The notes under the pieces: generated by a model | Databases searched by the model: none | Told to the model about the DNA's origin: nothing | What the model saw: the letters and a program-made list of their open reading frames with translations, nothing else | Part shown: positions 1-64,000 of the stretch, one piece after another | How the letters are laid out: each line of letters starts with the position of its first letter | Numbering within the stretch: position 1 is the stretch's first letter | DNA from: Faecalibacterium sp. I4-3-84 | GTDB lineage: Bacteria; Bacillota; Clostridia; Oscillospirales; Ruminococcaceae | Assembly (NCBI RefSeq): GCF_023347255.1 | Contig: NZ_CP094466.1 | Span: 2,480,001-2,544,000 of the forward strand | Direction: 5' to 3' | Length of the DNA: 64,000 nt | Made by a program: the position numbers and the translations under genes

Positions 1-1
1 A

Positions 2-199
2 AGCGCCATCATCGATGCCCGCAAGATGATCGTGGACGGTGCTGTGGGCATGGTGGAAATGGCCCTTGAACGCCTGAATGAGAACAAGGTAGTGGAGCTG
101 GACGACGAGCGCAAGGCGGCAATGGTCTCCAACCTGCTGGTGGTGCTGTGCGGCAACCGTGATGCCCAGCCCATCGTGAACAGCGGCAGCCTGTACTGA
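2..199 (+). CDS. SPFH/band-7 family protein, C-terminal end (partial)
   Basis: The gene is open at the left edge and ends in TGA at 197-199. The visible 65 residues include a segment beginning [18 protein letters not shown] and a tail ending NSGSLY, which resemble the C-terminal region of bacterial SPFH (stomatin/prohibitin-like) membrane scaffold proteins. The SPFH domain itself lies outside the window, so the family call rests only on the tail. The stop overlaps the next start (ATGA), so the two genes are translationally coupled. Confidence 0.6.
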
Positions 200-399
200 T
201 GGCAGAACCAAAAAAGCAGGTGCCCCTGCGCCTGAACGCGAAGCTCTACGATGCCCTTGCCGCCTGGGCCGAAGATGACTTCCGCTCGGTGAACGGGCAG
301 ATCGAATATCTGCTGACGGAGTGCGTGCGGCAGCGCAAAAAGAACGGCAAGTATGTCTCGGACCAGATCGATGTGCCGCCTGAACTGGATATCAAATAA
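199..399 (+). CDS. Ribbon-helix-helix (Arc-like) small protein
   Basis: This 66-residue protein starts inside the stop codon of the SPFH gene. Residues about 7-45 ([20 protein letters not shown], then [11 protein letters not shown]) have the beta-strand/helix/helix pattern of Arc/MetJ-type DNA-binding proteins, with a basic tail RQRKKNGK. Proteins of this kind, placed directly after an SPFH gene, are annotated as Arc-family DNA-binding proteins. Coupling suggests it acts with or regulates the SPFH protein; that is inference. A hairpin terminator follows. Confidence 0.6.
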
Positions 400-407
400 A
401 TACCAAT

Positions 408-449
408 TGGCCCCGGCTGTGCGGATGAACTTTGCATGGCCGGGGGTTT
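408..449 (+). terminator. Rho-independent terminator after SPFH/RHH pair
   Basis: CCCCGGC at 411-417 pairs with GCCGGGG at 439-445, followed by a short T-rich stretch (TTTGTGTTT). Confidence 0.6.
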
Positions 450-516
450 GTGTTTATCGGTGGCTCCCTAAAGGCTGAAAATGCGAAATTTCCTGCCGGA
501 AAATAACGAAAATGCA

Positions 517-546
517 TTGACAGTTGCACACCTGTGACGCTATAAT
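517..546 (+). promoter_or_regulatory. Sigma-A promoter for the LCP gene
   Basis: A perfect TTGACA at 517-522 and a perfect TATAAT at 541-546 are separated by 18 bp, about 85 bp before the LCP start. Confidence 0.75.
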
Positions 547-630
547 AAGCCAAGGAATATCTTTCTGTGGCAATGGAAAGACCTTCCCGCAGAAAACTAT
601 ATTCCGAAGAAAAGAGGGAAGCTTACCCGC

Positions 631-1626
631 TTGAACAGACAAAAACAACATCGTGGTGCCGCTGCTGCGCTGGCTGTGCTGGTGCTGGCAGCTGTACTGT
701 TTTTTGTGGGCGGAAGCTGGCTGGAAAAGCGCAGCCAAAAGCCGGAGACCCGGACGGAGCTGCCGCAGGAGACCGCTGAGACCATGGAAGTGGACGGCGT
801 GACCTACCGCAGGCGCACAGACCTGACCACCATTCTTGTTATGGGCATCGATCATGACAGCGAGATCGAGGCAGAAGGCTCCTATCAGGGCGGTCAGGCG
901 GATTTCCAGCGGCTGATCGTGATAGACAGCAAAAACAAGACTGTCCGTCAGCTCAAGATCGACCGCGACACCATGGCAGGGGTTACGGTGCTGGGTATGC
1001 TGGGCAACCCGGTAGGCACCACCCAAATGCAGATCAGCCTTGCCCATGGCTTTGGCGATGGCAGGGAAGAAAGCTGCGGTTACGCCCGCGACGCAGTCTC
1101 GCGCCTGCTGCAGGGCAAGAGCATCGATTTTTACCTTGCCATGAGTCTGGACGGCATCTCGGTGCTGAACGACCTTGCAGGCGGTGTGACCGTGACGCTG
1201 GAGGACGACTTCTCCGCAGCAGACCCGGCCATGACCAAGGGAGCTACCCTGACGCTGCAGGGCGATCAGGCTGAGATTTTTGTGCGCAGGCGCATGGATA
1301 TTGGCGAAGGCACCAACGAAGCCCGCATGGTGCGGCAGGAGGAGTATCTTGCACAGCTTTCCGCACAGCTGGAAAGCAGGGTGCAGCAGGATCAGCAGTT
1401 CACCGCACAGGTGTACGATGCGCTGCAACCTTATCTGGTCACCGACCTTGCAAAGGGTCAGCTGGTCAATGAGGTGTGGGCCGCAAAGGACGATACTGTG
1501 GAACCTGCCATTGCACTGGAGGGCGAGCACAAGGTGGCAGAGGACGGATTCACCGAATTCTATCCGACCGAAGCTTCCATCCAGAAAGCGGTTCTGACGC
1601 TGTTCTGGGAGCCTGTTGAAGAATGA
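631..1626 (+). CDS. LytR-CpsA-Psr (LCP) family protein
   Basis: LCP proteins transfer undecaprenyl-linked glycopolymers to peptidoglycan or proteins on the outer membrane face. This 331-residue protein has an N-terminal membrane anchor (about residues 9-28), then an extracellular LCP core starting near TTILVMGID. Conserved LCP elements visible are the DRDT motif after QLKI and the arginine-rich stretch RRRMDIGEG with the downstream RQEEYL. A TTG start at 631 is chosen because AGAGGG lies about 12 nt upstream and it precedes the anchor. It leads a block with Wzz-like, BY-kinase and PHP phosphatase genes, which fits a role in attaching capsule or wall polysaccharide. Confidence 0.8.
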   Translation: MNRQKQHRGAAAALAVLVLAAVLFFVGGSWLEKRSQKPETRTELPQETAETMEVDGVTYRRRTDLTTILVMGIDHDSEIEAEGSYQGGQADFQRLIVIDSKNKTVRQLKIDRDTMAGVTVLGMLGNPVGTTQMQISLAHGFGDGREESCGYARDAVSRLLQGKSIDFYLAMSLDGISVLNDLAGGVTVTLEDDFSAADPAMTKGATLTLQGDQAEIFVRRRMDIGEGTNEARMVRQEEYLAQLSAQLESRVQQDQQFTAQVYDALQPYLVTDLAKGQLVNEVWAAKDDTVEPAIALEGEHKVAEDGFTEFYPTEASIQKAVLTLFWEPVEE

Positions 1627-1703
1627 TGTAAATGTTGAAAAGCATTTGCGATAGAAAGCAGCATCTTGGGGAGTGCGGCTTGAAGTGAAAGGAGATCTTC
1701 ATT

Positions 1704-2267
1704 ATGAAGAAAGTTATCAGCGCTGTTCTGACCGCTGCTATGGTCGTGGGCATGGGTGTGTCTGTTCTGGCAGCAACGCCCAGCAAGACTGTGGCAGATG
1801 AGGTCAAGGCCAGCGGTTCTGCTACCGTCACCGGTGTTCTGGGCATTGTCAGCGATGTGAAGGTCACTGCCAAGGAGGATACCGCTCAGGTCGAGGAAGT
1901 CCTGCAGGACATCACTTCTGATGCAGACCTGCAGAAGGCTGCGGGCGCTTCGAAAAAAAAGAAGACGACGATAGATGTTACTGTAACGCAGGCCTTTGAG
2001 ATGCAGACCTCTAACCTGCTCGACGCTGCAAATGTTAAGCTGACCATTGAGTCCAAGGTCATTGAGGCTGCTTACGAGGACAACGAGCAAGTTACCGTTC
2101 TGGTGGCTGTGCCCAAGACGAAGGCAGACGGCACTGTGACCTATACCTACTATACTGTGCCCGGTAAGGTCGTGGATGGCAAGATCGTGGTGAACCTGAA
2201 GGGCCGTCAGGTCAAGCTCTATGGCTCCAACTTCGTTCTGGTGGCCGTGAAGACCATTGAGGGCTAA
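1704..2267 (+). CDS. Secreted protein of unknown function
   Basis: This 187-residue protein has a clear Sec signal peptide: basic MKK, hydrophobic core, and cleavage probably after VSVLA (about residue 22). The mature part is rich in Thr, Val, Lys and Asp, with no cysteine or catalytic motif that I can recognise; the C-terminal half looks beta-rich. The start has an AAAGGAG site upstream. It sits between the LCP gene and the polysaccharide regulation genes, with its own terminator, so it may be a surface partner of that block. No function can be assigned. Confidence 0.7.
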   Translation: MKKVISAVLTAAMVVGMGVSVLAATPSKTVADEVKASGSATVTGVLGIVSDVKVTAKEDTAQVEEVLQDITSDADLQKAAGASKKKKTTIDVTVTQAFEMQTSNLLDAANVKLTIESKVIEAAYEDNEQVTVLVAVPKTKADGTVTYTYYTVPGKVVDGKIVVNLKGRQVKLYGSNFVLVAVKTIEG

Positions 2268-2282
2268 GAACTAGAAATGTTC

Positions 2283-2321
2283 TGCGGTGCTCCCTGATGA
2301 AAAAGGGAACGCCGCATTTTT
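2283..2321 (+). terminator. Rho-independent terminator
   Basis: TGCGGTGCTCCC at 2283-2294 pairs with GGGAACGCCGCA at 2305-2316, followed by five T. It separates the secreted-protein gene from the Wzz-like operon. Confidence 0.8.
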
Positions 2322-2401
2322 GGCGTATAGGATTCAGAAAAACAGAGGAAAGGGCGCAATGCCCGGGCCGCATGGGCGGCAGTATTATAAGGAGTGAAAT
2401 C

Positions 2402-3223
2402 GTGCAGCAAGATACTTTTGTGAAGGAGCGCACAGCTTTAGCGGTACAGCAGGAACAGGGAGAAGATACCATTGATCTGCTGGAACTGTTCATGGGCCTG
2501 CTGGCCCACTGGACGCTCATTGCAGCCACGGCTGTGGTGGGTGCCGTGCTGATGGCGCTTTATACGTTTTTTCTGGTAACGCCGATGTACAAGGCAACGG
2601 CTACCATCTATGTGGTCAGCCGCAATGATTCGGTGCTGAACTTCTCCGATCTACAGGTCGGCAGCGAGCTGACCAGCGATTACATCAAGGTCTTTGAAAT
2701 GTGGGAAGTCCACGAAAAGGTCATCAGCAACCTGGATCTGGATTACACCTACACCGATATGGCCAGTATGCTGTCTGTCACCAACACCAGCGACACCCGT
2801 ATGCTGGATATCACGGTCACGAACCCGGACCCGGAAGAAGCAGCAGCGATCGCAAACGAGTATGCGGATGTGGGCGCAAAGTACATCTCGGAAAAGATGA
2901 AGACGGACGAGCCCACCCTGATGTCTTCTGCGCGTGTGCCGGAGAACCCGTTCAGTCCCAACAAGGCCAAGAACATCCTGCTGGGCTTTGTAGTGGGCTT
3001 TGTGCTGGCCTGCGCCGTGGTGGTGCTGCGGACCATGCTGGACGATACCTACAAGTCTGCCGATGATATCCGCAAGTATACCGGCATGGTCGTGCTGGCA
3101 TCGATCCCGCTGGCCGATGCTGGCGAACAGCCGAAAGAGAAAAGCGAGTTCAAGCGCCGCACCAAGCGGTTTGCCAATGATGTCCGCCGCCGTGTGGGTG
3201 GCAGCTCTGGGAGGAAAGCATGA
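2402..3223 (+). CDS. Wzz/CpsC-type polysaccharide chain-length protein and BY-kinase modulator
   Basis: This 273-residue membrane protein belongs to the Wzz/YveK/CapA group, which activates bacterial tyrosine kinases and controls polysaccharide length. There are two membrane segments (residues about 36-60 and 187-207) flanking an extracellular part. The second segment is preceded by the proline-rich P-ENPFSPNK motif typical of the family. The GTG start at 2402 is preferred because AAGGAG lies 7 nt upstream; a longer in-frame reading from 2297 begins inside the preceding terminator. The stop overlaps the kinase start by 4 bp. Confidence 0.85.
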   Translation: MQQDTFVKERTALAVQQEQGEDTIDLLELFMGLLAHWTLIAATAVVGAVLMALYTFFLVTPMYKATATIYVVSRNDSVLNFSDLQVGSELTSDYIKVFEMWEVHEKVISNLDLDYTYTDMASMLSVTNTSDTRMLDITVTNPDPEEAAAIANEYADVGAKYISEKMKTDEPTLMSSARVPENPFSPNKAKNILLGFVVGFVLACAVVVLRTMLDDTYKSADDIRKYTGMVVLASIPLADAGEQPKEKSEFKRRTKRFANDVRRRVGGSSGRKA

Positions 3224-3966
3224 AACAGCTGAAGATCACAAAATTTCCGGCTCTGGATTATGCGGGAAATGAAGCCTTTAATACCCTGAGCACCAACCTC
3301 TCCTTTGCAGGTGCGAGTGTCAAAAAGATCATGATCACCAGCTGCCATGCTGCAGAGGGCAAGAGCTATCTGTCCATGAACCTGATGCGCACGCTGGCAC
3401 AGCGCGGCATCAAGGTGGCGCTGGTGGACGCAGACCTGCGCCGCAGCTTGGTCAACAGTGACTACGGCCTGAAATATGAGGATGGCCGCAGCGACGGTAA
3501 GGGCCTCTCCCATTTTCTGGCCGGTATGGTGGGCATGGATGAGGTGATCTACCAGACCGATATCCCCAACGCGATCATGGTGCCGGTGGGCCGCGATGTG
3601 CCCAACCCGCTGGCGCTGCTGACCAACAGCCATTTTGCCGAACTGCTGGATATGCTGGCCAGAATGGCAGATTACGTCATTGTGGACGCACCCCCGGTGG
3701 GCGTGGTCATCGATGCGGCGGAGATCGCCAAGGCATGTGACGGCACCCTGATCGCAGTGCACTACAACGATGTGAGCCGTCAGGAGCTGCTGGACGTGAA
3801 GCAGCAGATCGAGCAGACCGGCTGCCCCATTCTGGGCACCGTGCTCAATCAGGTGGACTACGACAACTATATGGGCCGCAAGTACTACAAATCCTACTCA
3901 AAGTATGGAAAGTACGGTTATTACAGAAAGTATTACAAACGGAGCCACGAAGCGGAAAAGAAATGA
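3220..3966 (+). CDS. CpsD/CapB-type bacterial tyrosine kinase (BY-kinase)
   Basis: The 248-residue cytoplasmic kinase has a Walker A segment SCHAAEGKS (about residues 44-52), Walker A' ALVDADLRRS (about 67-76) and Walker B YVIVDAPP. The last about 40 residues carry a dense tyrosine cluster (more than ten Tyr), the usual autophosphorylation tail. Family knowledge: such kinases act with the preceding membrane modulator to control capsule or EPS export and are dephosphorylated by the PHP phosphatase encoded next. It overlaps both neighbours by 4 bp, so the three genes form one coupled operon. Confidence 0.9.
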   Translation: MKQLKITKFPALDYAGNEAFNTLSTNLSFAGASVKKIMITSCHAAEGKSYLSMNLMRTLAQRGIKVALVDADLRRSLVNSDYGLKYEDGRSDGKGLSHFLAGMVGMDEVIYQTDIPNAIMVPVGRDVPNPLALLTNSHFAELLDMLARMADYVIVDAPPVGVVIDAAEIAKACDGTLIAVHYNDVSRQELLDVKQQIEQTGCPILGTVLNQVDYDNYMGRKYYKSYSKYGKYGYYRKYYKRSHEAEKK

Positions 3967-4673
3967 GCGGCTTTACGGATTATCATGCGCACTTCGTCTA
4001 CGGCGTGGACGATGGTGCGCAGACCAGAGAAGAAATGTATGCCATGCTGGATGCAGCGGCAGCAGACGGTGTGCGGCACCTGTTTGCTACCTCGCACAGT
4101 ACGCCGGGCATGGAACGCTTCCCGCAGGAAGTCTATGACCGGCATCTGGCGCTGGCCCGCGCATACTGCACACAAAAAGGCTACGACCTGAAGCTGGAGC
4201 ACGGCTCTGAGTTGCTGTATACCCCTGCGACGGGATATGCGGCAGTCCAGCGCCAGCTGCTGACCTTGGGAGATACCGGCTGGGTGCTGCTGGAATTTGT
4301 GCCGAACATAACGGCAAAGGAGCTGGAAACGGCCCTGCGGGAGATCACGGGTGCGGGTTACCGCATTCTGGTGGCCCACATTGAGCGGTATCCCTGCCTT
4401 GCGCAGCACGGCCTGCTGGCCCGCCTGCATGAGCAGTACCGGCTGCGCTGCCAGATCAACTGTTCGGCTGTGCTGGACAGCGGCTTCTGGCAGTGGATGC
4501 GGCTGGAGCACTGGGTCAAGGCGGGGCTTGTGGATGCAATCTCTTCGGATGCACACAACTGCACCTCGCGCCCGACCCGGATGCGGCAGGCGTATGAGCG
4601 GCTCTGCACCCGTGTGGGACAAACGACAGCACAAAAACTGACCGGACTGGATGGCACAGAGTATCTTGTATAG
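3963..4673 (+). CDS. CpsB/YwqE-type PHP tyrosine-protein phosphatase
   Basis: This 236-residue metal-dependent phosphatase of the PHP fold has the metal-binding motif DYHAHFVYGVDDGA at residues 6-19 (DxHxH), a histidine in FATSHST, HIERY near residue 140 and ISSDAHN near residue 195. It is expected to remove phosphate from the tyrosine tail of the adjacent BY-kinase. Length is close to the family norm (about 240-260). No glycosyltransferase, flippase or polymerase gene follows; the next gene is a regulator after about 200 bp. Confidence 0.88.
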   Translation: MSGFTDYHAHFVYGVDDGAQTREEMYAMLDAAAADGVRHLFATSHSTPGMERFPQEVYDRHLALARAYCTQKGYDLKLEHGSELLYTPATGYAAVQRQLLTLGDTGWVLLEFVPNITAKELETALREITGAGYRILVAHIERYPCLAQHGLLARLHEQYRLRCQINCSAVLDSGFWQWMRLEHWVKAGLVDAISSDAHNCTSRPTRMRQAYERLCTRVGQTTAQKLTGLDGTEYLV

Positions 4674-4874
4674 TTGCTTTGACTGCCGGAAATGAAAATG
4701 GGAAAGACGCCTCTTTCAGCCAGCTGCTTCGTGAGGAAACGGATGGGAAAGGAACGTCCTTTTGTAAAGAAGTGTGGAGCTTCTGGCTTTTTGTGCAAAA
4801 AAACTTGCGAATCAAAGGACAAAGTGTTAAACTGAAACAGGGAACATGTATGGTAAACTTGCGGGGGTGTACGA

Positions 4875-5717
4875 ATGAAGATACTGGTCGTCGATGATGG
4901 ACAGCTTGCAATCAACTCGCTGATCCGCATCCTGTGCCGCGTTGCACCCGACTGTGACTATATCAGCGCCATGACGACCGAGGATGCACTGAGCTGGATG
5001 CGTCAGGGGCCGATGGACGCGGCTTTCCTCAATCTGGAAATGCCCGGCATGAACGGGCTTGCTTTGACGCGCATGATCCAGAAGCTGCAGCCGCGCTGCA
5101 ACATCATTGTGGTAACAGAGCACCCGGAGTATGCGCTGGAAGCGCTGCAGATCTTCGTGAGCGGCTTTTTACTCAAGCCTGCAAACGAGGCAGATGTGCG
5201 CAATGTGCTGGAGCATCTGCGCTACCCGCCGGAGAATGCCCCTGTCGGCATCAAGATCCAGTGCTTTGGCAATTTTGAGATCTTCGTGGGCGGGCGCGCT
5301 TTGGCCTTCAAGCGCAGCAAGAGCAAGGAGCTGCTGGCCTATCTGGTGGATCGCAATGGTGCCACCTGCACCAACGGCGAAATGCTGGCCGTGCTGTGGG
5401 AGGATAAGCCCGACACCGCATCGCTGCACAGCCATCTCCGCAATCTGATCTTTGACCTGAGCCATACGCTGGAGGATGCAGGTGTTACCGGCCTGCTCAT
5501 CCGCGGCCGCAGCACACTGGCGCTGGACACCAGCAAGGTGGATTGTGATTATTACAATTTCCTGCGGGGCAGCCGCTCGGCCACCAATTCCTATCGCGGC
5601 GAGTATATGACCCAGTATTCTTGGGCAGAGGTGACCCGTTCAGCGCTGCGCCAGCAGGCAAATGTGCAGAAAACAGCCTCGATCCCCAGTTACTATGTGC
5701 CGCCTACCGGCTTTTAA
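4875..5717 (+). CDS. Response-regulator-like protein with degenerate receiver and SARP/winged-helix output
   Basis: Residues 1-115 form a CheY-like receiver: acidic pair D7-D8 in VVDDG, switch Thr in VVTEH and Lys in LLKPAN. The phosphoacceptor position is Asn (N53 in FLNLEMPGMNG) rather than Asp, so ordinary phosphorylation should not occur. Residues about 120-230 form an OmpR/SARP-like winged helix (FGNFEIFVGGRAL, then RSKSKELLAYLVDR). The protein ends at 280 residues without a long BTAD/TPR region. A weak promoter-like pair (TTGCGA 4805-4810, TAAACT 4828-4833, 17 bp apart) lies upstream. Following the polysaccharide control genes, it may regulate them. Confidence 0.8.
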   Translation: MKILVVDDGQLAINSLIRILCRVAPDCDYISAMTTEDALSWMRQGPMDAAFLNLEMPGMNGLALTRMIQKLQPRCNIIVVTEHPEYALEALQIFVSGFLLKPANEADVRNVLEHLRYPPENAPVGIKIQCFGNFEIFVGGRALAFKRSKSKELLAYLVDRNGATCTNGEMLAVLWEDKPDTASLHSHLRNLIFDLSHTLEDAGVTGLLIRGRSTLALDTSKVDCDYYNFLRGSRSATNSYRGEYMTQYSWAEVTRSALRQQANVQKTASIPSYYVPPTGF

Positions 5718-5732
5718 ACCAGAAAAAACAAG

Positions 5733-5772
5733 AACACCTCAGAAAATCGCTCGATTTTCTGAGGTGTTTTTT
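5733..5772. terminator. Bidirectional terminator between convergent genes
   Basis: A perfect 16-bp stem (5733-5748 with 5753-5768) with GCTC loop is followed by a T run on the plus strand. An A run just left of the stem serves the minus strand. Confidence 0.9.
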
Positions 5773-5872
5773 CTTGACATGAAAATACCCCAAGAGTACT
5801 CAGAGTTTTGTTTTTACTCTGTCTATTCTAGGGGTAGCATATCAAAAGTAAAGGGGCTTTGTGTGCAATTAT

Positions 5873-7114
5873 TTACTGCTGCGCAAAAATTTTGATCTCA
5901 TCCTTATCCATAAAGGCGGCACCGGAAAAACCGGAAGCTTCCAGCTGGCCCAACTGTTTGCCCAGCTTCTTGGCCTGCTGCAGAACGGTGACATTGTAGC
6001 TGCTGCGCAGGTCTGCAGCCTTGGCAAGAACGGCGGTGAAGTCGGCATCCTTGCCGTACAGCAGGGCGATCTTCTGCTTTGCGCCGGGGATCTGGTAGCC
6101 CTGCTCCAGCAGGATGCCGCACACCCGCTCGAAGCCGATGGAGAAGCCCACGGCGGGCACCTGAGTGCCCAGGAACTTGCCCACCATGTTGTCGTAGCGG
6201 CCGCCGCCGGCCACGGCACCGCTGAACTGCGGGCAGGTGATCTCAAACACCATGCCGGTGTAGTAGCCCTGACCGCGCACCAGACTGGGGCAGTAGGCTA
6301 CCTGATAGCGGCCTGCAGCCATGGCGTTGGCGGTAGCAAGGACATACTTGAGGTCATCGGCAATGGCGGGGTCTGCGCAGCGGGCAGCCACGGCATCCAG
6401 CGTGACTTCGCCTGCGGCAATGAAGTCGGCCAGTGCGTTGATGGCATTTTCCGGCAGCTGCTTTTCGGTCAGCTCAGCCTTCACACCATCGGCGCCGATC
6501 TTGTCCATCTTATCAAAGGTGATGCAGACGGAATCCAGCGTATCAGCGGAAAAACCCATGCTCTCCAGCATCCCGCGCAGGATGCGGCGGTCATTGATGT
6601 TGACGGTGAAGCCGGTGAAGCCGATGTTCAGCAGGGCACGGGTGGTCACGTCGATCAGCTCCACCTCGGCATTGGGGGAAGAATCGCCCAGAATGTCGAT
6701 ATCGCACTGTACGAACTCGCGCAGACGGCCCTTCTGCGGGCGCTCGGCGCGGAACACACGGTCGGTCTGGATCACCTTGAAGGGGCTGGGCAGTTTATCC
6801 TTGTTGGCGGCATAGTAGCGGCTCAGCGGCAGGGTCAGGTCATAGCGCAGGCCCATATCGGACAGCTGCTTGGGATCGCCGGTGTTCAGGGCAGCGGTGA
6901 GCTTATCGCCGCGCTTGAGCACCTTGAAGATCAGGTTCAGGTTGTCGCCGCCGTCGGATTTGTCCAGATTTTCCATATCCTCCAGCATGGGGGTGGAAAT
7001 GCGCTCGAAGCCGGACGCGCGGTAGGTCTCCAGAATTTTGCCCTGAATGTAATCGCGCAGGGTCTGCTCTGCGGGCAGCAGGTCGCGCATGCCCTTCAAT
7101 GCCTGTGTTTTCAT
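5873..7114 (-). CDS. hisS: Histidine--tRNA ligase
   Basis: Class II aminoacyl-tRNA synthetase charging tRNA-His; 413 residues, normal for HisRS. It begins MKTQALKGMRDLLPAE, and class II motif 2 appears around FRAERPQKGRLREF. The HisRS signature sequences are LVRGQGYYTGMVFE and AVAGGGRYDNMV, with motif 3 around VGFSIGFERV; an anticodon-binding domain occupies the last about 90 residues. The start at 7114 is preferred to an upstream ATG at 7141 because GAGAGG precedes it by 9 nt. No T-box is visible in the short leader. Confidence 0.95.
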   Translation of the reverse strand: MKTQALKGMRDLLPAEQTLRDYIQGKILETYRASGFERISTPMLEDMENLDKSDGGDNLNLIFKVLKRGDKLTAALNTGDPKQLSDMGLRYDLTLPLSRYYAANKDKLPSPFKVIQTDRVFRAERPQKGRLREFVQCDIDILGDSSPNAEVELIDVTTRALLNIGFTGFTVNINDRRILRGMLESMGFSADTLDSVCITFDKMDKIGADGVKAELTEKQLPENAINALADFIAAGEVTLDAVAARCADPAIADDLKYVLATANAMAAGRYQVAYCPSLVRGQGYYTGMVFEITCPQFSGAVAGGGRYDNMVGKFLGTQVPAVGFSIGFERVCGILLEQGYQIPGAKQKIALLYGKDADFTAVLAKAADLRSSYNVTVLQQAKKLGKQLGQLEASGFSGAAFMDKDEIKIFAQQ

Positions 7115-7170
7115 AAGATGGTTCCTCTCTATATAAATCATAAATCAATGTAAATACTTTTACCCTATTC

Positions 7171-7198
7171 ATTATAAAGAAATCTGCCGTTTTGTCAA
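7171..7198 (-). promoter_or_regulatory. hisS promoter
   Basis: On the minus strand TTGACA (7193-7198) and TATAAT (7171-7176), both perfect, are 16 bp apart, about 55 bp before the hisS start. Confidence 0.8.
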
Positions 7199-7244
7199 TT
7201 GAAATGGGCACACTGTAAGGGAAAAACCATTCGGAGGACAGACG

Positions 7245-8462
7245 ATGAAACAGCAATTTGCAGCAAAACATCCGTGGACCATCCTTGCGGCGGGCGCAGC
7301 CATTCAGGTGCTCACGGGCATCCCGGCGGCGTGGGGCGTATTCCAGCAGCCGGTCATGGACGAGTACGGCCTGAGCGAGCAGGGGGCAGGCTATGCCTTC
7401 GGCATCCTCATTGCGGCGTTCGGCGTGGGGTGCGTCCTCGGCGGCTTTCTGCAGGACAGCCGAGGCCCGCGGTGTGCGGCTCTGTGGGGAACAGCACTGC
7501 TGTGCGGCGGATTTTTTGCAGCGGCCATCCTGCCGGGCGGCAGTGCGGGCAGCTTTTTTCTGGCATTCAGTATCCCGGCGGGGCTGGGCACGGCGTTTCT
7601 GTACCCATCCATCCAGTCCTGCGCACAGAAGTGGTATGCCGGGCGCAAGGGCCTTGCCACCGGCGTGATCGGCGGGGCGGTGGGCCTTTCCGGTGCGTTC
7701 CTCACCGTGTTCGTGCGCACGGCGGTCAGCGGCTTTGGGATCGTGCAGGGCATCCGGGGTGCGTTCTGGGCACTGGGGGCCGTCACGCTGCCCGTCTGCC
7801 TTGCGGGCAGCCTGCTTTTGCAGGACCCGCCGAAGGATGCCGAAAAACAGCAGCAAAACGACAAAAATACCATTGACCTTTCCCCGTGGCAGATGCTGAA
7901 AACAAAGCAGTACTGGCTGTGCGCAGGCGCGGTGTGTTTTTCCACCCCGGCGGTGCTTCTGTTCAGCCCCATCATCCTGAAGCTGGGCGTGGAGCGGGGG
8001 CTGGACGAAAGCGCTGCATTGTGGAGCGTGGTGCTGGGCAGCGTGGGCAGTGCGGCGGGCCGCCTGCTGATGCCCATGCTCAGCGATAAAATTGGCCGCA
8101 GGCCCACCGATCTGCTGCTGTTTGCGGTGTCGCTGGGGCTTTCGGCAGGGTTTGCGTTTGCGCAGGGCTGGTGGGTGATCGCCTGTTATGCGGGGCTTAC
8201 CTTCTGCTATTCCGGCCTTGCAGCAGTGCTGCCCGCCCTTTCCACCGATCTGTTCGGCCTGCCGCACGCAGGGGTGAACTACGGTTTTCTGGCACTGGGG
8301 CAGAGCGTGGGCAGTCTGGCCTTTCCGTTTGCAGCAAATCTCTGGGGGTTGGAAGCCGGGCGGCACTGGCTTGCCGTGGGCGGCGCAGCGGCGGGCTTTG
8401 CGGCCATGTGGGTACTGAAGCCTGCCGGGCAGACACCGCGCAGGCAGGACACAGGAGCGTGA
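7245..8462 (+). CDS. MFS transporter, OFA (oxalate/formate antiporter-like) type
   Basis: A 405-residue inner membrane carrier with about twelve hydrophobic segments split by a charged central loop (about residues 190-215). The N-terminus (GIPAAWGVFQQPVMDEYGLS) and loop LGGFLQDSRGPR resemble the OFA branch of the major facilitator superfamily, and a second loop LSDKIGRRPT is a typical MFS motif A repeat. Substrate is probably a small carboxylate but cannot be read from sequence. GGAGGAC precedes the ATG. It is divergent from hisS and transcribed alone. Confidence 0.8.
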   Translation: MKQQFAAKHPWTILAAGAAIQVLTGIPAAWGVFQQPVMDEYGLSEQGAGYAFGILIAAFGVGCVLGGFLQDSRGPRCAALWGTALLCGGFFAAAILPGGSAGSFFLAFSIPAGLGTAFLYPSIQSCAQKWYAGRKGLATGVIGGAVGLSGAFLTVFVRTAVSGFGIVQGIRGAFWALGAVTLPVCLAGSLLLQDPPKDAEKQQQNDKNTIDLSPWQMLKTKQYWLCAGAVCFSTPAVLLFSPIILKLGVERGLDESAALWSVVLGSVGSAAGRLLMPMLSDKIGRRPTDLLLFAVSLGLSAGFAFAQGWWVIACYAGLTFCYSGLAAVLPALSTDLFGLPHAGVNYGFLALGQSVGSLAFPFAANLWGLEAGRHWLAVGGAAAGFAAMWVLKPAGQTPRRQDTGA

Positions 8463-8580
8463 AATTTGCCCTCTTGACATAGTTGACAAAAACTTGACGA
8501 ATGAAATGACAAAAGCATCCGAATTGACAGTTAGCGGAAGACAACTGCAAATAGTTTTGATGTTTTTTACCGGAAATGTA

Positions 8581-8609
8581 TTGCAAAATCCGTCAGCTTT
8601 CTCTATAAT
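8581..8609 (+). promoter_or_regulatory. Promoter of the IscU-like/GGGtGRT operon
   Basis: TTGCAA (8581-8586) and TATAAT (8604-8609) are 17 bp apart. Several TTGACA-like sequences lie just upstream (8474-8530) but lack matched -10 boxes. Confidence 0.7.
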
Positions 8610-8615
8610 AAAATC

Positions 8616-8752
8616 ATGCGTGGTAGTACCGGTTAAGGCGCTGAAAGAGAGCGGCGCGCCCGGTCAGATGCAAGCAGCAAAGGGCAGCGGCTGTGCCGGC
8701 AGGGCGCGGCGGCGGCTTTGTGCTGCAAAGCAACATTTGTCAAAAGGAGAGT
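8616..8752 (+). promoter_or_regulatory. Long GC-rich leader, possibly structured
   Basis: About 140 nt lie between the predicted transcription start and the first codon. ACCGG near 8630 can pair with CCGGT near 8660 around a GC-rich loop, and GC-rich runs follow. No known riboswitch class is recognised, and no terminator stem with a T run is present. Confidence 0.3.
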
Positions 8753-8758
8753 ATGATT

Positions 8759-9460
8759 ATGACCTATTCGCAGCAAGTACAGAATATGTGCCCGATCACC
8801 AAAGGTCCTAAGCATGGTCCGGCTCCCATCCCCGAAGAGGGCGCATGGGTCAAGGCCTATGAGATCAAGGACATCAGCGGCTACACCCACGGTGTGGGCT
8901 GGTGCGCACCTCAGCAGGGTACCTGCAAGCTGTCCCTGAACATTAAGAACGGTGTCATCGAGGAGGCTCTGGTGGAGACCATCGGCTGCTCCGGTATGAC
9001 CCACTCTGCTGCTATGGCAGGCGAGATCCTGCCCGGCAAGACCATTCTGGAAGCTCTGAACACCGACCTGGTGTGCGATGCCATCAACGTTGCTATGCGC
9101 GAGCTGTTCCTGCAGATCGTCTACGGCCGCAGCCAGACCGCTTTCTCTGAGGACGGTCTGCCCATCGGCGCAGGTCTGGACGACCTGGGCAAGGGCCTGC
9201 GCTCCATGACCGGCACCATCTTCTCCACCAAGGCAAAGGGCGTCCGTTATCTGGAGCTGACCGAGGGCTATATCAACAAGCTGGCTGTGGATGCCAACGA
9301 TGAGGTCATCGGCTATCAGTTCGTCAAGCTGGGCAAGATGATGGAGGATATCCGTCACGGCAAGACCCCCAACGAGGCTTATGAGAAGAACGTGGGTACT
9401 TACGGCCGCTTCAGCAAGGAGCAGGGTGCTGTGAAGTACATTGACCCGCGTGAGGAATAA
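8759..9460 (+). CDS. IscU/NifU-like iron-sulfur scaffold-related protein
   Basis: This 233-residue protein contains GWCAPQQGTCKLSLNIKNG, then ETIGCSGMTHSAAM, which resemble the cysteine-containing Fe-S binding surface of IscU/NifU scaffolds, followed by a C-terminal region unlike classical IscU. Start ATG 8759 is preferred over ATG 8753 because AAGGAG (8744-8749) then has 9-nt spacing. Family knowledge: this protein type occurs immediately before a GGGtGRT protein in anaerobic Firmicutes and is annotated as an iron-sulfur cluster assembly scaffold. The exact target is unknown. It shares a promoter with the next gene, 17 bp downstream. Confidence 0.75.
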   Translation: MTYSQQVQNMCPITKGPKHGPAPIPEEGAWVKAYEIKDISGYTHGVGWCAPQQGTCKLSLNIKNGVIEEALVETIGCSGMTHSAAMAGEILPGKTILEALNTDLVCDAINVAMRELFLQIVYGRSQTAFSEDGLPIGAGLDDLGKGLRSMTGTIFSTKAKGVRYLELTEGYINKLAVDANDEVIGYQFVKLGKMMEDIRHGKTPNEAYEKNVGTYGRFSKEQGAVKYIDPREE

Positions 9461-9477
9461 GAGAGGAGGAACAACTC

Positions 9478-10476
9478 ATGGCAACTTTTGAATCTATGGA
9501 TCGCCGCATGCCGAAAATCGAGGCATGCCTGAAGGCTAACGGCCTGGAGTCTCTGGACGCTTGCAACGAGATGCTCCTCGCAAAGGGCATCGACTGCGAC
9601 AAGATCGTGCGCGGCGTTCAGCCCATCTGCTTTGATAACGCTGTCTGGGCATACACCCTGGGCACCGCTATCGCTGTCAAGCGCGGCCTGACCGATGCTG
9701 CCGAGTGCGCTGCTGCCATCGGCGAAGGTCTGGAAGCTTTCACCATCCCTGGCTCTGTCGCTGAGCAGCGTCAGGTCGGTCTGGGCCACGGCAATCTGGG
9801 CGCTCGTCTGCTGAGCGAGGACACCACCTGCTTCGCTTTCCTGGCAGGCCACGAGTCCTTTGCTGCTGCTGAGGGTGCTATCGGCATCGCCCGCACTGCA
9901 AACAAGGTCCGCAAGACCCCCCTGCGCGTCATCCTGAACGGCCTGGGCAAGGATGCAGCTTACATCATTTCTCGTATCAACGGCTTCACCTATGTTCAGA
10001 CTGAGTACGACATCCCCACTCAGACCCTGACCGTCGTCAAGGAGATCCCCTTCTCTGAGGGCGAGCGTGCTGCCGTCAAGTGCTACGGTGCAAACGACGT
10101 TATGGAAGGCGTTGCCATCATGAAGAAGGAGGACGTTCAGTGCTCCATCACCGGCAACTCCACCAACCCCGTCCGCTTCCAGCATCTGGTTGCCGGCACC
10201 TACAAGAAGTGGGCCATCGAGAACGGCAAGAAGTACTTCTCTGTCGCTTCCGGCGGCGGCACGGGCCGTACCCTGCATCCCGATAACGTGGCTGCAGGCC
10301 CCGCAAGCTACGGCCTGACCGACTCTCTGGGCCGTGTGCACGGCGATGCTCAGTTTGCAGGTTCTTCTTCTGTGCCTGCACACGTTGAGATGATGGGCCT
10401 GATCGGCATGGGCAACAACCCCATGGTTGGTGCTACCGTCGCATGCGCTGTTGCTGCAGCTCAGGCTAACGCCTAA
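9478..10476 (+). CDS. GGGtGRT family protein
   Basis: The family is named after the motif seen here as ASGGGTGRTLHPDN near residue 258. The 332-residue protein is soluble with no signal peptide. It is rich in Gly/Ala and has Cys in CLKANG, CDKIV and CFAFLAGHES. Function has not been established to my knowledge; the constant pairing with the preceding IscU-like gene points to an Fe-S or redox role. GAGAGGAGG precedes the ATG. The codon choice looks strongly optimised, suggesting high expression. Confidence 0.88.
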   Translation: MATFESMDRRMPKIEACLKANGLESLDACNEMLLAKGIDCDKIVRGVQPICFDNAVWAYTLGTAIAVKRGLTDAAECAAAIGEGLEAFTIPGSVAEQRQVGLGHGNLGARLLSEDTTCFAFLAGHESFAAAEGAIGIARTANKVRKTPLRVILNGLGKDAAYIISRINGFTYVQTEYDIPTQTLTVVKEIPFSEGERAAVKCYGANDVMEGVAIMKKEDVQCSITGNSTNPVRFQHLVAGTYKKWAIENGKKYFSVASGGGTGRTLHPDNVAAGPASYGLTDSLGRVHGDAQFAGSSSVPAHVEMMGLIGMGNNPMVGATVACAVAAAQANA

Positions 10477-10497
10477 GTTTTTCCTAAGTTTCAGCGA

Positions 10498-10536
10498 GGG
10501 GAAGCTGCTTTCCGAATGAGCAGCTCCCCCTTTTTT
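10498..10536 (+). terminator. Rho-independent terminator
   Basis: GGGGAAGCTGCT (10498-10509) pairs with AGCAGCTCCCC (10519-10529) with one bulge, followed by a run of six T. Confidence 0.9.
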
Positions 10537-10586
10537 GCTGATAGATGTCCGAACACAAGCAACCCGAATATGAGAAGGAAGAAACA

Positions 10587-12503
10587 ATGAAAAAGAATCA
10601 GATCCGCAAGAGCGTGGCTGCGCTGGCCATGGCGGTTGTTGTGGGTGTCAGTCTGCTGGGCTACGGCTGCGGCAGCAAGTCCGCTTCCACCGCAGGCGGC
10701 GTGTCCGGCGATTTCACCGGCACTGCCAAGGGTATGGGCGGCGACGTTACCGTTACCCTGACGCTGGAAGACGGCAAGATCACCGGCTGCACCGCTGAGG
10801 GTAAGGACGAGACCCCCGGCATCGGTACGCTGGCACTGGAGCAGCTGCCCGCTCAGATCGCTGAGACCGGCAGCATCGCTGTGGACGGCGTGTCCACCGC
10901 GACCATCACCTCCAACGCCATCAAGGAGGCAGCAGCCGCTGCCCTGACTGCCGCCGGCTTGAATGCTGACGACTATAAGATCGAGGTCAAGGCCGACGAG
11001 ACCAAGGCCGAGGATTCCACCATTGACGCTGACGTTGTCATCGTGGGTGCAGGCGGCGCAGGCATGACCGCTGCCATCACCGCTGCTGCCGAGGGCAAGA
11101 GCGTTGTGATCGTGGAGAGCCAGGCCATGGTGGGCGGCAACTCTGTGCGCGCTACCGGCGGCATGAACGCCGGCAAGACCGTGTATCAGGATGAGAACGA
11201 GTTCGGCGAGTCTGCCGGTGTCGAAAAGACCCTGAAGACCGCTGCTGAAAAGTACGCTGACAACGAGACCATCACCGCTCTGGCAAAGACCGTCTCTGAG
11301 CAGTGGGCAGAGTACCAGAAGAACCCCACCGGCTACTTCGACTCTGTTGAGCTGATGGAGCTGGACACCATGATCGGCGGCAAGGGCATCAACGACCCTG
11401 CTCTGGTGGAGACCCTGTGCTCCAACTCTGCTGATGCCATCGACTGGCTGGACGAGCACGGTATCACCCTGCACAGCGTTTCCAGCTTTGGCGGTGCATC
11501 CGTCAAGCGCATCCATCGCCCTGTGGACGCAGAGGGCAAGACCGTTTCTGTCGGTTCCTACATGATCCCCCTGCTGGAGGAGAACTGTGAGAAGGCTGGC
11601 GTTCAGATCCTGCTGAACACCACCGCCAACGAGATCCTGACCGATGCGAGCGGCGCTGCTGTGGGCATCAAGGCCACCGGTTCTACCGGCGAGACCGTCA
11701 CCGTGAACGCCAAGGCTGTGGTGCTGACCACCGGCGGCTTCGGCGCAAATCTGGACATGGTCACCGAGTACAAGCCTGAGCTGAAGGGCTTCATGACCAC
11801 CAACGCTGCCGGCGCTCAGGGTCAGGGCATTGAGATGGCGACCGCGATCGGCGCTGGCACCGTGGATATGGACCAGATCCAGATCCACCCCACCGTTGAG
11901 GCCAACACCGCTGCCCTGATCACCGAGGGTCTGCGCGGCGACGGCGCTGTGCTGATCAACGCCGAGGGCAAGCGCTTCATCGACGAAGTGGGCACCCGTG
12001 ACGTGGTCTCTGCTGCTGAGATCGCTCAGACCGGCAGCTACAGCTGGCTGGTGGTCGATCAGGCTATGGTCGATGCTTCCAGCGTCATTCAGGGCTACAT
12101 CAAGAAGGGCTTCACCGTGACCGGCGAGACCTACGAGGAGCTGGGCAAGGCAATGGGCGTTGATGAGGCTGCTTTTGCCGAGACCATGAAGACTTGGAAT
12201 GGCTATGTTGAGGCCAAGAATGACCCCGACTTTGGCCGCACCAGCTTTGCAAACCCGCTGGATACTGCTCCGTACTATGCAATCAAGGTCACTGCTGGTG
12301 TGCACCACACCATGGGCGGCCTGACCATCAACACCAACACCGAAGTCCTCAAGGAGGACGGCACTGTGATCCCCGGCCTGTTTGCAGCAGGTGAGGTCAC
12401 TGGCGGTGTGCACGGTGCAAACCGTCTGGGCGGCAACGCTGTTGCAGACTTCACCGTGTTTGGCCGCATTGCAGGTAAGGCTGCCAGCGACTACGCTGCA
12501 TGA
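10587..12503 (+). CDS. Lipoprotein flavin reductase: FMN-binding domain plus FAD fumarate-reductase-like domain
   Basis: The 638-residue protein has an N-terminal lipoprotein-type signal (hydrophobic segment ending LLGYGC, about residue 25). Next is an FMN-binding domain (residues about 35-125) whose DGVSTATITS matches the pattern for covalent FMN attachment to Thr by ApbE. The remainder is a flavocytochrome-c/fumarate-reductase-type FAD domain: DVVIVGAGGAGMTAA, RATGGMNAGKT, and the C-terminal GGLTINTNTEVL...GLFAAGEVTGGVHGANRLGG. No haem motif (CXXCH) is present. Start 10587 has GAAGGAAG upstream. It should act outside the membrane reducing an unsaturated acid or another acceptor; the substrate is unknown. 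It overlaps the next gene by 4 bp. Confidence 0.88.
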   Translation: MKKNQIRKSVAALAMAVVVGVSLLGYGCGSKSASTAGGVSGDFTGTAKGMGGDVTVTLTLEDGKITGCTAEGKDETPGIGTLALEQLPAQIAETGSIAVDGVSTATITSNAIKEAAAAALTAAGLNADDYKIEVKADETKAEDSTIDADVVIVGAGGAGMTAAITAAAEGKSVVIVESQAMVGGNSVRATGGMNAGKTVYQDENEFGESAGVEKTLKTAAEKYADNETITALAKTVSEQWAEYQKNPTGYFDSVELMELDTMIGGKGINDPALVETLCSNSADAIDWLDEHGITLHSVSSFGGASVKRIHRPVDAEGKTVSVGSYMIPLLEENCEKAGVQILLNTTANEILTDASGAAVGIKATGSTGETVTVNAKAVVLTTGGFGANLDMVTEYKPELKGFMTTNAAGAQGQGIEMATAIGAGTVDMDQIQIHPTVEANTAALITEGLRGDGAVLINAEGKRFIDEVGTRDVVSAAEIAQTGSYSWLVVDQAMVDASSVIQGYIKKGFTVTGETYEELGKAMGVDEAAFAETMKTWNGYVEAKNDPDFGRTSFANPLDTAPYYAIKVTAGVHHTMGGLTINTNTEVLKEDGTVIPGLFAAGEVTGGVHGANRLGGNAVADFTVFGRIAGKAASDYAA

Positions 12504-12898
12504 GTACCCGCAAAGCATCTGAAGATGCTTCCGGCTCCAAAGGCCTGAAGCCATGGATGAAGAACCTGATCTTTGCTGCAGTGATCCTTGTGCTGGCAGC
12601 AGCGCTGTATTTCGGCGTGCGCGCAGCACACAGCAGCAAGGGCAGCGGTTTGCAGGCCACCGTCGATTTTGGCGATGGCATCACCGAGACTCTGCCGCTG
12701 GATACAGACCACGATTACCTGTATGATGTGGGCAATTATGTCGTGCATCTGCAGGTAAAGGATGGTGCCATCGCATTTTTGGACAGTCAGTGCCCGGATC
12801 ATGTGTGCGAGCAATTCGGCTGGCTGGACAAGGACGGCGCATGGGCTGCATGCGTCCCTGCCGGGGTGTATGTGGTAGTGGAAACTACAGCTGAATAA
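12500..12898 (+). CDS. Membrane-anchored NusG domain II protein
   Basis: A 132-residue protein with one membrane segment (residues about 22-42) followed by an extracytoplasmic NusG-II-like domain. The tail has SQCPDHVCEQFGW and then ACVPAGVYVVV, giving three cysteines in the typical arrangement of this domain family. Such proteins are often encoded beside FMN-binding and flavin-transfer proteins. Coupling by ATGA to the flavin reductase gene suggests they work together in extracytoplasmic electron transfer; that is inference. Confidence 0.8.
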   Translation: MSTRKASEDASGSKGLKPWMKNLIFAAVILVLAAALYFGVRAAHSSKGSGLQATVDFGDGITETLPLDTDHDYLYDVGNYVVHLQVKDGAIAFLDSQCPDHVCEQFGWLDKDGAWAACVPAGVYVVVETTAE

Positions 12899-12912
12899 AG
12901 ATCGTGCTTCAA

Positions 12913-12959
12913 AAAAGAGGCAGTACCCTGCAAGAGCGGGGCACTGTCTCTTTTGTTTT
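12913..12959 (+). terminator. Rho-independent terminator
   Basis: AAAAGAGGCAGTACCC pairs with GGGGCACTGTCTCTTTT (one mismatch), followed by GTTTTG. Confidence 0.85.
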
Positions 12960-13038
12960 GTCTGGAAGGCAAAAGAGGGCACGGTGTGAAAGTTGGATAA
13001 AACTTTGACATAAATGCGTCAAAACAAAATTTAGACGC

Positions 13039-13067
13039 TTGTGTAATAGACGAAAATGCGATAAACT
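13039..13067 (+). promoter_or_regulatory. Possible promoter of the MacAB-like efflux operon
   Basis: TTGTGT (13039-13044) and TAAACT (13062-13067) are 17 bp apart. A better -35 (TTGACA near 13004) lacks a good matching -10. About 95 nt of leader precede the first gene. Confidence 0.35.
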
Positions 13068-13160
13068 AACAATAAACTCTTTATCGCGCGCTTTTGCAAA
13101 GTCTGCGCCCGATACCGAAACCAGGGCATGCCCTGAAAGATACAGGAGGAAACAGCAAGC

Positions 13161-14804
13161 ATGATCTTTAAAAAGAAGCAGGATGCTGCGGTACAGCAGA
13201 CGGCTGCGGGTGAGGCAAAGCCCGCAGCGAAGGGCGGCAAAGCAGCAGCCTTTTTCCGCAAGAACTGGAAATGGATGGTGCCGGTGGTGTGCGTGGCCGT
13301 GCTGGGCGGATGGTTCATCCTGCGCCCGGACAAGGCACAGGACACCAATGTGGATGTGAGCTATGTGCAGACCACGCCGGAAAAGCGGGATCTGTCCAAC
13401 TCCCTCAGCGGCACCGGCACTCTGAACCCGGCCAATACATATAACGTCAAATCGCTGGTGGCAGGCAAGGTGCTCACCAGCACCATTGAGGAAGGCGACA
13501 TTGTGGAGGAAGGCACTGTGCTGTACACGGTGGATGCCTCCGATGCCACCACCAAGGCAGAGCAGGCATCCATCACCCTGCAGCAGGCACAGCGCAGCTA
13601 CGATAAGACCGTGGACCGCCAATATGTGCGCGCCGAGGTGGCAGGTGTTGTGAGTACCCTCAAGGTAGCCAAGGGCGACGAAGTGACCAGCGGTCAGGAA
13701 GTGGCGGTCATCCGTGACAGCTCCAAAATGGTGCTGCAGCTGGAGTTCCCGGCAGCGGATGCCGCCACCTTCTCGGTGGGCCAGAGCGCAGAGGTGACGC
13801 TGGACGGTACCTTTGAGATGCTGACCGGCACCGTGACCGCTGTGACCGGTACCGATGCCCTGAGCACCGGCAACCTGCTCACCCGCACCGTGACCATTGC
13901 TGTGCGCAATGCAGGTGGCCTGACCACTGCGCAGGCAGCAACGGCAACCATCAATGGCGTGAACTGCATTGCTGCCAAGTGCTTTGAGTATCAGGCGGAG
14001 CGCACCCTGACTGCCCTTGCCGCCGGTACCGTGACGGCCATCAATGTGCCGGAAGGCGGAGCAGTGAACAAGGACGATATCGTGCTGCAGATCAGCGGCG
14101 AGGACCTTACCGAGGCCATCCAGTCCGCAGCCGAGACCCTGCGCAGCGCAGAGCTGAACATGGACAACCTGCAGGAGGCCATGAACAACTACACGGTCAC
14201 TTCGCCCATCAGCGGCACCATCATTGAAAAGAACGCCAAGGCCGGTGATGCACTGGCCACCGGTGCCGACCTGTGCACCATCTACGACCTGAGCTATCTG
14301 GTCATGGTCATCAATGTGGACGAGCTGCAGGTCAGCGATGTCTCGGTGGGCCAGAGCGTACAGGTGACGGCGGATGCAGTGCCGGATAAGACCTATACCG
14401 GCACAGTGACCCGTGTTTCCATGAAGGGTACCTCCAGCGGCGGCACCACCACCTACCCGGTCACGGTGCGCATCGATGAGACCGAGGGTCTGCGCCCCGG
14501 CATGAATGCCAACGCAGAGATCGTGACCGCGGAGGCGGGGAACGCTCTGGCGGTGCCCAATGCAGCCATCGTGCGCGGCGGCTATGTGTTGGTGACCAAG
14601 GATTCGCCCAGTGCCGCCAATGCAGACCCCGATATGACCGCACCGGAAGGCTATGTGTACGTTCCGGTCAAGACTGGTGTGAGCGACGATGACTATACCC
14701 AGATCATCAGCGGTGTCACCGGTAATGACACCGTGGCCTATGATCCCAGCTCTGTGAGCACCGATGACTATTACGACGATGGCAGCAGTGTCATGATGTT
14801 TTAA
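13161..14804 (+). CDS. HlyD/MacA-type efflux adaptor protein
   Basis: A 547-residue membrane-fusion protein with a cytoplasmic basic and Ala-rich N-terminus and one membrane segment (about residues 37-54). The extracytoplasmic part has a biotinyl-lipoyl-like hairpin (SLVAGKVLTSTIEEGDIVEEGTV), a coiled-coil stretch (TTKAEQASITLQQAQRSY) and repeated beta domains. The lipoyl-like pattern recurs (YTVTSPISGTIIEKNAKAGD), so the protein looks like two adaptor repeats in tandem. It ends in an acidic Asp/Tyr/Ser tail. Together with the next two genes it forms an ABC exporter of the MacAB kind. Confidence 0.85.
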   Translation: MIFKKKQDAAVQQTAAGEAKPAAKGGKAAAFFRKNWKWMVPVVCVAVLGGWFILRPDKAQDTNVDVSYVQTTPEKRDLSNSLSGTGTLNPANTYNVKSLVAGKVLTSTIEEGDIVEEGTVLYTVDASDATTKAEQASITLQQAQRSYDKTVDRQYVRAEVAGVVSTLKVAKGDEVTSGQEVAVIRDSSKMVLQLEFPAADAATFSVGQSAEVTLDGTFEMLTGTVTAVTGTDALSTGNLLTRTVTIAVRNAGGLTTAQAATATINGVNCIAAKCFEYQAERTLTALAAGTVTAINVPEGGAVNKDDIVLQISGEDLTEAIQSAAETLRSAELNMDNLQEAMNNYTVTSPISGTIIEKNAKAGDALATGADLCTIYDLSYLVMVINVDELQVSDVSVGQSVQVTADAVPDKTYTGTVTRVSMKGTSSGGTTTYPVTVRIDETEGLRPGMNANAEIVTAEAGNALAVPNAAIVRGGYVLVTKDSPSAANADPDMTAPEGYVYVPVKTGVSDDDYTQIISGVTGNDTVAYDPSSVSTDDYYDDGSSVMMF

Positions 14805-14818
14805 CGCAGGAGGAAGCG

Positions 14819-15568
14819 ATGAGCGCTCTGATCGAGTTTGATGAGGTGTGCAAGTATTACCAGATGGGTGATACCACGGTAAAAGCAGCAGACCACATCA
14901 CCATGAAAATCGAAAAAGGCGAGTTCGTGGCCATCGTCGGCCAGTCCGGTTCCGGCAAGTCCACCTGTATGAACATCATCGGCTGTCTGGATGTGCCCAC
15001 CCACGGAACCTACCGGCTCAACGGCAGGGATGTGGGCAAGATGAACCGCAACGAGCTGGCTGCGATCCGCAACGAGATGCTGGGCTTTATCTTCCAGCAG
15101 TACAATCTTTTGCCAAGGCTCAACCTGATGGAGAACGTGGAGGTGCCGCTGGTGTATGCGGGCATTGGCCGCGCCGAGCGCCACGCCCGGGCCAAAGAGG
15201 TGCTGGAGCAGGTGGGTCTGGGCGATAAGCTCAGGAACCGCCCCAACCAGCTTTCCGGCGGCCAGCAGCAGCGTGTTTCCATCGCCCGGGCACTGGTGCG
15301 GAACCCGGCGGTCATTCTGGCCGACGAGCCTACCGGCGCACTGGACAGCCACACCGGCCGCGAAGTGCTGGGAATGCTGCAGCAGATGCACGATGAGGGC
15401 CACACCGTGGTGCTCATCACCCACGATAATTCCATTGCGGTGCAGGCAGACCGCATCATCCGTCTGGAGGACGGGCGGGTGGTCTACGATGGCGATGCCC
15501 ATGCACCGGAAGCCATGGTGCAGCCCACGCTGCTGCCGGAAACGCCGGATGAGGAGGAGAAAGCATGA
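14819..15568 (+). CDS. ABC transporter ATP-binding protein (MacB/LolD type)
   Basis: This 249-residue ATPase has Walker [10 protein letters not shown] (residues about 41-49), Q-loop [12 protein letters not shown], signature LSGGQQQR, Walker [13 protein letters not shown] and H-loop VLITHD. The pattern [15 protein letters not shown] is typical of the MacB/LolD/FtsE subfamily that couples to FtsX-like permeases. An AGGAGG site precedes the ATG; the stop overlaps the permease start by 4 bp. Confidence 0.93.
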
Positions 15569-16770
15569 TCATTGAAACCTTCCGTCAGGCCATCCAGAAC
15601 GTGTGGAGCAACAAGCTGCGCACCTTCCTTACCATGCTGGGCATCATCATCGGTGTTATGGCAGTCATCGTCATCGTGGGCTTGGGCAACGGCATGACCA
15701 AGAGCATGCGCGACAGCTTTTCGGCACTGGGCACCAACACCCTTTCGGTGCAGGTGTGGGGCAACGGCTCCCGCACTGTTCCGGTGGAGGAAATGTACAA
15801 GCTGCCCACGAAGTACCCGGAGCTGATCCAGTCCATTTCGCCGCAGATCGATTTCAGCGGCAGCGGCACGCTGAAGATCGGAACCAACAGCTACCGCTGG
15901 TCCAACATCAGCGGTGTGGACGAAAACTATTCCGTTATGAAGAACTACCAGATCGCGCAGGGACGCGGTCTGCAGTACATGGATATCAAGGACAACAAGC
16001 AGGTGTGCGTCATCGGCGATTATCTGAACCGCGTAGCCTTTGGCGGCAACGGCTTGGGCCAGACGCTTAAGATCGGTGCCAACAAGTTCCGCATCGTGGG
16101 CGTGCTGGCGGCAAAGGTGAGCGACCCGGACATGCAGCAGGGCAGCGACGACGACTGCGTTTATCTGCCCTATACCACGGCCATGCGCCTGTCCAGCCAG
16201 AGCATAGTGAGCAACTATGCCGCAGTCATGGAGGATGAGAGCCGCGCCAACGAAGCAAAGTCTGCAGTGGAAGGCGAGCTGCAGCACCTGCTTGGCTCGG
16301 ATAACGGCTATTACGTCTACAGCGCCAGCGAGTGGCTGGAGGAAATGAACAAGATGATCAACATGGTCATCGTGATCCTGACCGGCATTGCCAGCATTTC
16401 GCTGCTGGTGGGCGGCATTGGCATCATGAACATCATGCTGGTGTCGGTGACTGAGCGCACCCGCGAGATTGGTATTCGCAAGGCACTGGGTGCCAAGGAA
16501 CGCACCATTCTGTCGCAGTTCGTGGTGGAAGCAGCCACCACCTCGGCGCTGGGCGGTGTACTGGGTATTGCACTGGGCTACATCGTATCCATGGTGGCGA
16601 ACCGGCTGCTGCCCATGTTCACCAGCGGCACAACGGTCACGGTCAGCCCGTCCTTCAACTCCATTGCGGTGGCCTTTGGCATCTCGGTGGGGATTGGCGT
16701 GCTGTTCGGCTACCTGCCCGCAAAGCGCGCAGCGCGGCTCAACCCCATTGAAGCATTGCGCTATGACTGA
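15565..16770 (+). CDS. ABC transporter permease (MacB/FtsX type)
   Basis: The 401-residue permease has an N-terminal segment AIQNVWSNKLRTFLTMLGI leading into the first membrane helix, a large extracytoplasmic MacB_PCD domain (about residues 45-250) and three C-terminal helices. The conserved loop SVTERTREIGIRKALGAK is characteristic of the FtsX superfamily. It works with the preceding ATPase and adaptor. The exported substrate is unknown; drugs, peptides or lipids are possible. Confidence 0.9.
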   Translation: MIIETFRQAIQNVWSNKLRTFLTMLGIIIGVMAVIVIVGLGNGMTKSMRDSFSALGTNTLSVQVWGNGSRTVPVEEMYKLPTKYPELIQSISPQIDFSGSGTLKIGTNSYRWSNISGVDENYSVMKNYQIAQGRGLQYMDIKDNKQVCVIGDYLNRVAFGGNGLGQTLKIGANKFRIVGVLAAKVSDPDMQQGSDDDCVYLPYTTAMRLSSQSIVSNYAAVMEDESRANEAKSAVEGELQHLLGSDNGYYVYSASEWLEEMNKMINMVIVILTGIASISLLVGGIGIMNIMLVSVTERTREIGIRKALGAKERTILSQFVVEAATTSALGGVLGIALGYIVSMVANRLLPMFTSGTTVTVSPSFNSIAVAFGISVGIGVLFGYLPAKRAARLNPIEALRYD

Positions 16771-16828
16771 ACTCTTCTCAGCCGGCGTTGCGCCGGACTG
16801 CCAAACACCAAGGAAGGGGAATATACCT

Positions 16829-18931
16829 ATGAAAAAACGTCTTTTCGCATGTCTGCTTGCAGCATGCCTGGCTGTATCCGTGCTGGTGCTTCCGGCATCA
16901 GCAGCCAGCCTGAACAACTCGGCCATCCAGACGGCCATCACGCTGGGCGCTATGGATACCAGCCAGACCGGCAGTCTGGATGCTGCCGTCACCCGCGGTG
17001 CATTTGCCAAGATGCTGGTCTCCTTTTCGGCCTACCGCGAAAGCGCCAGCCAGCAGGGTAATCTGGGCACACTGTATAAGGATGTGCCCGGCAGCTCTCA
17101 GTGGGCACCCTATGTGCGCATTGCGGTGCAGCAGGGCTGGATGAACGGCTATACCGATGGTACATTCCGCCCGGATAATGTGGTCACGCTGGAAGAAGCC
17201 TGCACCGCAGCGCTCAAGCTGCTGGGCTATAAAATGACCGACCTCAACGGCGTGTTCCCGACGGCACAGCTGAACAAGGCGCAGGAACTGGGCCTGCGCA
17301 ACCAGCTGAACCGCAGCCAGAGCGAGGCCATGAACTATGAGGACTGTGCTCTGCTGCTGTATAATACCCTCACCGCCAACACCGCTTCCGGCAGCGCTTA
17401 CGGTACCAGTCTGGGCTTTACAGTCTCCAATGGCCAGGTGGACACCTCTACCGTGATGCTCAAGAGTCTGAAGGGCCCCTTTGTGGCAGCGGAAGGCACC
17501 CAGCTGCCTTTTACGCCGTTGAGCGTGTACCGCAACGATAAGGTCTCGGCTTCGGCAGAGTTGAACCGTTACGATGTGTATTATTACAGCGAGAGTCTGC
17601 AGACGGTATGGATCTATACCCGCCGTGCAGCGGGCCGCATCACTGCGGTTTCGCCCAGTGCAAGCGCTCCCACGGCGGTTACTGTGGCGGGCACCAGCTA
17701 TAAGCTGGGCAGCACAGCAGTGGCTTCCAAGGTGTCCAGCCTGAACGGCGGCGGCGTGGGCGAAGTGGTTACTCTGCTGCTGGGCATGAACAATGAGGCG
17801 GCGGATGTTATTACCGGCGCAGAGGCCGACGAGGTATTCTACGGCGTGGTGCAGGGCGCAGCCCGCAGCCTTGTGGAAGATAACGGCGCGGATGTGCTGC
17901 AACGCGTGGCTGTCATGTGCACCGATGGTGTTCAGCGCACTGTGAATGTGGACAAAAGCCTGAACTACCCCAAGGGCTGGCTGGTAGAGATCCGCGTAAC
18001 GCCGGAAGGCGAGTCCGTGAGCGGCATCGAGAACAAGGTCGTTACCGGCAAGGTCAATGCAGATGCAACGGCACTGGGCAGCTATGCCCTTGCCGACGAT
18101 GTACAGATTCTGGATACAACTGCGGAGGGTGTGGCTGGGACGGTTCGTCCCAGCCGCCTAGCGGGGACAGACCTGAATCTTCTGAACGTCCGCTACTATA
18201 CGCTGAATGAGAAGGGCGAGATCGACCGCCTGATCCTGAATGATGTCACCGGCGACCTGTGGACCTACGGCGTGCTGGATGATATCAAGAATGTGGCAGT
18301 CAACTACTCGGAACTGCAGACGCTGGCCAAGATCATTTCCACCGGCAAGAGCGACAGCACGGATACGCAGGATAAGATCGTGGACGACCTGAAGGATGTT
18401 CTGGTGCCCACCACCAGCGAAGTGCTGTGGGGTGTGATCAACGGCGACATCCTCTCCACTCTGTGGCAGAAGATCACAGCCAACACGGATAGCCTGCTCA
18501 GCCTTGGTCTGCGGCAGGTGGGCAGCCTTGTAGGCGAACCGTATGCATCCATCTTCCGCTATATTGGCGGCGGTGCTACCTATGTGTGCTATGTCAATGG
18601 TTCGCAGGTAGCTTTCACCACCAACGTCAAATATCCGGTGCTGGTAGGCGGTGTTGCAGCCCGCAGAGAGACGACCGGCAGCGTGCGGACGATGGTCCAG
18701 CTCATGCCCATGAAGATCGATCAGGTGGGTGCAGCGTCGGTCATGAGCAACGGCACCCGCTTTGAGATGGCGGACGACGCACAGGTGTATCTGTGGTACA
18801 AGGGTCAGTACTACGCCACCAAGCTGACCGAGGTCAACTCGGAGGGCTACTACCTGACCGGCTGGTACGATAACTTTGGCTGTGCTGCGGGCAAGCGCGT
18901 GCGTGTGATCGTGGCCGTCAAAAGGGACTGA
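16829..18931 (+). CDS. SLH-domain secreted surface protein
   Basis: The 700-residue protein starts at ATG 16829 (AGGAAGGGGA upstream); an in-frame extension upstream lies inside the permease gene and is not credible. It has a signal peptide ending ASA (about residue 24). An S-layer-homology-like region at about residues 50-150 includes YKDVPGSSQWAPYVRIAVQQ and GWMNGYTDGTFRPDNVVTLE. The remaining 500 residues are a beta-rich region without recognisable motifs. A perfect 8-bp hairpin (GGCTGGGA/TCCCAGCC, about 18132-18154) lies in its coding sequence. It follows the efflux operon, separated by a small GC hairpin (CCGGCG/CGCCGG) near 16782-16796. Confidence 0.78.
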   Translation: MKKRLFACLLAACLAVSVLVLPASAASLNNSAIQTAITLGAMDTSQTGSLDAAVTRGAFAKMLVSFSAYRESASQQGNLGTLYKDVPGSSQWAPYVRIAVQQGWMNGYTDGTFRPDNVVTLEEACTAALKLLGYKMTDLNGVFPTAQLNKAQELGLRNQLNRSQSEAMNYEDCALLLYNTLTANTASGSAYGTSLGFTVSNGQVDTSTVMLKSLKGPFVAAEGTQLPFTPLSVYRNDKVSASAELNRYDVYYYSESLQTVWIYTRRAAGRITAVSPSASAPTAVTVAGTSYKLGSTAVASKVSSLNGGGVGEVVTLLLGMNNEAADVITGAEADEVFYGVVQGAARSLVEDNGADVLQRVAVMCTDGVQRTVNVDKSLNYPKGWLVEIRVTPEGESVSGIENKVVTGKVNADATALGSYALADDVQILDTTAEGVAGTVRPSRLAGTDLNLLNVRYYTLNEKGEIDRLILNDVTGDLWTYGVLDDIKNVAVNYSELQTLAKIISTGKSDSTDTQDKIVDDLKDVLVPTTSEVLWGVINGDILSTLWQKITANTDSLLSLGLRQVGSLVGEPYASIFRYIGGGATYVCYVNGSQVAFTTNVKYPVLVGGVAARRETTGSVRTMVQLMPMKIDQVGAASVMSNGTRFEMADDAQVYLWYKGQYYATKLTEVNSEGYYLTGWYDNFGCAAGKRVRVIVAVKRD

Positions 18932-19710
18932 TGGATTATTACAGCGTCCCGCGCCGCATTCTGCGCGGGGCAAGGCAGTTGGTGTACCCACGCCGCTGCC
19001 CGTTTTGTGATCGGGTGCTGGGCAGTGTGCCCATCTGCCCGGATTGTGCCGCAGAGCTGGAAGAGCTGCGCCGGAAGCCAGGAATGCGGCTGGACGCTTC
19101 TCAGCATTATTTAGGAGAACTGACCGGCGCAGCAGCACCGTTTCGGTATGAGGGCTGTGTGCGGCGCGGCATCCTGCATACCAAATACCATGCTGCACCG
19201 TGGACGGCGGTGGAGCTGGGCCTCTGGCTGGCAAAGCTGGCCTTTGGCAGCGAGATGCATATGGCCGGTGCAGAACCGGTGCCGGAGCTTGTGGAAGGCA
19301 TGTCCCTTGGGTACGACTGCATCGTTCCCGTACCGGCATCCGGCAGAGCGCGCGGCTATAATGTGCCGCAGCTCATGGCGGTGCCGCTGGCCCGCGCACT
19401 GGGGGTACCGCTGTACCCGAAAGCACTGGGACGCACTCGTGCAAAGCGGCATCAGGCGGGCCTGCCCTTTGAGCAGCGCCTTGCCAATGTGGCGGGTGCC
19501 TTCCGGGTGACGGATACGGAACTTGTGGAGGGCAGAAAAGTGCTTTTGGTAGACGATGTGATCACCACCGGTGCCACGGCAGCAGCCTGCACACAGGCGC
19601 TGCTGGCAGCCGGTGCCGAAAGTGTGTTTGCAATTGCACTTGCCACTGTTGAATTTGAAACGTTTCCCGCAAGGAATCAGCCGCTGCAGGAAAACGAGCC
19701 GGAGTTTTGA
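18931..19710 (+). CDS. ComF family protein (phosphoribosyltransferase-like)
   Basis: This 259-residue cytoplasmic protein has an N-terminal zinc finger with CPFC and CPDC pairs (residues about 24-41), then a type I phosphoribosyltransferase fold with the PRPP loop VLLVDDVITTGAT (about residues 205-217). The intermediate motif RTRAKRHQAGL is characteristic of ComF/GntX proteins. Family role: ComF supports DNA uptake in competent bacteria; a comEC gene occurs about 17 kb away. It overlaps the stop of the SLH gene by one base. Confidence 0.85.
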   Translation: MDYYSVPRRILRGARQLVYPRRCPFCDRVLGSVPICPDCAAELEELRRKPGMRLDASQHYLGELTGAAAPFRYEGCVRRGILHTKYHAAPWTAVELGLWLAKLAFGSEMHMAGAEPVPELVEGMSLGYDCIVPVPASGRARGYNVPQLMAVPLARALGVPLYPKALGRTRAKRHQAGLPFEQRLANVAGAFRVTDTELVEGRKVLLVDDVITTGATAAACTQALLAAGAESVFAIALATVEFETFPARNQPLQENEPEF

Positions 19711-19742
19711 AAATTTATTTGCAAAAAACTGACAGAAAAAGC

Positions 19743-19771
19743 TTGACAAAACACCCTGAATCAAGTATACT
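19743..19771 (+). promoter_or_regulatory. tRNA-Pro promoter
   Basis: A perfect TTGACA (19743-19748) and TATACT (19766-19771) with 17-bp spacing lie 35 bp before the tRNA. Confidence 0.8.
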
Positions 19772-19805
19772 AATTGAGCTGTGAGCGATAACCGCTTGCA
19801 GATAT

Positions 19806-19883
19806 CCGGGTGTAGCGCAGTTTTGGTAGCGCGCTTGAATGGGGTTCAAGAGGCCGTGAGTTCGATTCTCGCCACTCGGACCA
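19806..19883 (+). tRNA. tRNA-Pro (anticodon GGG)
   Basis: Acceptor CCGGGTG pairs with CACTCGG (one G-U). The D stem is GCGC/GCGC, the anticodon stem CTTGA/TCAAG with loop ATGGGGT (anticodon GGG), and the T arm GTGAG-TTCGATT-CTCGC. The discriminator A and an encoded CCA follow. The 3' side is followed by an integrase fragment, so the tRNA may have served as an attachment site. Confidence 0.93.
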
Positions 19884-19884
19884 T

Positions 19885-19924
19885 AAATCCAACGATTTCA
19901 CGTTAGAAATCGTTGGATTTTTTT
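19885..19924 (+). terminator. tRNA-Pro terminator
   Basis: A perfect 15-bp stem (19885-19899 with 19906-19920) is followed by a run of T. Confidence 0.9.
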
Positions 19925-20017
19925 GTTTGTGGGCTGACCTCATTTGGTTTTGACCACAATTTTGACCACAATGCCAAAGATTTTATCTGGTCTAATTAGT
20001 GCTGTTCCGTCCAATTT

Positions 20018-20440
20018 TCAGGCCGAAAAAGCCTCACTGAACAACTGGATCGCACTCTGCCGAATGGATTCCTGAACATGGAGATAATGCTCAGTCATCT
20101 CGGTGTCGGCATGGCCTACGATGCTCTGGATGGTCTGAATATCCACGCCCAACGCCTGCATCTGCGACACATAGGTGTGGCGGCAGCTGTGCGGTGTGAG
20201 CAAGCGGACATCGCCCGCTTCTTCCAGAGATTTGCGGAACACATCTCGGAAATGGGTGGGATTGCAGGGCAAGCCGGTCTTGGGGCTTTCCCAGATGAAC
20301 TGGTCGGTGGTATCCCGCAGCTTGATGGCACAGGGGCGGACATTCAGCGGCACCGGAATATCCCGGATACTGTCTTTGGATTTCGGACTGCCGATGCTGA
20401 CCGTACCTTTTACGACCTTTACGATGCAAGAGCTTGTCAT
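20018..20440 (-). pseudogene. Tyrosine integrase, N-terminally truncated remnant
   Basis: About 140 residues remain of a phage/ICE-type integrase that is normally about 370-400 residues. The C-terminal catalytic block is intact: TPHSCRHTYVSQ with its Arg and His, IVGHADTEMTEHYLHV with the second His and nucleophilic Tyr. The N-terminal DNA-binding domain and the first catalytic Arg are missing. Homology stops near 20420-20440, where an unrelated plus-strand sequence begins. It lies about 135 bp from the 3' end of tRNA-Pro, pointing at it. It should not be active. Confidence 0.85.
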
Positions 20441-20446
20441 TTCAAT

Positions 20447-20563
20447 ATGGACACCGGCTGCGTGGAGCTGCTACTCCGGGATGGCAGAAAAATCTCTATT
20501 GACTGCACCGGGGTCGAGGATGCGCTGGACGTGACCATGGCGCAGAGGCCGGAGTTGGACTAA
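20447..20563 (+). pseudogene. Fragment resembling DUF6061-type small protein
   Basis: A 38-residue reading frame starting MDTGCVELLLRDGRKISIDC and ending MAQRPELD resembles, from memory, the middle of the DUF6061 small proteins of Firmicute mobile elements. Those continue for about 25 more residues after the ELD position, so the fragment seems cut at both ends. It abuts the broken end of the integrase fragment on the other strand. Confidence 0.4.
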
Positions 20564-20606
20564 AAAGAAGCATGGACGCCCCCGAAAAGGAGAGCGTCCA
20601 TGCTTC
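20562..20606 (-). terminator. Terminator of the araC-nahK transcript
   Basis: A 13-bp stem (20567-20579 with 20594-20606) is followed on the minus strand by a T run (AAAAA at 20562-20566 on the plus strand). Confidence 0.85.
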
Positions 20607-20637
20607 TTGCTGTATCCGAATGGAGGAGATTGCGAAA

Positions 20638-21747
20638 TCAGTGATTGTCCGGGCAGACGATTTCCAGCATCTGATCGAATACATCTTCCATCTGTCGTAC
20701 CAGCGTGAACTGGGTGCGGGCACGGTCGAGGTTGTGGTTCGGGCGGGCAATATGGAAATAATGGTCGCCCTCCAGATAGTCGGTCAGGAAACGGATGCCG
20801 CATTCCAACGTCATGAGTTTGGCACCCCAAGCAAGACTCCTTTTTTCAGCTGTGTGCATGGTGGAGCCAGCAGTGGAAAGATAGCCTTTGGCAAACACTT
20901 CATACAGATGCAGGTCAAAGTGGACTCTGCTCTGGTCAGGTTCATCCTCGGCGCAGTCGTTGGCACCGGTGCGGATGGAATCGCCGAAATCATAAGCCGA
21001 CAGACCCGGCATCACGGTGTCGAGGTCAATGACACAGATGCCTTTGCCGGTGGCTTCATCGAGCAGAACATTGTTGATTTTGGTATCATTATGGGTGACA
21101 CGCAGCGGGATCTCACCAGCGGCCAGCTGATCCAGCAGAACGTGGCAGTCCTTTTCCCGTGCATGGATAAAAGCAATCTCCGGCACAATGGTTTTGGCTC
21201 GACCCAGCGCATCGGCTGCAAGGGCTTTTTCAAAGTTTGCGTAACGGTTGGGCGTATCGTGAAAACGTGCAATGGTTTCGTGGAGGGTGGAAGCAGGATA
21301 ATCGGCCAGCTGGTTCTGGAACTTGCCCAGTGTTTCTGCCACAGTGCGGAAGTCTGCCTCACAACCGACCTGTTGCAGACAGACGGTATTCTCTACAAAA
21401 TCATAAGCTCTCCATGCATTGCCTTCCGTGTCGATATAGTAGGATGCACCGGACAGAGTGGGAATGACGTTCAGGCATTCCCGGCCAGGATCGCCGCCCT
21501 CTGCCTGAATCTTTGCCCGTAAATGCCGGGTCACGCCACAGATATTTTCCATCAGTCCTGCTGGATCGGTGAATGTATCGGTGTTGATGCGCTGTAAGAT
21601 AAAGCGTTTGGTATGATCTGCCCGCCAGACCACAAAGGTGTCATTGATGTGGCCCTCACCATAGTGGTGTGGATCGCAGACCATCGGCCCACCAAAATCA
21701 AAGGCGGATGCAGCAGCGCAGAGAATGGGTTCGGTGACAGGTTTCAT
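20638..21747 (-). CDS. nahK: N-acetylhexosamine 1-kinase (NahK/LnpB-like)
   Basis: This 369-residue kinase of the aminoglycoside phosphotransferase fold closely resembles bifidobacterial NahK. Shared features are YGEGHINDTFVV at the nucleotide loop, FHDTPNRYANFEKALAADALGRA, the catalytic loop LRVTHNDTKINNVL and the metal-binding IDLDTVMPG followed by YDFGDSIR. NahK phosphorylates GlcNAc or GalNAc at C1 with ATP, the salvage step after phosphorolysis of lacto-N-biose or galacto-N-biose. It is 18 bp downstream of the AraC gene, and the matching phosphorylase lies in the divergent operon. GAGGAAC precedes the ATG. Confidence 0.88.
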   Translation of the reverse strand: MKPVTEPILCAAASAFDFGGPMVCDPHHYGEGHINDTFVVWRADHTKRFILQRINTDTFTDPAGLMENICGVTRHLRAKIQAEGGDPGRECLNVIPTLSGASYYIDTEGNAWRAYDFVENTVCLQQVGCEADFRTVAETLGKFQNQLADYPASTLHETIARFHDTPNRYANFEKALAADALGRAKTIVPEIAFIHAREKDCHVLLDQLAAGEIPLRVTHNDTKINNVLLDEATGKGICVIDLDTVMPGLSAYDFGDSIRTGANDCAEDEPDQSRVHFDLHLYEVFAKGYLSTAGSTMHTAEKRSLAWGAKLMTLECGIRFLTDYLEGDHYFHIARPNHNLDRARTQFTLVRQMEDVFDQMLEIVCPDNH

Positions 21748-21765
21748 TTGAAGTTCCTCGTTTCT

Positions 21766-22632
21766 TTATCTTTCATGCCGTTTTGCCGGGGCAGGGCGTT
21801 GTCCCTGCCGTACCTGACGGCGGTATTCGTTGGGAGTCAGCCCCTCCGCTTTGCGGAAGCACTGGGAAAAATAGCTGGGGGACGAAAAGCCCATCAGTTC
21901 GCTGATCTGAGCCAAGCTGTAACCTGTATTGCCCAGCATATATTTGCTTTCCTCAATGCGGCGGCGATTCAGATAGGTGATGGGAGAGATGCCGTACTCC
22001 TTTTGAAAGGTGTGGGCCAGATAATATTTGTTGATGTGTGCGATCTCTGCCAGACGGTCAAGTGAGATGTCCTCTCGGAAGTTGCTGTCCAGATATCGCT
22101 TGATCTCTACACACTCCCGGCTGTCAGACTGTGGCGTTTCTTCCACCTGCAAAGAGAGCGTTGTGCAGCGTACCAGCCAGATCAGCAGCACCTCCAGCAA
22201 GTCCTGACAGACGGTTTCGCAGCCATCCAGACTGCGGTCGGCTTCGGCAAGCAGCATATGCAGCAGAGTGACCATCCGTTCCCGGTTTTCACGGCAGTTG
22301 AAGATAGCATAAGAAGATTCAGCCTTGCCGAATAAGATCTCAATGCCAGCCACACCCAGAACGATATATTCAAGCGGTGAAGCGTTCAGACTCAATTCCG
22401 TGTGCTCCACCTGTGGATTGACGATGACCATATCATCCGGCTTGACCGGGTACAGCTGCCCGCTTAGGTAGAACTGTCCTTCTCCGCTCAGGCAATAGAA
22501 CAGCTCCGTGCAGGAATGGGTGTGAGCCGTGCTGTTCCAGTCGCCGCCGAATTTGCTTTTGCTGATGTACAGCAAGCGAAAGGACTCACGGGGAGCGGGA
22601 GCATGACGGATATCAAAGCGTTCGGTGCTCAT
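21766..22632 (-). CDS. AraC-family regulator with cupin sensor domain
   Basis: A 288-residue regulator. Residues about 20-110 form a cupin-like sugar-sensing domain (HTHSCTELFYCLSGEGQFYL); residues about 180-280 carry two AraC helix-turn-helix units (ISLDRLAEIAHINKYYLAHTF and YSLAQISELMGFSSPSYFSQ). The start at 22632 is preferred because AAAGGAG lies 6 nt upstream; an earlier in-frame ATG at 22680 has no such site. It is cotranscribed with nahK and divergent from the ABC transporter/phosphorylase operon, which it probably controls in response to GNB/LNB. Confidence 0.88.
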   Translation of the reverse strand: MSTERFDIRHAPAPRESFRLLYISKSKFGGDWNSTAHTHSCTELFYCLSGEGQFYLSGQLYPVKPDDMVIVNPQVEHTELSLNASPLEYIVLGVAGIEILFGKAESSYAIFNCRENRERMVTLLHMLLAEADRSLDGCETVCQDLLEVLLIWLVRCTTLSLQVEETPQSDSRECVEIKRYLDSNFREDISLDRLAEIAHINKYYLAHTFQKEYGISPITYLNRRRIEESKYMLGNTGYSLAQISELMGFSSPSYFSQCFRKAEGLTPNEYRRQVRQGQRPAPAKRHER

Positions 22633-22733
22633 AACAGGCTCCTTTACAGCGAAACGCAATAAACATAAAAATAAAAACAAGAGACTAAAAATATAATCGC
22701 AAAAACCGATGCGTTGAATCGTGCGTTTTTCTC

Positions 22734-22762
22734 ATTATAGGGGCAAAGAAGAAAAAATGCAA
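22734..22762 (-). promoter_or_regulatory. Promoter of araC-nahK
   Basis: On the minus strand TTGCAT (22757-22762) and TATAAT (22734-22739) are 17 bp apart. Confidence 0.7.
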
Positions 22763-22931
22763 GCCCTGATTTTGGACAGGATAAATATTTTTGATGCCAT
22801 TAAAGAATAAAAATATGTCAAACTGGTTACAAACGGGAAGAATGTACCAAAACAGACGGGACGAATTTAGCGCTTTTGCTGAAAGAAATTTCTAAAAAGC
22901 AAGATTTATAAAAAACGAAACAACAAACATC

Positions 22932-22960
22932 TTGTTGCAAAGGGTAAAAACCTCTATATT
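22932..22960 (+). promoter_or_regulatory. Promoter of the GNB/LNB transport operon
   Basis: TTGTTG (22932-22937) and TATATT (22955-22960) are 17 bp apart, about 90 bp before the binding-protein gene. The weak -35 fits an AraC-activated promoter. The whole 22633-23049 gap is AT-rich and holds both divergent promoters. Confidence 0.55.
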
Positions 22961-23049
22961 GAAATCAATAAATCACACGACCCTCTCGGACAAAACCTGT
23001 TTGTCCCGGTTGTGGTTTTGAACGGAATCTTTATGATGGAGGATACACT

Positions 23050-24420
23050 ATGAAACGCATTTCTCGTCGCAATTTCCTGAAAGCGGCTGGCGTGGGTGCC
23101 GCTGCACTGGGGCTGGCCGCCTGCGGCAGTTCTTCCAGCTCTACCGGTTCCAGCACGACTTCTTCGGCTGCTGCCTCTGCCACGCCTGCGGAGGATGTGA
23201 CCATCAAAGTCGCTGCCATTGAGACCGCTTACGGCTCCGAGATGTGGCAGAAAGTCACCGAAGCCTTTACCGCCCAGACGGGCATCAAGGTGGAACTGAC
23301 CACCGACAAGAACCTGGAAGATGTCATCGGCCCCTCCATGCAGGGCGGCGACTACCCCGACGTGGTCCATCTGGCTACCGGCCGTGAAGCTGCTCTGACC
23401 GAGCAGTTCATCAAGGGCAACCTGATCGCTGACATCACCGATGTGCTGAGCATGACCGTGCCCGGCGAGAGCAAGAAGGTGAGCGAGAAGATCGCCGGCG
23501 GCTTTACCGACACCTCCCTGACCAACCCCTACGGCGACGGCAAGACCTATCTGGCTCCCATGTTCTACAGCCCCTGCGGTCTGTTCTACAACGCAGGGTT
23601 CCTGAAAGAAAAAGGCTGGGATGTGCCCACCACATGGGATGAAATGTGGGAACTGGGTGACAAGGCGGCTGCGGAGGGCACCTACCTGTTCACTTACCCC
23701 ACCACCGGCTACTTTGATGCATTCTTCTATGCGCTGATGTATGCAGCAGGCGGCCCCGACTTCTTCAACAAGGCGACCCATTATGAAGAAGGCATCTGGG
23801 ACACTGCCGAAGCACAGACCTGCTTTGACATCGTGACCAAACTGGCCTCCTACACCAACCCCATCACTCCGGCACAGGCGAACGATCAGGACTTTACCCA
23901 GAATCAGCAGCTGGTGCTGGATAACAAGGCTCTGTTCATGCCCAACGGTACATGGATCGTGGGCGAAATGGGCGAAGCTCCCCGCGCGGATGGCTTCGAG
24001 TGGGGCATGACTGCTCTGCCTGCAGTCAAGGCTGGCGGCGATCAGTACAGCTATACATGGTTTGAGCAGGCATGGATTCCGGCAGGTGCGGAGCATCTGG
24101 ATGCTGCCAAGCAGTTTGTAGCCTACCTGTACAGCGACGAAGCCTGCAAGCTGTTTGCCGAAAGCGGCGCGATCCAGCCTGTGCTGGGGATTGCCGATGA
24201 TCTGGACGGCGACAACAAGATGTTCTACTCCATCTACGACAACGGCGCAAAGGCAGCTATGGGCAACTTTGCTTCCTTCACCGCTATCCCCGGTGTGGAA
24301 GTCCGCACGGTGTTCTTTGACCCTGTCAACTCTCTGGTTTCCGGCAGCACGACGGAACAGCAGTGGATCGATGGCATCAAGTCCGCCAGCGACCAGATGC
24401 GCGCCAACATCATCGAGTAA
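23050..24420 (+). CDS. Sugar ABC transporter substrate-binding lipoprotein (probably GNB/LNB)
   Basis: A 456-residue extracellular binding protein. The N-terminus has a twin-arginine-like motif SRRNFLKAAG and a lipobox ending LAAC (Cys at about residue 25), followed by a Ser/Thr-rich linker, so it may be a Tat-exported lipoprotein. The body has the family 1 solute-binding fold (VKVAAIET-like start, YPDVVHLATGREAAL, LAPMFYSPCGLFYNAGFL, TTWDEMWELG). The closest style is NgcE-like binding proteins for N-acetylglucosamine-containing sugars. Context with LnpA and NahK suggests galacto-N-biose/lacto-N-biose as ligand. Confidence 0.85.
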   Translation: MKRISRRNFLKAAGVGAAALGLAACGSSSSSTGSSTTSSAAASATPAEDVTIKVAAIETAYGSEMWQKVTEAFTAQTGIKVELTTDKNLEDVIGPSMQGGDYPDVVHLATGREAALTEQFIKGNLIADITDVLSMTVPGESKKVSEKIAGGFTDTSLTNPYGDGKTYLAPMFYSPCGLFYNAGFLKEKGWDVPTTWDEMWELGDKAAAEGTYLFTYPTTGYFDAFFYALMYAAGGPDFFNKATHYEEGIWDTAEAQTCFDIVTKLASYTNPITPAQANDQDFTQNQQLVLDNKALFMPNGTWIVGEMGEAPRADGFEWGMTALPAVKAGGDQYSYTWFEQAWIPAGAEHLDAAKQFVAYLYSDEACKLFAESGAIQPVLGIADDLDGDNKMFYSIYDNGAKAAMGNFASFTAIPGVEVRTVFFDPVNSLVSGSTTEQQWIDGIKSASDQMRANIIE

Positions 24421-24462
24421 GAACGAAGCTGCATCCGAAAACAGCTTCCAAGGCCCTGCCCA

Positions 24463-24494
24463 GCGGAGGCGGTTTTGACCGCCTCCGCTTTTTT
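24463..24494 (+). terminator. Intra-operon terminator after the binding-protein gene
   Basis: A perfect 10-bp stem GCGGAGGCGG/CCGCCTCCGC with TTTTGA loop is followed by six T. It probably lowers permease expression relative to the binding protein. Confidence 0.88.
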
Positions 24495-24531
24495 GGGTTT
24501 CTGGATTCCAGTAGAAAGGAACGGTTTGTCT

Positions 24532-25416
24532 ATGAAATCTGACAAAAGCCGCAAACGGTTCGTGTTCCTCTGTGTGGCACCGGCCACCATCCTGTTTTTC
24601 ATTTTTATGATTTTGCCAACCCTCAATGTGTTCCGCATGAGCCTGTATGAGCGTGGAGCCTACTCGCCAAACGAAACCTTTGTCGGGCTGAGAAATTTTC
24701 AGCATCTGCTGAAGGACACCCAGTTCATCCGCTCCATGCAGAACATGATCCTGCTGGTGGTGGTCGTTACCATCATCACCTTTGCGTTTGCACTGGTGTT
24801 TGCAGCCATCCTGACCCGCGAAAAAATCAAGGGGCAGAATTTCTTCCGCATCATTTTCTACATCCCGAACATCCTGTCTGTGGTCGTCATCTCCGGTATC
24901 TTCTCTGCCATCTATAAGCCGGAGAATGGTATGCTGAACAGCATCATCGGGCTGTTCCGGGATATGACTGACCCTATCCTCTGGAAAGGCGAAAAGCTGG
25001 TCATTCCGTCCATCATCATTGCAATGGTCTGGCAGGCTGTGGGCTACTATATGGTGATGTATATGGCTTCCATGTCCTCGGTGCCTGCCAGCTTGTACGA
25101 GAGCGCCAATCTGGACGGAGCGGGCCGTCTGACCCAGTTCTTCCAGATCACGATTCCGCTGGTCTGGACGAACATCCGTACCACCCTGACCTTCTTTATC
25201 ATTTCCACCATCAATATGGCGTTCCTGTTCGTCAAGGCGATGACCAGCGGCGGGCCGAACGGTGCCTCGGATGTGGCCCTGAACTATATGTACAGCCAGA
25301 AAGATGCAGGTCTGTACGGTTACAGCATGGCAATCGGTGTGGTTATCTTCCTGTTCTCGTTCGCTTTGTCTGCCTGTGTCAATCGTGCCACCAGCCGTGA
25401 ACCGCTGGAATTTTAA
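24532..25416 (+). CDS. Sugar ABC transporter permease (MalF-like)
   Basis: A 294-residue permease with six hydrophobic segments. The EAA loop is recognisable near YESANLDGAGRLTQFFQITIPL. Start ATG 24532 is chosen (AAAGGA about 10 nt upstream, N-terminus MKSDKSRKR before the first helix); an earlier in-frame start lies within the terminator hairpin. It pairs with the next permease to form the sugar channel. Confidence 0.9.
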   Translation: MKSDKSRKRFVFLCVAPATILFFIFMILPTLNVFRMSLYERGAYSPNETFVGLRNFQHLLKDTQFIRSMQNMILLVVVVTIITFAFALVFAAILTREKIKGQNFFRIIFYIPNILSVVVISGIFSAIYKPENGMLNSIIGLFRDMTDPILWKGEKLVIPSIIIAMVWQAVGYYMVMYMASMSSVPASLYESANLDGAGRLTQFFQITIPLVWTNIRTTLTFFIISTINMAFLFVKAMTSGGPNGASDVALNYMYSQKDAGLYGYSMAIGVVIFLFSFALSACVNRATSREPLEF

Positions 25417-25427
25417 GGAGGAAAAAC

Positions 25428-26324
25428 ATGAAGAAAACGGAAGAAAAATCCTCCCGTTCGGCGGAGGGCCTGTACAAATTTTTCATCTATTTTGTACTGA
25501 TCCTGCTGGCTGTGACGATCATTGTGCCGGTGGCATGGGTGTTTATGGCATCCATCAAGCAGAACTCAGAGTTCTACGGCAATCCGTGGGCACTGCCTGC
25601 CGGATTCTACTGGCAGAACTTCGTCAATGCGTGGAATGGAGCCAAGATGGGCGAATATATGCTCAACTCCGTTCTGGTCACAGCACTGGCTCTGGTGCTG
25701 TTGCTGGTGATTGCGCTGCCGGCAGCTTACTGCCTGTCCCGTTTCCGGTTCAAGGGCTGCAAGCTGCTGAACACGCTGTTTATGGCAGGTCTGTTCATCA
25801 ATGTCAACTATATCGTAGTTCCCATCTTCCTGATGCTGCGTGACGGTGATGTGTGGCTGAAAAACCATATTGGCAGCGGCTTTTTGCTGAACAACCTGTT
25901 CATTCTGGCTGTCGTGTATGCAGCTACGGCACTGCCCTTTACCATCTATCTGCTGTCGGGCTATTTTGCCACTTTGCCTCATGACTTTGAAGAAGCAGCC
26001 TACATCGACGGTGCCAGCTATTTCTCTGCAATGACCCGTATCATTTTCCCAATGGCGAAGCCGTCTATCATCACCATTATTCTGTTCAACTTCCTGTCTT
26101 TCTGGAATGAGTACATCATCTCCATGACCCTTATGAGTTCCACCAGCGCACCCCGTACTCTGCCGGTGGGTCTGCTGAATCTGATGCAGGCCCAGCAGAG
26201 TGCTGCGCAGTACGGCACCATGTACGCAGGTCTTGTGCTGGTGATGCTGCCCACTCTGATTTTGTACATCTGTGTGCAGAAGCAGCTGACGCAGGGCATG
26301 ACGGTGGGCGGCTTGAAAGGATAA
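25428..26324 (+). CDS. Sugar ABC transporter permease (MalG-like)
   Basis: This 298-residue permease has six membrane segments and an EAA loop at FEEAAYIDGASYFSAMTRIIFPMAKP. AAGGAGG precedes the ATG, 12 bp after the first permease gene. No ATPase gene is present in the cluster, so the transporter presumably uses a shared MsmK-type ATPase encoded elsewhere, as is common in Firmicutes. Confidence 0.92.
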   Translation: MKKTEEKSSRSAEGLYKFFIYFVLILLAVTIIVPVAWVFMASIKQNSEFYGNPWALPAGFYWQNFVNAWNGAKMGEYMLNSVLVTALALVLLLVIALPAAYCLSRFRFKGCKLLNTLFMAGLFINVNYIVVPIFLMLRDGDVWLKNHIGSGFLLNNLFILAVVYAATALPFTIYLLSGYFATLPHDFEEAAYIDGASYFSAMTRIIFPMAKPSIITIILFNFLSFWNEYIISMTLMSSTSAPRTLPVGLLNLMQAQQSAAQYGTMYAGLVLVMLPTLILYICVQKQLTQGMTVGGLKG

Positions 26325-26335
26325 GGTGACAAAAC

Positions 26336-26527
26336 ATGAAAACATTCTGGAAAACACATCCTGCCCTGCGCATCGTGCTGATGATCGTGCTGTTTGTGCT
26401 GTCCATTGCATTGGTTGTGGCAGGCTGGAAAATGACTGGACAGCTGGCAGGGCTGGGCATCATGCTTGTGGGTGTGGCACTGCTGCTGGCGGTACTGGCC
26501 ATTTACAACGCAACCTATCAGGATTGA
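26336..26527 (+). CDS. Small membrane protein (DUF6903-like)
   Basis: A 63-residue protein with two membrane helices (about residues 10-28 and 33-57) joined by a short GWKMTGQLAGLG loop. Small two-helix proteins in this position, between sugar ABC permeases and the phosphorylase, are annotated as DUF6903 in related Firmicutes; the assignment is from memory. It lies between MalG-like and lnpA genes with gaps of 11 and 18 bp, so it belongs to the operon. The function is unknown; a transporter accessory subunit is plausible. Confidence 0.6.
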   Translation: MKTFWKTHPALRIVLMIVLFVLSIALVVAGWKMTGQLAGLGIMLVGVALLLAVLAIYNATYQD

Positions 26528-26545
26528 GGATAAGAGAGGAAAACT

Positions 26546-28705
26546 ATGGAAGATAAGTGCAAGACCGGGCGCGTTACCATTCCGACCGACCTGGATGTGG
26601 TGCCCGAAACGTTGGAGATTCTGAAAAAGTGGGGTGCGGATGCCATCCGTGACTGCGATGGTACGGATTTTCCGCAGGAACTGAAAAATGCCGATGCAAA
26701 GATCTATTCCACCTATTATACCACGCGCAAGGATAACGCATGGGCCAAAGCGAACCCGGACGAGGTGCAGCAGTGCTACATTATGACGGGTTTCTACACT
26801 GCCCCCGGAGAGACCGTGACCATCCCTCTGATGAAAGGCATCAGCCCGGAGCTGATGAAAGTGAACGATCACGATGACATCACCCGCTGGTGGGAGGTCA
26901 TGGATCGCTCCACGGGTCAGCCTGTGCCGCCAGAACAATGGAGCTATGCGGATGGCAGCGTGACCGTGCAGGCGGTGCCGTTCCATGAGTATACCGTGAG
27001 TTTCCTTGCCTACCTCATCTGGGATCCGGTGCATATGTACAATGCCACCACCAACGGCTGGACGAATTTCGAGCATCAGATCACGTTTGATGTGCGCCAG
27101 CCGAAAACCCACAAATATTCCATGGAGCGTCTGCGAAAATTCATTGCAGAGCATCCGTATGTGAACGTCATCCGCTATACCACATTCTTCCATCAGTTCA
27201 CCCTGATCTTCGATGAACTCAAGCGGGAAAAATTCGTGGACTGGTATGGCTATTCTGCTTCCGTCAGCCCCTATATCCTCAATCAGTTTGAGCAGGAAGT
27301 AGGTTACAAGTTCCGCCCGGAGTATATCATCGACCAGGGCTACTACAACAACCAGTATCGTGTGCCCAGCAAGGAATACCGTGATTTTCAGGCGTTCCAG
27401 CGGCGCGAAGTAGCAAAGCTGGCCAAAGAAATGGTGGACATCACGCACGAGTGCGGCTGCGAGGCGATGATGTTCCTGGGCGATCACTGGATCGGCACCG
27501 AGCCTTTTATGCCGGAGTTCAAGACCATTGGTCTGGATGCCGTGGTGGGCAGCGTGGGCAATGGCTCCACGCTGCGTCTGATCTCCGACATCGAGGGCGT
27601 GAAGTACACGGAAGGACGCTTTCTGCCTTACTTCTTCCCGGACACGTTCCATGAGGGCGGCGACCCGGTGAAAGAAGCCAAAGAAAACTGGGTCACAGCC
27701 CGCCGTGCCATCCTGCGCAAGCCTATTGACCGCATTGGCTATGGCGGCTATCTGAAGCTGGCATTGCAGTTCCCGGAGTTCGTGGATTATGTAGAGAGCG
27801 TCTGTGAGGAGTTCCGCGAACTGTATGAAAATATCAAGGGCACTACGCCTTACTGCGTCAAACGGGTGGCTGTGCTGAACTGCTGGGGTAAAATGCGGGC
27901 ATGGGGCTGTCACATGGTGCATCATGCCCTCTACTACAAGCAGAATTACAGCTATTCGGGCGTGATTGAAATGCTTTCTGGCGCACCGTTTGATGTGAAG
28001 TTTATCAGCTTTGAGGATATCAAGAACGATCCGAAGCTGCTGGAAACGGTGGATGTCATCATCAATGTAGGCGATGCCGACACCGCCCACACTGGCGGTA
28101 TCTGGTGGGAAGACCCGGAGATCTCCTCCGCCATTCGCCGGTTCGTCTGGAACGGTGGCGGCTTCATCGGTGTTGGAGAACCGTCCGGTCATCCATATCA
28201 GGGCCATATCCTCCAGATGGCCAGTGTTTTGGGTGTGGAGGAAGAAAACGGCTTCACTCTGAACTACGACAAGTACAACTGGGAAGAGCATCCGAATCAT
28301 TTCATCTTGCAGGATGCTGACAAACCCATCGACTTCGGTGAGGGAAAGAAGAACATTTATGCCCTGGAAGGCACGGAAGTGCTGGTGCAGCGGAATAAGG
28401 AAGTGCAGATGGCGGCGCATGATTTCGGCAAGGGACGTGCCGTATACATCAGCGGTGTACCGTATAGTTTTGCCAACAGCCGCACCCTTTATCGAGCCAT
28501 CTTGTGGAGTGCCCACAGCGAGGGTGAACTGCACACTTGGTTCAGTTCCAACTACAATGTGGAAGTCCATGCTTATGTCAAAAATGGCAAGTATTGCGTT
28601 GTGAACAACACTTACGAGCCGCAGGATACCACAGTTTATACGACTGATGGCAACAGCTTTGCTCTGCATCTGGATGCCAACGAGATCAAGTGGTATGAGA
28701 TCTAA
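26546..28705 (+). CDS. lnpA: 1,3-beta-galactosyl-N-acetylhexosamine phosphorylase (GH112)
   Basis: The 719-residue cytoplasmic enzyme phosphorolyses galacto-N-biose and lacto-N-biose to galactose 1-phosphate and GalNAc or GlcNAc. Length and sequence match family GH112 throughout, including the N-terminus GRVTIPTDLDVVPETLEILKKWGADAIRDCDGTDFP, given here in two parts (GRVTIPTDLDVVPE and KKWGADAIRDCDGTD). Other matching blocks are TTFFHQFTLIFDE, MMFLGDHWIGTEP and GGGFIGVGEPSGH. Its amino-sugar product is the substrate of the nearby NahK. No LnpC/LnpD homologues follow, so UDP-sugar recycling must be encoded elsewhere. Confidence 0.93.
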   Translation: MEDKCKTGRVTIPTDLDVVPETLEILKKWGADAIRDCDGTDFPQELKNADAKIYSTYYTTRKDNAWAKANPDEVQQCYIMTGFYTAPGETVTIPLMKGISPELMKVNDHDDITRWWEVMDRSTGQPVPPEQWSYADGSVTVQAVPFHEYTVSFLAYLIWDPVHMYNATTNGWTNFEHQITFDVRQPKTHKYSMERLRKFIAEHPYVNVIRYTTFFHQFTLIFDELKREKFVDWYGYSASVSPYILNQFEQEVGYKFRPEYIIDQGYYNNQYRVPSKEYRDFQAFQRREVAKLAKEMVDITHECGCEAMMFLGDHWIGTEPFMPEFKTIGLDAVVGSVGNGSTLRLISDIEGVKYTEGRFLPYFFPDTFHEGGDPVKEAKENWVTARRAILRKPIDRIGYGGYLKLALQFPEFVDYVESVCEEFRELYENIKGTTPYCVKRVAVLNCWGKMRAWGCHMVHHALYYKQNYSYSGVIEMLSGAPFDVKFISFEDIKNDPKLLETVDVIINVGDADTAHTGGIWWEDPEISSAIRRFVWNGGGFIGVGEPSGHPYQGHILQMASVLGVEEENGFTLNYDKYNWEEHPNHFILQDADKPIDFGEGKKNIYALEGTEVLVQRNKEVQMAAHDFGKGRAVYISGVPYSFANSRTLYRAILWSAHSEGELHTWFSSNYNVEVHAYVKNGKYCVVNNTYEPQDTTVYTTDGNSFALHLDANEIKWYEI

Positions 28706-28724
28706 GCTCTCCTTTTCATAAACG

Positions 28725-28768
28725 AACACAACGGGCGGCTCTGTTACCAGAGCCGCCCGTTGTGTTTT
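28725..28768 (+). terminator. Terminator of the GNB/LNB operon
   Basis: A perfect 19-bp stem (28725-28743 with 28748-28766) with TTAC loop, ending in TTTT. Confidence 0.93.
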
Positions 28769-28854
28769 CTGTATCTGCCGATAACTCAACCTGTGTCAAT
28801 CGAACGCTGCAATGGAGATGGCTGGAAACGCAAAAATTCAGTAATGCGAGCGTA

Positions 28855-28971
28855 ATAGACCTGCAGAAAAAAGAAGCCGCTCGTGCCAGTATGCGTAAGA
28901 TGGTGAAGCACTTGCTGAAAAAATATAAGTATCCACCGGAAGATTATGATACGGCAATCAGCACGGTCATT
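28855..28971 (+). pseudogene. Type I restriction enzyme HsdR, C-terminal scrap
   Basis: About 39 residues (IDLQKKEAARASMRKMVKHL, then LKKYKYPPEDYDTAISTVI) match the extreme C-terminus typical of one HsdR group. The rest of the about 1000-residue protein is absent. The natural end (about ten more residues) is also missing, and unrelated sequence continues. This is a remnant of a lost type I restriction system. Confidence 0.6.
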
Positions 28972-29020
28972 ATCGAGATTTTTATATCCGTTATCAGGAG
29001 TATGTGGAGAGGTGGAGACC

Positions 29021-29194
29021 ATGCGAAAGCTGACATTTGAAGGTTTTTTGAAGCAGTATGTGGCAGAGCTTTCCGGGGTTCAGACGGCAAGCGCCCATAA
29101 GCTGGCAGATCATATGGCTGAAAATCCCCGCCTGAAAGAACCGCTGTTCCTCTATGCGCTGGCCTTTGATAAAGTGGATTGGTTACTTCGCTAG
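29021..29194 (+). CDS. Small hypothetical protein, mobile-element type
   Basis: A 57-residue protein starting MRKLTFEGFLKQYVAELSG, with NPRLKEPLFLYALAF near the end. Small proteins with this pattern occur beside mobile-element genes in gut Clostridia, but I cannot name a function. Its stop at 29192-29194 appears premature, as family members seem to run a few residues further. A short frame just upstream (ending YQEYVERWRPCES) may be the tail of another deleted gene. Confidence 0.45.
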   Translation: MRKLTFEGFLKQYVAELSGVQTASAHKLADHMAENPRLKEPLFLYALAFDKVDWLLR

Positions 29195-29439
29195 ACGACT
29201 TGGAAAAGCTGACTGATGCGGTGAATGGCATGAACACCAACATCATGCTGACGATTCAGCAACTCGAAAACACAAACAAGAGCCTTGAAATTGTAACGGC
29301 TCAAAACAAAAAACAGGACGACCGCCTGACCGCGCTGGAAAAAGCCCCCGGAACATTTGGGAACAAACTTTGGTGGGCTGTAATTGCGGCGTTGGTTTCC
29401 GGCCTTGTGGCCTATGAACTGACGATGATTCTGCACTGA
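29179..29439 (+). CDS. XhlA-like phage lysis-accessory protein, probably N-terminally truncated
   Basis: A reading frame of 86 residues: a coiled-coil region (about 5-50, NIMLTIQQLENTNKSLEIVT), then the segment ALEKAPGTFGNKLWWAVIAA and a single C-terminal membrane helix. This arrangement resembles haemolysin XhlA/phage holin-associated proteins. The only start available is a TTG that overlaps the previous gene without a ribosome binding site, so the N-terminus is probably lost. A terminator follows. Confidence 0.45.
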   Translation: MVTSLDDLEKLTDAVNGMNTNIMLTIQQLENTNKSLEIVTAQNKKQDDRLTALEKAPGTFGNKLWWAVIAALVSGLVAYELTMILH

Positions 29440-29448
29440 AATGAAAAG

Positions 29449-29491
29449 CCCCCGCTGGCAATCCGAGAGGAAAGCTGGCGGGGGATTTTTT
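29449..29491 (+). terminator. Rho-independent terminator
   Basis: CCCCCGC (29449-29455) pairs with GCGGGGG (29478-29484), followed by ATTTTTT. The remaining stretch to 29794 holds no gene that I can support. Confidence 0.7.
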
Positions 29492-29794
29492 ATTTGCGGT
29501 ATGGTTACAAAAATATTACAGTTTACGCAGACCGGCGACCATCGGCGGCGCGGTAGGGTTCAAAAAGCAAAAAATACTTTGGCGCAGCATAAATGCGAAA
29601 GTTCGTCTGTGGAGCTTTTTTGTTTGCCCACAGTGTGGTCAGAAAATGAAAAAAGAATGCAAAATGCGGTGTGCTTGAAAAATGTCAGGACGGGATTTTT
29701 GTAAAAAATGTAGAATATCTTGCCGGAAACTGTGCATTCTCTCCAACAAAAACTGCCAAAACGTGTTGATATTGAGAAAAAAGCTTCACAAACG

Positions 29795-29823
29795 TTTACA
29801 AAAAGGTAACAGGTTGGTATACT
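29795..29823 (+). promoter_or_regulatory. Promoter of the secreted C39-like gene
   Basis: TTTACA (29795-29800) and TATACT (29818-29823) are 17 bp apart. Confidence 0.7.
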
Positions 29824-29873
29824 TTATGGTGGTAAACGTAACAAACCATGGAAGCTGAAAGGAGAACCTACCC

Positions 29874-30893
29874 GTGAATACCGCTGCACCGTCCCGTAAA
29901 AAACTGCTGAGCCTTGTGCTGACACTGGTGTTTATGCTCACCTGCCTGCCGGCTGCCTTGGCAGTTGATCTGAATGTGGACGCAGGCTTCTACTTCAAGC
30001 AGAGCCGCGGCGGCACCTGCACACTGGCATCCGCAGCCATGATGCTGCGCCGCCGTGCCTATTTTGACGGCCTGACCGACTGGTCCACTGTGACCGAGAA
30101 CAGTGTCCGTTCCACAGCATGGTCCAACGGGCTTTCCCACAGCTTTACATATAAGGAGATGCAGGTGGGCTACGGCACACTGCCCTCCCGCAAACAGGAA
30201 AAAGTGCAGACCCTGATCACTCTGCTTTCGCAGCACCCGGAGGGCATCGTGCTGTATGACCGCAGCCAGCCCCATGCAGTGCTGCTCACCGACTACACCA
30301 ACGGCACCTTCTATTGCTCCGATCCGGCAGGCAACATCTCTTCCGGACGCATCCCGCTGGAAAACTCCAGCGTTTCGGTCAATAGGTCCTCCTGCTACTG
30401 GTATGTGGCATCAGATCACAACTTCATTGCTGCAGAGGCTGACGGCCTGCGTCTGGAAGGCATGAGCTACCCCATCAATGTCCGTGCGGGCAAGGGCATG
30501 GCGCTGACCGGCACTGCAAATGCTGCGCTGGGCACCACCCTGACCAATGTGCAGGTGGCAGTGCTGGACGAGAACGACCAGACGGTGTTCACTGCACAGG
30601 CAGCACCCAATACGGCGATCTTCTCCTTCAAGTCGCTGGACAGCTCCATCCGCTTTGGTGAACTGCCCGCAGGCAATTACACCTACATGGTGGTCGTGAC
30701 CGATTCTCAGGGCGATAACCTCTGCTTTACCAGTGACTTCACGGTTTCGGATGGCTCGGCAAGCAGCGGCGTTTACTGGTCGGTGAAGGATACCGAGGGC
30801 ACCAAGCTGCTGGACAGCATTCAGGAAGTTCAGGATGCCTTTGCAAATGCAACTGAGTCCACTCTGGGCTGGTTTGGCGGTCTATTCCAGTAA
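29874..30893 (+). CDS. Secreted C39-like (papain-fold) protein
   Basis: The 339-residue protein starts at GTG 29874 (AAAGGAGAA upstream) and has a signal peptide cleaved near LAALA-V (about residue 29). A papain-like domain follows: candidate catalytic Cys in RGGTCTLASAAMML (about residue 46), candidate His and Asp/Asn in QPHAVLLTDYTNGTFYCSDP (about residues 137-156). The C-terminal half (from about 200) looks like an Ig-like beta domain. Family: C39-like peptidases. It has its own promoter and terminator. Whether it is a peptidase or an inactive binding variant cannot be read from sequence. Confidence 0.65.
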   Translation: MNTAAPSRKKLLSLVLTLVFMLTCLPAALAVDLNVDAGFYFKQSRGGTCTLASAAMMLRRRAYFDGLTDWSTVTENSVRSTAWSNGLSHSFTYKEMQVGYGTLPSRKQEKVQTLITLLSQHPEGIVLYDRSQPHAVLLTDYTNGTFYCSDPAGNISSGRIPLENSSVSVNRSSCYWYVASDHNFIAAEADGLRLEGMSYPINVRAGKGMALTGTANAALGTTLTNVQVAVLDENDQTVFTAQAAPNTAIFSFKSLDSSIRFGELPAGNYTYMVVVTDSQGDNLCFTSDFTVSDGSASSGVYWSVKDTEGTKLLDSIQEVQDAFANATESTLGWFGGLFQ

Positions 30894-30903
30894 AATCATA
30901 AAC

Positions 30904-30947
30904 GAAAAAAAGAAGTCCCGGAATACACTTCCGGGATTTCTTTTTTT
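30904..30947. terminator. Bidirectional terminator between convergent genes
   Basis: TCCCGGAA (30916-30923) pairs with TTCCGGGA (30929-30936), extended by A-rich and T-rich flanks on both sides. Confidence 0.85.
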
Positions 30948-30971
30948 GCTGTAATTTGTTGTAAAAAAAGC

Positions 30972-31922
30972 TTATTTCAGGGTTCCGTCCAGTACCTGAC
31001 TGTAATACCAGGGCTTTGGTGCGCGGAAGGTCTTGCCGCTGAGGAACTCAAAATCCGGCTGGTTGAAGCGGGGCATAGTAAGCTCGTAGGCGCACAGGGC
31101 CTGATACTTGAGCTTCAGCTCGCGGTTGGCTGTGTTGTTGCCGTATTTGCTGTCGCCCAGAATGGGACAGCCGATGCTGGCCATGTGTGCGCGGATCTGA
31201 TGGGTGCGGCCGGTGATCAGCTGCACCTTCAGCAGGGCCAGACGGCCGGAGACGGCGATGGTCTCGTACCGGGTCTCCACTTCCTTGGCACCAGGCTGCT
31301 TTTCTTCCACGATCTTCACGATGCCGCGGTCCGCGTCCTTGAGCAGATAACCGCCCAGAGTGGCATCCGGCGGCATCGGACGGCCGAAGGTGACGCAGAG
31401 GTAGGTCTTTTTCACTTCGCGGTTCTTGATGGCTGCAAGGAACAGCTCTTCGGCCTCCGGGGTCTTGGCAACGATGACAAGGCCGCTGGTGCCGGTGTCC
31501 AGCCGGTGGCACAGCGCCGGGGTGTACAGGTCGTTCTCCTTGTACTCGCCCTGCTGGTTCAGGTAGAGCAGGGTGCGGTTCAGCAGGGTGTCGTCCTCCG
31601 GACCATCCACGGCAAGACCGGCGGGCTTGTTCACAATGACGATCTGTGGGCAGTCATACACCACCTGTGCCGGGCCGCGGGCGTTCTTCCACGCCGGGCC
31701 GTCCACACGGCGGTCCGCATCCAGAACTTCATCCAGAATGAACAGCTTGATCTCGTCACCGGCCATCACGCGGGTGGAAAGCGGCTGCTTTTTGCCGTTC
31801 AGCTTGATCTTGTTCTCCCGCAGGGCCTTGTTCAGGCGGCCCGGGTTCAGTGCCGGGTACTGCTGCATCAGGTAGTTGTCCAGCCGGGTGGGGGCAAGAC
31901 ATTTGACTTTGATGATCTTCAC
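30972..31922 (-). CDS. RluA-family 23S rRNA/tRNA pseudouridine synthase
   Basis: A 316-residue protein with an N-terminal S4-type RNA-binding domain (TRLDNYLMQQYPALNPGRLN, residues about 11-70) and a RluA catalytic domain with HRLDTGTSGLV, whose Asp is the catalytic residue. LITGRTHQIRAHMA is the conserved C-terminal motif. The start is GTG at 31922, with GAGAGGGA upstream. It isomerises specific uridines in RNA; the exact target site is not predictable. Confidence 0.9.
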   Translation of the reverse strand: MKIIKVKCLAPTRLDNYLMQQYPALNPGRLNKALRENKIKLNGKKQPLSTRVMAGDEIKLFILDEVLDADRRVDGPAWKNARGPAQVVYDCPQIVIVNKPAGLAVDGPEDDTLLNRTLLYLNQQGEYKENDLYTPALCHRLDTGTSGLVIVAKTPEAEELFLAAIKNREVKKTYLCVTFGRPMPPDATLGGYLLKDADRGIVKIVEEKQPGAKEVETRYETIAVSGRLALLKVQLITGRTHQIRAHMASIGCPILGDSKYGNNTANRELKLKYQALCAYELTMPRFNQPDFEFLSGKTFRAPKPWYYSQVLDGTLK

Positions 31923-32033
31923 AGAAAAAATCCCTCTCTATTATAAAATAAAAATGTGCTTTCAATATTTTTATTGTAGCGGAACAGGCACGCTGCGTCA
32001 AGCACAGCAGACTGAAAATTTTGTCCAAACCCG

Positions 32034-32061
32034 TTGACAAACGTTTTGCGTATGCTATAAT
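32034..32061 (+). promoter_or_regulatory. alaS promoter
   Basis: Perfect TTGACA (32034-32039) and TATAAT (32056-32061), 16 bp apart, immediately before the T-box leader. Confidence 0.85.
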
Positions 32062-32065
32062 TTAG

Positions 32066-32358
32066 CTGTACGCAAAGGGGCATTTCGCCTGCCTTGCGGA
32101 ATGTAAAATTATGACAGATGGCAATGATGGGGTCAGAAATGCACACCGCCGTTCAGAGAGAGCGCTTCCAGCTGCAAGGCGTTCCGGTCGGTTCCATTTT
32201 GCGCCGCCCCGGAGCTTCCGGCGACACAAGTCGGACGCAGCGCAGCGTTAACGCGCTGAAAGCGGCAGGGGACACATTTTATCCTTTGCAATTTGGGTGG
32301 TACCACGGAGTTTGATGCACAAGCAGCCTTCGTCCCTTTTGGGATGAGGGCTGTTTTT
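32066..32358 (+). promoter_or_regulatory. T-box riboswitch (alanine) controlling alaS
   Basis: The about 290-nt leader contains the conserved T-box antiterminator sequence GGGTGGTACCACGGAG (32295-32310). This is followed by a terminator hairpin AGCAGCC/GGGCTGT with extended GTCCC-TTTT-GGGAT pairing and a T run (32322-32358). Uncharged tRNA-Ala should bind and stop terminator formation. The alanine assignment comes from the downstream gene; I could not place the specifier codon with certainty (a GCT lies in the Stem I region). Confidence 0.9.
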
Positions 32359-32441
32359 TGTTTTTTCACCGTGCCGCCCCTCTGCCATAACAGCATAAAA
32401 ACGGCGCACAAGCGCCAAAGACGATTGAGGAGAGAAAACCT

Positions 32442-35105
32442 ATGCAATGGACCGGTTTGAATGAACTGCGTGAAAAGTACCTGAGCTTCTTTGAGAGCAA
32501 GGGCCACCTGCGTCTGGACAGCTTCCCGCTGGTGCCCAAGAACGACCCCAGCCTGCTGCTGATCAACAGCGGCATGGCCCCCATGAAAAAGTGGTTTCTG
32601 GCTCAGGAAGAGCCGCCCCGTCACCGCGTGACTACCTGCCAGAAGTGCATCCGCACCCCGGATATCGAGCGTGTTGGCATCACTGCCCGCCACGGCACCT
32701 TCTTTGAGATGCTGGGCAACTTCTCCTTCCAGGATTACTTCAAAGAGGAGGTCATTCCTTGGGCATGGGAGTTCCTGACTTCTGACGAGTGGATGGCCAT
32801 TCCGAAGGACCGCCTGCACATCTCTGTGTACGAAGAGGACGACGAGGCTTACGATATCTGGACCAAGAAGGTGGGCATCGCCCCCGACCACATGGTGCGT
32901 CTGGGCAAGGAAGACAACTTCTGGGAGCATGGCTCCGGCCCGTGCGGCCCCTGCTCCGAGATCTACTTTGACCGCGGCCCCGAGTACGGCTGCGGCAAGC
33001 CGACCTGCGGCGTGGGCTGCGACTGCGACCGCTATATGGAGATCTGGAATCTGGTGTTCAGTCAGTTCGATGCCGACGGCAAGGGCCACTACGAGCGTCT
33101 GGCACGCCCCAACATCGATACCGGCATGGGTCTGGAGCGTCTGGCCTGCGTGATGCAGGGCGTGGGCAACCTGTTTGAGGTGGACACTGTGCAGAGCGTG
33201 CTGCACCATGTAGAGCACATTGCCAACAAGACCTACGGCGAGGACGACAAGAACGATATCTCCATCCGCGTCATCACCGACCACATCCGCAGCTGCACCT
33301 TCATGGTGTCCGACGGCATCCTGCCTTCCAACGAGGGCCGCGGCTATGTGCTGCGCCGCCTGCTGCGCCGTGCTGCCCGCCATGGCCGTATGCTGGGCAT
33401 CACCCGCCCGTTCCTGGTGGAGCTGGTGGAGACTGTCATCCAGTCCAGCGAGAGCGCATACCCCGAGCTGCGCGAGCACGATGCTTATATCAAGAAGGTC
33501 ATCGGCACCGAGGAGGCAAACTTTGCCCGTACCATTGATGCCGGTATGAACATCCTGAACAACATGATCGACGGTCTGGAAAAGGCACATCAGCACCTGC
33601 TGAAGGGTCTGGATGTGTTCAAGCTGAACGATACCTTCGGCTTCCCGCTGGATCTGACCAAGGAGATCGCTGCAGAGCAGGGCATTGAGATCGACGAGGA
33701 AGGCTTCCACGCCGAAATGACCAAGCAGAAGGAGCGTGCCCGTGCAGAGCGCCTGAAGAAGAACATCTCCGGCTGGAGCGAGGATCTGTTCGGTGCGCTG
33801 GATGCAGAGCCCACCGTCTTTACCGGCTACGACACCCTGTGCGACAACGGCGTTGTGGTGGCCCTGAGCGACGAGGAGACCCTGACCGATGCCATTGCTA
33901 CCGACGAGGAAGCGAAGGACGGCGTGCTGGTGGTTCTGGATAAGACTCCCTTCTACGCTGAGATGGGCGGTCAGGCTGCGGACCACGGCATGCTGAACAG
34001 CGCCGACTGCAGCCTGCGCGTGCTGGATGTGAAGAAGACCCCCAAGGGATACTACGTCCACACCTGCGTGCTGGAGAGCGGCATCGTGAAGGTGGGCGAC
34101 CACCTGACCGCTCAGGTGGATAAGGAATACCGTATGGCCATTGCCCGCAACCACACCGCCACCCATCTGCTGCAGGCAGCTCTGCGTGAAGTGCTGGGCG
34201 ACCACGTCCATCAGGCAGGCTCCTATCAGGATGCAGAGATCACTCACTTCGACTTTACCCACTTCAGCGCTGTCACTCCCGAGGAGCTGGCTCGCGTGCA
34301 GAAGATCGTGAACGACAAGATCTACGAGTCCATGAACGTCACCGTCCGGGAAATGCCCATTGAGGAAGCCAAGAAGCTGGGTGCAATGGCTCTGTTCGGC
34401 GAAAAGTACGGCAAGGTCGTGCGTGTTGTGGACATCGAGGGTTGGTCTACCGAGTTCTGCGGCGGCACCCACGTGAAGAATACCGCCCAGATCGGCGGCT
34501 TCAAGATCGTGAGCGAGGCCTCCGTTGCTGCGGGCATCCGCCGCATCGAGGCTGTCACCGGCCGCAACCTGCTGATCCGTGCAAACCTGCAGGAGGCTAT
34601 GCTGCATACCGTGGCAAACACCCTGAAGGCAAATAACGTGACCGCTCTGCCCGTCCGTGCCGAGGCCGTGATGGCTGAGAACAAGGCTCTGGCCAAGGAG
34701 CTGGAAGAGATCAAGGCACAGGTCGCCGCTTCCAAGGTGACCAGCCTGTTTGATAATGCCGAGGAGATCGGCGGCGTGAAGATCGCTTCTGCATACTTCA
34801 CCGGCACCACCGGCGACACCCTGCGCGGCATGTGCGATACCATCCGCGACAAGGCTGTGAAGCCCGCTGTGGCGGTTCTGGTGGGCAAGGCTGAGGATAA
34901 GATCACCATGGCTGTCACTGTGACCAAACAGGCACAGGAAAAGGGTCTGAAGGCCGGTGCTCTGGTCAAGGAGATCGCTGCCATTGCCGGCGGCAAGGGC
35001 GGCGGCAAGCCGGACTTTGCAATGGCCGGCCTGAAGGACGAGACCAAGATCGACGAAGCTCTGGCTGCTGTCGGCGCCATCGTCAAGAAGGCTCTGGGCG
35101 AATAA
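32442..35105 (+). CDS. alaS: Alanine--tRNA ligase
   Basis: An 887-residue class II synthetase, normal AlaRS length. It begins with NELREKYLSFFESKGH. Catalytic motifs include TTCQKCIRTPDIERVG, FFEMLGNFSFQDYFKEE and GMGLERLACVMQG. The editing domain has HTATHLLQAALREVLG and the zinc site CGGTHVKNT. A C-terminal DHHA1-like domain ends with KGGGKPDFAMAG. Expression is controlled by the upstream T-box. Confidence 0.97.
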   Translation: MQWTGLNELREKYLSFFESKGHLRLDSFPLVPKNDPSLLLINSGMAPMKKWFLAQEEPPRHRVTTCQKCIRTPDIERVGITARHGTFFEMLGNFSFQDYFKEEVIPWAWEFLTSDEWMAIPKDRLHISVYEEDDEAYDIWTKKVGIAPDHMVRLGKEDNFWEHGSGPCGPCSEIYFDRGPEYGCGKPTCGVGCDCDRYMEIWNLVFSQFDADGKGHYERLARPNIDTGMGLERLACVMQGVGNLFEVDTVQSVLHHVEHIANKTYGEDDKNDISIRVITDHIRSCTFMVSDGILPSNEGRGYVLRRLLRRAARHGRMLGITRPFLVELVETVIQSSESAYPELREHDAYIKKVIGTEEANFARTIDAGMNILNNMIDGLEKAHQHLLKGLDVFKLNDTFGFPLDLTKEIAAEQGIEIDEEGFHAEMTKQKERARAERLKKNISGWSEDLFGALDAEPTVFTGYDTLCDNGVVVALSDEETLTDAIATDEEAKDGVLVVLDKTPFYAEMGGQAADHGMLNSADCSLRVLDVKKTPKGYYVHTCVLESGIVKVGDHLTAQVDKEYRMAIARNHTATHLLQAALREVLGDHVHQAGSYQDAEITHFDFTHFSAVTPEELARVQKIVNDKIYESMNVTVREMPIEEAKKLGAMALFGEKYGKVVRVVDIEGWSTEFCGGTHVKNTAQIGGFKIVSEASVAAGIRRIEAVTGRNLLIRANLQEAMLHTVANTLKANNVTALPVRAEAVMAENKALAKELEEIKAQVAASKVTSLFDNAEEIGGVKIASAYFTGTTGDTLRGMCDTIRDKAVKPAVAVLVGKAEDKITMAVTVTKQAQEKGLKAGALVKEIAAIAGGKGGGKPDFAMAGLKDETKIDEALAAVGAIVKKALGE

Positions 35106-35110
35106 GAAAA

Positions 35111-35215
35111 CGGGTTCGCCCTCTCCGTCAGCGCTGACGCGCTGCCAAAGTTTATGGTTTTGCCAAGGGCTCTCTCTTTGGGAGAGATGGACGCAAAGCG
35201 GCCTGAGAGGGCGGG
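35111..35215 (+). repeat. Cloverleaf-like palindromic intergenic repeat
   Basis: GCCCTCTC (35118-35125) pairs with GAGAGGGC (35205-35212), enclosing a perfect 14-bp palindrome (35126-35139) and a second hairpin TCTCTC/GAGAGA (35171-35187). From memory, sequences of this kind recur between genes in Faecalibacterium; only one copy was noted in this window. It may fold in RNA after alaS, but no T run follows. Confidence 0.55.
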
Positions 35216-35250
35216 GACGTTTATAAAATATCAGGAAGGAGTTGTTTCCC

Positions 35251-35583
35251 ATGGAAGATTGTCTGTTCTGTATGATCGCGGAGGGGAAGATCCCCTCCAA
35301 GAAGCTGTACGAGGACGAGCAGGTGGTGGCGTTTTACGACATCAACCCGCAGGCCAAGGTGCACTTTCTGGTGGTGCCCAAAAAGCACATTGTCTCTGCC
35401 GCTGCGCTGACCGAAGAGGACGGCGCACTGCTGGGCCATATCTTTGCAGTGATCGCAAAGCTGGCTGCGGAGCAGGGCCTGAACAGCGGCTACCGCGTCA
35501 TCTCCAATGTTGGCGAGGACGCAGGCCAGACCGTGAAACATCTGCATTTCCATGTTCTGGGCGGCGAAAAGCTGCCTGTTTGA
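35251..35583 (+). CDS. HIT family (HINT-like) nucleotide hydrolase
   Basis: A 110-residue protein with the histidine triad HLHFHVLGG near the C-terminus and an N-terminal CLFCMIAEGKIPS (Cys pair, as in zinc-binding HINT proteins). Such enzymes hydrolyse nucleoside phosphoramidates or AMP conjugates. Start ATG 35251 has AAGGAG about 10 nt upstream. Confidence 0.92.
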   Translation: MEDCLFCMIAEGKIPSKKLYEDEQVVAFYDINPQAKVHFLVVPKKHIVSAAALTEEDGALLGHIFAVIAKLAAEQGLNSGYRVISNVGEDAGQTVKHLHFHVLGGEKLPV

Positions 35584-35609
35584 TTCCAATAAAAAGGGAG
35601 CGTTGAATT

Positions 35610-36149
35610 ATGGCTGAGACCTATACTCTGCACGTTGCAGGCCTGACCCGTGAGCTGACCGTCTGCAAGGTGAATGACCACATGGACATTGCTGCTTTTA
35701 TCATGCTGGGTGATGCCGAGCTGACCGTGGCTGCTGCCGCTGAACTGCTGAAGAAGTGCCCGGATTTTGATATCCTGCTGACCGCCGAGGCCAAGGGCAT
35801 CCCTCTGGCACACGAGATGAGCCGCCAGAGCGGTAAGCCCTACGTCTGCGCACGCAAGGGCGAAAAGCTGTATATGACCGACCCCGTGGTGGTGGAGGAT
35901 CAGTCCATTACCACCGCAGGCAAGCAGAAGCTGGTTATCGACCGCAAGGAGCTGGACAAGATGAGCGGCAAGCGCGTTCTGGTGGTGGACGATGTCATTT
36001 CCACTGGCGGTTCGCTCAAGGCTCTGGACGCGCTGGCTGAGCAGACCCAGTGCACCATTGTGGGCCAGGCCGCTGTTCTGGCCGAGGGCGATGCAGCTGA
36101 GCGCAAGGATATCATCTTCCTGGAGCCGCTGCCTCTGTTCTTCCACTAA
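35610..36149 (+). CDS. Adenine/xanthine phosphoribosyltransferase-like protein
   Basis: This 179-residue type I phosphoribosyltransferase has the PRPP-binding motif RVLVVDDVISTGGS (residues about 125-138) and an AEAKGIPLAHEMSRQSGKP segment like that of Apt/Xpt enzymes. It probably salvages a purine base; the specificity is not certain. It lies 26 bp after the HIT gene and 6 bp before comEC, suggesting one transcript. Confidence 0.8.
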   Translation: MAETYTLHVAGLTRELTVCKVNDHMDIAAFIMLGDAELTVAAAAELLKKCPDFDILLTAEAKGIPLAHEMSRQSGKPYVCARKGEKLYMTDPVVVEDQSITTAGKQKLVIDRKELDKMSGKRVLVVDDVISTGGSLKALDALAEQTQCTIVGQAAVLAEGDAAERKDIIFLEPLPLFFH

Positions 36150-36155
36150 GCTGCA

Positions 36156-38279
36156 ATGCGACGCCCGCTCTGCGTTTTCTGTGCTGGAATGCTGGGTGTG
36201 GAGTTAGTGTGCGTTTTTTTGCCGCAAACGGAACTTTTTGTGCCGTTTGCGGCATTTTTTGTTGCCGTTTGTCTGGTGCTGTGCATCTTTGATGCTGCCC
36301 GCAAAGCAGCGCTCTGCATCCTGCTGGGTGCTGCTGTGGGTATGGCATCGGTGCTGCACACGGCAAACCGGCTGGAGCGCATCCGTGTGCAATATGCAGG
36401 CCGTCCGCTGGTGCTGACCGCAGAGGTGGAAAGCACGGCGGATTCCTACGATCCCGGTATCGTGGATGCTGTTTTGCATGTAGAGAAAGTGAACGGCAGC
36501 GCGGCATCCTTCCGGGTGGAGTGCAGTGCTTTGCCGGAGTGCAAAGCCGGGGAAAGGGTGCAGGGAAGATTTATACTGTCGGCCCCGGCATCCGGAAGCC
36601 GGGTCAGCCTGTATGCGGACGGCATCGTTCTGCAGGCGGAAATGGACGAGGATGGGCCGGAGCTTACAGTTCTGGGCGAAAGCGGCAGCTTCCGCGCCCG
36701 CACCCACCGCCTGCAGCAAAGGCTCAGTGCGTCGCTGCGCCGCCGTATGGACGGCAAGACCGGCGGTGTGCTGGCTGCCATGACTACCGGCGACCGGAGT
36801 TATCTGTCTTCGGCCATGCGCAGCGCCTACCGGGGCGCGGGTCTTGCCCATGTGCTGGTGGTAAGCGGAATGCATGTGTCCATTTTGTGCGGTGATATCC
36901 TCAGCACACTCCTGCCCTACGAGTGGGAGCAGAGCTACCGCAGGCGCAGATGCCGGGCGGTATTCCGAAGTCTGCTGGCCTTTTTGCTGATGGGCGTGAC
37001 CGGCTTCACACCCTCGGTATGCCGCGCCGCAGTGGCGGTCTGGGTCGGTGCACTGGGTGTGTGGCTGTACGGCCCGCCGGATACCCTTACCTCTCTGGCG
37101 GTGGCAGGTATCGTTATGACCGCAGGCAACAGTTATGCAGTGTGCGATATCGGCTTTGAACTTTCGTTTGCGGCGGTGGTGGGCACGGTGGCAGGCGGTG
37201 TGTGCATCCGCCGCGCCCGGGATGCGTGGTACCACCGCTTCTGGAAGAAAGCAAAGAACCCGGTGAAGCGCCCATGGTATTTCAAACTGCAGGAACGTCT
37301 TTGGGGCCTTGCGGAAAGCATTTGCATCTCGTTTTGTGCTTCGGTGGCCACATTCCCGGTGCTGGTGCTGCGCGGGCTGAGTGTGAGCATTTATGCGGTG
37401 GTATCCAGTGTGGCGGTGCTGTGGCTCATCCAGCCCATGATGCTGCTGGGCCTTGGCACGGCCTTTGCCGGCTTGGTACCCGCTCTTACTCCGCTGTATG
37501 GGGTGCTGTCCGCAGCGTCTGCGGCGTTGACCGGCCTGCTCGACCGCTGGGCCGTCTGGATTTCCGCAAAACCGGGCGCGGGAATCTACTTCGATACGGC
37601 CTATGCAGCCATCGTGTGTCTGGTGCTGATCCTGTTGTGCTGGCTGGCGTTCCACTGGCGGGTACGGCTGCGGGTGGCAGGGCCATGCATCCTGCTGGCG
37701 GCAGCTGTTTCCATCGGGCTGGGCAATGCTCTCAGCCGGGATGTGGTGCACATCGACCTTGTAGGCAGCGCCAACGCGCCGGCAGTGGTCGTCACCCAGA
37801 ACGATACCGCCGTGGTGCTGTTCCGGGGCGGAGCTTCTGCCCAGAACGCAGTGGAAAACCAGCTTGCCCGGCGGGGCGTGCAGACTGTGGAGCTTGTGGC
37901 AGACCTGCGCACAAACCCTAACACAAACCCTAAAACGGCCTGTACACTGGAAGCAGAGCGGACACTTCCGGCAGCAGAAATGGCGGTGAACACAGCACAA
38001 AAGCTGCGGTGCACACCGGCTCTGGTGGAAATGCTGCGCACCCGAAATGGCTGTCTTGTGCGGCTGACCATCGGCAACCGGCAGTTTGCCGTGGTCAATG
38101 GAACTGTAGAACTGGCAAAACAGGTCACAGTGCAGTGGCTGCTGGCATCCCCTGCAAAGCCGGATGCTGTGCAGTATAAAAATGTTCTGGCCCTGCGCAG
38201 CTATGACTGGATGGACAACAGAAAAGAACTGGCGGCATCCATCAGCCTGCGGCGGCGCGGCGGGCTGAAACTGCACTGA
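36156..38279 (+). CDS. comEC: ComEC/Rec2 DNA-uptake channel protein
   Basis: The 707-residue protein has three N-terminal membrane helices, an OB-like domain (about residues 70-175) and the Competence domain with many helices. GAGLAHVLVVSGMHVSIL is the ComEC signature (about residues 228-245). The C-terminal about 170 residues sit where a metallo-beta-lactamase-like domain would be, but I see no HxHxDH motif, so that domain is degenerate or shortened. It is expected to move single-stranded DNA across the membrane. ComF is encoded elsewhere in the window. Confidence 0.88.
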   Translation: MRRPLCVFCAGMLGVELVCVFLPQTELFVPFAAFFVAVCLVLCIFDAARKAALCILLGAAVGMASVLHTANRLERIRVQYAGRPLVLTAEVESTADSYDPGIVDAVLHVEKVNGSAASFRVECSALPECKAGERVQGRFILSAPASGSRVSLYADGIVLQAEMDEDGPELTVLGESGSFRARTHRLQQRLSASLRRRMDGKTGGVLAAMTTGDRSYLSSAMRSAYRGAGLAHVLVVSGMHVSILCGDILSTLLPYEWEQSYRRRRCRAVFRSLLAFLLMGVTGFTPSVCRAAVAVWVGALGVWLYGPPDTLTSLAVAGIVMTAGNSYAVCDIGFELSFAAVVGTVAGGVCIRRARDAWYHRFWKKAKNPVKRPWYFKLQERLWGLAESICISFCASVATFPVLVLRGLSVSIYAVVSSVAVLWLIQPMMLLGLGTAFAGLVPALTPLYGVLSAASAALTGLLDRWAVWISAKPGAGIYFDTAYAAIVCLVLILLCWLAFHWRVRLRVAGPCILLAAAVSIGLGNALSRDVVHIDLVGSANAPAVVVTQNDTAVVLFRGGASAQNAVENQLARRGVQTVELVADLRTNPNTNPKTACTLEAERTLPAAEMAVNTAQKLRCTPALVEMLRTRNGCLVRLTIGNRQFAVVNGTVELAKQVTVQWLLASPAKPDAVQYKNVLALRSYDWMDNRKELAASISLRRRGGLKLH

Positions 38280-38283
38280 TGCT

Positions 38284-38311
38284 TTGCAATCCGGGCCGAG
38301 TGTGGTACAAT
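38284..38311 (+). promoter_or_regulatory. Promoter of holA-rnmV
   Basis: TTGCAA (38284-38289) and TACAAT (38306-38311), 16 bp apart, just after comEC. Confidence 0.55.
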
Positions 38312-38361
38312 AACATTTGCTATAAGTATAGTACCAGCTACAGCAGAAAGGGGAGAGCCGT

Positions 38362-39390
38362 TTGGCAACGGAAGCAAAATTGCGGCAGCTGGCCGACAAG
38401 GGCTGTCCGGTATATTATTTTTATTCCAGCGAGCGGTATCTTGTCCGGCAGGCGATCACGGCCATCACCCGCATCCTGACCGCAGACAGCGACGAGGATG
38501 CCACGGTTCTGGATGGAGCTGCGCCGGAGATCGAACAGCTCATCATGGCGGCGGGTACCATCTCATTTTTTGGTACCCGGCGTGTGGTGGTGCTGCCGGA
38601 GATCGACCCTACAGCTTACAGTGACAAGGATCTGGAAGAGTTGAACAGCACCCTTTCCAGTCTGGAAAATGCTGTGGTGGTGCTGGGCAGTGTGTTTGAA
38701 CTGGAGCGCAGCAAGCTCAAAACAGGCAAGCGCGCACAGAAGCTGATCGCGCAGTGCAAGGCGCTTGGCTACACCGAAGAATTGGCTAAGCCCAAGCCCT
38801 TTGAACTGAAAATGATGATGATCGATCGCGCAAAGGAGCAGAAAACCACCCTGCCAGACGGCGCAGCGGCGGCGCTGCTGGAGCGCTGCGGCGAGGATCC
38901 GTTCCTTTTGGAAAATGAGGTGGACAAACTCTGTGCATTGTCCGGGTATCAGACGGTCACGGCAGCGATGGTGGCGGAAATGGGCACGGTCAGTCTGGAA
39001 GCAGACGTGTTCGAGATGATCCGCATGATCACGGCCAAAAACGCCACAGGTGCCTGCAAAAAGCTGCAGACTTTGCTGCGCCTGCAGCAGGAGCCCATTG
39101 CCATTACAGCGGCCATGATCGGCAGCTATGTGGATCTGTACCGGGTCAAGCTGGGGGCAGCAAAACGGAAAAATTACAGCACGGTATTCAAGGATTTTGG
39201 CTATAAGGGCAGTGATTACCGGCTCAAGCGGTCGGCCGAAACAGCCTCGCATTACACGCTGGGCCAGATCGAAAACTGTATGCAGGTGCTGCTGGAACTG
39301 GACCAGAGCCTGAAAAGCCAGCCTACCGATGACCAGATCCTGCTGGAAACAGCGCTGTGCCGGTTGGCAATGGCGGGGAGCGGACGATGA
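38362..39390 (+). CDS. holA: DNA polymerase III subunit delta
   Basis: A 342-residue clamp-loader subunit starting at TTG 38362 with AAAGGGGAGA upstream. Features are the N-terminal YYFYSSERYLVRQAI, the central ENEVDKLCAL and the helical C-terminus (KSQPTDDQILLETALCRLA). It opens the beta clamp during replication. Its stop overlaps the RNase M5 start (ATGA). Confidence 0.9.
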   Translation: MATEAKLRQLADKGCPVYYFYSSERYLVRQAITAITRILTADSDEDATVLDGAAPEIEQLIMAAGTISFFGTRRVVVLPEIDPTAYSDKDLEELNSTLSSLENAVVVLGSVFELERSKLKTGKRAQKLIAQCKALGYTEELAKPKPFELKMMMIDRAKEQKTTLPDGAAAALLERCGEDPFLLENEVDKLCALSGYQTVTAAMVAEMGTVSLEADVFEMIRMITAKNATGACKKLQTLLRLQQEPIAITAAMIGSYVDLYRVKLGAAKRKNYSTVFKDFGYKGSDYRLKRSAETASHYTLGQIENCMQVLLELDQSLKSQPTDDQILLETALCRLAMAGSGR

Positions 39391-40001
39391 AGGAAAACGA
39401 AATGATCCATACAGGCCGGGTGCTCATTGTGGAGGGCAAATACGATGCGGCCCGGCTTTCCCATCTGACCGATGCCATGATCCTGCTGACGGATGGCTTT
39501 GGCATTTACAGCGACAAAAAGCGCCAGCAGCTGTTCAAAGCACTGGCGCAGAAAAACGGCCTGATCCTGCTCACGGATTCGGACGCAGCAGGCTTCCGCA
39601 TCCGCACCTACATCACCAATCTGGTGGGAGAAAAGAATGTGGTGCAGGCTTACGTGCCCGCGATCCACGGCAAGGAAAAGCGCAAGGAACAGCCCGGCAA
39701 GGAGGGCCTGCTGGGGGTCGAGGGCGTGGACGATGCCATCGTTCTGCAGGCGCTGCGGGATGCCCTTGGCGCTGAGGCGGGTGCCGCAGCGGCCCGCCCG
39801 GAAGGACGGCAGATCACCTATACCGACCTCTACGAGTGGGGGCTTTCCGGCAGGCCGGGCAGCGCCGAGCGCAAGGCAAAGCTTCTGAACGCGCTGAACC
39901 TGCCGCCGCGTCTTTCCAAAAAGGAGCTGGTGGAAGCGCTGAATCGACTGTATACTTTTGAACAATTGGACGAACTGCAGTTGAAAATCCTGGATAGCTG
40001 A
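39387..40001 (+). CDS. rnmV: Ribonuclease M5-like TOPRIM protein
   Basis: A 204-residue protein with a TOPRIM domain: LIVEGKYDAARL (catalytic Glu) and LILLTDSDAAGFRIR (DxD). RNase M5 matures 5S rRNA in Firmicutes. Start ATG 39387 overlaps the holA stop; an upstream in-frame extension lies within holA. The C-terminal region (from about 130) ends in LYTFEQLDELQLKIL. Confidence 0.85.
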   Translation: MKENEMIHTGRVLIVEGKYDAARLSHLTDAMILLTDGFGIYSDKKRQQLFKALAQKNGLILLTDSDAAGFRIRTYITNLVGEKNVVQAYVPAIHGKEKRKEQPGKEGLLGVEGVDDAIVLQALRDALGAEAGAAAARPEGRQITYTDLYEWGLSGRPGSAERKAKLLNALNLPPRLSKKELVEALNRLYTFEQLDELQLKILDS

Positions 40002-40029
40002 CTGCATGGCGCAGGGGCGAGCGCACCGC

Positions 40030-40731
40030 TCACCTCTGCGCTGTTTTTGTACCCGGAACATCCCACCGCTGGCGCAGAAGTTCCAGCGCATGAGTTTCCA
40101 GACGGGAAACATAGCTGCGGCTGATGTCCAGCAGTTTTGCAGTTTCCAGCTGGGTCAGCGGCGGCTGGCCGGAAAGACCATACCGCAGCAGAATGATCTG
40201 TCGCTCCCTGGCGGGCAGGCCGTCCAGCAGCTGCCGCATCCGGCGGATATCGTCCTGCGTTTCGCAGGTGTCCTCCATGCAGAAGCTGTCCTGCAGCACA
40301 TCGGCCAGCGTCAGCGCAGAGTTACCATCTGATTCCAGCGCTTCCTGCAGCGAGACGGTCCCGCCGGTTTTGCGGTTCCGGCGGAACTGCATCCGGATCT
40401 CATTTTCAATGCACCGGCTGGCGTAGGTGGAAAAGCGTGCCCGACGGTCAGAGTCGAAGGTGTCTACCGCTTTCATCAGGCCGATGGTGCCGATGGAAAT
40501 AAGGTCGTCCTGATCGCCGGGCAGGGCGTAGTATTTTTTTACGATGTGTGCCACCAGACGCAGATTGTGCCGGATCAGTTTTTCCCGTGCGGCAGGGTCA
40601 CCGGCACGCAGTGCGGCAAAGGCTTCGTTTTCCTCCCGGGCAGAGAGGGGCCGCGGGAAGCTGCCGCTTTCCAGATGAAGCGCCAGGACCAGAAACTTTG
40701 TGGCAAAAAATTGCAGAAGAGATAAAAACAT
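40030..40731 (-). CDS. sigK: Sigma-70 family factor, SigK-like
   Basis: This 233-residue sigma factor has an N-terminal hydrophobic stretch (FLSLLQFFATKFLVLALHL), as in pro-sigma-K. Region 2 follows: REKLIRHNLRLVAHIVKKYY, DLISIGTIGLMKAVDTFD, then FSTYASRCIENEIRM. Region 4 ends with LLDISRSYVSRLETHALELL. These blocks match SigK/SigE-type factors. Start ATG 40731 follows GGGGAGGGG. SigK normally drives mother-cell sporulation genes; no sporulation gene is nearby. Confidence 0.85.
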   Translation of the reverse strand: MFLSLLQFFATKFLVLALHLESGSFPRPLSAREENEAFAALRAGDPAAREKLIRHNLRLVAHIVKKYYALPGDQDDLISIGTIGLMKAVDTFDSDRRARFSTYASRCIENEIRMQFRRNRKTGGTVSLQEALESDGNSALTLADVLQDSFCMEDTCETQDDIRRMRQLLDGLPARERQIILLRYGLSGQPPLTQLETAKLLDISRSYVSRLETHALELLRQRWDVPGTKTAQR

Positions 40732-40789
40732 GCCGACCCCTCCCCATAGTATCATAAACGGTTACTGTAATCTATGAAGGAGGGCTTGC

Positions 40790-41254
40790 CTATTTTCCTG
40801 CCTCCCGTGCGAACAGCTCCGCTTCGTTGTCCATAAAATACGGATAAGCGTCCTTGTCTGCAATGAGGTAGACGGGATTCTGCAAAATAGACTTGATGGA
40901 AAACCGGGTGAAAGAACGCCCGGTTTTTGTTTTGATGCCCTGCCGTCCCAGTTCTTCAATCAGGCTGGAAAAGTCGCTGATGTTGCGGCTGATGCGGTCC
41001 AGACGGTAGACCACAATGGCCCTGAATTTCCGGTCCTTGGCCGCAGTCATCATCTTTTTGAAATCTGGGCGGTTCAGGTTGCCGCCGGAAAAGCCCTCGT
41101 CCTCAAAGACAACGGCATGTTCCGCAGCGGCATCGCCGTAGTGAGTGCAGATATATTCGCGGCAGAGGTCGATCTGATTTCCGATACTTTCGCCCTTGCC
41201 GGTATAGCGGGATTTGCGGGAATAGATGGCAATGGTGTCGGCAGTTTTGGCCAT
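40790..41254 (-). pseudogene. Large serine recombinase with internal deletion and lost C-terminus
   Basis: About 154 residues remain of a 500-plus-residue TndX/TnpX-type recombinase. The N-terminal catalytic domain is present (TIAIYSRKSRYTGKGESIGN with nucleophilic Ser, EDEGFSGGNLNRPDF, VVYRLDRISRN). After SSLIEELGRQGI the sequence jumps in frame to KTKTGRSFTRFSIKSILQNP, normally about 100 residues further on. It ends soon after AYPYF. The zinc-ribbon and coiled-coil domains are missing. AAGGAG precedes ATG 41254. Confidence 0.8.
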
Positions 41255-41296
41255 GAGATACTCCTTTCCTGTTATCCGGTGGCCGTAGATGCGGCT

Positions 41297-41324
41297 ATTG
41301 TAGCATGGCAGGCCATCTTTGCAA
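41297..41324 (-). promoter_or_regulatory. Promoter of the serine recombinase
   Basis: On the minus strand TTGCAA (41319-41324) and extended -10 TGCTACAAT (TACAAT at 41297-41302), 16 bp apart. The motif CATGCTACAATAGC recurs before the small gene at 50275-50469. Confidence 0.6.
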
Positions 41325-41413
41325 AGAAAAATAACGATAGTCATACATATTTCATCATACTACGAACGGAGGTGTCAAGGATGTGACAAGGCAGAACAAG
41401 CGAGGAAGTCAGG

Positions 41414-41655
41414 ATGTTTGACTATTTCTATGGGCAGTCGGGCGAGATGTTCTCGTATTTCCGGGTGCCCAAAATTTTATTCCGGGACATAAAATTCAAG
41501 GACCTGTCCACTGATGCCAAAACGCTGTACGGCATCCTGTTGGACCGCATGAGCCTGTCCGTGAAAAACGGATGGCTGCACTCTACAATGCACCCACGAC
41601 CATGCAGCTTTATTACCAGAACCAAACCAATCATGATTTATCGAACAGGGGGTGA
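41414..41655 (+). pseudogene. RepA_N-type replication initiator, N-terminal remnant
   Basis: Residues 1-54 (starting FDYFYGQSGEMFSYFRVPKI, with DAKTLYGILLDRMSLSVKNGW) match the N-terminus of RepA_N initiator proteins of Firmicute plasmids and conjugative elements. After NGW, at about 41577, the homology ends. A different frame then reads APTTMQLYYQNQTNHDLSNRG and stops at 41655, possibly the natural tail of the same or a neighbouring gene. A deletion of most of repA explains both pieces. Confidence 0.7.
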
Positions 41656-41660
41656 TGAAA

Positions 41661-42638
41661 ATGTCGAAAAAAGCAACCACGATTGCCATCGTCAATCAGA
41701 AAGGCGGAACCGGCAAAACCACGACCTGCGAAAATCTGGGCGTAGGGCTTGCACGGGAAGGCAAAAAGATGCTGCTGGTGGATGCCGACCCGCAGGGGTC
41801 GCTTACCATAGTTGCTTCGCTCCTATGGCCAGTTGTGCGCACTGCATGCGGATTCATAGTTGTCCGCTGCGCAGACATTGCCATCAGCATGGGCTGGCAG
41901 CAGCCCGATGAACTGCCTGTTACGCTTTCTGCCCTGATGGCAAAAGCCATGAACGACCAGTGCATCCCGCTCGGTGAAGGCATCCTGCACCATGTGGAAG
42001 GCGTTGACCTGATTCCGGCCAACATCGAACTGGCAGGGCTGGAAGTGGCCCTTGTCAACAGTATGAGCCGGGAAAAGATGCTCAAACAGGTGTTGGACAG
42101 CGCCCGGCGGGAATACGATTATATCCTGCTGGATTGTACGCCGTCTCTGGGAATGCTGACCGTAGTCGCTCCGCTTCTATGGCTAGCGGTACGCACTATG
42201 TGCGAATTTATAATTATCTCCTGCGGAGATACCGCCATCAATGCACTGGCCGCAGCGGATACCACTCTGATTCCGGTGCAGGCGCAGTACCTTTCGGCAA
42301 AGGGACTGGAGCAGCTGCTGCAGACCATTCAGAAAGTGCGCCGGCAAATCAACCCGAAGCTAAAAATCGAGGGTATCCTGATGACCATGACGGACAGCCG
42401 CACCAATTACGGCAGGGAAATCGATGCACTGATTCGGCAGGTGTACGGCAGCAAAATCCGGGTGTTTGAGCAGCCCATTTCGCACTCTGTCCGTGCAGCG
42501 GAAATCAGCGCGGGGGGCAGGAGCATCTTTGCCCATGACCCCAAAGGCAAGGTGGCAGCGGCCTATCAATCTTTGACGAGAGAGGTGCTGGCCGATGCCG
42601 AAAAGCAACGCAAACTTGGCGCTGAAAGGTCTCGATGA
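41661..42638 (+). CDS. ParA/Soj-type partition ATPase with two in-frame insertions
   Basis: A 325-residue ParA. The deviant Walker A is VNQKGGTGKTTTCENL (about residues 11-26), Walker A' is DADPQG, and Walker B is ILLDCTPS. Two related 25-residue insertions interrupt the fold: one after QGSLT (41808-41882), one after SLGMLT (42162-42236). Without them the protein would be about 275 residues, the usual ParA length, and the flanks would read SLT-ISMGW and MLT-INALAAADT as in relatives. Start ATG 41661 follows GGGGGTG. It overlaps the parB remnant. If translated, the insertions sit beside nucleotide-binding loops. Confidence 0.85.
   Translation: MSKKATTIAIVNQKGGTGKTTTCENLGVGLAREGKKMLLVDADPQGSLTIVASLLWPVVRTACGFIVVRCADIAISMGWQQPDELPVTLSALMAKAMNDQCIPLGEGILHHVEGVDLIPANIELAGLEVALVNSMSREKMLKQVLDSARREYDYILLDCTPSLGMLTVVAPLLWLAVRTMCEFIIISCGDTAINALAAADTTLIPVQAQYLSAKGLEQLLQTIQKVRRQINPKLKIEGILMTMTDSRTNYGREIDALIRQVYGSKIRVFEQPISHSVRAAEISAGGRSIFAHDPKGKVAAAYQSLTREVLADAEKQRKLGAERSR
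41808..41882 (+). repeat. 75-bp in-frame insertion element, copy 1 (in parA)
   Basis: Encodes 25 residues from IVASLLWPVVRT to VVRCADIA between Walker A' and ISMGW. About 72% identical (54/75 by hand count) to copy 2. Central hairpin CGCA-N5-TGCG is conserved. The outer arms CTTCGC and GCGCAG pair imperfectly. Confidence 0.8.
42162..42236 (+). repeat. 75-bp in-frame insertion element, copy 2 (in parA)
   Basis: Encodes 25 residues from VVAPLLWLAVRT to IISCGDTA after Walker B. Paired arms are visible: CTCCGC (42169-42174) with GCGGAG (42223-42228), GCGGTA (42186-42191) with TACCGC (42230-42235), and the central CGCA/TGCG (42192-42204). Insertion follows an ACC (Thr) codon, as in copy 1. Confidence 0.8.
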
Positions 42639-43095
42639 GATGTTTTCCACCGAAGAATCCCGGCAGGAGCAAAAACGGGAGCAAGTGCAGCAGATTCCCA
42701 TCGAGGAGCTGTTCCCTTTCAAGGAGCATCCATTCAAGGTGCTGGACGATGAGGCTATGCAGCGTACGGTGGAAAGCGTGGCACAGTACGGCGTACTGGC
42801 TCCGCTGATTGCAAGGCCCCGACCGGAAGGCGGATATGAGATCATCTCCGGCCACCGCCGTCAGCACGCCGCCGAGCTTGCCGGGCTGGACACGCTGCCC
42901 GTTATCGTCCGGGAAATGACGGACGATGCCGCAGTTTTGCTTATGGTGGATTCCAATTTGCAACGTGAACACATCCTGCCCAGTGAGCGGGCTTTTGCGT
43001 ACAAAATGAAGCTGGAAGCCTTAAAAAATCAAGGTGCTAGGTCGGATTTGACTTCCACCCAAATTGGGCGGAAGTTGGAGGCAGCAGATATCTGA
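42595..43095 (+). pseudogene. ParB-type partition protein, C-terminally truncated
   Basis: The 166-residue frame carries the ParB nuclease-like domain: IPIEELFPFKEHPFKVLDDE, GGYEIISGHRRQHAAELAG and VDSNLQREHILPSERAFAYK. At SDLTSTQIGRK (about 43070), where the helix-turn-helix domain should continue, the sequence switches to the YodL-type gene in another frame and stops at 43093-43095. DNA-binding and dimerisation regions are missing. Confidence 0.8.
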
Positions 43096-44321
43096 TCAAC
43101 GAGCAGACGTATCTGCATCTGCGGGAAAATCTCCAAGGTGTCGGGTACGAGGTTTTCGACAAAAGTAGCCCGCTCCCGGTGGAGGAAGGGCAGATTCCAC
43201 GGGAAGCTCTGGGCAACAGTCAGCGGCGCATCGAGACCGCCCGTGCGTACTATCTGGCTGAGCATCAGGATGAACCTGTGGGGAAGATCCAGAATGTTGC
43301 CGTTACCACCTTGGAGAAGTTTCGCTCCGGGGTTCGCAGGCGAAGGAATCTGGCTCCACGTTCTTTGCCGGAAAATGATGTGCGTTTCATCGACCCGCAG
43401 TACAATGAGCTGTTCCGGGTGCCGGACGGCGGTGTTGTGCAGATGACCTACCCGGATGGGCACCAGCGTTCCGAGAAGGTCGAATATCTCGATGACTACC
43501 ACATGAAGATCGGGTCCACGGTGCAGCACATCTGTGAATTTGCAGAGCGCATGGCGCGCAGCCGTGGCATTGTAGAGCCGGAGCCGCTGACGCAGCAGGA
43601 CTGCCGGGCGTGGAATCTGGAATACGACTATTATCTCACTGTGCAGGCGGCAGATAATGGCTCGTGGGAGTATGCGCTCTATCAGGGCGACTGCTGCCTG
43701 TTGGAGCGTGGGAAAATTGATGCGCCCGAACTGAGGATTGAGGAGGTGCGGGACGAGATTCTGTACAGCCACAATCTGCGGAACAAAGACTGCATCCCGC
43801 TCACTCAGGAGGAGTTTACCCAGAAACTTGCAGACCGAAATGAGATACAGTCATACCGTATGAAGCAATTCCAGCAAAGCGGGCACGACTGTTATCTGGT
43901 CATGCAGTTGCAACAGGATGCGGACCCTGCGCTGCGCTTTGCTGCCATGCGCTATCTGAACAAGCAGAACGTTGCTCCGTCCATTGAGAATTATGAGATC
44001 CTGTACCGGGGCAACCTCCCGGAAGGAAAGCGCAGCGTTCCGCAGGCAGAGCTGTTGGAACAACTGTACCAGAAATTCAACTGCGCCCGCCCTCTGGACT
44101 ACCATGGGCACAGCCTGTCGGTCAGCGATGTAATCATGCTGAATCAGGATGGGAAGATTTCAGCGCATTATGTGGACAGCATCGGCTTCAAGGAGTTGCC
44201 GGGTTTTCTGGATAAAAAGCCGGAGCGCACCTCGGTTTTGCAAACTCTTAAAGAAAAGTGCGATGCCCCGGAGTGCAACCCCACCGTCTGCCGGAAAGCG
44301 AGGGATGCCCATGAACTTTGA
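43080..44321 (+). pseudogene. YodL/DUF4316-type conjugative-element protein, N-terminally truncated
   Basis: About 410 residues in one frame beginning near GSRYLINEQTYLHLRENLQ, which is the usual early part of this family (roughly 25 residues are lost). Later blocks are RRRNLAPRSLPENDVRFIDP and the YodL domain DYHGHSLSVSDVIMLNQDG. The function of the family is not known; it is common in Firmicute conjugative elements. There is no start codon at the natural place; a GTG at 43179 is the first plausible one. The 5' end is fused out of frame to parB. Confidence 0.7.
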
Positions 44322-44514
44322 CCACGAAGAACTGATGCTGATGATGCTCTACAATACCGGCACCCGGCAGGGGCTAGTGCGGGAGCTGCGGCTGATGCAG
44401 TGCTACCTGATGCCGGATGAAACTGCTTTGCGGGAACTGTCAGAGCAGGTCATTGAAAAGCTGAAACGGCTGACGGATGCCGAGTTTGCAGGACTGGAAT
44501 TTCCAATGAACTGA
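44311..44514 (+). CDS. Transposon-transfer assisting family protein
   Basis: A 67-residue protein starting MNFDHEELMLMMLYNTGTRQ and ending DAEFAGLEFPMN. Small acidic helical proteins of this pattern sit behind YodL-type genes in conjugative transposons and carry this family name; the assignment is from memory. GAGGG precedes the ATG at 44311, and the gene overlaps the end of the YodL frame by 11 bp. It appears intact. Confidence 0.6.
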   Translation: MNFDHEELMLMMLYNTGTRQGLVRELRLMQCYLMPDETALRELSEQVIEKLKRLTDAEFAGLEFPMN

Positions 44515-44624
44515 TTTTTGCCGCCTGCGGGCGGCGTACATAAGAGCTTTCGCATCCTGCAAAGGTGTGCTATACTGAAGCTGACAGCTTTCAGGTCGCA
44601 GATAAAAGATGAGAGGTGCTTTTT

Positions 44625-45374
44625 ATGGCAGGTTTGAAGGGAAAGGCCGGTATCGTCACCGGCGGCAGCAGCGGAATCGGTTTCCAGATCGCAAATGTGC
44701 TGGCTCAGGCCGGCGCGACAGTTTATGTCATCAGCCGCACCGGCAAGCCCAAAGAGGGTGTAGGCGAAAGTGCACCGGGCGTTGTCCATCTGCAGGGGGA
44801 CATCGGCAATGCAGAAGCTATGAAAACACTGGTGGTGGAGCTGGCCGCAAAGCATAACGACTGTCTGGATTTTCTGGTAAACAACGCAGGCGTCAGCTAT
44901 AAATGCCGGGCCGAGGACTTTCCCATGGAGCAGTTTGACAATATCATGAATGTGAATGTCAAATATCTGTTCCAGATGAGTGTGATTTGCTACCCCTATC
45001 TGAAGAAAAGTGCGGACAAGGGTCGCATCATCAACATCACCAGCATGAGCGCCCATCTGGGCTTCAGCGAGGTGGTGCCGTACTGCGCCAGCAAGGGCGC
45101 TGTGCTGGCGATGACCCGCGCTCTGGCCGTGGAGTGGGCGCAGGACAACATCACCGTCAACAGCATTGCGCCGGGGTGGTTCCGCAGCAAAATGAACGAG
45201 CAGGTAGTGGACGCAGCCCGGGAGCAGAAAATTCTGAACCGGATGCCGCTGCACGCCTACGGTGACACCCGCGACTTGGGTAAGATGGCCGAGTTCCTGG
45301 TGGGCGATGGTGCCGCTTACATCACCGGACAGGATTTTGCCGTGGATGGCGGCGCACTGGCTTTCGGTTATTGA
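44625..45374 (+). CDS. SDR family oxidoreductase
   Basis: A 249-residue classical short-chain dehydrogenase. Features are the nucleotide motif TGGSSGIGFQIA (residues about 9-20), NNAG near residue 86, catalytic Ser in NITSMSAH, and the YCASKG catalytic Tyr/Lys. The C-terminal part has NSIAPGWFRSKM and TGQDFAVDGG. Closest in style to gluconate 5-dehydrogenase/FabG-like enzymes; substrate unknown. GAGAGGTG precedes ATG 44625; an upstream ATG at 44616 is less well placed. It is probably cargo or a chromosomal gene caught between element fragments. Confidence 0.88.
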   Translation: MAGLKGKAGIVTGGSSGIGFQIANVLAQAGATVYVISRTGKPKEGVGESAPGVVHLQGDIGNAEAMKTLVVELAAKHNDCLDFLVNNAGVSYKCRAEDFPMEQFDNIMNVNVKYLFQMSVICYPYLKKSADKGRIINITSMSAHLGFSEVVPYCASKGAVLAMTRALAVEWAQDNITVNSIAPGWFRSKMNEQVVDAAREQKILNRMPLHAYGDTRDLGKMAEFLVGDGAAYITGQDFAVDGGALAFGY

Positions 45375-45460
45375 GAGGAGCTTCTCTGCAATTTTTCGGC
45401 AGCTTCGCTCGTATTCCAGATAAAGGAACCGAATTTCGTTGGCATAACGGAGGAACCATT

Positions 45461-45808
45461 ATGGCAATCTTTGAAAAGACCATCCGAAACAAAAACTTTG
45501 ACAAGCTGCTTCGGAAGCTGGAACAAGAAATCCCGGACAGCAGTTGGTCGGCAGATTTAGAGGCAGGCAGTGATTTCAAAGAGGGCGATGCCCGGTGCAG
45601 TGTCCGTGTATTTGAACGGTACAGCATGATGGGCGGCAACCGCCTGAGTCTGACACTGACCCTGTTCCAGAATGGAGACAGTCCGATCCGGCTGTCTGCC
45701 ATCACCGCAGGAGGCAGTCAAGCGGTGTTCTTCAAGGTGAACACCCTCGGAGAAGAATCTTTTCTGGACGATGTAAAGGACCTGCTGGAAGAAATTTTGG
45801 AGGAGTAA
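45461..45808 (+). CDS. DUF6054-like small protein
   Basis: A 115-residue cytoplasmic protein starting MAIFEKTIRNKNFDKLLRKL, with RCSVRVFERYSMMGGNRLSL and LSAITAGGSQAVFFKV. The pattern resembles, from memory, the DUF6054 family (about 115 residues). GGAGGAACC precedes the ATG. The next gene starts one base after its stop, so they are likely cotranscribed. Confidence 0.6.
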   Translation: MAIFEKTIRNKNFDKLLRKLEQEIPDSSWSADLEAGSDFKEGDARCSVRVFERYSMMGGNRLSLTLTLFQNGDSPIRLSAITAGGSQAVFFKVNTLGEESFLDDVKDLLEEILEE

Positions 45809-45809
45809 A

Positions 45810-46196
45810 ATGTTTTTTGGATGGTTTGACGCTATATTCAGCTTCATTTTCCCAATCCTGTTCCTGCTTTTTATTGGAATGTTTTTCTTTGCTCTAATTT
45901 CAAATCTCCGCACATGGAACAAAAACAACCACTCGCCGCGGCTTACCGTTCCGGCAACAGTGGTAGCAAAGCGCACCGATGTTTCGCATTCCAGCAGTGC
46001 CAATGCCGGAGATATGTCCGGTGCGCACGGATACGACACTAGCACATTTACATCGTACTATGTGACTTTTCAGGTGGAGAGCGGCGACCGGATGGAATTT
46101 GAAGTGGACGGAAGCGATTATGGTCTGCTCGTGCAGGGCGACATCGGAAAGCTGAGTTTTCAGGGCACCCGCTATCTTGGGTTTGAGCGGAGCTAA
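45810..46196 (+). CDS. DUF2500-like membrane protein
   Basis: A 128-residue protein with one N-terminal membrane segment (residues about 7-33) and a beta-rich extracytoplasmic domain (LTVPATVVAKRTDVS, then YYVTFQVESGDRMEFEV, ending GDIGKLSFQGTRYLGFER). This layout matches DUF2500 proteins. No catalytic residue is apparent. Confidence 0.75.
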   Translation: MFFGWFDAIFSFIFPILFLLFIGMFFFALISNLRTWNKNNHSPRLTVPATVVAKRTDVSHSSSANAGDMSGAHGYDTSTFTSYYVTFQVESGDRMEFEVDGSDYGLLVQGDIGKLSFQGTRYLGFERS

Positions 46197-46229
46197 GTGT
46201 TTCTTACATTATATAGTATGGAGTGCTGT

Positions 46230-46952
46230 ATGAACGATTTGTTTATCCAAGGGCTGACCATCGACTGGAACAGAGTTCGCCCATACAATTATGTTCGTCA
46301 GATTCCTGCCATCAGTGGAATCGACACTTTTACATTCCATAAGCCCATTACGTTCTTTGTTGGCGAAAATGGAAGTGGAAAATCTACGCTTCTGGAAGCA
46401 ATCGCTGTTGCTTACGGCTTCAACGCAGAGGGTGGAACGAAGAACTATTCATTTTCCACATACAACTCCCATTCGGAACTATGTGAGGCTATGACGATTT
46501 CCAAGGGGTATCGCAGACCAAAGTTCGGGTATTTTCTCCGAGCAGAGAGTTTCTATAATGTAGCCACCAAGGAAATCGACTATTCCGATGACGATCATCC
46601 CTCCAAAGGCTATCACCAAAAATCACACGGTGAAAGTTTCCTCGCTATTGCGCAGGACTACATGGGTGCAGATGGAGTCTATATTTTTGACGAGCCGGAA
46701 GCCGCTTTATCCCCGCAGCGGCAGCTCACGTTACTGATCAACATTCATCGGTGTGCCCAAGAAGGGGCGCAATTCATTATCGTATCACATTCACCCATTC
46801 TCCTCGGAATGCCTGATGCTGAAATTTTTAGCTTCGACAATGGCACGATTCATCCTTGTCAGTATGAAGATACGGACAGCTACGTTATCACCAAAACATT
46901 TGTAAATAATCGGCAGCATTTTTTGAACCAGCTTCTGAACGAAGAAACGTAA
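46230..46952 (+). CDS. SMC/Rad50-type AAA family ATPase (short)
   Basis: A 240-residue ABC-type ATPase without coiled coil. Walker A FVGENGSGKST is at about residues 41-51, the signature-like region is YHQKSHGESFLA, and Walker B is GVYIFDEPEAALSP with HSP in IIVSHSPILL. Single-domain ATPases of this kind are widespread and related to the ABC_ATPase of defence systems such as retron and PARIS ATPases, but nothing here specifies a role. The start at 46230 has GGAG about 7 nt upstream. It lies 21 bp before a coiled-coil gene. Confidence 0.75.
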   Translation: MNDLFIQGLTIDWNRVRPYNYVRQIPAISGIDTFTFHKPITFFVGENGSGKSTLLEAIAVAYGFNAEGGTKNYSFSTYNSHSELCEAMTISKGYRRPKFGYFLRAESFYNVATKEIDYSDDDHPSKGYHQKSHGESFLAIAQDYMGADGVYIFDEPEAALSPQRQLTLLINIHRCAQEGAQFIIVSHSPILLGMPDAEIFSFDNGTIHPCQYEDTDSYVITKTFVNNRQHFLNQLLNEET

Positions 46953-46973
46953 TGCCGGGAAAGGACATTCCTT

Positions 46974-47909
46974 ATGAGTGATTCTACGTTGAAAGAGCTT
47001 TGGCAGCAGGTCGCAGAAAAGAAGAACTGTGAAGCAAAGCAGAAAGAACTGACCGCCCAGAGAGATACGCTTGCGGACCGCCTGAAAAAGCTGGAAAAAT
47101 CCAAGCTGGCAGAACAGGCTGATGTGGATCGTCTGGAGGGGCACAGCCTTGCCGCATTTTTCTATCAAGTGATTGGAAAAATGGACGAAAAGCTGGACAA
47201 GGAACGGCAGGAAGCCTATGCAGCCCGTGTCAAGTACGATGCTGCTTTCCATGACCTTTCTTCCGTTGATGCCGACTTGGAGCAGATTCAAAATAGACTG
47301 GAACGGCTGTCCGATTGCGAAAGGCAGTATCAAGCTGCTCTTTCCGAAAAAATCAAAAGCATCAAAGTCTCTGCCCACCCTGCCGCACAGCAGATTGTGG
47401 AAAGCGAAAGCCGCATTGCCGCACTGAAAGTCCAAAAGCGGGAGCTGCTGGAAGCCATCAACGCCGGAAAGACCGCCTTGCACACGGTCAATGAAGTTCT
47501 GGAAACGCTGGATAATGCCGAGGGCTGGAGTACATGGGACGTAATGGGCGGCGGTTTGATGGCTGATCTTGCCAAGTATGAGGAACTGGACAATGCACAG
47601 GAGCAGGTGGAACAGCTTCAAGTGGAACTGCGGCGGTTCAAAACTGAGCTTGCCGATGTTGAGATCACCGCAGACCTTCAGGTTGCGGTAGACAGTTTTT
47701 TGAAATTCGCAGATTTCTTCTTTGATGGCCTCTTTGCAGACTGGGCAGTTCTGGATCACATCAATCAGGCGCAGAGCAGAGTGGAAAACACCAAGAGCCA
47801 AATCAAGCGAGTCCTTACACTTCTAAAAAAGATGTGCGAAGATGTTGATGTCCAAATCGCTGATGAAAAGGAGAAGCAGGAGCAGCTTGCAGTGGAAACC
47901 GAGCTGTAA
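46974..47909 (+). CDS. Coiled-coil protein of unknown function
   Basis: A 311-residue, highly charged soluble protein. Predicted coiled coils lie at about residues 8-55, 85-120, 140-170 and 205-235, and again near the C-terminus (IADEKEKQEQL). Hydrophobic breaks occur at SLAAFFYQVIGKMD and WSTWDVMGGGLMADL. No catalytic motif is seen. Its position directly after the AAA ATPase gene suggests the two may act together, but co-regulation is the only evidence. Confidence 0.65.
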   Translation: MSDSTLKELWQQVAEKKNCEAKQKELTAQRDTLADRLKKLEKSKLAEQADVDRLEGHSLAAFFYQVIGKMDEKLDKERQEAYAARVKYDAAFHDLSSVDADLEQIQNRLERLSDCERQYQAALSEKIKSIKVSAHPAAQQIVESESRIAALKVQKRELLEAINAGKTALHTVNEVLETLDNAEGWSTWDVMGGGLMADLAKYEELDNAQEQVEQLQVELRRFKTELADVEITADLQVAVDSFLKFADFFFDGLFADWAVLDHINQAQSRVENTKSQIKRVLTLLKKMCEDVDVQIADEKEKQEQLAVETEL

Positions 47910-47970
47910 GTTTGAAGAGTCCGCTTATGTGATATGATTCGATAAAACCGAATTTGCAGGAGGTGTTTCG

Positions 47971-48300
47971 ATGAAAACAAGAAGGTTTGCTTTATGTCTG
48001 GCAACGGTTTTTCTGGTGGCGATTTATATCAATATTCAGAGAAGCCATACTTTCACCCTTTCAAACGATGAAGGCACCATAAAGACAGAACAAATACAGC
48101 CACTTTGGGGAACTGTAAAAGTGAGCGGTGATTGTGATACTGAGGTGGTCTTTACCGATGTAGAGACTGGAGAAAAATACAGAATCGGATATATTACACA
48201 GGGCGTAACGGAAAGAATCAAACTCGAAAGAGGCAAATGGTATAAGGTGGCGGGCGGAGGCAACCTTACACTGAATCCGGTAAACATTCGAGTCGAATAA
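47971..48300 (+). CDS. Small secreted or membrane-anchored protein
   Basis: A 109-residue protein with an N-terminal signal/anchor (MKTRRFALCLATVFLVAIYI) and a beta-rich domain (WGTVKVSGDCDTEVVFTDVE). No family recognised. AGGAGGTG gives an excellent ribosome binding site before the ATG. Low local GC relative to neighbours suggests a different origin. Confidence 0.6.
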   Translation: MKTRRFALCLATVFLVAIYINIQRSHTFTLSNDEGTIKTEQIQPLWGTVKVSGDCDTEVVFTDVETGEKYRIGYITQGVTERIKLERGKWYKVAGGGNLTLNPVNIRVE

Positions 48301-48311
48301 ATGTAAGTTCC

Positions 48312-50213
48312 TTGCGGGCAGCTATGAAAGCTGAAGCTGAGAAGAGAGTTTTGAATATCCACAATTATTTCTTTGCGAAAGCCATCGACCAGGTGCGGCC
48401 CGGCGGCATTGTGGCATTTGTCACCAGCCGCTATACGCTGGACAGTAAGGATTCTGCTGCCCGGAAGCATATTGCGGAGCGTGCGGATCTGTTGGGAGCA
48501 ATCCGCCTGCCAAACAACGCATTCCGCGCCAATGCGGGCACTGATGTTGTCAGTGACATCATCTTTTTGCAGAAACGCGACCGGCCCATGGATCATGAAC
48601 CTGCATGGGTGCAGCTGGGAAAGACGGCAGATGGCATCGCCATCAACAGCTACTTTGCGGACCACCCGGAGATGATTCTGGGCAAATTGACCACTGAAAA
48701 CACACAGTATGGCAAAGAAGAAGCTACGGTCGTCCCGATAGAAGGTGCAAATCTGGCAGACCAGCTCCGTGAGGCTGTACAGCAGTTGGAAGGGCAGTAT
48801 CTGGAAGCTGCTGCGGAGGTGCCGGACATTGCAGAGACGGAAGCGGAGCGCAGGACCCTGCCTGCAGACCCCGATGTGAAGAACTTCAGTTATACCGTGG
48901 TGGAAGGAGATGCACAAAACCCGGATAAAACGGAGCAGGGGCAGCTTGTAAGCAGTTATAAATGCAGCCCCTTGACTGTAGATGAAGAATTTATGCTGTC
49001 CAAGCGGCAGTACGAACTTGTTACAGGACGCAGACAGAAAAATGACGTGATTGCATATCAGATTCGGCAGTCCTTCAAACCCGGAGAAATCACCGCTGAA
49101 GAAGCCAACAAAGTAGGTTATGAGTTGGCGATGAGCTTTACAAAAGGCAAGTATGCTTTTCTGGTTGCTACGCACACCGACCGGGAGCATATTCACAATC
49201 ACATTATCTATAACTCTACGGCTCTGGACTGCAGCCGTAAATTCCGGGACTTTTTGCTGTCGGGGTTGGCCGTGCAGCGGCTGAGTGACCTGATTTGCCT
49301 GGAACACAGCCTGTCTGTGATTGAAATAAAGCCCTACCGGGAGCGGCAGAAGCGTGTACTTTACCCGCCAAAAGAAAGCAACCGCGATCAATTGTGCGGT
49401 GTGATTGACAGCATCCTTGCGGACAAGCCGGGCAGTTACGAAGAATTTTTGAAAAAACTGGAACAGCAGGGATATGAGGTCAAGCGCGGAAAAATCACAT
49501 CGGTGAAAGGTGTACGGCAAAAACGATTCACCCGGTTTCGGACTTTGGGGGCGGGATACAGTGAGGAAGAATTAAAAGCGGTCCTCGCCGGAGAAGCAGA
49601 GCACTGCCCGCGAAAAAAACATCCGGTGCAGGAACAGAAATTTCAGATGTTGGTGGATATTCAGGCAAAATTGGCTGAAGGAAAGGGAGACGGCTATGCG
49701 CGTTGGGCGAAGCGGTACAACCTGAAGGAGATGTCCAAGACGATGATTTTTCTGCAGGAAAACAAAATCGGGAGCATGGATGAAATGGAAGAACAGGTAC
49801 GTGCTGCAACGATGCGCTATCACGAACTGGGCGACTCCATCAAAGCTGCGGAAGCGCGGATGGCAGAAATTGCGGTAATGAAAACGCACATTATCAACTA
49901 TGCCAAAACAAGGTCCATCTATGAGGCCTATCGGAAAGCAGGATACAGCAAGCGATTCTTGGAAGCAAATCGGGAAAGCATTGCGTTGCACAAGGCAGCC
50001 AAAGCGGCTTTCGATGAGGCTGGGCTGAAAAAACTTCCGAAGGTAAAAGAACTGAGCATCGAATATGTTGAGCTTCTGAAAAAGAAAAAAGCAGAATATC
50101 CGAGCTATCGGAAAGCACGAGAGAGAATGCAGGAACTGATGAAGGCGCAGAAAAACGTAGAAATGTTTTTTGCAGACAACAGGAGCGAACAGGAACAGCA
50201 GCAGACCCGATAA
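48312..50213 (+). CDS. Chimera: N6-methyltransferase tail fused in frame to MOB-P relaxase
   Basis: A 633-residue open frame. Residues about 12-198 (NIHNYFFAKAIDQVRPGGIV, LLGAIRLPNNAFRANAGTDV, ADPDVKNFSYTVVEGD) match the C-terminal part of the N6-adenine methylase region in large conjugative-element helicase/methylase proteins. From residue about 201 (AQNPDKTEQGQLVSSYKC) the sequence is a MobA/VirD2-type relaxase with the metal motif HTDREHIHNH (His288, 293, 295, 297). The relaxase N-terminus, including the Tyr normally a few residues before NPDKT, is lost. TTG 48312 is the only start, without a convincing ribosome binding site. Confidence 0.8.
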   Translation: MRAAMKAEAEKRVLNIHNYFFAKAIDQVRPGGIVAFVTSRYTLDSKDSAARKHIAERADLLGAIRLPNNAFRANAGTDVVSDIIFLQKRDRPMDHEPAWVQLGKTADGIAINSYFADHPEMILGKLTTENTQYGKEEATVVPIEGANLADQLREAVQQLEGQYLEAAAEVPDIAETEAERRTLPADPDVKNFSYTVVEGDAQNPDKTEQGQLVSSYKCSPLTVDEEFMLSKRQYELVTGRRQKNDVIAYQIRQSFKPGEITAEEANKVGYELAMSFTKGKYAFLVATHTDREHIHNHIIYNSTALDCSRKFRDFLLSGLAVQRLSDLICLEHSLSVIEIKPYRERQKRVLYPPKESNRDQLCGVIDSILADKPGSYEEFLKKLEQQGYEVKRGKITSVKGVRQKRFTRFRTLGAGYSEEELKAVLAGEAEHCPRKKHPVQEQKFQMLVDIQAKLAEGKGDGYARWAKRYNLKEMSKTMIFLQENKIGSMDEMEEQVRAATMRYHELGDSIKAAEARMAEIAVMKTHIINYAKTRSIYEAYRKAGYSKRFLEANRESIALHKAAKAAFDEAGLKKLPKVKELSIEYVELLKKKKAEYPSYRKARERMQELMKAQKNVEMFFADNRSEQEQQQTR

Positions 50214-50221
50214 AACGAAAG

Positions 50222-50276
50222 TCACCGAGAATTCGATCCCAATCCGTTTTGGGAAAGAATCCTCGGTGGCTTTTTT
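50222..50276 (+). terminator. Terminator after the relaxase frame
   Basis: CACCGAG near 50223 pairs with CTCGGTG near 50262, enclosing a second small hairpin (CCCAA/TTGGG), followed by GCTTTTTTAG. Confidence 0.75.
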
Positions 50277-50469
50277 AGTTTATATAGCAGCGGTCCTGCG
50301 TGACGAGCCAATCCTCACATAACCGCTGCGCTTCGTCCTTTGAGCGGCAGGTGCAGTTGAAAAGTCTGCCGTGCAAAGAACAATATGTGTAGTGTACCTT
50401 TGGGATGCCATCGGAATCTCTGAAATTGACACAGCGTTCTTCACCGGGCAGCAGGTAGATTGAATCCAC
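50275..50469 (-). CDS. DUF3873-like small protein
   Basis: A 64-residue frame starting at GTG with GGGAG upstream. The pattern PGEERCVNFRDSDG, VHYTYCSLHGRLFNC and CEDWL resembles DUF3873-type small proteins of conjugative elements; the call is from memory. A TACAAT -10-like box lies upstream on the minus strand (50520-50525). Confidence 0.45.
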   Translation of the reverse strand: MDSIYLLPGEERCVNFRDSDGIPKVHYTYCSLHGRLFNCTCRSKDEAQRLCEDWLVTQDRCYIN

Positions 50470-50625
50470 GTTCGGCAGCTCCCTTTATTCTTGTTTGATG
50501 TGCATTGCACAACATTGCTATTGTAGCATGCCCGGTTCAAAAAGGCCATTGATGATTTGAACAAAGACCTGCTAATAAAAGTCAAGTCCCAAAACAAGAA
50601 AATTCGCTAACCGACCGCTGCCCAT

Positions 50626-50740
50626 GACAAACAGTATTCAAATGCTGGTCAAAACACAGCGAGGGCGACGGAGGGGATAGCAAAGCAAGCCCAGCCAGCC
50701 CTCGCAAAATCAGGATAGCATTTGAATGCTTCGGTTTGTC
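50626..50740. repeat. 115-bp nested inverted repeat
   Basis: Outer arms at 50626-50646 and 50717-50740 match over about 20 positions (one mismatch and a 3-nt bulge); inner arms GCGAGGGC (50659-50666) and GCCCTCGC (50698-50705) are perfect. No coding function is seen. It lies about 85 bp beyond the IS110 transposase stop and could be that element's end structure or an independent palindromic repeat. Confidence 0.6.
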
Positions 50741-50824
50741 AAGGGTTCGCTGCGCCAGCTAAGCGGTTCTTTGAATTCAGCTCAGGCTCAAGAGGAAATT
50801 ACGACCAAAAACAAATATCCATGC

Positions 50825-52030
50825 TTATTTTGAGTGTTTGGAGTCCATTACAGCTTTCACTCTAGCATAATAGATTCGCAAGAACTTGTTGGCTGAAGCC
50901 ATCATGTAAACTTTGTAGGGTTTTCCCTCAGAGCGCTTTTTGTTCATGAATTGAAAAACCGGCTCATCCTGAGGTTGTGTCTTCAAGATGACAGTCATAA
51001 TCAGAAAGAGCGTCCTACGTAGAACAGCCGAACCCACTTTACTAATTCCGCTATCGTTGCCCACAATCTTGCCAGAATCATTTGGCTGCGGTTCAATTCC
51101 TGCAAATGCAATGAGTGATTTCTTGGATGAGAAACGACGGACATCTCCGATCTCAGCCATCAGTTGAGGACCGAGAGAAGGGCCGACGCCGTACATTTCC
51201 ATCACAGTATCAAATTCCGGAAGCTGTTGAGAAAGGCGAAGCATCTCCTGCTGGAATGCAGCCACGGACTGAGATACGGCTTTCAGCTGAGCGACCTGTT
51301 GCTGAATAAGGAGTTTTGAGGTTGGGGATTTTGGAAGAGAAGCAGCATTGACTGCACAGGCATAGATCGTATCCGATTTTGAGCGAGTGAAATTATATCC
51401 GTGCTTCTGACACCACTTTAAATACTTTTTAGCAAAGGCATCAGAGGAAAGGCTTGAAACACACTCACTGTGCCAGAAGTCTCCAATGAAATCGACCCAT
51501 TTTTCGCACCCGTTGCTCTTTGCGGGGCTTGAAAATAGCTTGTTTGCATCTGGAAAGGTCAGGTCAAGAGATGAGATCAGATTATTCTTCAGCATAGTAC
51601 GAACTGCCACGGCTTGCTGGTACTGACGATAACAATTCTTCAAAGCCAGCCGGGTATCATCTTCGGGAAGATACTGTCGTAGCCGTGTCCACTTGTCGAG
51701 CGTATAGTTGGCGATTTTAACAGCGTCTTTTCTATCCGTTTTGACACGTCTTAAACTGTTGTTGTCATAGTCATGAATCAGAACAGGATTGACTACGGAA
51801 ACGAATAAGCCCGCATCGTGTAAAACGAAAGCAACTGGTTTGTGGTAATTCCCGGTGGCTTCCATGACGACACGGGTCTCTCCGTCCAAAGCTTTGAGCT
51901 TCCCAGCCAGATCGTTCAGGCTTTGGGCGGTGTGTAAAACTTCAAAGGGTTCGAGTACTACTTCTCCAAAGGGGCGCATGACGCAAACCATGCTCTTTCC
52001 TTTGGAAACGTCAATGCCTACAGCGTTCAT
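50825..52030 (-). CDS. IS110-family transposase (DEDD recombinase)
   Basis: A 401-residue transposase. The N-terminal RuvC-like DEDD domain has AVGIDVSKGKSMVCV, VVMEATGNYHKPVAF and VKTDRKDAVKIA. The C-terminal Transposase_20 domain has MYGVGPSLGPQLMAEIGD and FAGIEPQPNDSGK, whose Ser is the conserved recombination nucleophile. Start ATG 52030 follows GGAGGAAC; an in-frame extension to 52174 covers the leader and lacks a ribosome binding site. All motifs are intact, so it may be active. Confidence 0.92.
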   Translation of the reverse strand: MNAVGIDVSKGKSMVCVMRPFGEVVLEPFEVLHTAQSLNDLAGKLKALDGETRVVMEATGNYHKPVAFVLHDAGLFVSVVNPVLIHDYDNNSLRRVKTDRKDAVKIANYTLDKWTRLRQYLPEDDTRLALKNCYRQYQQAVAVRTMLKNNLISSLDLTFPDANKLFSSPAKSNGCEKWVDFIGDFWHSECVSSLSSDAFAKKYLKWCQKHGYNFTRSKSDTIYACAVNAASLPKSPTSKLLIQQQVAQLKAVSQSVAAFQQEMLRLSQQLPEFDTVMEMYGVGPSLGPQLMAEIGDVRRFSSKKSLIAFAGIEPQPNDSGKIVGNDSGISKVGSAVLRRTLFLIMTVILKTQPQDEPVFQFMNKKRSEGKPYKVYMMASANKFLRIYYARVKAVMDSKHSK

Positions 52031-52039
52031 AACGGTTCC

Positions 52040-52232
52040 TCCATTACTTTGTATTTGCAACCGGAATCCATCTTTTACTCGTTGCCGATTCAATCTATTG
52101 GGTGACACGAACGCTCCGCTTGGCGGGTGGCTCAACCTGCTTAAAACGAATGCTACAACAAGAGAGATGGTCAACTGTCTTTAGAACGGGCGTAGAAGCC
52201 CAGAGAATGATGCGTTAGCCGATTACTCTCTT
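52040..52232 (-). ncRNA. Candidate IS110 bridge RNA (transposase leader)
   Basis: About 190 nt lie between a TACAAT -10-like box (52233-52238, minus strand) and the transposase start. On the minus strand AAGAGAG (52226-52232) pairs with CTCTCTT (52160-52166), enclosing hairpin GGGC-TTCTAC-GCCC. A second region has CCGC-CAA-GCGG. Known IS110-group elements encode their guide RNA in this position with internal loops of this kind. Confidence 0.55.
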
Positions 52233-52346
52233 ATTGTAGCTTAGGTACGAGTTGGAATGGAATATGGCTGGCTGCCATATCCGGTTCCATGTTTATTGTA
52301 ATAGAAATGATCTAAAATTTTCTATCCGAAATAAACGCTAATTGAG

Positions 52347-52376
52347 TTGAACAAACGCAAAATGATTGTGTATAAA
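52347..52376 (+). promoter_or_regulatory. Promoter of the XRE gene
   Basis: TTGAAC (52347-52352) and TATAAA (52371-52376), 18 bp apart. Confidence 0.55.
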
Positions 52377-52392
52377 GAAATACACGGCCTTT

Positions 52393-52425
52393 ATTCTAGT
52401 GGCGTGTAACTAACGCTAATAGAAT
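52393..52425 (+). promoter_or_regulatory. Probable operator of the XRE regulator
   Basis: Arms ATTCTAGTGGCGTG (52393-52406) and AACGCTAATAGAAT (52412-52425) are inverted repeats matching at about 11 of 14 positions. A further half-site AACGCTAAT lies at 52334-52342, upstream of the -35 box. Confidence 0.5.
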
Positions 52426-52436
52426 GCGAGGATGTT

Positions 52437-52772
52437 ATGAAAACACTTTTAGGCCAACGAATCAGAGAACAACGCAGGAAAAAAGGCTGGACAATGGATA
52501 AACTGGCCGAGAAAGCAGATCTGTCTGTAAACTATGTGGGTGATTTGGAACGTGGGGTGAAGACGCCAAGTCTGGACACTTTCATCCGGATCGTTGAAGC
52601 ATTGGATGTTCCCGCAGATGTGTTGATCCGGGACTCCGCAGCCCCAGCATCTTATGTGGCAGATGATGAGCTGAACCGGAAGTTGAGCCGTCTTACACCG
52701 GGGCAGAAGAAAGCCGCAACCGATATTTTGAACGCATATATCGATAACATACCGTACATCAAAGAGAAGTAA
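52437..52772 (+). CDS. XRE-family transcriptional regulator
   Basis: A 111-residue protein with an N-terminal XRE helix-turn-helix (residues about 5-60: LGQRIREQRRKKGWTMDKLA, then LSVNYVGDLERGVKTPSLDT) and a short C-terminal tail that may mediate dimerisation. The operator-like dyad just upstream suggests autoregulation. It follows the IS110 element and precedes the nuclease-helicase. Confidence 0.85.
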   Translation: MKTLLGQRIREQRRKKGWTMDKLAEKADLSVNYVGDLERGVKTPSLDTFIRIVEALDVPADVLIRDSAAPASYVADDELNRKLSRLTPGQKKAATDILNAYIDNIPYIKEK

Positions 52773-52786
52773 ATAGGTTACAGTGG

Positions 52787-52820
52787 GTGCTGACAAAATC
52801 ATTGTCGGCACTTTTTCTTT
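52787..52820 (+). terminator. Terminator after the XRE gene
   Basis: GTGCTGAC (52787-52794) pairs with GTCGGCAC (52804-52811, one G-U), followed by TTTTTCTTTT. Confidence 0.8.
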
Positions 52821-53084
52821 TAAGTGGGTCTGTGCCCAGCGAATATATCACTGAATCATGAACTCCATCAAAAAAGCGTTCGGCAGGAACGCGCAGCCTG
52901 CAGCGGTACGATGCAGATCACAAAGGGTTTGGGAATTCCCAACAAGCATTTTGCGAAGCAAAAATGGCGTTTGTATAGACAGACGCCCTGCTTGCGCAAG
53001 CTGTTACAATCCACAAAGATAACGGAAATTTTTTGTTTAAAGGTACGGAAAGCAACTTGAAATGTTGGAATTTTCACAAAAACA
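52821..53084. other. Intergenic stretch without a supported gene
   Basis: No credible gene is seen. A small hairpin GGCGT/ACGCC lies near 52966-52986. A 24-codon frame follows downstream at 53176-53250, inside the helicase leader, with nothing to support it. Confidence 0.5.
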
Positions 53085-53113
53085 TTGCCTGAAAATTAAG
53101 CAAAGAGTATACT
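53085..53113 (+). promoter_or_regulatory. Promoter of the nuclease-helicase gene
   Basis: TTGCCT (53085-53090) and TATACT (53108-53113), 17 bp apart, about 155 bp before the gene. Confidence 0.6.
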
Positions 53114-53268
53114 TTGATATAGTAAATTGAAAATTGTCAATTACTGCTTTATTTTGGTAAAAAGAAGATGGAATCATGGCAAGACTGAAAGAAAACAAAC
53201 CAACTGCGAATGTTCGCGGGCGATGGGGTACTCGTTTGAAGCAGCTATGATATGACTGGGAGGCCATC

Positions 53269-55527
53269 ATGGAACCATCAAAAGCAACCAGTGTTAACAG
53301 CCGTGCGGAAGAACTGTTTGTTCAGTTGTTCTGTGGGGCTTTTGGACCTGAGAAAACCGAAAATTTGCAGGTCCAGTACCCATGCGTGGACATCTATGGA
53401 CGGCATCGCTACATCGACTTTGCGCTGGAATCGCCTGAATCCAAAATTGCAATTGAAATTGACGGCGAGACCTACCACAACCCCAGCAAAGTGTCCGAAA
53501 ACAAATACGCTGATGACCTTCTGAAGCAGAACAGCCTGATCTATGACAACTGGGAAGTCTACCGTTGGATCTACAGCCAGTTGGAAAAGCAACCGGAAAA
53601 AGTCAAAGATGAGCTGATCACATTCCTGGGCACCAGCCCCATGTTCAAGGCTTTTGAAGCGGACCTGCCGGTTCAGATGGGGCAGACAATCGAGCTTCGG
53701 GATTACCAGCAGGAGGCTACCGAGAACCTGCAGAAGATGCGTGAGGACGGCAAGACCATTGCGCTGCTGTACCATGCAACCGGCGTAGGCAAAACCATCA
53801 CGGCAGCAACGGATGCCAAGGCAGTGGGCGGACGCACGCTGTTTCTGGTCAACGCCTTGAAGCTGGCATCGCAGGCAAAAGAGACCTTTGCCAAGGTCTG
53901 GCCGGAAGCGACCTTGGGAGAGTACACCGAAAGCCAGAAGGATATGACCCAAACGGTCATTTTTGCAACGGTGCAGAGTATCTCCAAGGATCTGGAAAAG
54001 TTCTCTCCTACGGATTTCGACTACCTGATCGTGGACGAATGCCACCATGCTGCAGCCAACACTTATCAGAAAATCTTCACCTACTTCCACCCGAAGTTCG
54101 TTCTGGGTCTGACCGCTACCCCGGAACGCAGCGATGGCGAAGATATGCTGGAACTGTTCCCCAGAACGTTGCCCACAAAATGGATCTCAAAACTGCTGTA
54201 GAGCGTGGCGTACTGGTGTCGATTCGCTGTATCCGGGTCAAGACCAACATCGACCTGACCGATGTGCGGATCAACGGCATCAAATACAATTCGCAGGATC
54301 TGGAAAGCAAGCTGTTCATCCCGGAACGGAATCAGTTGATCGTTGATACATATTTAAAGTACGTCAACGACAAAAAGACCGTGATCTTTTGTGCCAGCGT
54401 AGACCATGCAGCCGAAATTGCAAAGCTGCTGCGGGATAGCGGCGTGAAGGCGGAAGCGGTTTCCGGGCGGGATCGTGTTGAGGTCCGGGAAAAGATTTTG
54501 AAAGATTACGAAACCGGTTCTACGAATGTTCTTTGTGCCTGTGACTTGCTGAATGAGGGCTGGGATAGTCCGCATACCACGGTGCTGTTTATGGCACGCC
54601 CGACCATGTCCAAAACAATCTATTTGCAGCAGCTTGGCCGTGGCACACGCCGCTGCCCGGGGAAAGAGGATCTGCTGGTGGTTGACTTTGTGGACAACGC
54701 CAATATGTTCAATATGCCCTACAGTCTGCATCGGGCGCTGGATATTTCAAAATATCAGCCCATGGCCTATGTGCTGGCCCCGGAGAACAAGCGGAAGCTG
54801 GATCAGGACATGCTGTTCAAGAGAGAAAAGCCGGAAGCGTGGCTGGATGTGCCGATTGATGTAGACGACTACGAAATCATCGACTTGTTCAATTGGCAGA
54901 ACAGCGTCAAGGATATGATCTCGCAGATTGAGTTTGTTCGGATGGTAGATGTGCAATCCGAAACGGTAGATCGTTATATCAAGGATGGAAAAATCAAGCC
55001 GGATCTTTCTGTCCCGTTTGGCGACAAGCGGATGTTCCACTATTTCCGCGAAGAAAGTGTCCGAAACATTGCCAAGCAGTACGGCTGGGATCTCATCACG
55101 CCGCAAAATATGGCAGATAAGTTCATGAAATTCATTGAAACGATGGGATATGAGCTTCTCCTATAAGCCGGTCCTGCTCAAAGCAATTTATGAGTATATG
55201 GACAGCAATGGCAGAGTTGCCCTGCCAGATGTGGTAGATTACTTCATTGACTTCTATAAAGACCGTAAGGCGCATGGGATGATTGCGGAAAAGCCCAACA
55301 GTATCTACCAAAAGGGTGGCTATACTAAGAAGGATGTGGAAAAGAACATCCTCTCCAACCCCTTCAAGCGTTTTGAAGACATGCGCTTTCTGATGCGCTG
55401 CAAAGATGTAGAGACCGTTGAAGTGAATCCCATCATCTTCCGCAAGCTGACACGGGAAGACTGGCTGCATATTGTGGACGTCTGCGACAGGAGCCTTGAA
55501 AAATATTATATGAGGTTCAAAAAATAA
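53269..55527 (+). pseudogene. Nuclease-DEAD/DEAH helicase protein broken by two frameshifts
   Basis: Three consecutive frames make one protein of about 750 residues. Frame 1 (53269 to about 54160) has a DUF559/Vsr-like nuclease domain (IAIEIDGETYHNPS), helicase motif I ATGVGKT, DECH and LTATPERSDG. Frame 2 (about 54155-55150) has the helicase C domain (KTVIFCASVDHAAEIAKLL, YLQQLGRGTRR). Frame 3 (to 55527) is the C-terminal domain. The breaks fall in CCCC (54160-54163; LELF then NVAHKMD if two C were absent) and GGG (about 55143-55145; ETMDMSFSYKPVL if one G were absent). This layout suggests a restriction or defence enzyme. Confidence 0.8.
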
Positions 55528-55610
55528 TTAGAAAGGATGTTTATTGGACATCACTTTTTGTAAGATGCCTTCAGAAGAAGCGACAACAGACTTCTGAGGA
55601 GGACAAAACA

Positions 55611-55829
55611 ATGTCAAACGGTGATTATGGTTACTTCGGCAAAGGCGATACGGGCTATGCCCAGTACATGACGGCGTTCAACCGCAACTTCGGCGGCTCG
55701 TCCGGCGGCGGTGGTGGTGGTGGAAACCGCAACAACAATGGCGGTGGCGGCGGGGACGGCAGCGGGTACGGCTGCCTGATCGCTATTGCAGTGGTCGTGG
55801 TGCTGATCCTGATCGTCTTGGGTGGTTGA
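55611..55829 (+). CDS. Gly-rich small membrane protein
   Basis: A 72-residue protein: polar start (MSNGDYGYFGKGDTGYAQYM), a Gly/Asn-rich middle (about residues 28-50) and a C-terminal membrane helix (IAIAVVVVLILIVLGG). AGGAGG lies upstream. Unknown function; the low-complexity middle suggests a flexible surface or membrane tail protein. Confidence 0.65.
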   Translation: MSNGDYGYFGKGDTGYAQYMTAFNRNFGGSSGGGGGGGNRNNNGGGGGDGSGYGCLIAIAVVVVLILIVLGG

Positions 55830-55943
55830 ATCAATCCCTGCAGGTGAAACACAGGTTTTCCCTGTGGGGATTTTTTGAATCCGCTTGTAGAAAGCAACGG
55901 TCTATGGTAGGATGAAACCAAAGATACACAGGAGGGCTTACAC

Positions 55944-56471
55944 ATGGTTTTACTGGTTGTGGATACACAGAAAGGTATCGTGGATGAACGCCTGTATGCG
56001 TTTGAAAAGTTTGTCAGCAACATCAGGAAACTAATCCGGACTGCCCGCGAACAGGGAATCGAGGTCGTCTATGTCCAGCATGACGATGGGCCCGGTACAG
56101 GCTTTTCCATCGGAGACGATGAATTTGAGGTCTATTCCGGGTTTGCACCGCTGCTGACTGAAAAACGGTTCGTCAAAACCGTATGCAGTGCGTTCAAAAA
56201 AGAGAGTGATCTGCTGGAATATCTGACGGAAAAGGGCGAAAAAGATGTGATGGTCTGCGGCATCATGACCGACTTCTGCATCAATGCAACGGTGGAGGCG
56301 GGCTTTGAGCATGGCCTGCACATGATCGTTCCTGCCTATGCAAATTCCACGCAGGACAACGAGTACATGACGGGGGAGCAGAGCTACCGCTATTATAATG
56401 AGTTCCTCTGGCCGGACCGCTATGCTGACTGCGTGCCTATGGACAAGGCGCTGGAGCTGCTCAAAAAGTGA
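55944..56471 (+). CDS. Isochorismatase-like cysteine hydrolase
   Basis: A 175-residue cytoplasmic hydrolase with [12 protein letters not shown] (catalytic Asp at residue 7), a Lys in [12 protein letters not shown], and [21 protein letters not shown] with the nucleophilic Cys. The family covers nicotinamidases and isochorismatases; the substrate is not predictable. AGGAGG precedes the ATG. The macro-domain gene starts 11 bp after its stop. Confidence 0.88.
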
Positions 56472-56481
56472 GGTGTTTACA

Positions 56482-57000
56482 ATGATTTCTGAAAAAGTAA
56501 AAAATCAGATTCAAGTGGTGGAGGGTGATATTACCAAACTGGACTGTGACGGCATCGTGAATGCGGCCAATCGCAGTCTGCTGGGGGGCGGCGGTGTGGA
56601 TGGTGCCATCCACCGGGCAGCAGGGCCGGAACTGTTGGCGGAGTGCCGCACGCTGCACGGCTGCCGCACCGGAGAAGCAAAAATCACTAAGGGCTACCAG
56701 TTGAAAGCAAAGTATATCATTCATACAGTAGGGCCAATTTATTCCGGCACAGCAGAGGATGCCACGCAGCTGGCGGACTGCTACCGCAATTCGCTGAACC
56801 TTGCCAAAGAGCATGATGTCCATAGCATTGCGTTCCCGGCAATTTCGACCGGCGTGTATGGCTACCCGCTGGAAGATGCCACGGAGATTGCGGTCAAAAC
56901 AGTGGCGCAGTGGCTGGAAGCACATGCGGATTACGCAATGCAGGTGATTTTCTGCTGCTTCGATGCCCGGACGGAGCGGGTGTATCAGGCAAGGCTGTAA
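56482..57000 (+). CDS. Macro domain protein (O-acetyl-ADP-ribose deacetylase-like)
   Basis: A 172-residue macro domain of the YmdB type: [36 protein letters not shown] and [17 protein letters not shown]. These loops bind ADP-ribose and support hydrolysis of O-acetyl-ADP-ribose or mono-ADP-ribosylated targets. Start ATG 56482 has GAGGTG upstream. It forms a pair with the cysteine hydrolase, so both may act on NAD-derived compounds; this is inference. Confidence 0.92.
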
Positions 57001-57018
57001 CCGGAAGAGGTGTGAGAG

Positions 57019-58101
57019 ATGGGCTTTTTCAAAAAGCTGTTTACAGGGATCGGTTTTGCGGCAGGTTTTCTGTTCTTCGGATGTTTGTCGGTGATTGTGT
57101 ATGCGTCCCGTGGACGTCATAAACCCCGCTATCGGCGCAGCAGCTTTTGGAATACGCTGGAGCGCTATCTGATTTTTTCGTGGATCTGTGAAGGTGTACG
57201 CAGCAGCCGGAAACGAGCGGAGACGTCCTATTGTCAGCGCACCGGCGGCGATTTCTGGCAGATGCAGACACAGGCTCGACCGGCAAGTGTCAAGAATTCT
57301 GCTCCTGAAGTGAAAACACCAAGGCCGGAAGCGAAAAACACGGGCACAGGTGCAACGCGGTCGGTAAAACCAAGGAGAACGGAGCGTCCTTCTGCGGCAC
57401 AGAAAGCATCGGTAGCACAAAGCGGTGCCAAAAGCGTGTCGGTGCCGACTGTACTAGGGCAAAACGTTTCGGAGGCTGACGCAGAAAAGCACAGCGAATG
57501 GTCAAAGCCTAAGCCAGAGCCCAAGCAGGAGCATGCTGCGCAACAGTCAGAAACCAAAGAAGTACATCAAAAGTCCGCACAGCAATTGGAAGCAGAACGG
57601 CAGCAGAAACTGGAAACTCTGCGCACTGCGATGCAGAAACAAATTTGCGCCATCCATGCAGATGTAGAACTCTCGGCCAACGGTCAGAATGACAGTGGGG
57701 CGGTGGAGCAGAAACTGCATGTCCTGTTGTACAAGTCCACGCTGACAGAAAATGACCTGAATCGGGCACTGGACGAGCTTCGGACAGAGCGCAGACGGCA
57801 AAAGGCAGAGTATCAGGGAGCACCGTTTGCGGATGTGTTTCTGGTGAACCTGATTTTGTCCGATGAGGACAGTGAGCGGGCCTGCACCGTGGATGTGGGG
57901 GATACTGGCATGAGCTATGTCATTCCATGGAGCAGCATCCCGAAAGACCTGCAGGAATCGCTGCACCGCTACGTATCGGAAGCGGAAGGAAAACTCTGCG
58001 GCTACTGCAAGGAAGAACTCTGCAACAGTGAAAGCGGCAGGATGGTCGTGGAACTGTATCTGGGCAAACAGGAACATCACGTTTCGAGGATATTGTATTG
58101 A
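57019..58101 (+). CDS. Membrane-anchored charged protein of unknown function
   Basis: A 360-residue protein: one N-terminal membrane helix (residues about 8-28), a basic segment, a long low-complexity Lys/Pro/Ala/Glu linker (about 80-200) and a C-terminal domain of about 150 residues. That domain begins in a helical region (LEAERQQKLETLRTAMQKQI) and ends KLCGYCKEELCNSESGRMVV. The CxxC-N-C cysteines could bind metal, but no family is recognised. It follows the macro-domain gene by 18 bp. Confidence 0.65.
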   Translation: MGFFKKLFTGIGFAAGFLFFGCLSVIVYASRGRHKPRYRRSSFWNTLERYLIFSWICEGVRSSRKRAETSYCQRTGGDFWQMQTQARPASVKNSAPEVKTPRPEAKNTGTGATRSVKPRRTERPSAAQKASVAQSGAKSVSVPTVLGQNVSEADAEKHSEWSKPKPEPKQEHAAQQSETKEVHQKSAQQLEAERQQKLETLRTAMQKQICAIHADVELSANGQNDSGAVEQKLHVLLYKSTLTENDLNRALDELRTERRRQKAEYQGAPFADVFLVNLILSDEDSERACTVDVGDTGMSYVIPWSSIPKDLQESLHRYVSEAEGKLCGYCKEELCNSESGRMVVELYLGKQEHHVSRILY

Positions 58102-58164
58102 AATAGCTGCACAACCGCAGCTATTGGATTGAAAATAAGGCTGAAGCCACAAGTGCTCCAGCCA

Positions 58165-58293
58165 ATGTCAGAGTTTCTTACCGATGACGGCGAGACAAAG
58201 GATTACGACAAGCCGGAACATTTTGTGCAGATCACGCTGGATGCGGATGGAAACGCAAAGAGCAATCGTGCTACGGTCAAAGTAGAAGGATAA
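58165..58293 (+). pseudogene. Short C-terminal gene remnant
   Basis: A 42-residue frame (starting MSEFLTDDGETKDYDKPEHF and ending RATVKVEG) reads like the tail of a larger protein; the frame is open to about 58141 but has no ribosome binding site. The parent family is not recognised. The rest of 58102-58406 holds no gene that I can support. Confidence 0.35.
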
Positions 58294-58406
58294 TCGTCAG
58301 ACATTACGCAGTTCCTACAGAGTGACAGCGTTTCAGCTTGAAATAATGTGTACCCAGTTTTCTGGACACCGGGTCAAAATTGAATAATTAGCTTTTTATA
58401 TCTGCA

Positions 58407-58446
58407 CCAGAAAAGCCGCTCCGGGTTTAGCCGGGGCGGCTTTTCT
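58407..58446. terminator. Terminator between convergent regions
   Basis: AGAAAAGCCGCTCCGG pairs with CCGGGGCGGCTTTTCT (58409-58424 with 58431-58446); it can serve both strands. Confidence 0.8.
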
Positions 58447-58492
58447 GATGGCATTGGAAAGGAGAGACCGTATTCTCAGGCGTGAAAACCGC

Positions 58493-59245
58493 TCACTGCC
58501 CTTCTTTTCCGTTCGGATGCTCGTCCTTCTCCAGAACAAGATCCATGAGGTATTCAAAGGTGATAAGCACGCGCGCATAGAAATAGTTGGCGGTAAGGTT
58601 CCGGTCGTCCAGCATCTTGTCGTCCAGCAGCACAAAGGCAGGGTCTGCACAGCGGGCGATGGGAGAATTGTCGGCACCCACAAAGGCAATGATGCTCCGG
58701 TGCTGTGCAAAGGAGTCCTGCACCGGCTTCAGGATGGTATTGGTCTTTCCGCTTTTGCTGATGGCGATGACCAGCCCGGCATTCAGTGCACCGCTTTCGT
58801 AGACCTCATAACTGTTGGAGCCGATGGCGCAGTAGCCCAGAACCAGCAGCTTCCGCACCATAAATTCCTGCAAAGGGGCACAGAACCCGGTGCCGGTCAC
58901 AAGAATGGGCTTTTGCCGGTTTTCGTGGAGCAGCTCCACAAAGCTGTGCATTTTTTCTTCGGGGATATCCCCGATAAAGGCGGTAATGTCGGAGGCGTGG
59001 TTTTTGTTATCGATCTCGTTCTGGATCAGAAAACCGATGCGGTAGATCATATCGGTGTAGCCGGTATAGCCCATCTTTTTGCTCAGCCGGATCACGGCCG
59101 CCGGGGAGGTATAATTCTGCGCTGCAAACTCTCGCACGCTGCACTGACCGCCGTTTTTTGCGGTTTCCAGCACCGCCTGCAAAAGCTGCTGCTCGTTGGC
59201 ATTCAGATGGTGCTGATCTGCCAGTTTGTAAAGGTCGTGTTTCAT
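58493..59245 (-). CDS. MurR/RpiR-family regulator
   Basis: The 250-residue regulator has an N-terminal RpiR helix-turn-helix (residues about 15-75: CSVREFAAQNYTSPAAVIRL, SKKMGYTGYTDM) and a C-terminal SIS sugar-phosphate-binding domain (ILVTGTGFCAPLQEFMVRKL, VIAISKSGKTNTIL). It is divergent from the PTS/GH4 operon and probably senses an alpha-glucoside 6-phosphate or a related sugar phosphate. GGAGTAAAAT precedes the ATG. Confidence 0.9.
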   Translation of the reverse strand: MKHDLYKLADQHHLNANEQQLLQAVLETAKNGGQCSVREFAAQNYTSPAAVIRLSKKMGYTGYTDMIYRIGFLIQNEIDNKNHASDITAFIGDIPEEKMHSFVELLHENRQKPILVTGTGFCAPLQEFMVRKLLVLGYCAIGSNSYEVYESGALNAGLVIAISKSGKTNTILKPVQDSFAQHRSIIAFVGADNSPIARCADPAFVLLDDKMLDDRNLTANYFYARVLITFEYLMDLVLEKDEHPNGKEGQ

Positions 59246-59289
59246 ATTTTACTCCGATTTTCGAATCAAAGAACGGCTTGATTCCATAA

Positions 59290-59318
59290 AGTATACGCTG
59301 AATCGCGTATTTTGTCAA
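59290..59318 (-). promoter_or_regulatory. Promoter of the RpiR-type gene with dyad in the spacer
   Basis: On the minus strand TTGACA (59313-59318) and TATACT (59290-59295) are 17 bp apart. The spacer holds an imperfect dyad TACGCGATTCAGCGTA, a likely site for the regulator itself. A second dyad GAATCAA-N8-TTGATTC lies at about 59262-59283. Confidence 0.7.
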
Positions 59319-59509
59319 TAAACATTTCGATGTATCCAACATGAAAGCGAAACATGTTTCAGCTTTTGCGAACAAGTTCAAAAAAAGTCCAATTCGGTAG
59401 ATTTTTTTGTGCAGAGTGATATAATCAAGCCATCGAAACGGTAAGGTGCACCCCCGAAACGAAGAGACAATTTGAAAAGAGAGATTCATGGAACGTTAGG
59501 AGAACACCA

Positions 59510-61105
59510 ATGAAACAAAAAGTTATGGATGCGATGCAGAGCTTTTCCAAAGCTTTGATGGGCCCCGTTCTGTTCCTGCCCATTGCGGGTATGCTGCAGG
59601 CGATTTCTTCGGTCATGAGCAACACGGCACTGGTGACAGAGGGCGGTGTTGTCTGGACCCTCGGCAAATTCATCAATGGCGGCGTTAGTGCAGTCATTGG
59701 CAATCTGGGTATCCTGTTCTGCGTGGGCATCGCAATGAGCCTTGCCAAAAAGCGCAAGGCAGATGCGGCATTTCTGGCACTGGTCAGCTATCTGGTCTGG
59801 CTGGCAGCCAATGCCCGCTGGCTGGATGTGGCAGGACTGACCATCGCCGGTGATACGGCAAGCGCTTTGTACGGCACCGGTCAGACCATCTGCCTCGGCT
59901 ATCACGTTACCGACATGGGCGTATTTCTGGGCATGATCCTTGGCGTGGTGGTGGCGCTGGTCCACAACCGCTTCATCGACACCGAGTTTGAAGGTGCCAT
60001 GGCCATGTACGGCAACAGCAAGTTCGTCTTTGTGGTGCTGCTGCCCATCGTTCTGGTCATGGCGGTGGTTGCCAGCTACGTCTGGCCTGTGGCTGCGGCG
60101 GGTATCAACGCCCTGACCGGTGTCATGGCAAGTGCAGGCGCGTTCGGCGTGTTCCTGTACGGTTTCTTGAACCGCGTGCTGATCCCCACGGGTCTGCATC
60201 ATCTGGTCTGGTCGCCCTTCCTCTACTCCGCACTGGGCGACAGCATGATCATCGGCGGTGAGCAGATCGTTGGCGCAAAGCCTGTGTTCCTTGCCCTGCT
60301 CAGTGACCCCAGCGTGGCAATGATGCGGGATTCCGCACGTTTTCTGACCTACGGTCTGATGAAGACCTTCGGCGTGATCGGCGTGGCAATGGCTTTTATC
60401 TCCACCGCCAAAAAGGAGAAGAAGGCTGCCACCAAGGCACAGATCATCCCGGCTACCCTTACCGCCTGTCTGGTGGGCGTGACCGAGCCGCTGGAATTTA
60501 CCTTCCTGTTTGCAGCTCCTGCGCTGTGGCTGGTGTACTCGGTTCTGGACGGTCTGTTCCAGATGATCGTTTACCTTATTGGCGTCCGGGTCTGCGCCAC
60601 CAACGGCATCATTGACTTTCTGGTGCTGAACCTGCCCGCAGGCATTGGCCGCACCCACTGGCCGCTGTACGTGCTGGTGGGTCTGGTGGAGATCGTGGTA
60701 ATGTACCTCGTTTTCCGCTTCCTCATCGTGAAGATGAACCTCAAGACCCCCGGCCGTGAGGACGGCGAAGAAGTCACCGACCTTGCCGCAAACGCAGCTG
60801 CCGTCAAGCAGCAGATTCGCAGCGGCGCAGCCGAAAAGACTGCTGCCAGCGCAAACGATGCACAGACCGCAGCCCATATCGTGGAAGGACTGGGCGGTGC
60901 AGAGAACATCCTGAACACCGATAACTGCATGACCCGTCTGCGAGTGCAGGTCAAGGATGCCGCTCTGGTCAAGGACAAGGAGTGGTTCAAGCCCACCGGC
61001 TCCGCAGGTCTTGTGGTAAAGGGCAACAACATCCAGATCATTTACGGCCCCAAAGTGGGAAAGATGCGTGCCATCGTGGACAGCTACCTTGGTCGCGCAG
61101 AATAA
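59510..61105 (+). CDS. PTS transporter EIICB, glucose/alpha-glucoside family
   Basis: A 531-residue membrane permease. The EIIC domain (residues about 1-410) has about ten helices, with GPVLFLPIAGMLQAISS near the start and GVTEPLEFTFLFAAP as the sugar-binding loop. A linker leads to a C-terminal EIIB domain (about 450-530) with the phosphorylated Cys in TDNCMTRLRVQVKD. No EIIA is fused, so it relies on another EIIA. It resembles MalX/GlvC-type carriers. Paired with the GH4 enzyme, it likely imports maltose-type sugars as 6-phosphates. A TATAAT (59420-59425) lies upstream without a good -35. Confidence 0.92.
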   Translation: MKQKVMDAMQSFSKALMGPVLFLPIAGMLQAISSVMSNTALVTEGGVVWTLGKFINGGVSAVIGNLGILFCVGIAMSLAKKRKADAAFLALVSYLVWLAANARWLDVAGLTIAGDTASALYGTGQTICLGYHVTDMGVFLGMILGVVVALVHNRFIDTEFEGAMAMYGNSKFVFVVLLPIVLVMAVVASYVWPVAAAGINALTGVMASAGAFGVFLYGFLNRVLIPTGLHHLVWSPFLYSALGDSMIIGGEQIVGAKPVFLALLSDPSVAMMRDSARFLTYGLMKTFGVIGVAMAFISTAKKEKKAATKAQIIPATLTACLVGVTEPLEFTFLFAAPALWLVYSVLDGLFQMIVYLIGVRVCATNGIIDFLVLNLPAGIGRTHWPLYVLVGLVEIVVMYLVFRFLIVKMNLKTPGREDGEEVTDLAANAAAVKQQIRSGAAEKTAASANDAQTAAHIVEGLGGAENILNTDNCMTRLRVQVKDAALVKDKEWFKPTGSAGLVVKGNNIQIIYGPKVGKMRAIVDSYLGRAE

Positions 61106-61158
61106 GATATCCGCTTTTATTCATCATACAAAAAACATTATAATAGGAGGCTTGCCTT

Positions 61159-62487
61159 ATGAAAACGTTCAAACTGGTCATCGCCGGCGGCGGCAGCACT
61201 TATACCCCCGGCATCGTCAAGAGCCTGCTGGTGCAGAAGGATCGCTTCAAGCTGAATGAGCTGGTGCTCTACGATAACAACGCAGAGCGTCAGGAGGCTG
61301 TGGGTGTCATCGTCCGCCATGTGGTGGAAATGTTCGACCCGGAACTGAAGCTGACCCTGACCACCGACCCGGAAGTTGCCATGACCGATGCAGATTTCAT
61401 CTTTGCACAGATGCGTGTCGGCCTGTACGCTATGCGTGAGCAGGACGAGAAAATCCCGCTGAAGTACGGCGTTGTGGGTCAGGAGACCTGCGGCCCTGGC
61501 GGTCTGGCTTACGGTCTGCGTACCATCTACCCCATGGTGGAGCTGATCGATTACTGCGAGAAGTACGCAAAGCCCACCTACTGGATCGTCAACTACTCCA
61601 ACCCCGCTGCCATCGTGGCAAAGGCAACCTTCCGTCTGCGCCCGAAGGCTCGTATCCTGAACATCTGCGATATGCCGGTTGCCATCGAGCGCAACATGGC
61701 CGAGATTCTGGAGTGCGACCGTCATGATCTGGAAGTGGACTACTTTGGTCTGAACCACTTCGGCTGGTTCACCAAGGTGCGCCTGAACGGTGAGGATGTG
61801 ACCGAGAAGCTCAAGAGCTATGTAGCAGAGCACGGCTATATGCCCCAGAACGCCAAGAGCGATGTGCTGCACAGCGATCCGTCCTGGCTGCACACCTACG
61901 CAAACGCCAAGAACATCTGCTCTGCTTTCCATGACTATCTGCCCAACACCTATATGCAGTACTACCTGCTGGGCGATGAAGTTGTAAAGAGCAGCGATCC
62001 CAACCACACCCGTGCCAATGAGGTCATGGAAGGCCGCGAGAAGCGCATCTTTGATGCTGTGGCAGATTATCGTGCCGGTAAGGACGTAGACCTGACCAAG
62101 TTCTTCGGCGGTGTGCACGGCGAGTTCATCGTGGACGTTGCCATGAGCCTTGCCTTCGACCTGCGCAAGCGCTATCTGGTCATGGTGGAAAACAACGGTG
62201 CTGTGGAGAACCTGCCCTCCGACGCCATGGTGGAGGTTCCCGCTTACATCACCGACCGCGGCCCGGAACCCGTGCGTGTGGGCGAGATTCCCACCTTCTA
62301 CAAGGGTCTGATCGAGCAGCAGGAGGCTGTGGAGAAGCTGATCGTGGATGCTGCTGTGGAGCACTCCTACGAGAAGGCACTGATGGCCTTTACTCTGTCC
62401 AAGACCGTGCCCAGCCTGCTGGTCGCCAAGAAGATCTTGGACGATATGATCGTTGCCAACAAGGCTTACTGGCCGGAGCTGCACTGA
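61159..62487 (+). CDS. 6-phospho-alpha-glucosidase, GH4 family
   Basis: This 442-residue cytoplasmic enzyme has the NAD-binding start LVIAGGGSTYTPGIVKSLL, the NPAAIV segment (IVNYSNPAAIVAKAT), the metal-site Cys in NICDMPVAIE and the metal-site His in GLNHFGWF. These match GlvA/MalH-type GH4 enzymes, which use NAD and Mn2+ for redox-assisted cleavage of alpha-glucoside 6-phosphates. AGGAGG precedes the ATG, 53 bp after the PTS gene. It processes the product of that PTS. Confidence 0.92.
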   Translation: MKTFKLVIAGGGSTYTPGIVKSLLVQKDRFKLNELVLYDNNAERQEAVGVIVRHVVEMFDPELKLTLTTDPEVAMTDADFIFAQMRVGLYAMREQDEKIPLKYGVVGQETCGPGGLAYGLRTIYPMVELIDYCEKYAKPTYWIVNYSNPAAIVAKATFRLRPKARILNICDMPVAIERNMAEILECDRHDLEVDYFGLNHFGWFTKVRLNGEDVTEKLKSYVAEHGYMPQNAKSDVLHSDPSWLHTYANAKNICSAFHDYLPNTYMQYYLLGDEVVKSSDPNHTRANEVMEGREKRIFDAVADYRAGKDVDLTKFFGGVHGEFIVDVAMSLAFDLRKRYLVMVENNGAVENLPSDAMVEVPAYITDRGPEPVRVGEIPTFYKGLIEQQEAVEKLIVDAAVEHSYEKALMAFTLSKTVPSLLVAKKILDDMIVANKAYWPELH

Positions 62488-62543
62488 TAAGTACTTCGTC
62501 AGCGGCTGATACCGGACAACTGAGCCCATAAAACATTGAACGT

Positions 62544-62585
62544 CTCCCCGGCATTCCTTCCAAGAAGGATGCCGGGGAGTTTTTT
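62544..62585 (+). terminator. Terminator of the PTS-GH4 operon
   Basis: Stem CTCCCCGGCATTCCTT with AAGGATGCCGGGGAG (one bulge), followed by six T. Confidence 0.9.
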
Positions 62586-62595
62586 GCTGTCATAT

Positions 62596-62712
62596 TTACA
62601 GGTATCTGCAGTCATCATATACGAATATCCCGATATCTCCGCATTCAAGTTCTTCGCAGCGCTTTACCCATACGATCTGTCCGCTATGATAACGTGGCTC
62701 TATACCATCCAT
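62596..62712 (-). pseudogene. S24 (LexA/CI-type) peptidase fragment
   Basis: Thirty-eight residues on the minus strand (GIEPRYHSGQIVWVKRCEEL, then ECGDIGIFVYDD) match the Ser-containing region of S24 repressor/peptidase domains, usually SMEPxYHDGDIV; the catalytic Ser position is Gly or Ile here. It ends at 62596 with CRYL, short of the usual C-terminus. It overlaps the start of the superoxide reductase frame on the other strand. Confidence 0.55.
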
Positions 62713-63033
62713 AACGCAGGCGTTCCGCTGGTCTGCTGCGGGGAGAAGATGAAAGAGCTGGTTCCCAATACGGTGGAAGCCAGCGGCGAGAAGCATCTGC
62801 CGGTGGCAGAGCTTTCCGGCAGTCGTCTCACGGTCACAGTGGGCGCGGTGGAGCACCCCATGGCGGATGTTCACTATATTCAGTGGATTTTTGTGGAGAC
62901 TGAGAACGGCGGGCAGATCCGCTATCTGAATCCGGGGCAGGCTCCCAACGTGGGGTTTGAACTGGGAAGTGAAAAGCCGGTGGCTGTTTACGCATACTGC
63001 AACCTGCATGGCCTTTGGATGACGAAACTCTGA
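62686..63033 (+). pseudogene. Desulfoferrodoxin/superoxide reductase, N-terminally truncated
   Basis: The 115-residue frame carries the Fe-binding superoxide reductase core: EKHLPV (His), HPMADVHYIQWIF (two His) and YCNLHGLW (Cys and His), so centre II ligands are complete. It also keeps GVPLVCCGEKM from the desulforedoxin domain but lacks the preceding CxxC-containing N-terminus (about 20 residues), where an inverted S24 fragment now lies. The ATG at 62686 has no ribosome binding site. It may be silent, or still make a one-iron enzyme if translated. Confidence 0.7.
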
Positions 63034-63046
63034 TACAATCAATGCA

Positions 63047-63081
63047 AACAGGGAGTGATTTGATGTCACTCCCTGTTTTTT
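63047..63081 (+). terminator. Rho-independent terminator
   Basis: AACAGGGAGTGA (63047-63058) pairs with TCACTCCCTGTT (63066-63077), followed by T. Confidence 0.92.
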
Positions 63082-63164
63082 GATGAGAACTTTATGCGGT
63101 TCTTTTGGTTCGGAACTGTGTATAAATGGGATGGATACAGTGATGAAAACACTTGCTATAATAT

Positions 63165-63342
63165 CGCCATGGCGCAAGTTTCAGTTGCGCAAGAGGGAAA
63201 ATTGCCTGAAATGCATTAAAGGCTGATAATACTCCGTGAGCTGCTCACAAGAGCAGCTCCATCGAGTCGCGGTCATTGTGCATTTTCAAGCTGAAAACAG
63301 GCCAGGACTTGGAAAAGGAGTCTCGGCCTGTTTGTGTTTTCG
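63165..63342 (+). ncRNA. Candidate structured small RNA or attenuator leader
   Basis: TATAAT at 63157-63162 is followed by 180 nt without a gene. Pairings seen: GCGCAA/TTGCGC (63172-63190), TGAAATGCA (63207-63215) with TGCATTTTCA (63279-63288) enclosing a perfect 9-bp hairpin GAGCTGCTC/GAGCAGCTC (63238-63259), and a terminator-like AACAGGCC/GGCCTGTT (63296-63332) with TTTGTGTTTT. The next gene starts 23 nt later. Confidence 0.5.
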
Positions 63343-63364
63343 GCGCAAAGGAAAGGATTGAACA

Positions 63365-63664
63365 ATGCGATTTGATGCAAAAGAATTCGGCGGACGTATC
63401 CGCAATTTGCGGAAAAAGAAGGGGATTACACAGGAACAGTTGAGTATAATGCTGAACGTTAGTGCGAATCATCTTGCAAAAGTTGAAACGGGAAGCCGCT
63501 GCTGCTCGATTGAGTTGCTGCAGGATCTTTCGTCCTGCCTGAATGTCAGAACGGACTATCTGCTGAACGGAGATGCACCGCATAACAACCATCTGAGGGA
63601 AAGACTGACGTTTCTTGCACAGGAATTAGAAAAGATTACGGCGGACCTCCCGGTATGGGGATAG
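63365..63664 (+). CDS. XRE-family transcriptional regulator
   Basis: A 99-residue protein with an N-terminal XRE helix-turn-helix (FGGRIRNLRKKKGITQEQLS, SANHLAKVETGSRCCSIELL, residues about 8-65) and a short helical tail (HLRERLTFLAQELEKIT). AAAGGAAAGG precedes the ATG. Single-domain regulators of this type are common; its target is unknown. It lies just after the structured leader. Confidence 0.88.
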   Translation: MRFDAKEFGGRIRNLRKKKGITQEQLSIMLNVSANHLAKVETGSRCCSIELLQDLSSCLNVRTDYLLNGDAPHNNHLRERLTFLAQELEKITADLPVWG

Positions 63665-63749
63665 GAAAAGCAAAATCCTCTTTTTCAATGTCCAAAAGCG
63701 TGGTAGAATAGGTAAAAGATTCAGTATCTGAAAAACGGAGCGCGCAACA

Positions 63750-64000
63750 ATGAAGATTCTGGTCAGCGCCTGCCTGCTGGGCGAAAACTGCAAATACAGC
63801 GGCGGAAACAATTACAATCAGGCGGTCTGTGATTTTGCGCGGGGGCATCAGGTGGTTCCGGTCTGCCCGGAGGTGCTGGGCGGCCTGCCCACACCGCGGT
63901 GCCCGGCGGAAATCGTGCAGGGCGTTGTCACGAACAAAGAGGGCATCAATGTGGACCGGGAGTTCCGAGCGGGCGCAGCCAAGGCCCTTGCCATCGCAAA
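63750..64000 (+). CDS. DUF523 family protein, N-terminal part (partial)
   Basis: The frame runs off the right edge after 83 codons. MKILVSACLLGENCKYSGGN is the typical DUF523 start (VSACLLG-xxCrYdG), followed by VVPVCPEVLGGLPTPRCPAE. Cysteines in ACLLGENC, CPE and RCPAE are conserved. Function is not established. GGAG precedes the ATG by about 9 nt. Confidence 0.9.
   Translation, partial: MKILVSACLLGENCKYSGGNNYNQAVCDFARGHQVVPVCPEVLGGLPTPRCPAEIVQGVVTNKEGINVDREFRAGAAKALAIA

Follow-up and report, generated by a model that had tools for sequence, protein, structure and literature searches.

The parA gene of the analysed window, a stretch of 64,000 nucleotides from Faecalibacterium sp. I4-3-84, is interrupted by two related hairpin segments that are copies of an apparently undescribed small mobile element of Faecalibacterium. 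We consider it probable that both segments are insertions of a short, non-autonomous palindromic element mobilized by a recombinase acting in trans, and that they are translated and probably tolerated in a module that has decayed in the window. The element forms a family with a defined structure, empty sites and a preference for particular insertion sites. In published Faecalibacterium literature, covered as titles and abstract starts in an open-access library, we found no description of such an element.

Two in-frame inserts in parA

The parA open reading frame (41652..42638, + strand) encodes a 328-aa ATPase, which was assigned to the ParA/Soj family by Pfam (AAA_31, 1.1e-49; CbiA, 3.6e-22) and by solved relatives. 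Insert 1 (41808..41882, + strand; IVASLLWPVVRTACGFIVVRCADIA) lies directly after DADPQGSLT and insert 2 (42162..42236, + strand; VVAPLLWLAVRTMCEFIIISCGDTA) directly after LLDCTPSLGMLT, positions that we take to follow the DPQG stretch and the Walker B stretch, respectively. Both are 75 nt long, absent from the paralogues and in frame, with an ACC threonine codon before and an ATC isoleucine codon after. They share 54/75 bases (74% identity over 86 nt) and the motif CGCA-N5-TGCG. This confirmed, in coordinates, identity and motif, what a sequence-only reading of the window had described as two 75-nt in-frame hairpin segments.

Taking the inserts out restores the usual ParA text, as that reading had proposed, and the result matches the paralogues of the same genome (QGSLT-ISMGW and GMLT-INALAAADT). 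The same-genome parA copies at 2666 kb, 924 kb and 419 kb are uninterrupted at both sites, and a parA fragment at 1424 kb is uninterrupted at site 1. No such insert is present at either site in 24 of the 27 rows of the parA set. Alignments to solved ParA/Soj relatives break at insert 1 and again at insert 2, restarting directly after insert 2. The predicted junction-spanning tryptic peptides of the window parA are MLLVDADPQGSLTIVASLLWPVVR.

The element folds into a 5′ hairpin followed by a core, in which a stem closes off two hairpins. The 5′ hairpin of insert 1 (CCATAG...CTATGG; 41806..41828, + strand) begins with the left CCAT repeat (41806-41809), and the core (41827..41884, + strand) ends with the right CCAT repeat (41881-41884). 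In insert 2, the 5′ hairpin (CCGTAG...CTATGG; 42160..42182, + strand) begins with a left repeat reading CCGT (42160-42163), while the core (42181..42238, + strand) again ends with CCAT (42235-42238). Two covariance models were built: R1 from the two window inserts, searched over 31 Faecalibacterium genomes, and R2 from the cores of 21 sequences, with which 150 candidates per genome were scored. Insert 1 scored 99.9 bits with R1 and 64.2 bits with R2; the corresponding scores of insert 2 were 106.9 bits and 61.5 bits.

The core alignment of 21 rows was assembled from model matches and from reading arrays. Its structure pairs 93.3% of cells, compared with 81.5% in shuffles (0/500 reach this level; n = 21 rows), and 11 of the 16 core pairs have changes on both sides. 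The covariation score of the core is 0.447, and no slid control exceeds 0.148; these controls weigh more than the shuffles because related rows can exceed shuffles without any structure. Further pair types were no more numerous than in shuffles (18 versus 19.0). The outer stem swaps among members between GGC/GCC, GCC/GGC, ACC/GGT and GGT/ACC, with one of its three pairs failing in 5/21 rows. Taken singly, the inserts fold modestly better than shuffles (z of -1.4 and -2.5). Covariation on the two inserts alone is no better than in shuffles (136/500 reach it), so that the structural evidence comes from the 21 family members, over which covariation supports a folded core and, with it, the proposal of a hairpin-forming, palindromic family.

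Members, empty sites and targets of the family

Searches with R1 matched 9/31 genus genomes at E ≤ 10 and 7/31 at E ≤ 0.01. R2 extended this to at least 13/31 at E ≤ 0.01, the weakest of which are doubtful, and at least 9/31 at 1e-6 or better. Copy numbers are low, with at least 18 R2 matches at E ≤ 0.01 in the richest genome, G017. The family is visible only through a covariance model and not by single-insert BLAST: insert 1 found nothing above chance but itself in its own genome, and insert 2 nothing above chance in the genus but a copy in genome G009. BLAST with one array unit of G017 matched that genome in 23 places at E ≤ 1, including 14 at 1.2e-11 or better. In a family-wide model search with 22 candidates scored per genome, at least 2 of 247 genomes matched at E ≤ 1e-8, both of them Faecalibacterium. 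A pattern scan of named genome contigs yielded 20 stretches; five, on four Faecalibacterium contigs, reached 59-76 bits with R2, and none of the remaining 15 exceeded 28.5 bits. In phage and plasmid collections, parA relatives were matched in pieces. Five parA relatives on viral contigs had no insert in the matched part, and element patterns on viral contigs gave one stretch of 20.7 bits with R2, two further scans giving none. Other genomic copies of the element therefore exist, as the sequence-only reading had expected; of its 'Firmicutes' element the family stood, with a range that on these limited searches is the genus Faecalibacterium.

Two genomes of other Faecalibacterium species have an in-frame insert at one of the two parA sites. 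In G008, site 1 is filled and site 2 is empty; R1 finds this insert at 86.7 bits (E 2.9e-15), which is far from chance. In G023, site 2 is filled and site 1 is empty, and the penultimate codon of the insert is an in-frame TAG. G009 has insert 2 at 99% identity in a parA with a replaced 5′ part, in which only the tail of insert 1 is left. The replacing sequence (contig C38; L027, about 270-330) looks like repA and is joined at GCTGCGCAGACA in that tail, which may be the recombination point. An isolated parA scrap in G016 (C13; L108, 1501-1600) starts inside the tail of a G008-like site-1 insert and is apparently what remains of a further gene filled at site 1.

Outside parA, family members were found in a relaxase and at an integrase start in G018 and G009, and as intergenic single copies and tandem arrays in G017, G024 and G023, together with G022 at E 0.019 (R1). 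Across members, the element is about 68-83 nt long. The tandem arrays (L056, L037, L039, L040 and L055) have a period of about 76-83 nt, and most units have their own TATAAT. Array sites are located upstream of what we take to be an alaX-like gene, near tRNA-Met, and between presumably GntR-like and acetyltransferase-like genes. Shorter, more distant relatives in G027 (L107, 35.5 bits; L119, 30.7 bits) start at TGTTATAAT, occur as tandem repeats and perhaps form another subfamily. A weak match of 28.6 bits at a contig end in G025 (L109, 1501-1567) is a repeated unit whose first hairpin is GTGGGTCTATT... and in which no TATAAT was seen; it may represent a subfamily that targets a different sequence. 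Two further weak matches, in G014 (L110, 27.5 bits) and at 1770 kb in G018 (L125, 23.5 bits), lie apparently at the same place and are without the boundary promoter box.

Empty sites exist for parA, the relaxase, the integrase and a tRNA-Gln promoter, in agreement with an inserted element. The filled relaxase genes of G018 and G009 exceed five aligned empty copies (G000, G002, a second G018 copy, G008 and G003) by a net 69 nt. This insert is in frame, antisense to the gene and without a stop (VKTHH[IWRHPPKRMLIYSCAARTAGHTK]YIISFD), and at its right junction one base misfits a simple duplication. The likeness of the G018 relaxase to the empty copies stops about 33 codons short of the ORF end (the matches start at query position 2333), so that its C-terminus looks altered. 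At the integrase start, G018 is 68 nt longer than five aligned empty copies, the extra stretch being bounded on either side by CATA, and G009 is alike. The flanks of the best empty relaxase and integrase sites are 94-98% identical. At the tRNA-Gln promoter of G017, the element lies between two TATAAT boxes, where a single box (TATACT or TATAAT) is present in 6/6 relatives chosen for alignment. The direct repeats vary and include CCAT, CCGT/CCAT, CATA, an irregular ATAT and up to 10 nt at a promoter.

Without its inserts, the window parA contains five ACCAT and exactly two ACCATCA; the two ACCATCA are on the coding strand and both are filled. The inserts of G008 and G023 use those same two positions. 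Site 2 is ACCGTCA in some of the empty parA copies, and the left repeat of insert 2 is CCGT; insert 2 may therefore have entered ACCGTCA, while ACCAT(C/T)A would be the point of entry in parA otherwise. Read on the opposite strand, the ACCAT of parA becomes ATGGT, a string that TATGGTATAAT contains as well; we regard this as a lead only.

At 16 of 19 hand-picked non-coding loci, the element starts at an extended -10 box (TGGTATAAT); the number of independent loci is below 19, because the set includes orthologous loci (upstream of the alaX-like gene in G017, G022, G024 and G023) and a 29-nt partial match (G017 C19). A script for T[AG]TG[GTC]TATAAT at the 5′ boundary, with one substitution allowed, recovers the box at 14/19 loci, and G024 C22 and G016 C15, whose scanned slices were cut, also have it. 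The box is absent in the two weak matches (G014 and G018), and the left edge in G025 ends with the contig. The set excludes the coding-looking weak matches L111 and L120, G008 C52, which lies at the position already represented by G016 C15, and all short BLAST fragments except G017 C19. At the single locus where empty relatives were aligned, the -10 box belongs to the host. The far end of the element repeats TATAAT or TATAAC in 11/19 loci and lacks such a repeat in 8/19. The filled ACCATCA positions and the -10 boxes bear out the expectation of sequence-specific insertion, which in genes is mostly by whole codons and elsewhere mostly at promoters.

Movement of the element and competing explanations

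The model-found family, its empty sites and its specific targets agree with the earlier claim of mobility. We propose that the element is mobilized in the form of folded single-stranded DNA, or else as a MITE rich in hairpins, and that a recombinase supplied in trans would recognize the folded form. The internal TATGG, complementary to CCAT/CATA at both junctions, may, judging from few sites, help to choose or hold the target. Between genes, the element would enter mostly so that it starts at an extended -10 box, and the far-end TATAAT (the 11/19 loci above) would let the promoter survive. A bolder version, in which the element represents a self-repairing class whose internal complement reads the target, which rebuilds the TATAAT of the -10 box and which enters genes by a fixed multiple of three with an open frame, seems doubtful to us, the more so as the far-side box is present in 11 of the 19 loci rather than nearly all of them. 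If true, transcription and translation would be uninterrupted, and the recombination mechanism would be of a kind undescribed for known MITEs.

The mobilizing enzyme was not found, the candidate searched for being a Y1 transposase (PF01797). Elements of the IS200/IS605 and REP-RAYT types insert 3′ of a short target without true duplication, and their guides pair with both cleavage sites. Movement by such a Y1 HUH transposase would suit the fixed orientation relative to the target in parA, the right end, which is mostly G[GC]CAT or GGTAT, and the complementarity of the internal TATGG to both junctions. However, the copy-rich genomes G017, G022 and G024 have no intact PF01797 match, at 92% completeness for G022 and 89% for G024. 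Among eight genomes searched, there was no match in G022, G024, G023, G018 and G008, a stop-bearing fragment in G017, and a full-length match in G000 and, with a stop, in G009. A Y1 transposase is thus not a good candidate in the copy-rich genomes, and we hold this route to be a minority possibility.

We also considered whether parA is a repeated target at all, or whether each site was filled once and homologous recombination then carried the insert from one parA to another. In favour of such a transfer, insert 1 matches the G008 insert at 63/75 positions (84%), near the 80% identity of the genes. By contrast, the site-1 flanks of G000 and G008 (43/60 and 49/60) fall within the range seen between the window and 15 empty copies; the flanks of the window and G008 are not specially alike, which speaks against transfer by local recombination. 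Moreover, seven empty copies surround the filled G008 parA in the tree, each separated from it by 61 to 80 differences over 816 positions, most of them at third positions. We judge this explanation unlikely.

In a tree of 27 parA copies with the inserts removed, the three filled copies occupy three separate places. Three changes are forced by the starred branches, with bootstrap not settled, and a single gain with repeated exact losses is formally still compatible with the tree. The tree took in only parA copies with a fetched locus. Fragments and broken copies were left out (G029 C1:950k, which starts at residue 49; G018 C1:859k; G028 C1:11k, split in two; G000 C1:1424k; G009 C38; and G005), as were the 273-residue G029 C1:708k, the duplicates L057, L073 and L077, the distant viral L032 and a ParA group at about 40% identity. 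Differences between insert 1 and insert 2 are spread over the three codon positions as 6/7/8 and those between insert 1 and the G008 insert as 4/3/5, unlike the 35/25/105 between the parA bodies of the window and G008. Being even over codon positions, the insert differences indicate that the inserts did not diverge as protein.

The sequence-only reading had asked for orthologous parA genes with empty sites, and these were found among the paralogues and in other genomes, alongside further copies of the element. Ancestral loops of this ParA clade, which it had named as an alternative, were rejected in view of the empty copies, the separate tree places and the codon-even insert differences.

A single entry into parA, with the second copy arising by intragenic recombination or template switching between similar sites, would be favoured by the GCTNACCATCA shared by both sites and by the common orientation and phase of the inserts. 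Site 1 is filled alone in G008 and site 2 alone in G023, however, and insert 1 is nearer to the G008 insert (63/75) than to insert 2 (54/75). Both observations led us to reject intragenic duplication, to which we give a slight chance at most.

That a normal ParA is made, through excision of the inserts from the mRNA or through ribosomal skipping, is hardly credible. Exact, in-frame junctions, an RNA that can fold, the otherwise intact rep-par module around the filled parA of G008 and an escape from the in-frame TAG of the G023 insert would fit. Against this, Rfam gave two chance-level matches only, neither a self-splicing intron nor a known ribozyme; members of the family also occur in non-coding promoters and arrays, where skipping would serve no purpose; the integrase copy of 68 nt is not a multiple of three; and we know of no self-splicing intron as small as 75 nt. 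Nothing found in the sequences supports the removal or bypass at the RNA or ribosome level that the earlier reading had entertained.

Reading frame, rep-par module and known elements

Under the preferred reading, the mobile element would be translated with its host gene. All four parA inserts are 75 nt long and three of the four have no stop at this phase; the ORF is thus not closed, and translation of each copy would add 25 residues. The proposed preservation of frame stood for parA (75 nt) and the relaxase (net 69 nt) and failed for the G023 parA insert, with its TAG, and the 68-nt integrase insert. In nine sequences, 28/54 frames are open compared with 18.3 in shuffles (0/300 reach this number), an excess that we do not use as proof because the nine are related and hand-chosen.

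The rep-par module of the window (41414-43095) is degenerate. Only the two ends of RepA remain in the repA remnant (41417..41652, + strand), which matches residues 3-56 and 249-283 of a 288-aa RepA. The shortened parB (42595..43095, + strand) matches residues 1-164 of a 309-residue paralogue, about half the length. With the neighbouring repA and parB broken, a damaged window ParA need not be selected against, and the inserts are probably tolerated because the module had already decayed. This does not cover every case, since the filled parA of G008, whose frame is open over 324 codons, belongs to a module that appears intact, flanked by RepA residues 1-281 of 288 and ParB residues 1-289 of 309 (to the locus end); there, the 25 extra residues may be tolerated or may be removed. 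The substitutions found only in the window parA fall on codon positions as 5/5/3 and those found only in G008 as 2/2/9, which suggests relaxed constraint on the window parA, in small numbers and differing comparison sets. An AlphaFold2 model of the filled ParA (6 sequences) has a mean pLDDT of 61.8 and says little, because residues 41-73 and 158-187, all below 50, hold nearly all of both inserts. Elsewhere in the window, an ORF (50825-52174, - strand) that presumably resembles IS110-family transposases has the same N-terminal text as found beside the parA loci L004 and L005.

Translational bypass elements (T4 gene 60 and the yeast mitochondrial byps) are likewise short, hairpin-bearing inserts in an ORF. 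The Faecalibacterium family differs from them in that it also occupies non-coding promoters and in that nothing found points to skipping. REP sequences are described as palindromic units of 20-40 bp, most with GTAG or CGTC tags, some of them within genes or close together (PMC3733652). The Faecalibacterium element shares with REP/RAYT systems, so described, the palindromic units that are sometimes inside genes and sometimes close together; it is longer, at 68-83 nt, and its copy-rich genomes have no intact Y1 transposase.

Correia elements are bacterial MITEs, small and non-autonomous, that frequently lie upstream of genes and contain promoter sequences (PMC10969869). The element described here is also small and non-autonomous, with 68-83 nt, no gene of its own and several copies, and is often located upstream of genes, likewise with promoter sequences in it. 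Three partial G017 copies inspected for an autonomous parent showed no parent insertion sequence. Unlike Correia elements, it has a core in which a stem encloses two hairpins, and the host -10 box is often repeated at its far end. The Rickettsia palindromic elements (RPE) are short repeats of about 150 bp found in frame in unrelated coding genes of more than one Rickettsia species (PMC10969869). Compared by description only, the Faecalibacterium element is like the RPE families in its in-frame insertion with an open frame, in unrelated genes and in more than one species, and unlike them in its length of 68-83 nt, specific short targets, tandem arrays and -10 boxes. In-frame, stop-free insertion with empty relatives was found at two sites of parA and in the relaxase, the exceptions being the TAG in G023 and the 68-nt integrase insert. 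Rickettsia palindromic elements and other MITEs are the closest known kinds.

In-frame palindromic elements are best known from Rickettsia, and Faecalibacterium, a common gut commensal, adds a second case that is apparently separate. Thanks to its defined targets and near-identical empty sites, the question of how such elements avoid harm can be tested on alleles with and without the element in culturable strains. One way in which harm may be avoided is suggested by the promoter copies, in that the end of the element can repeat the -10 box it has entered.
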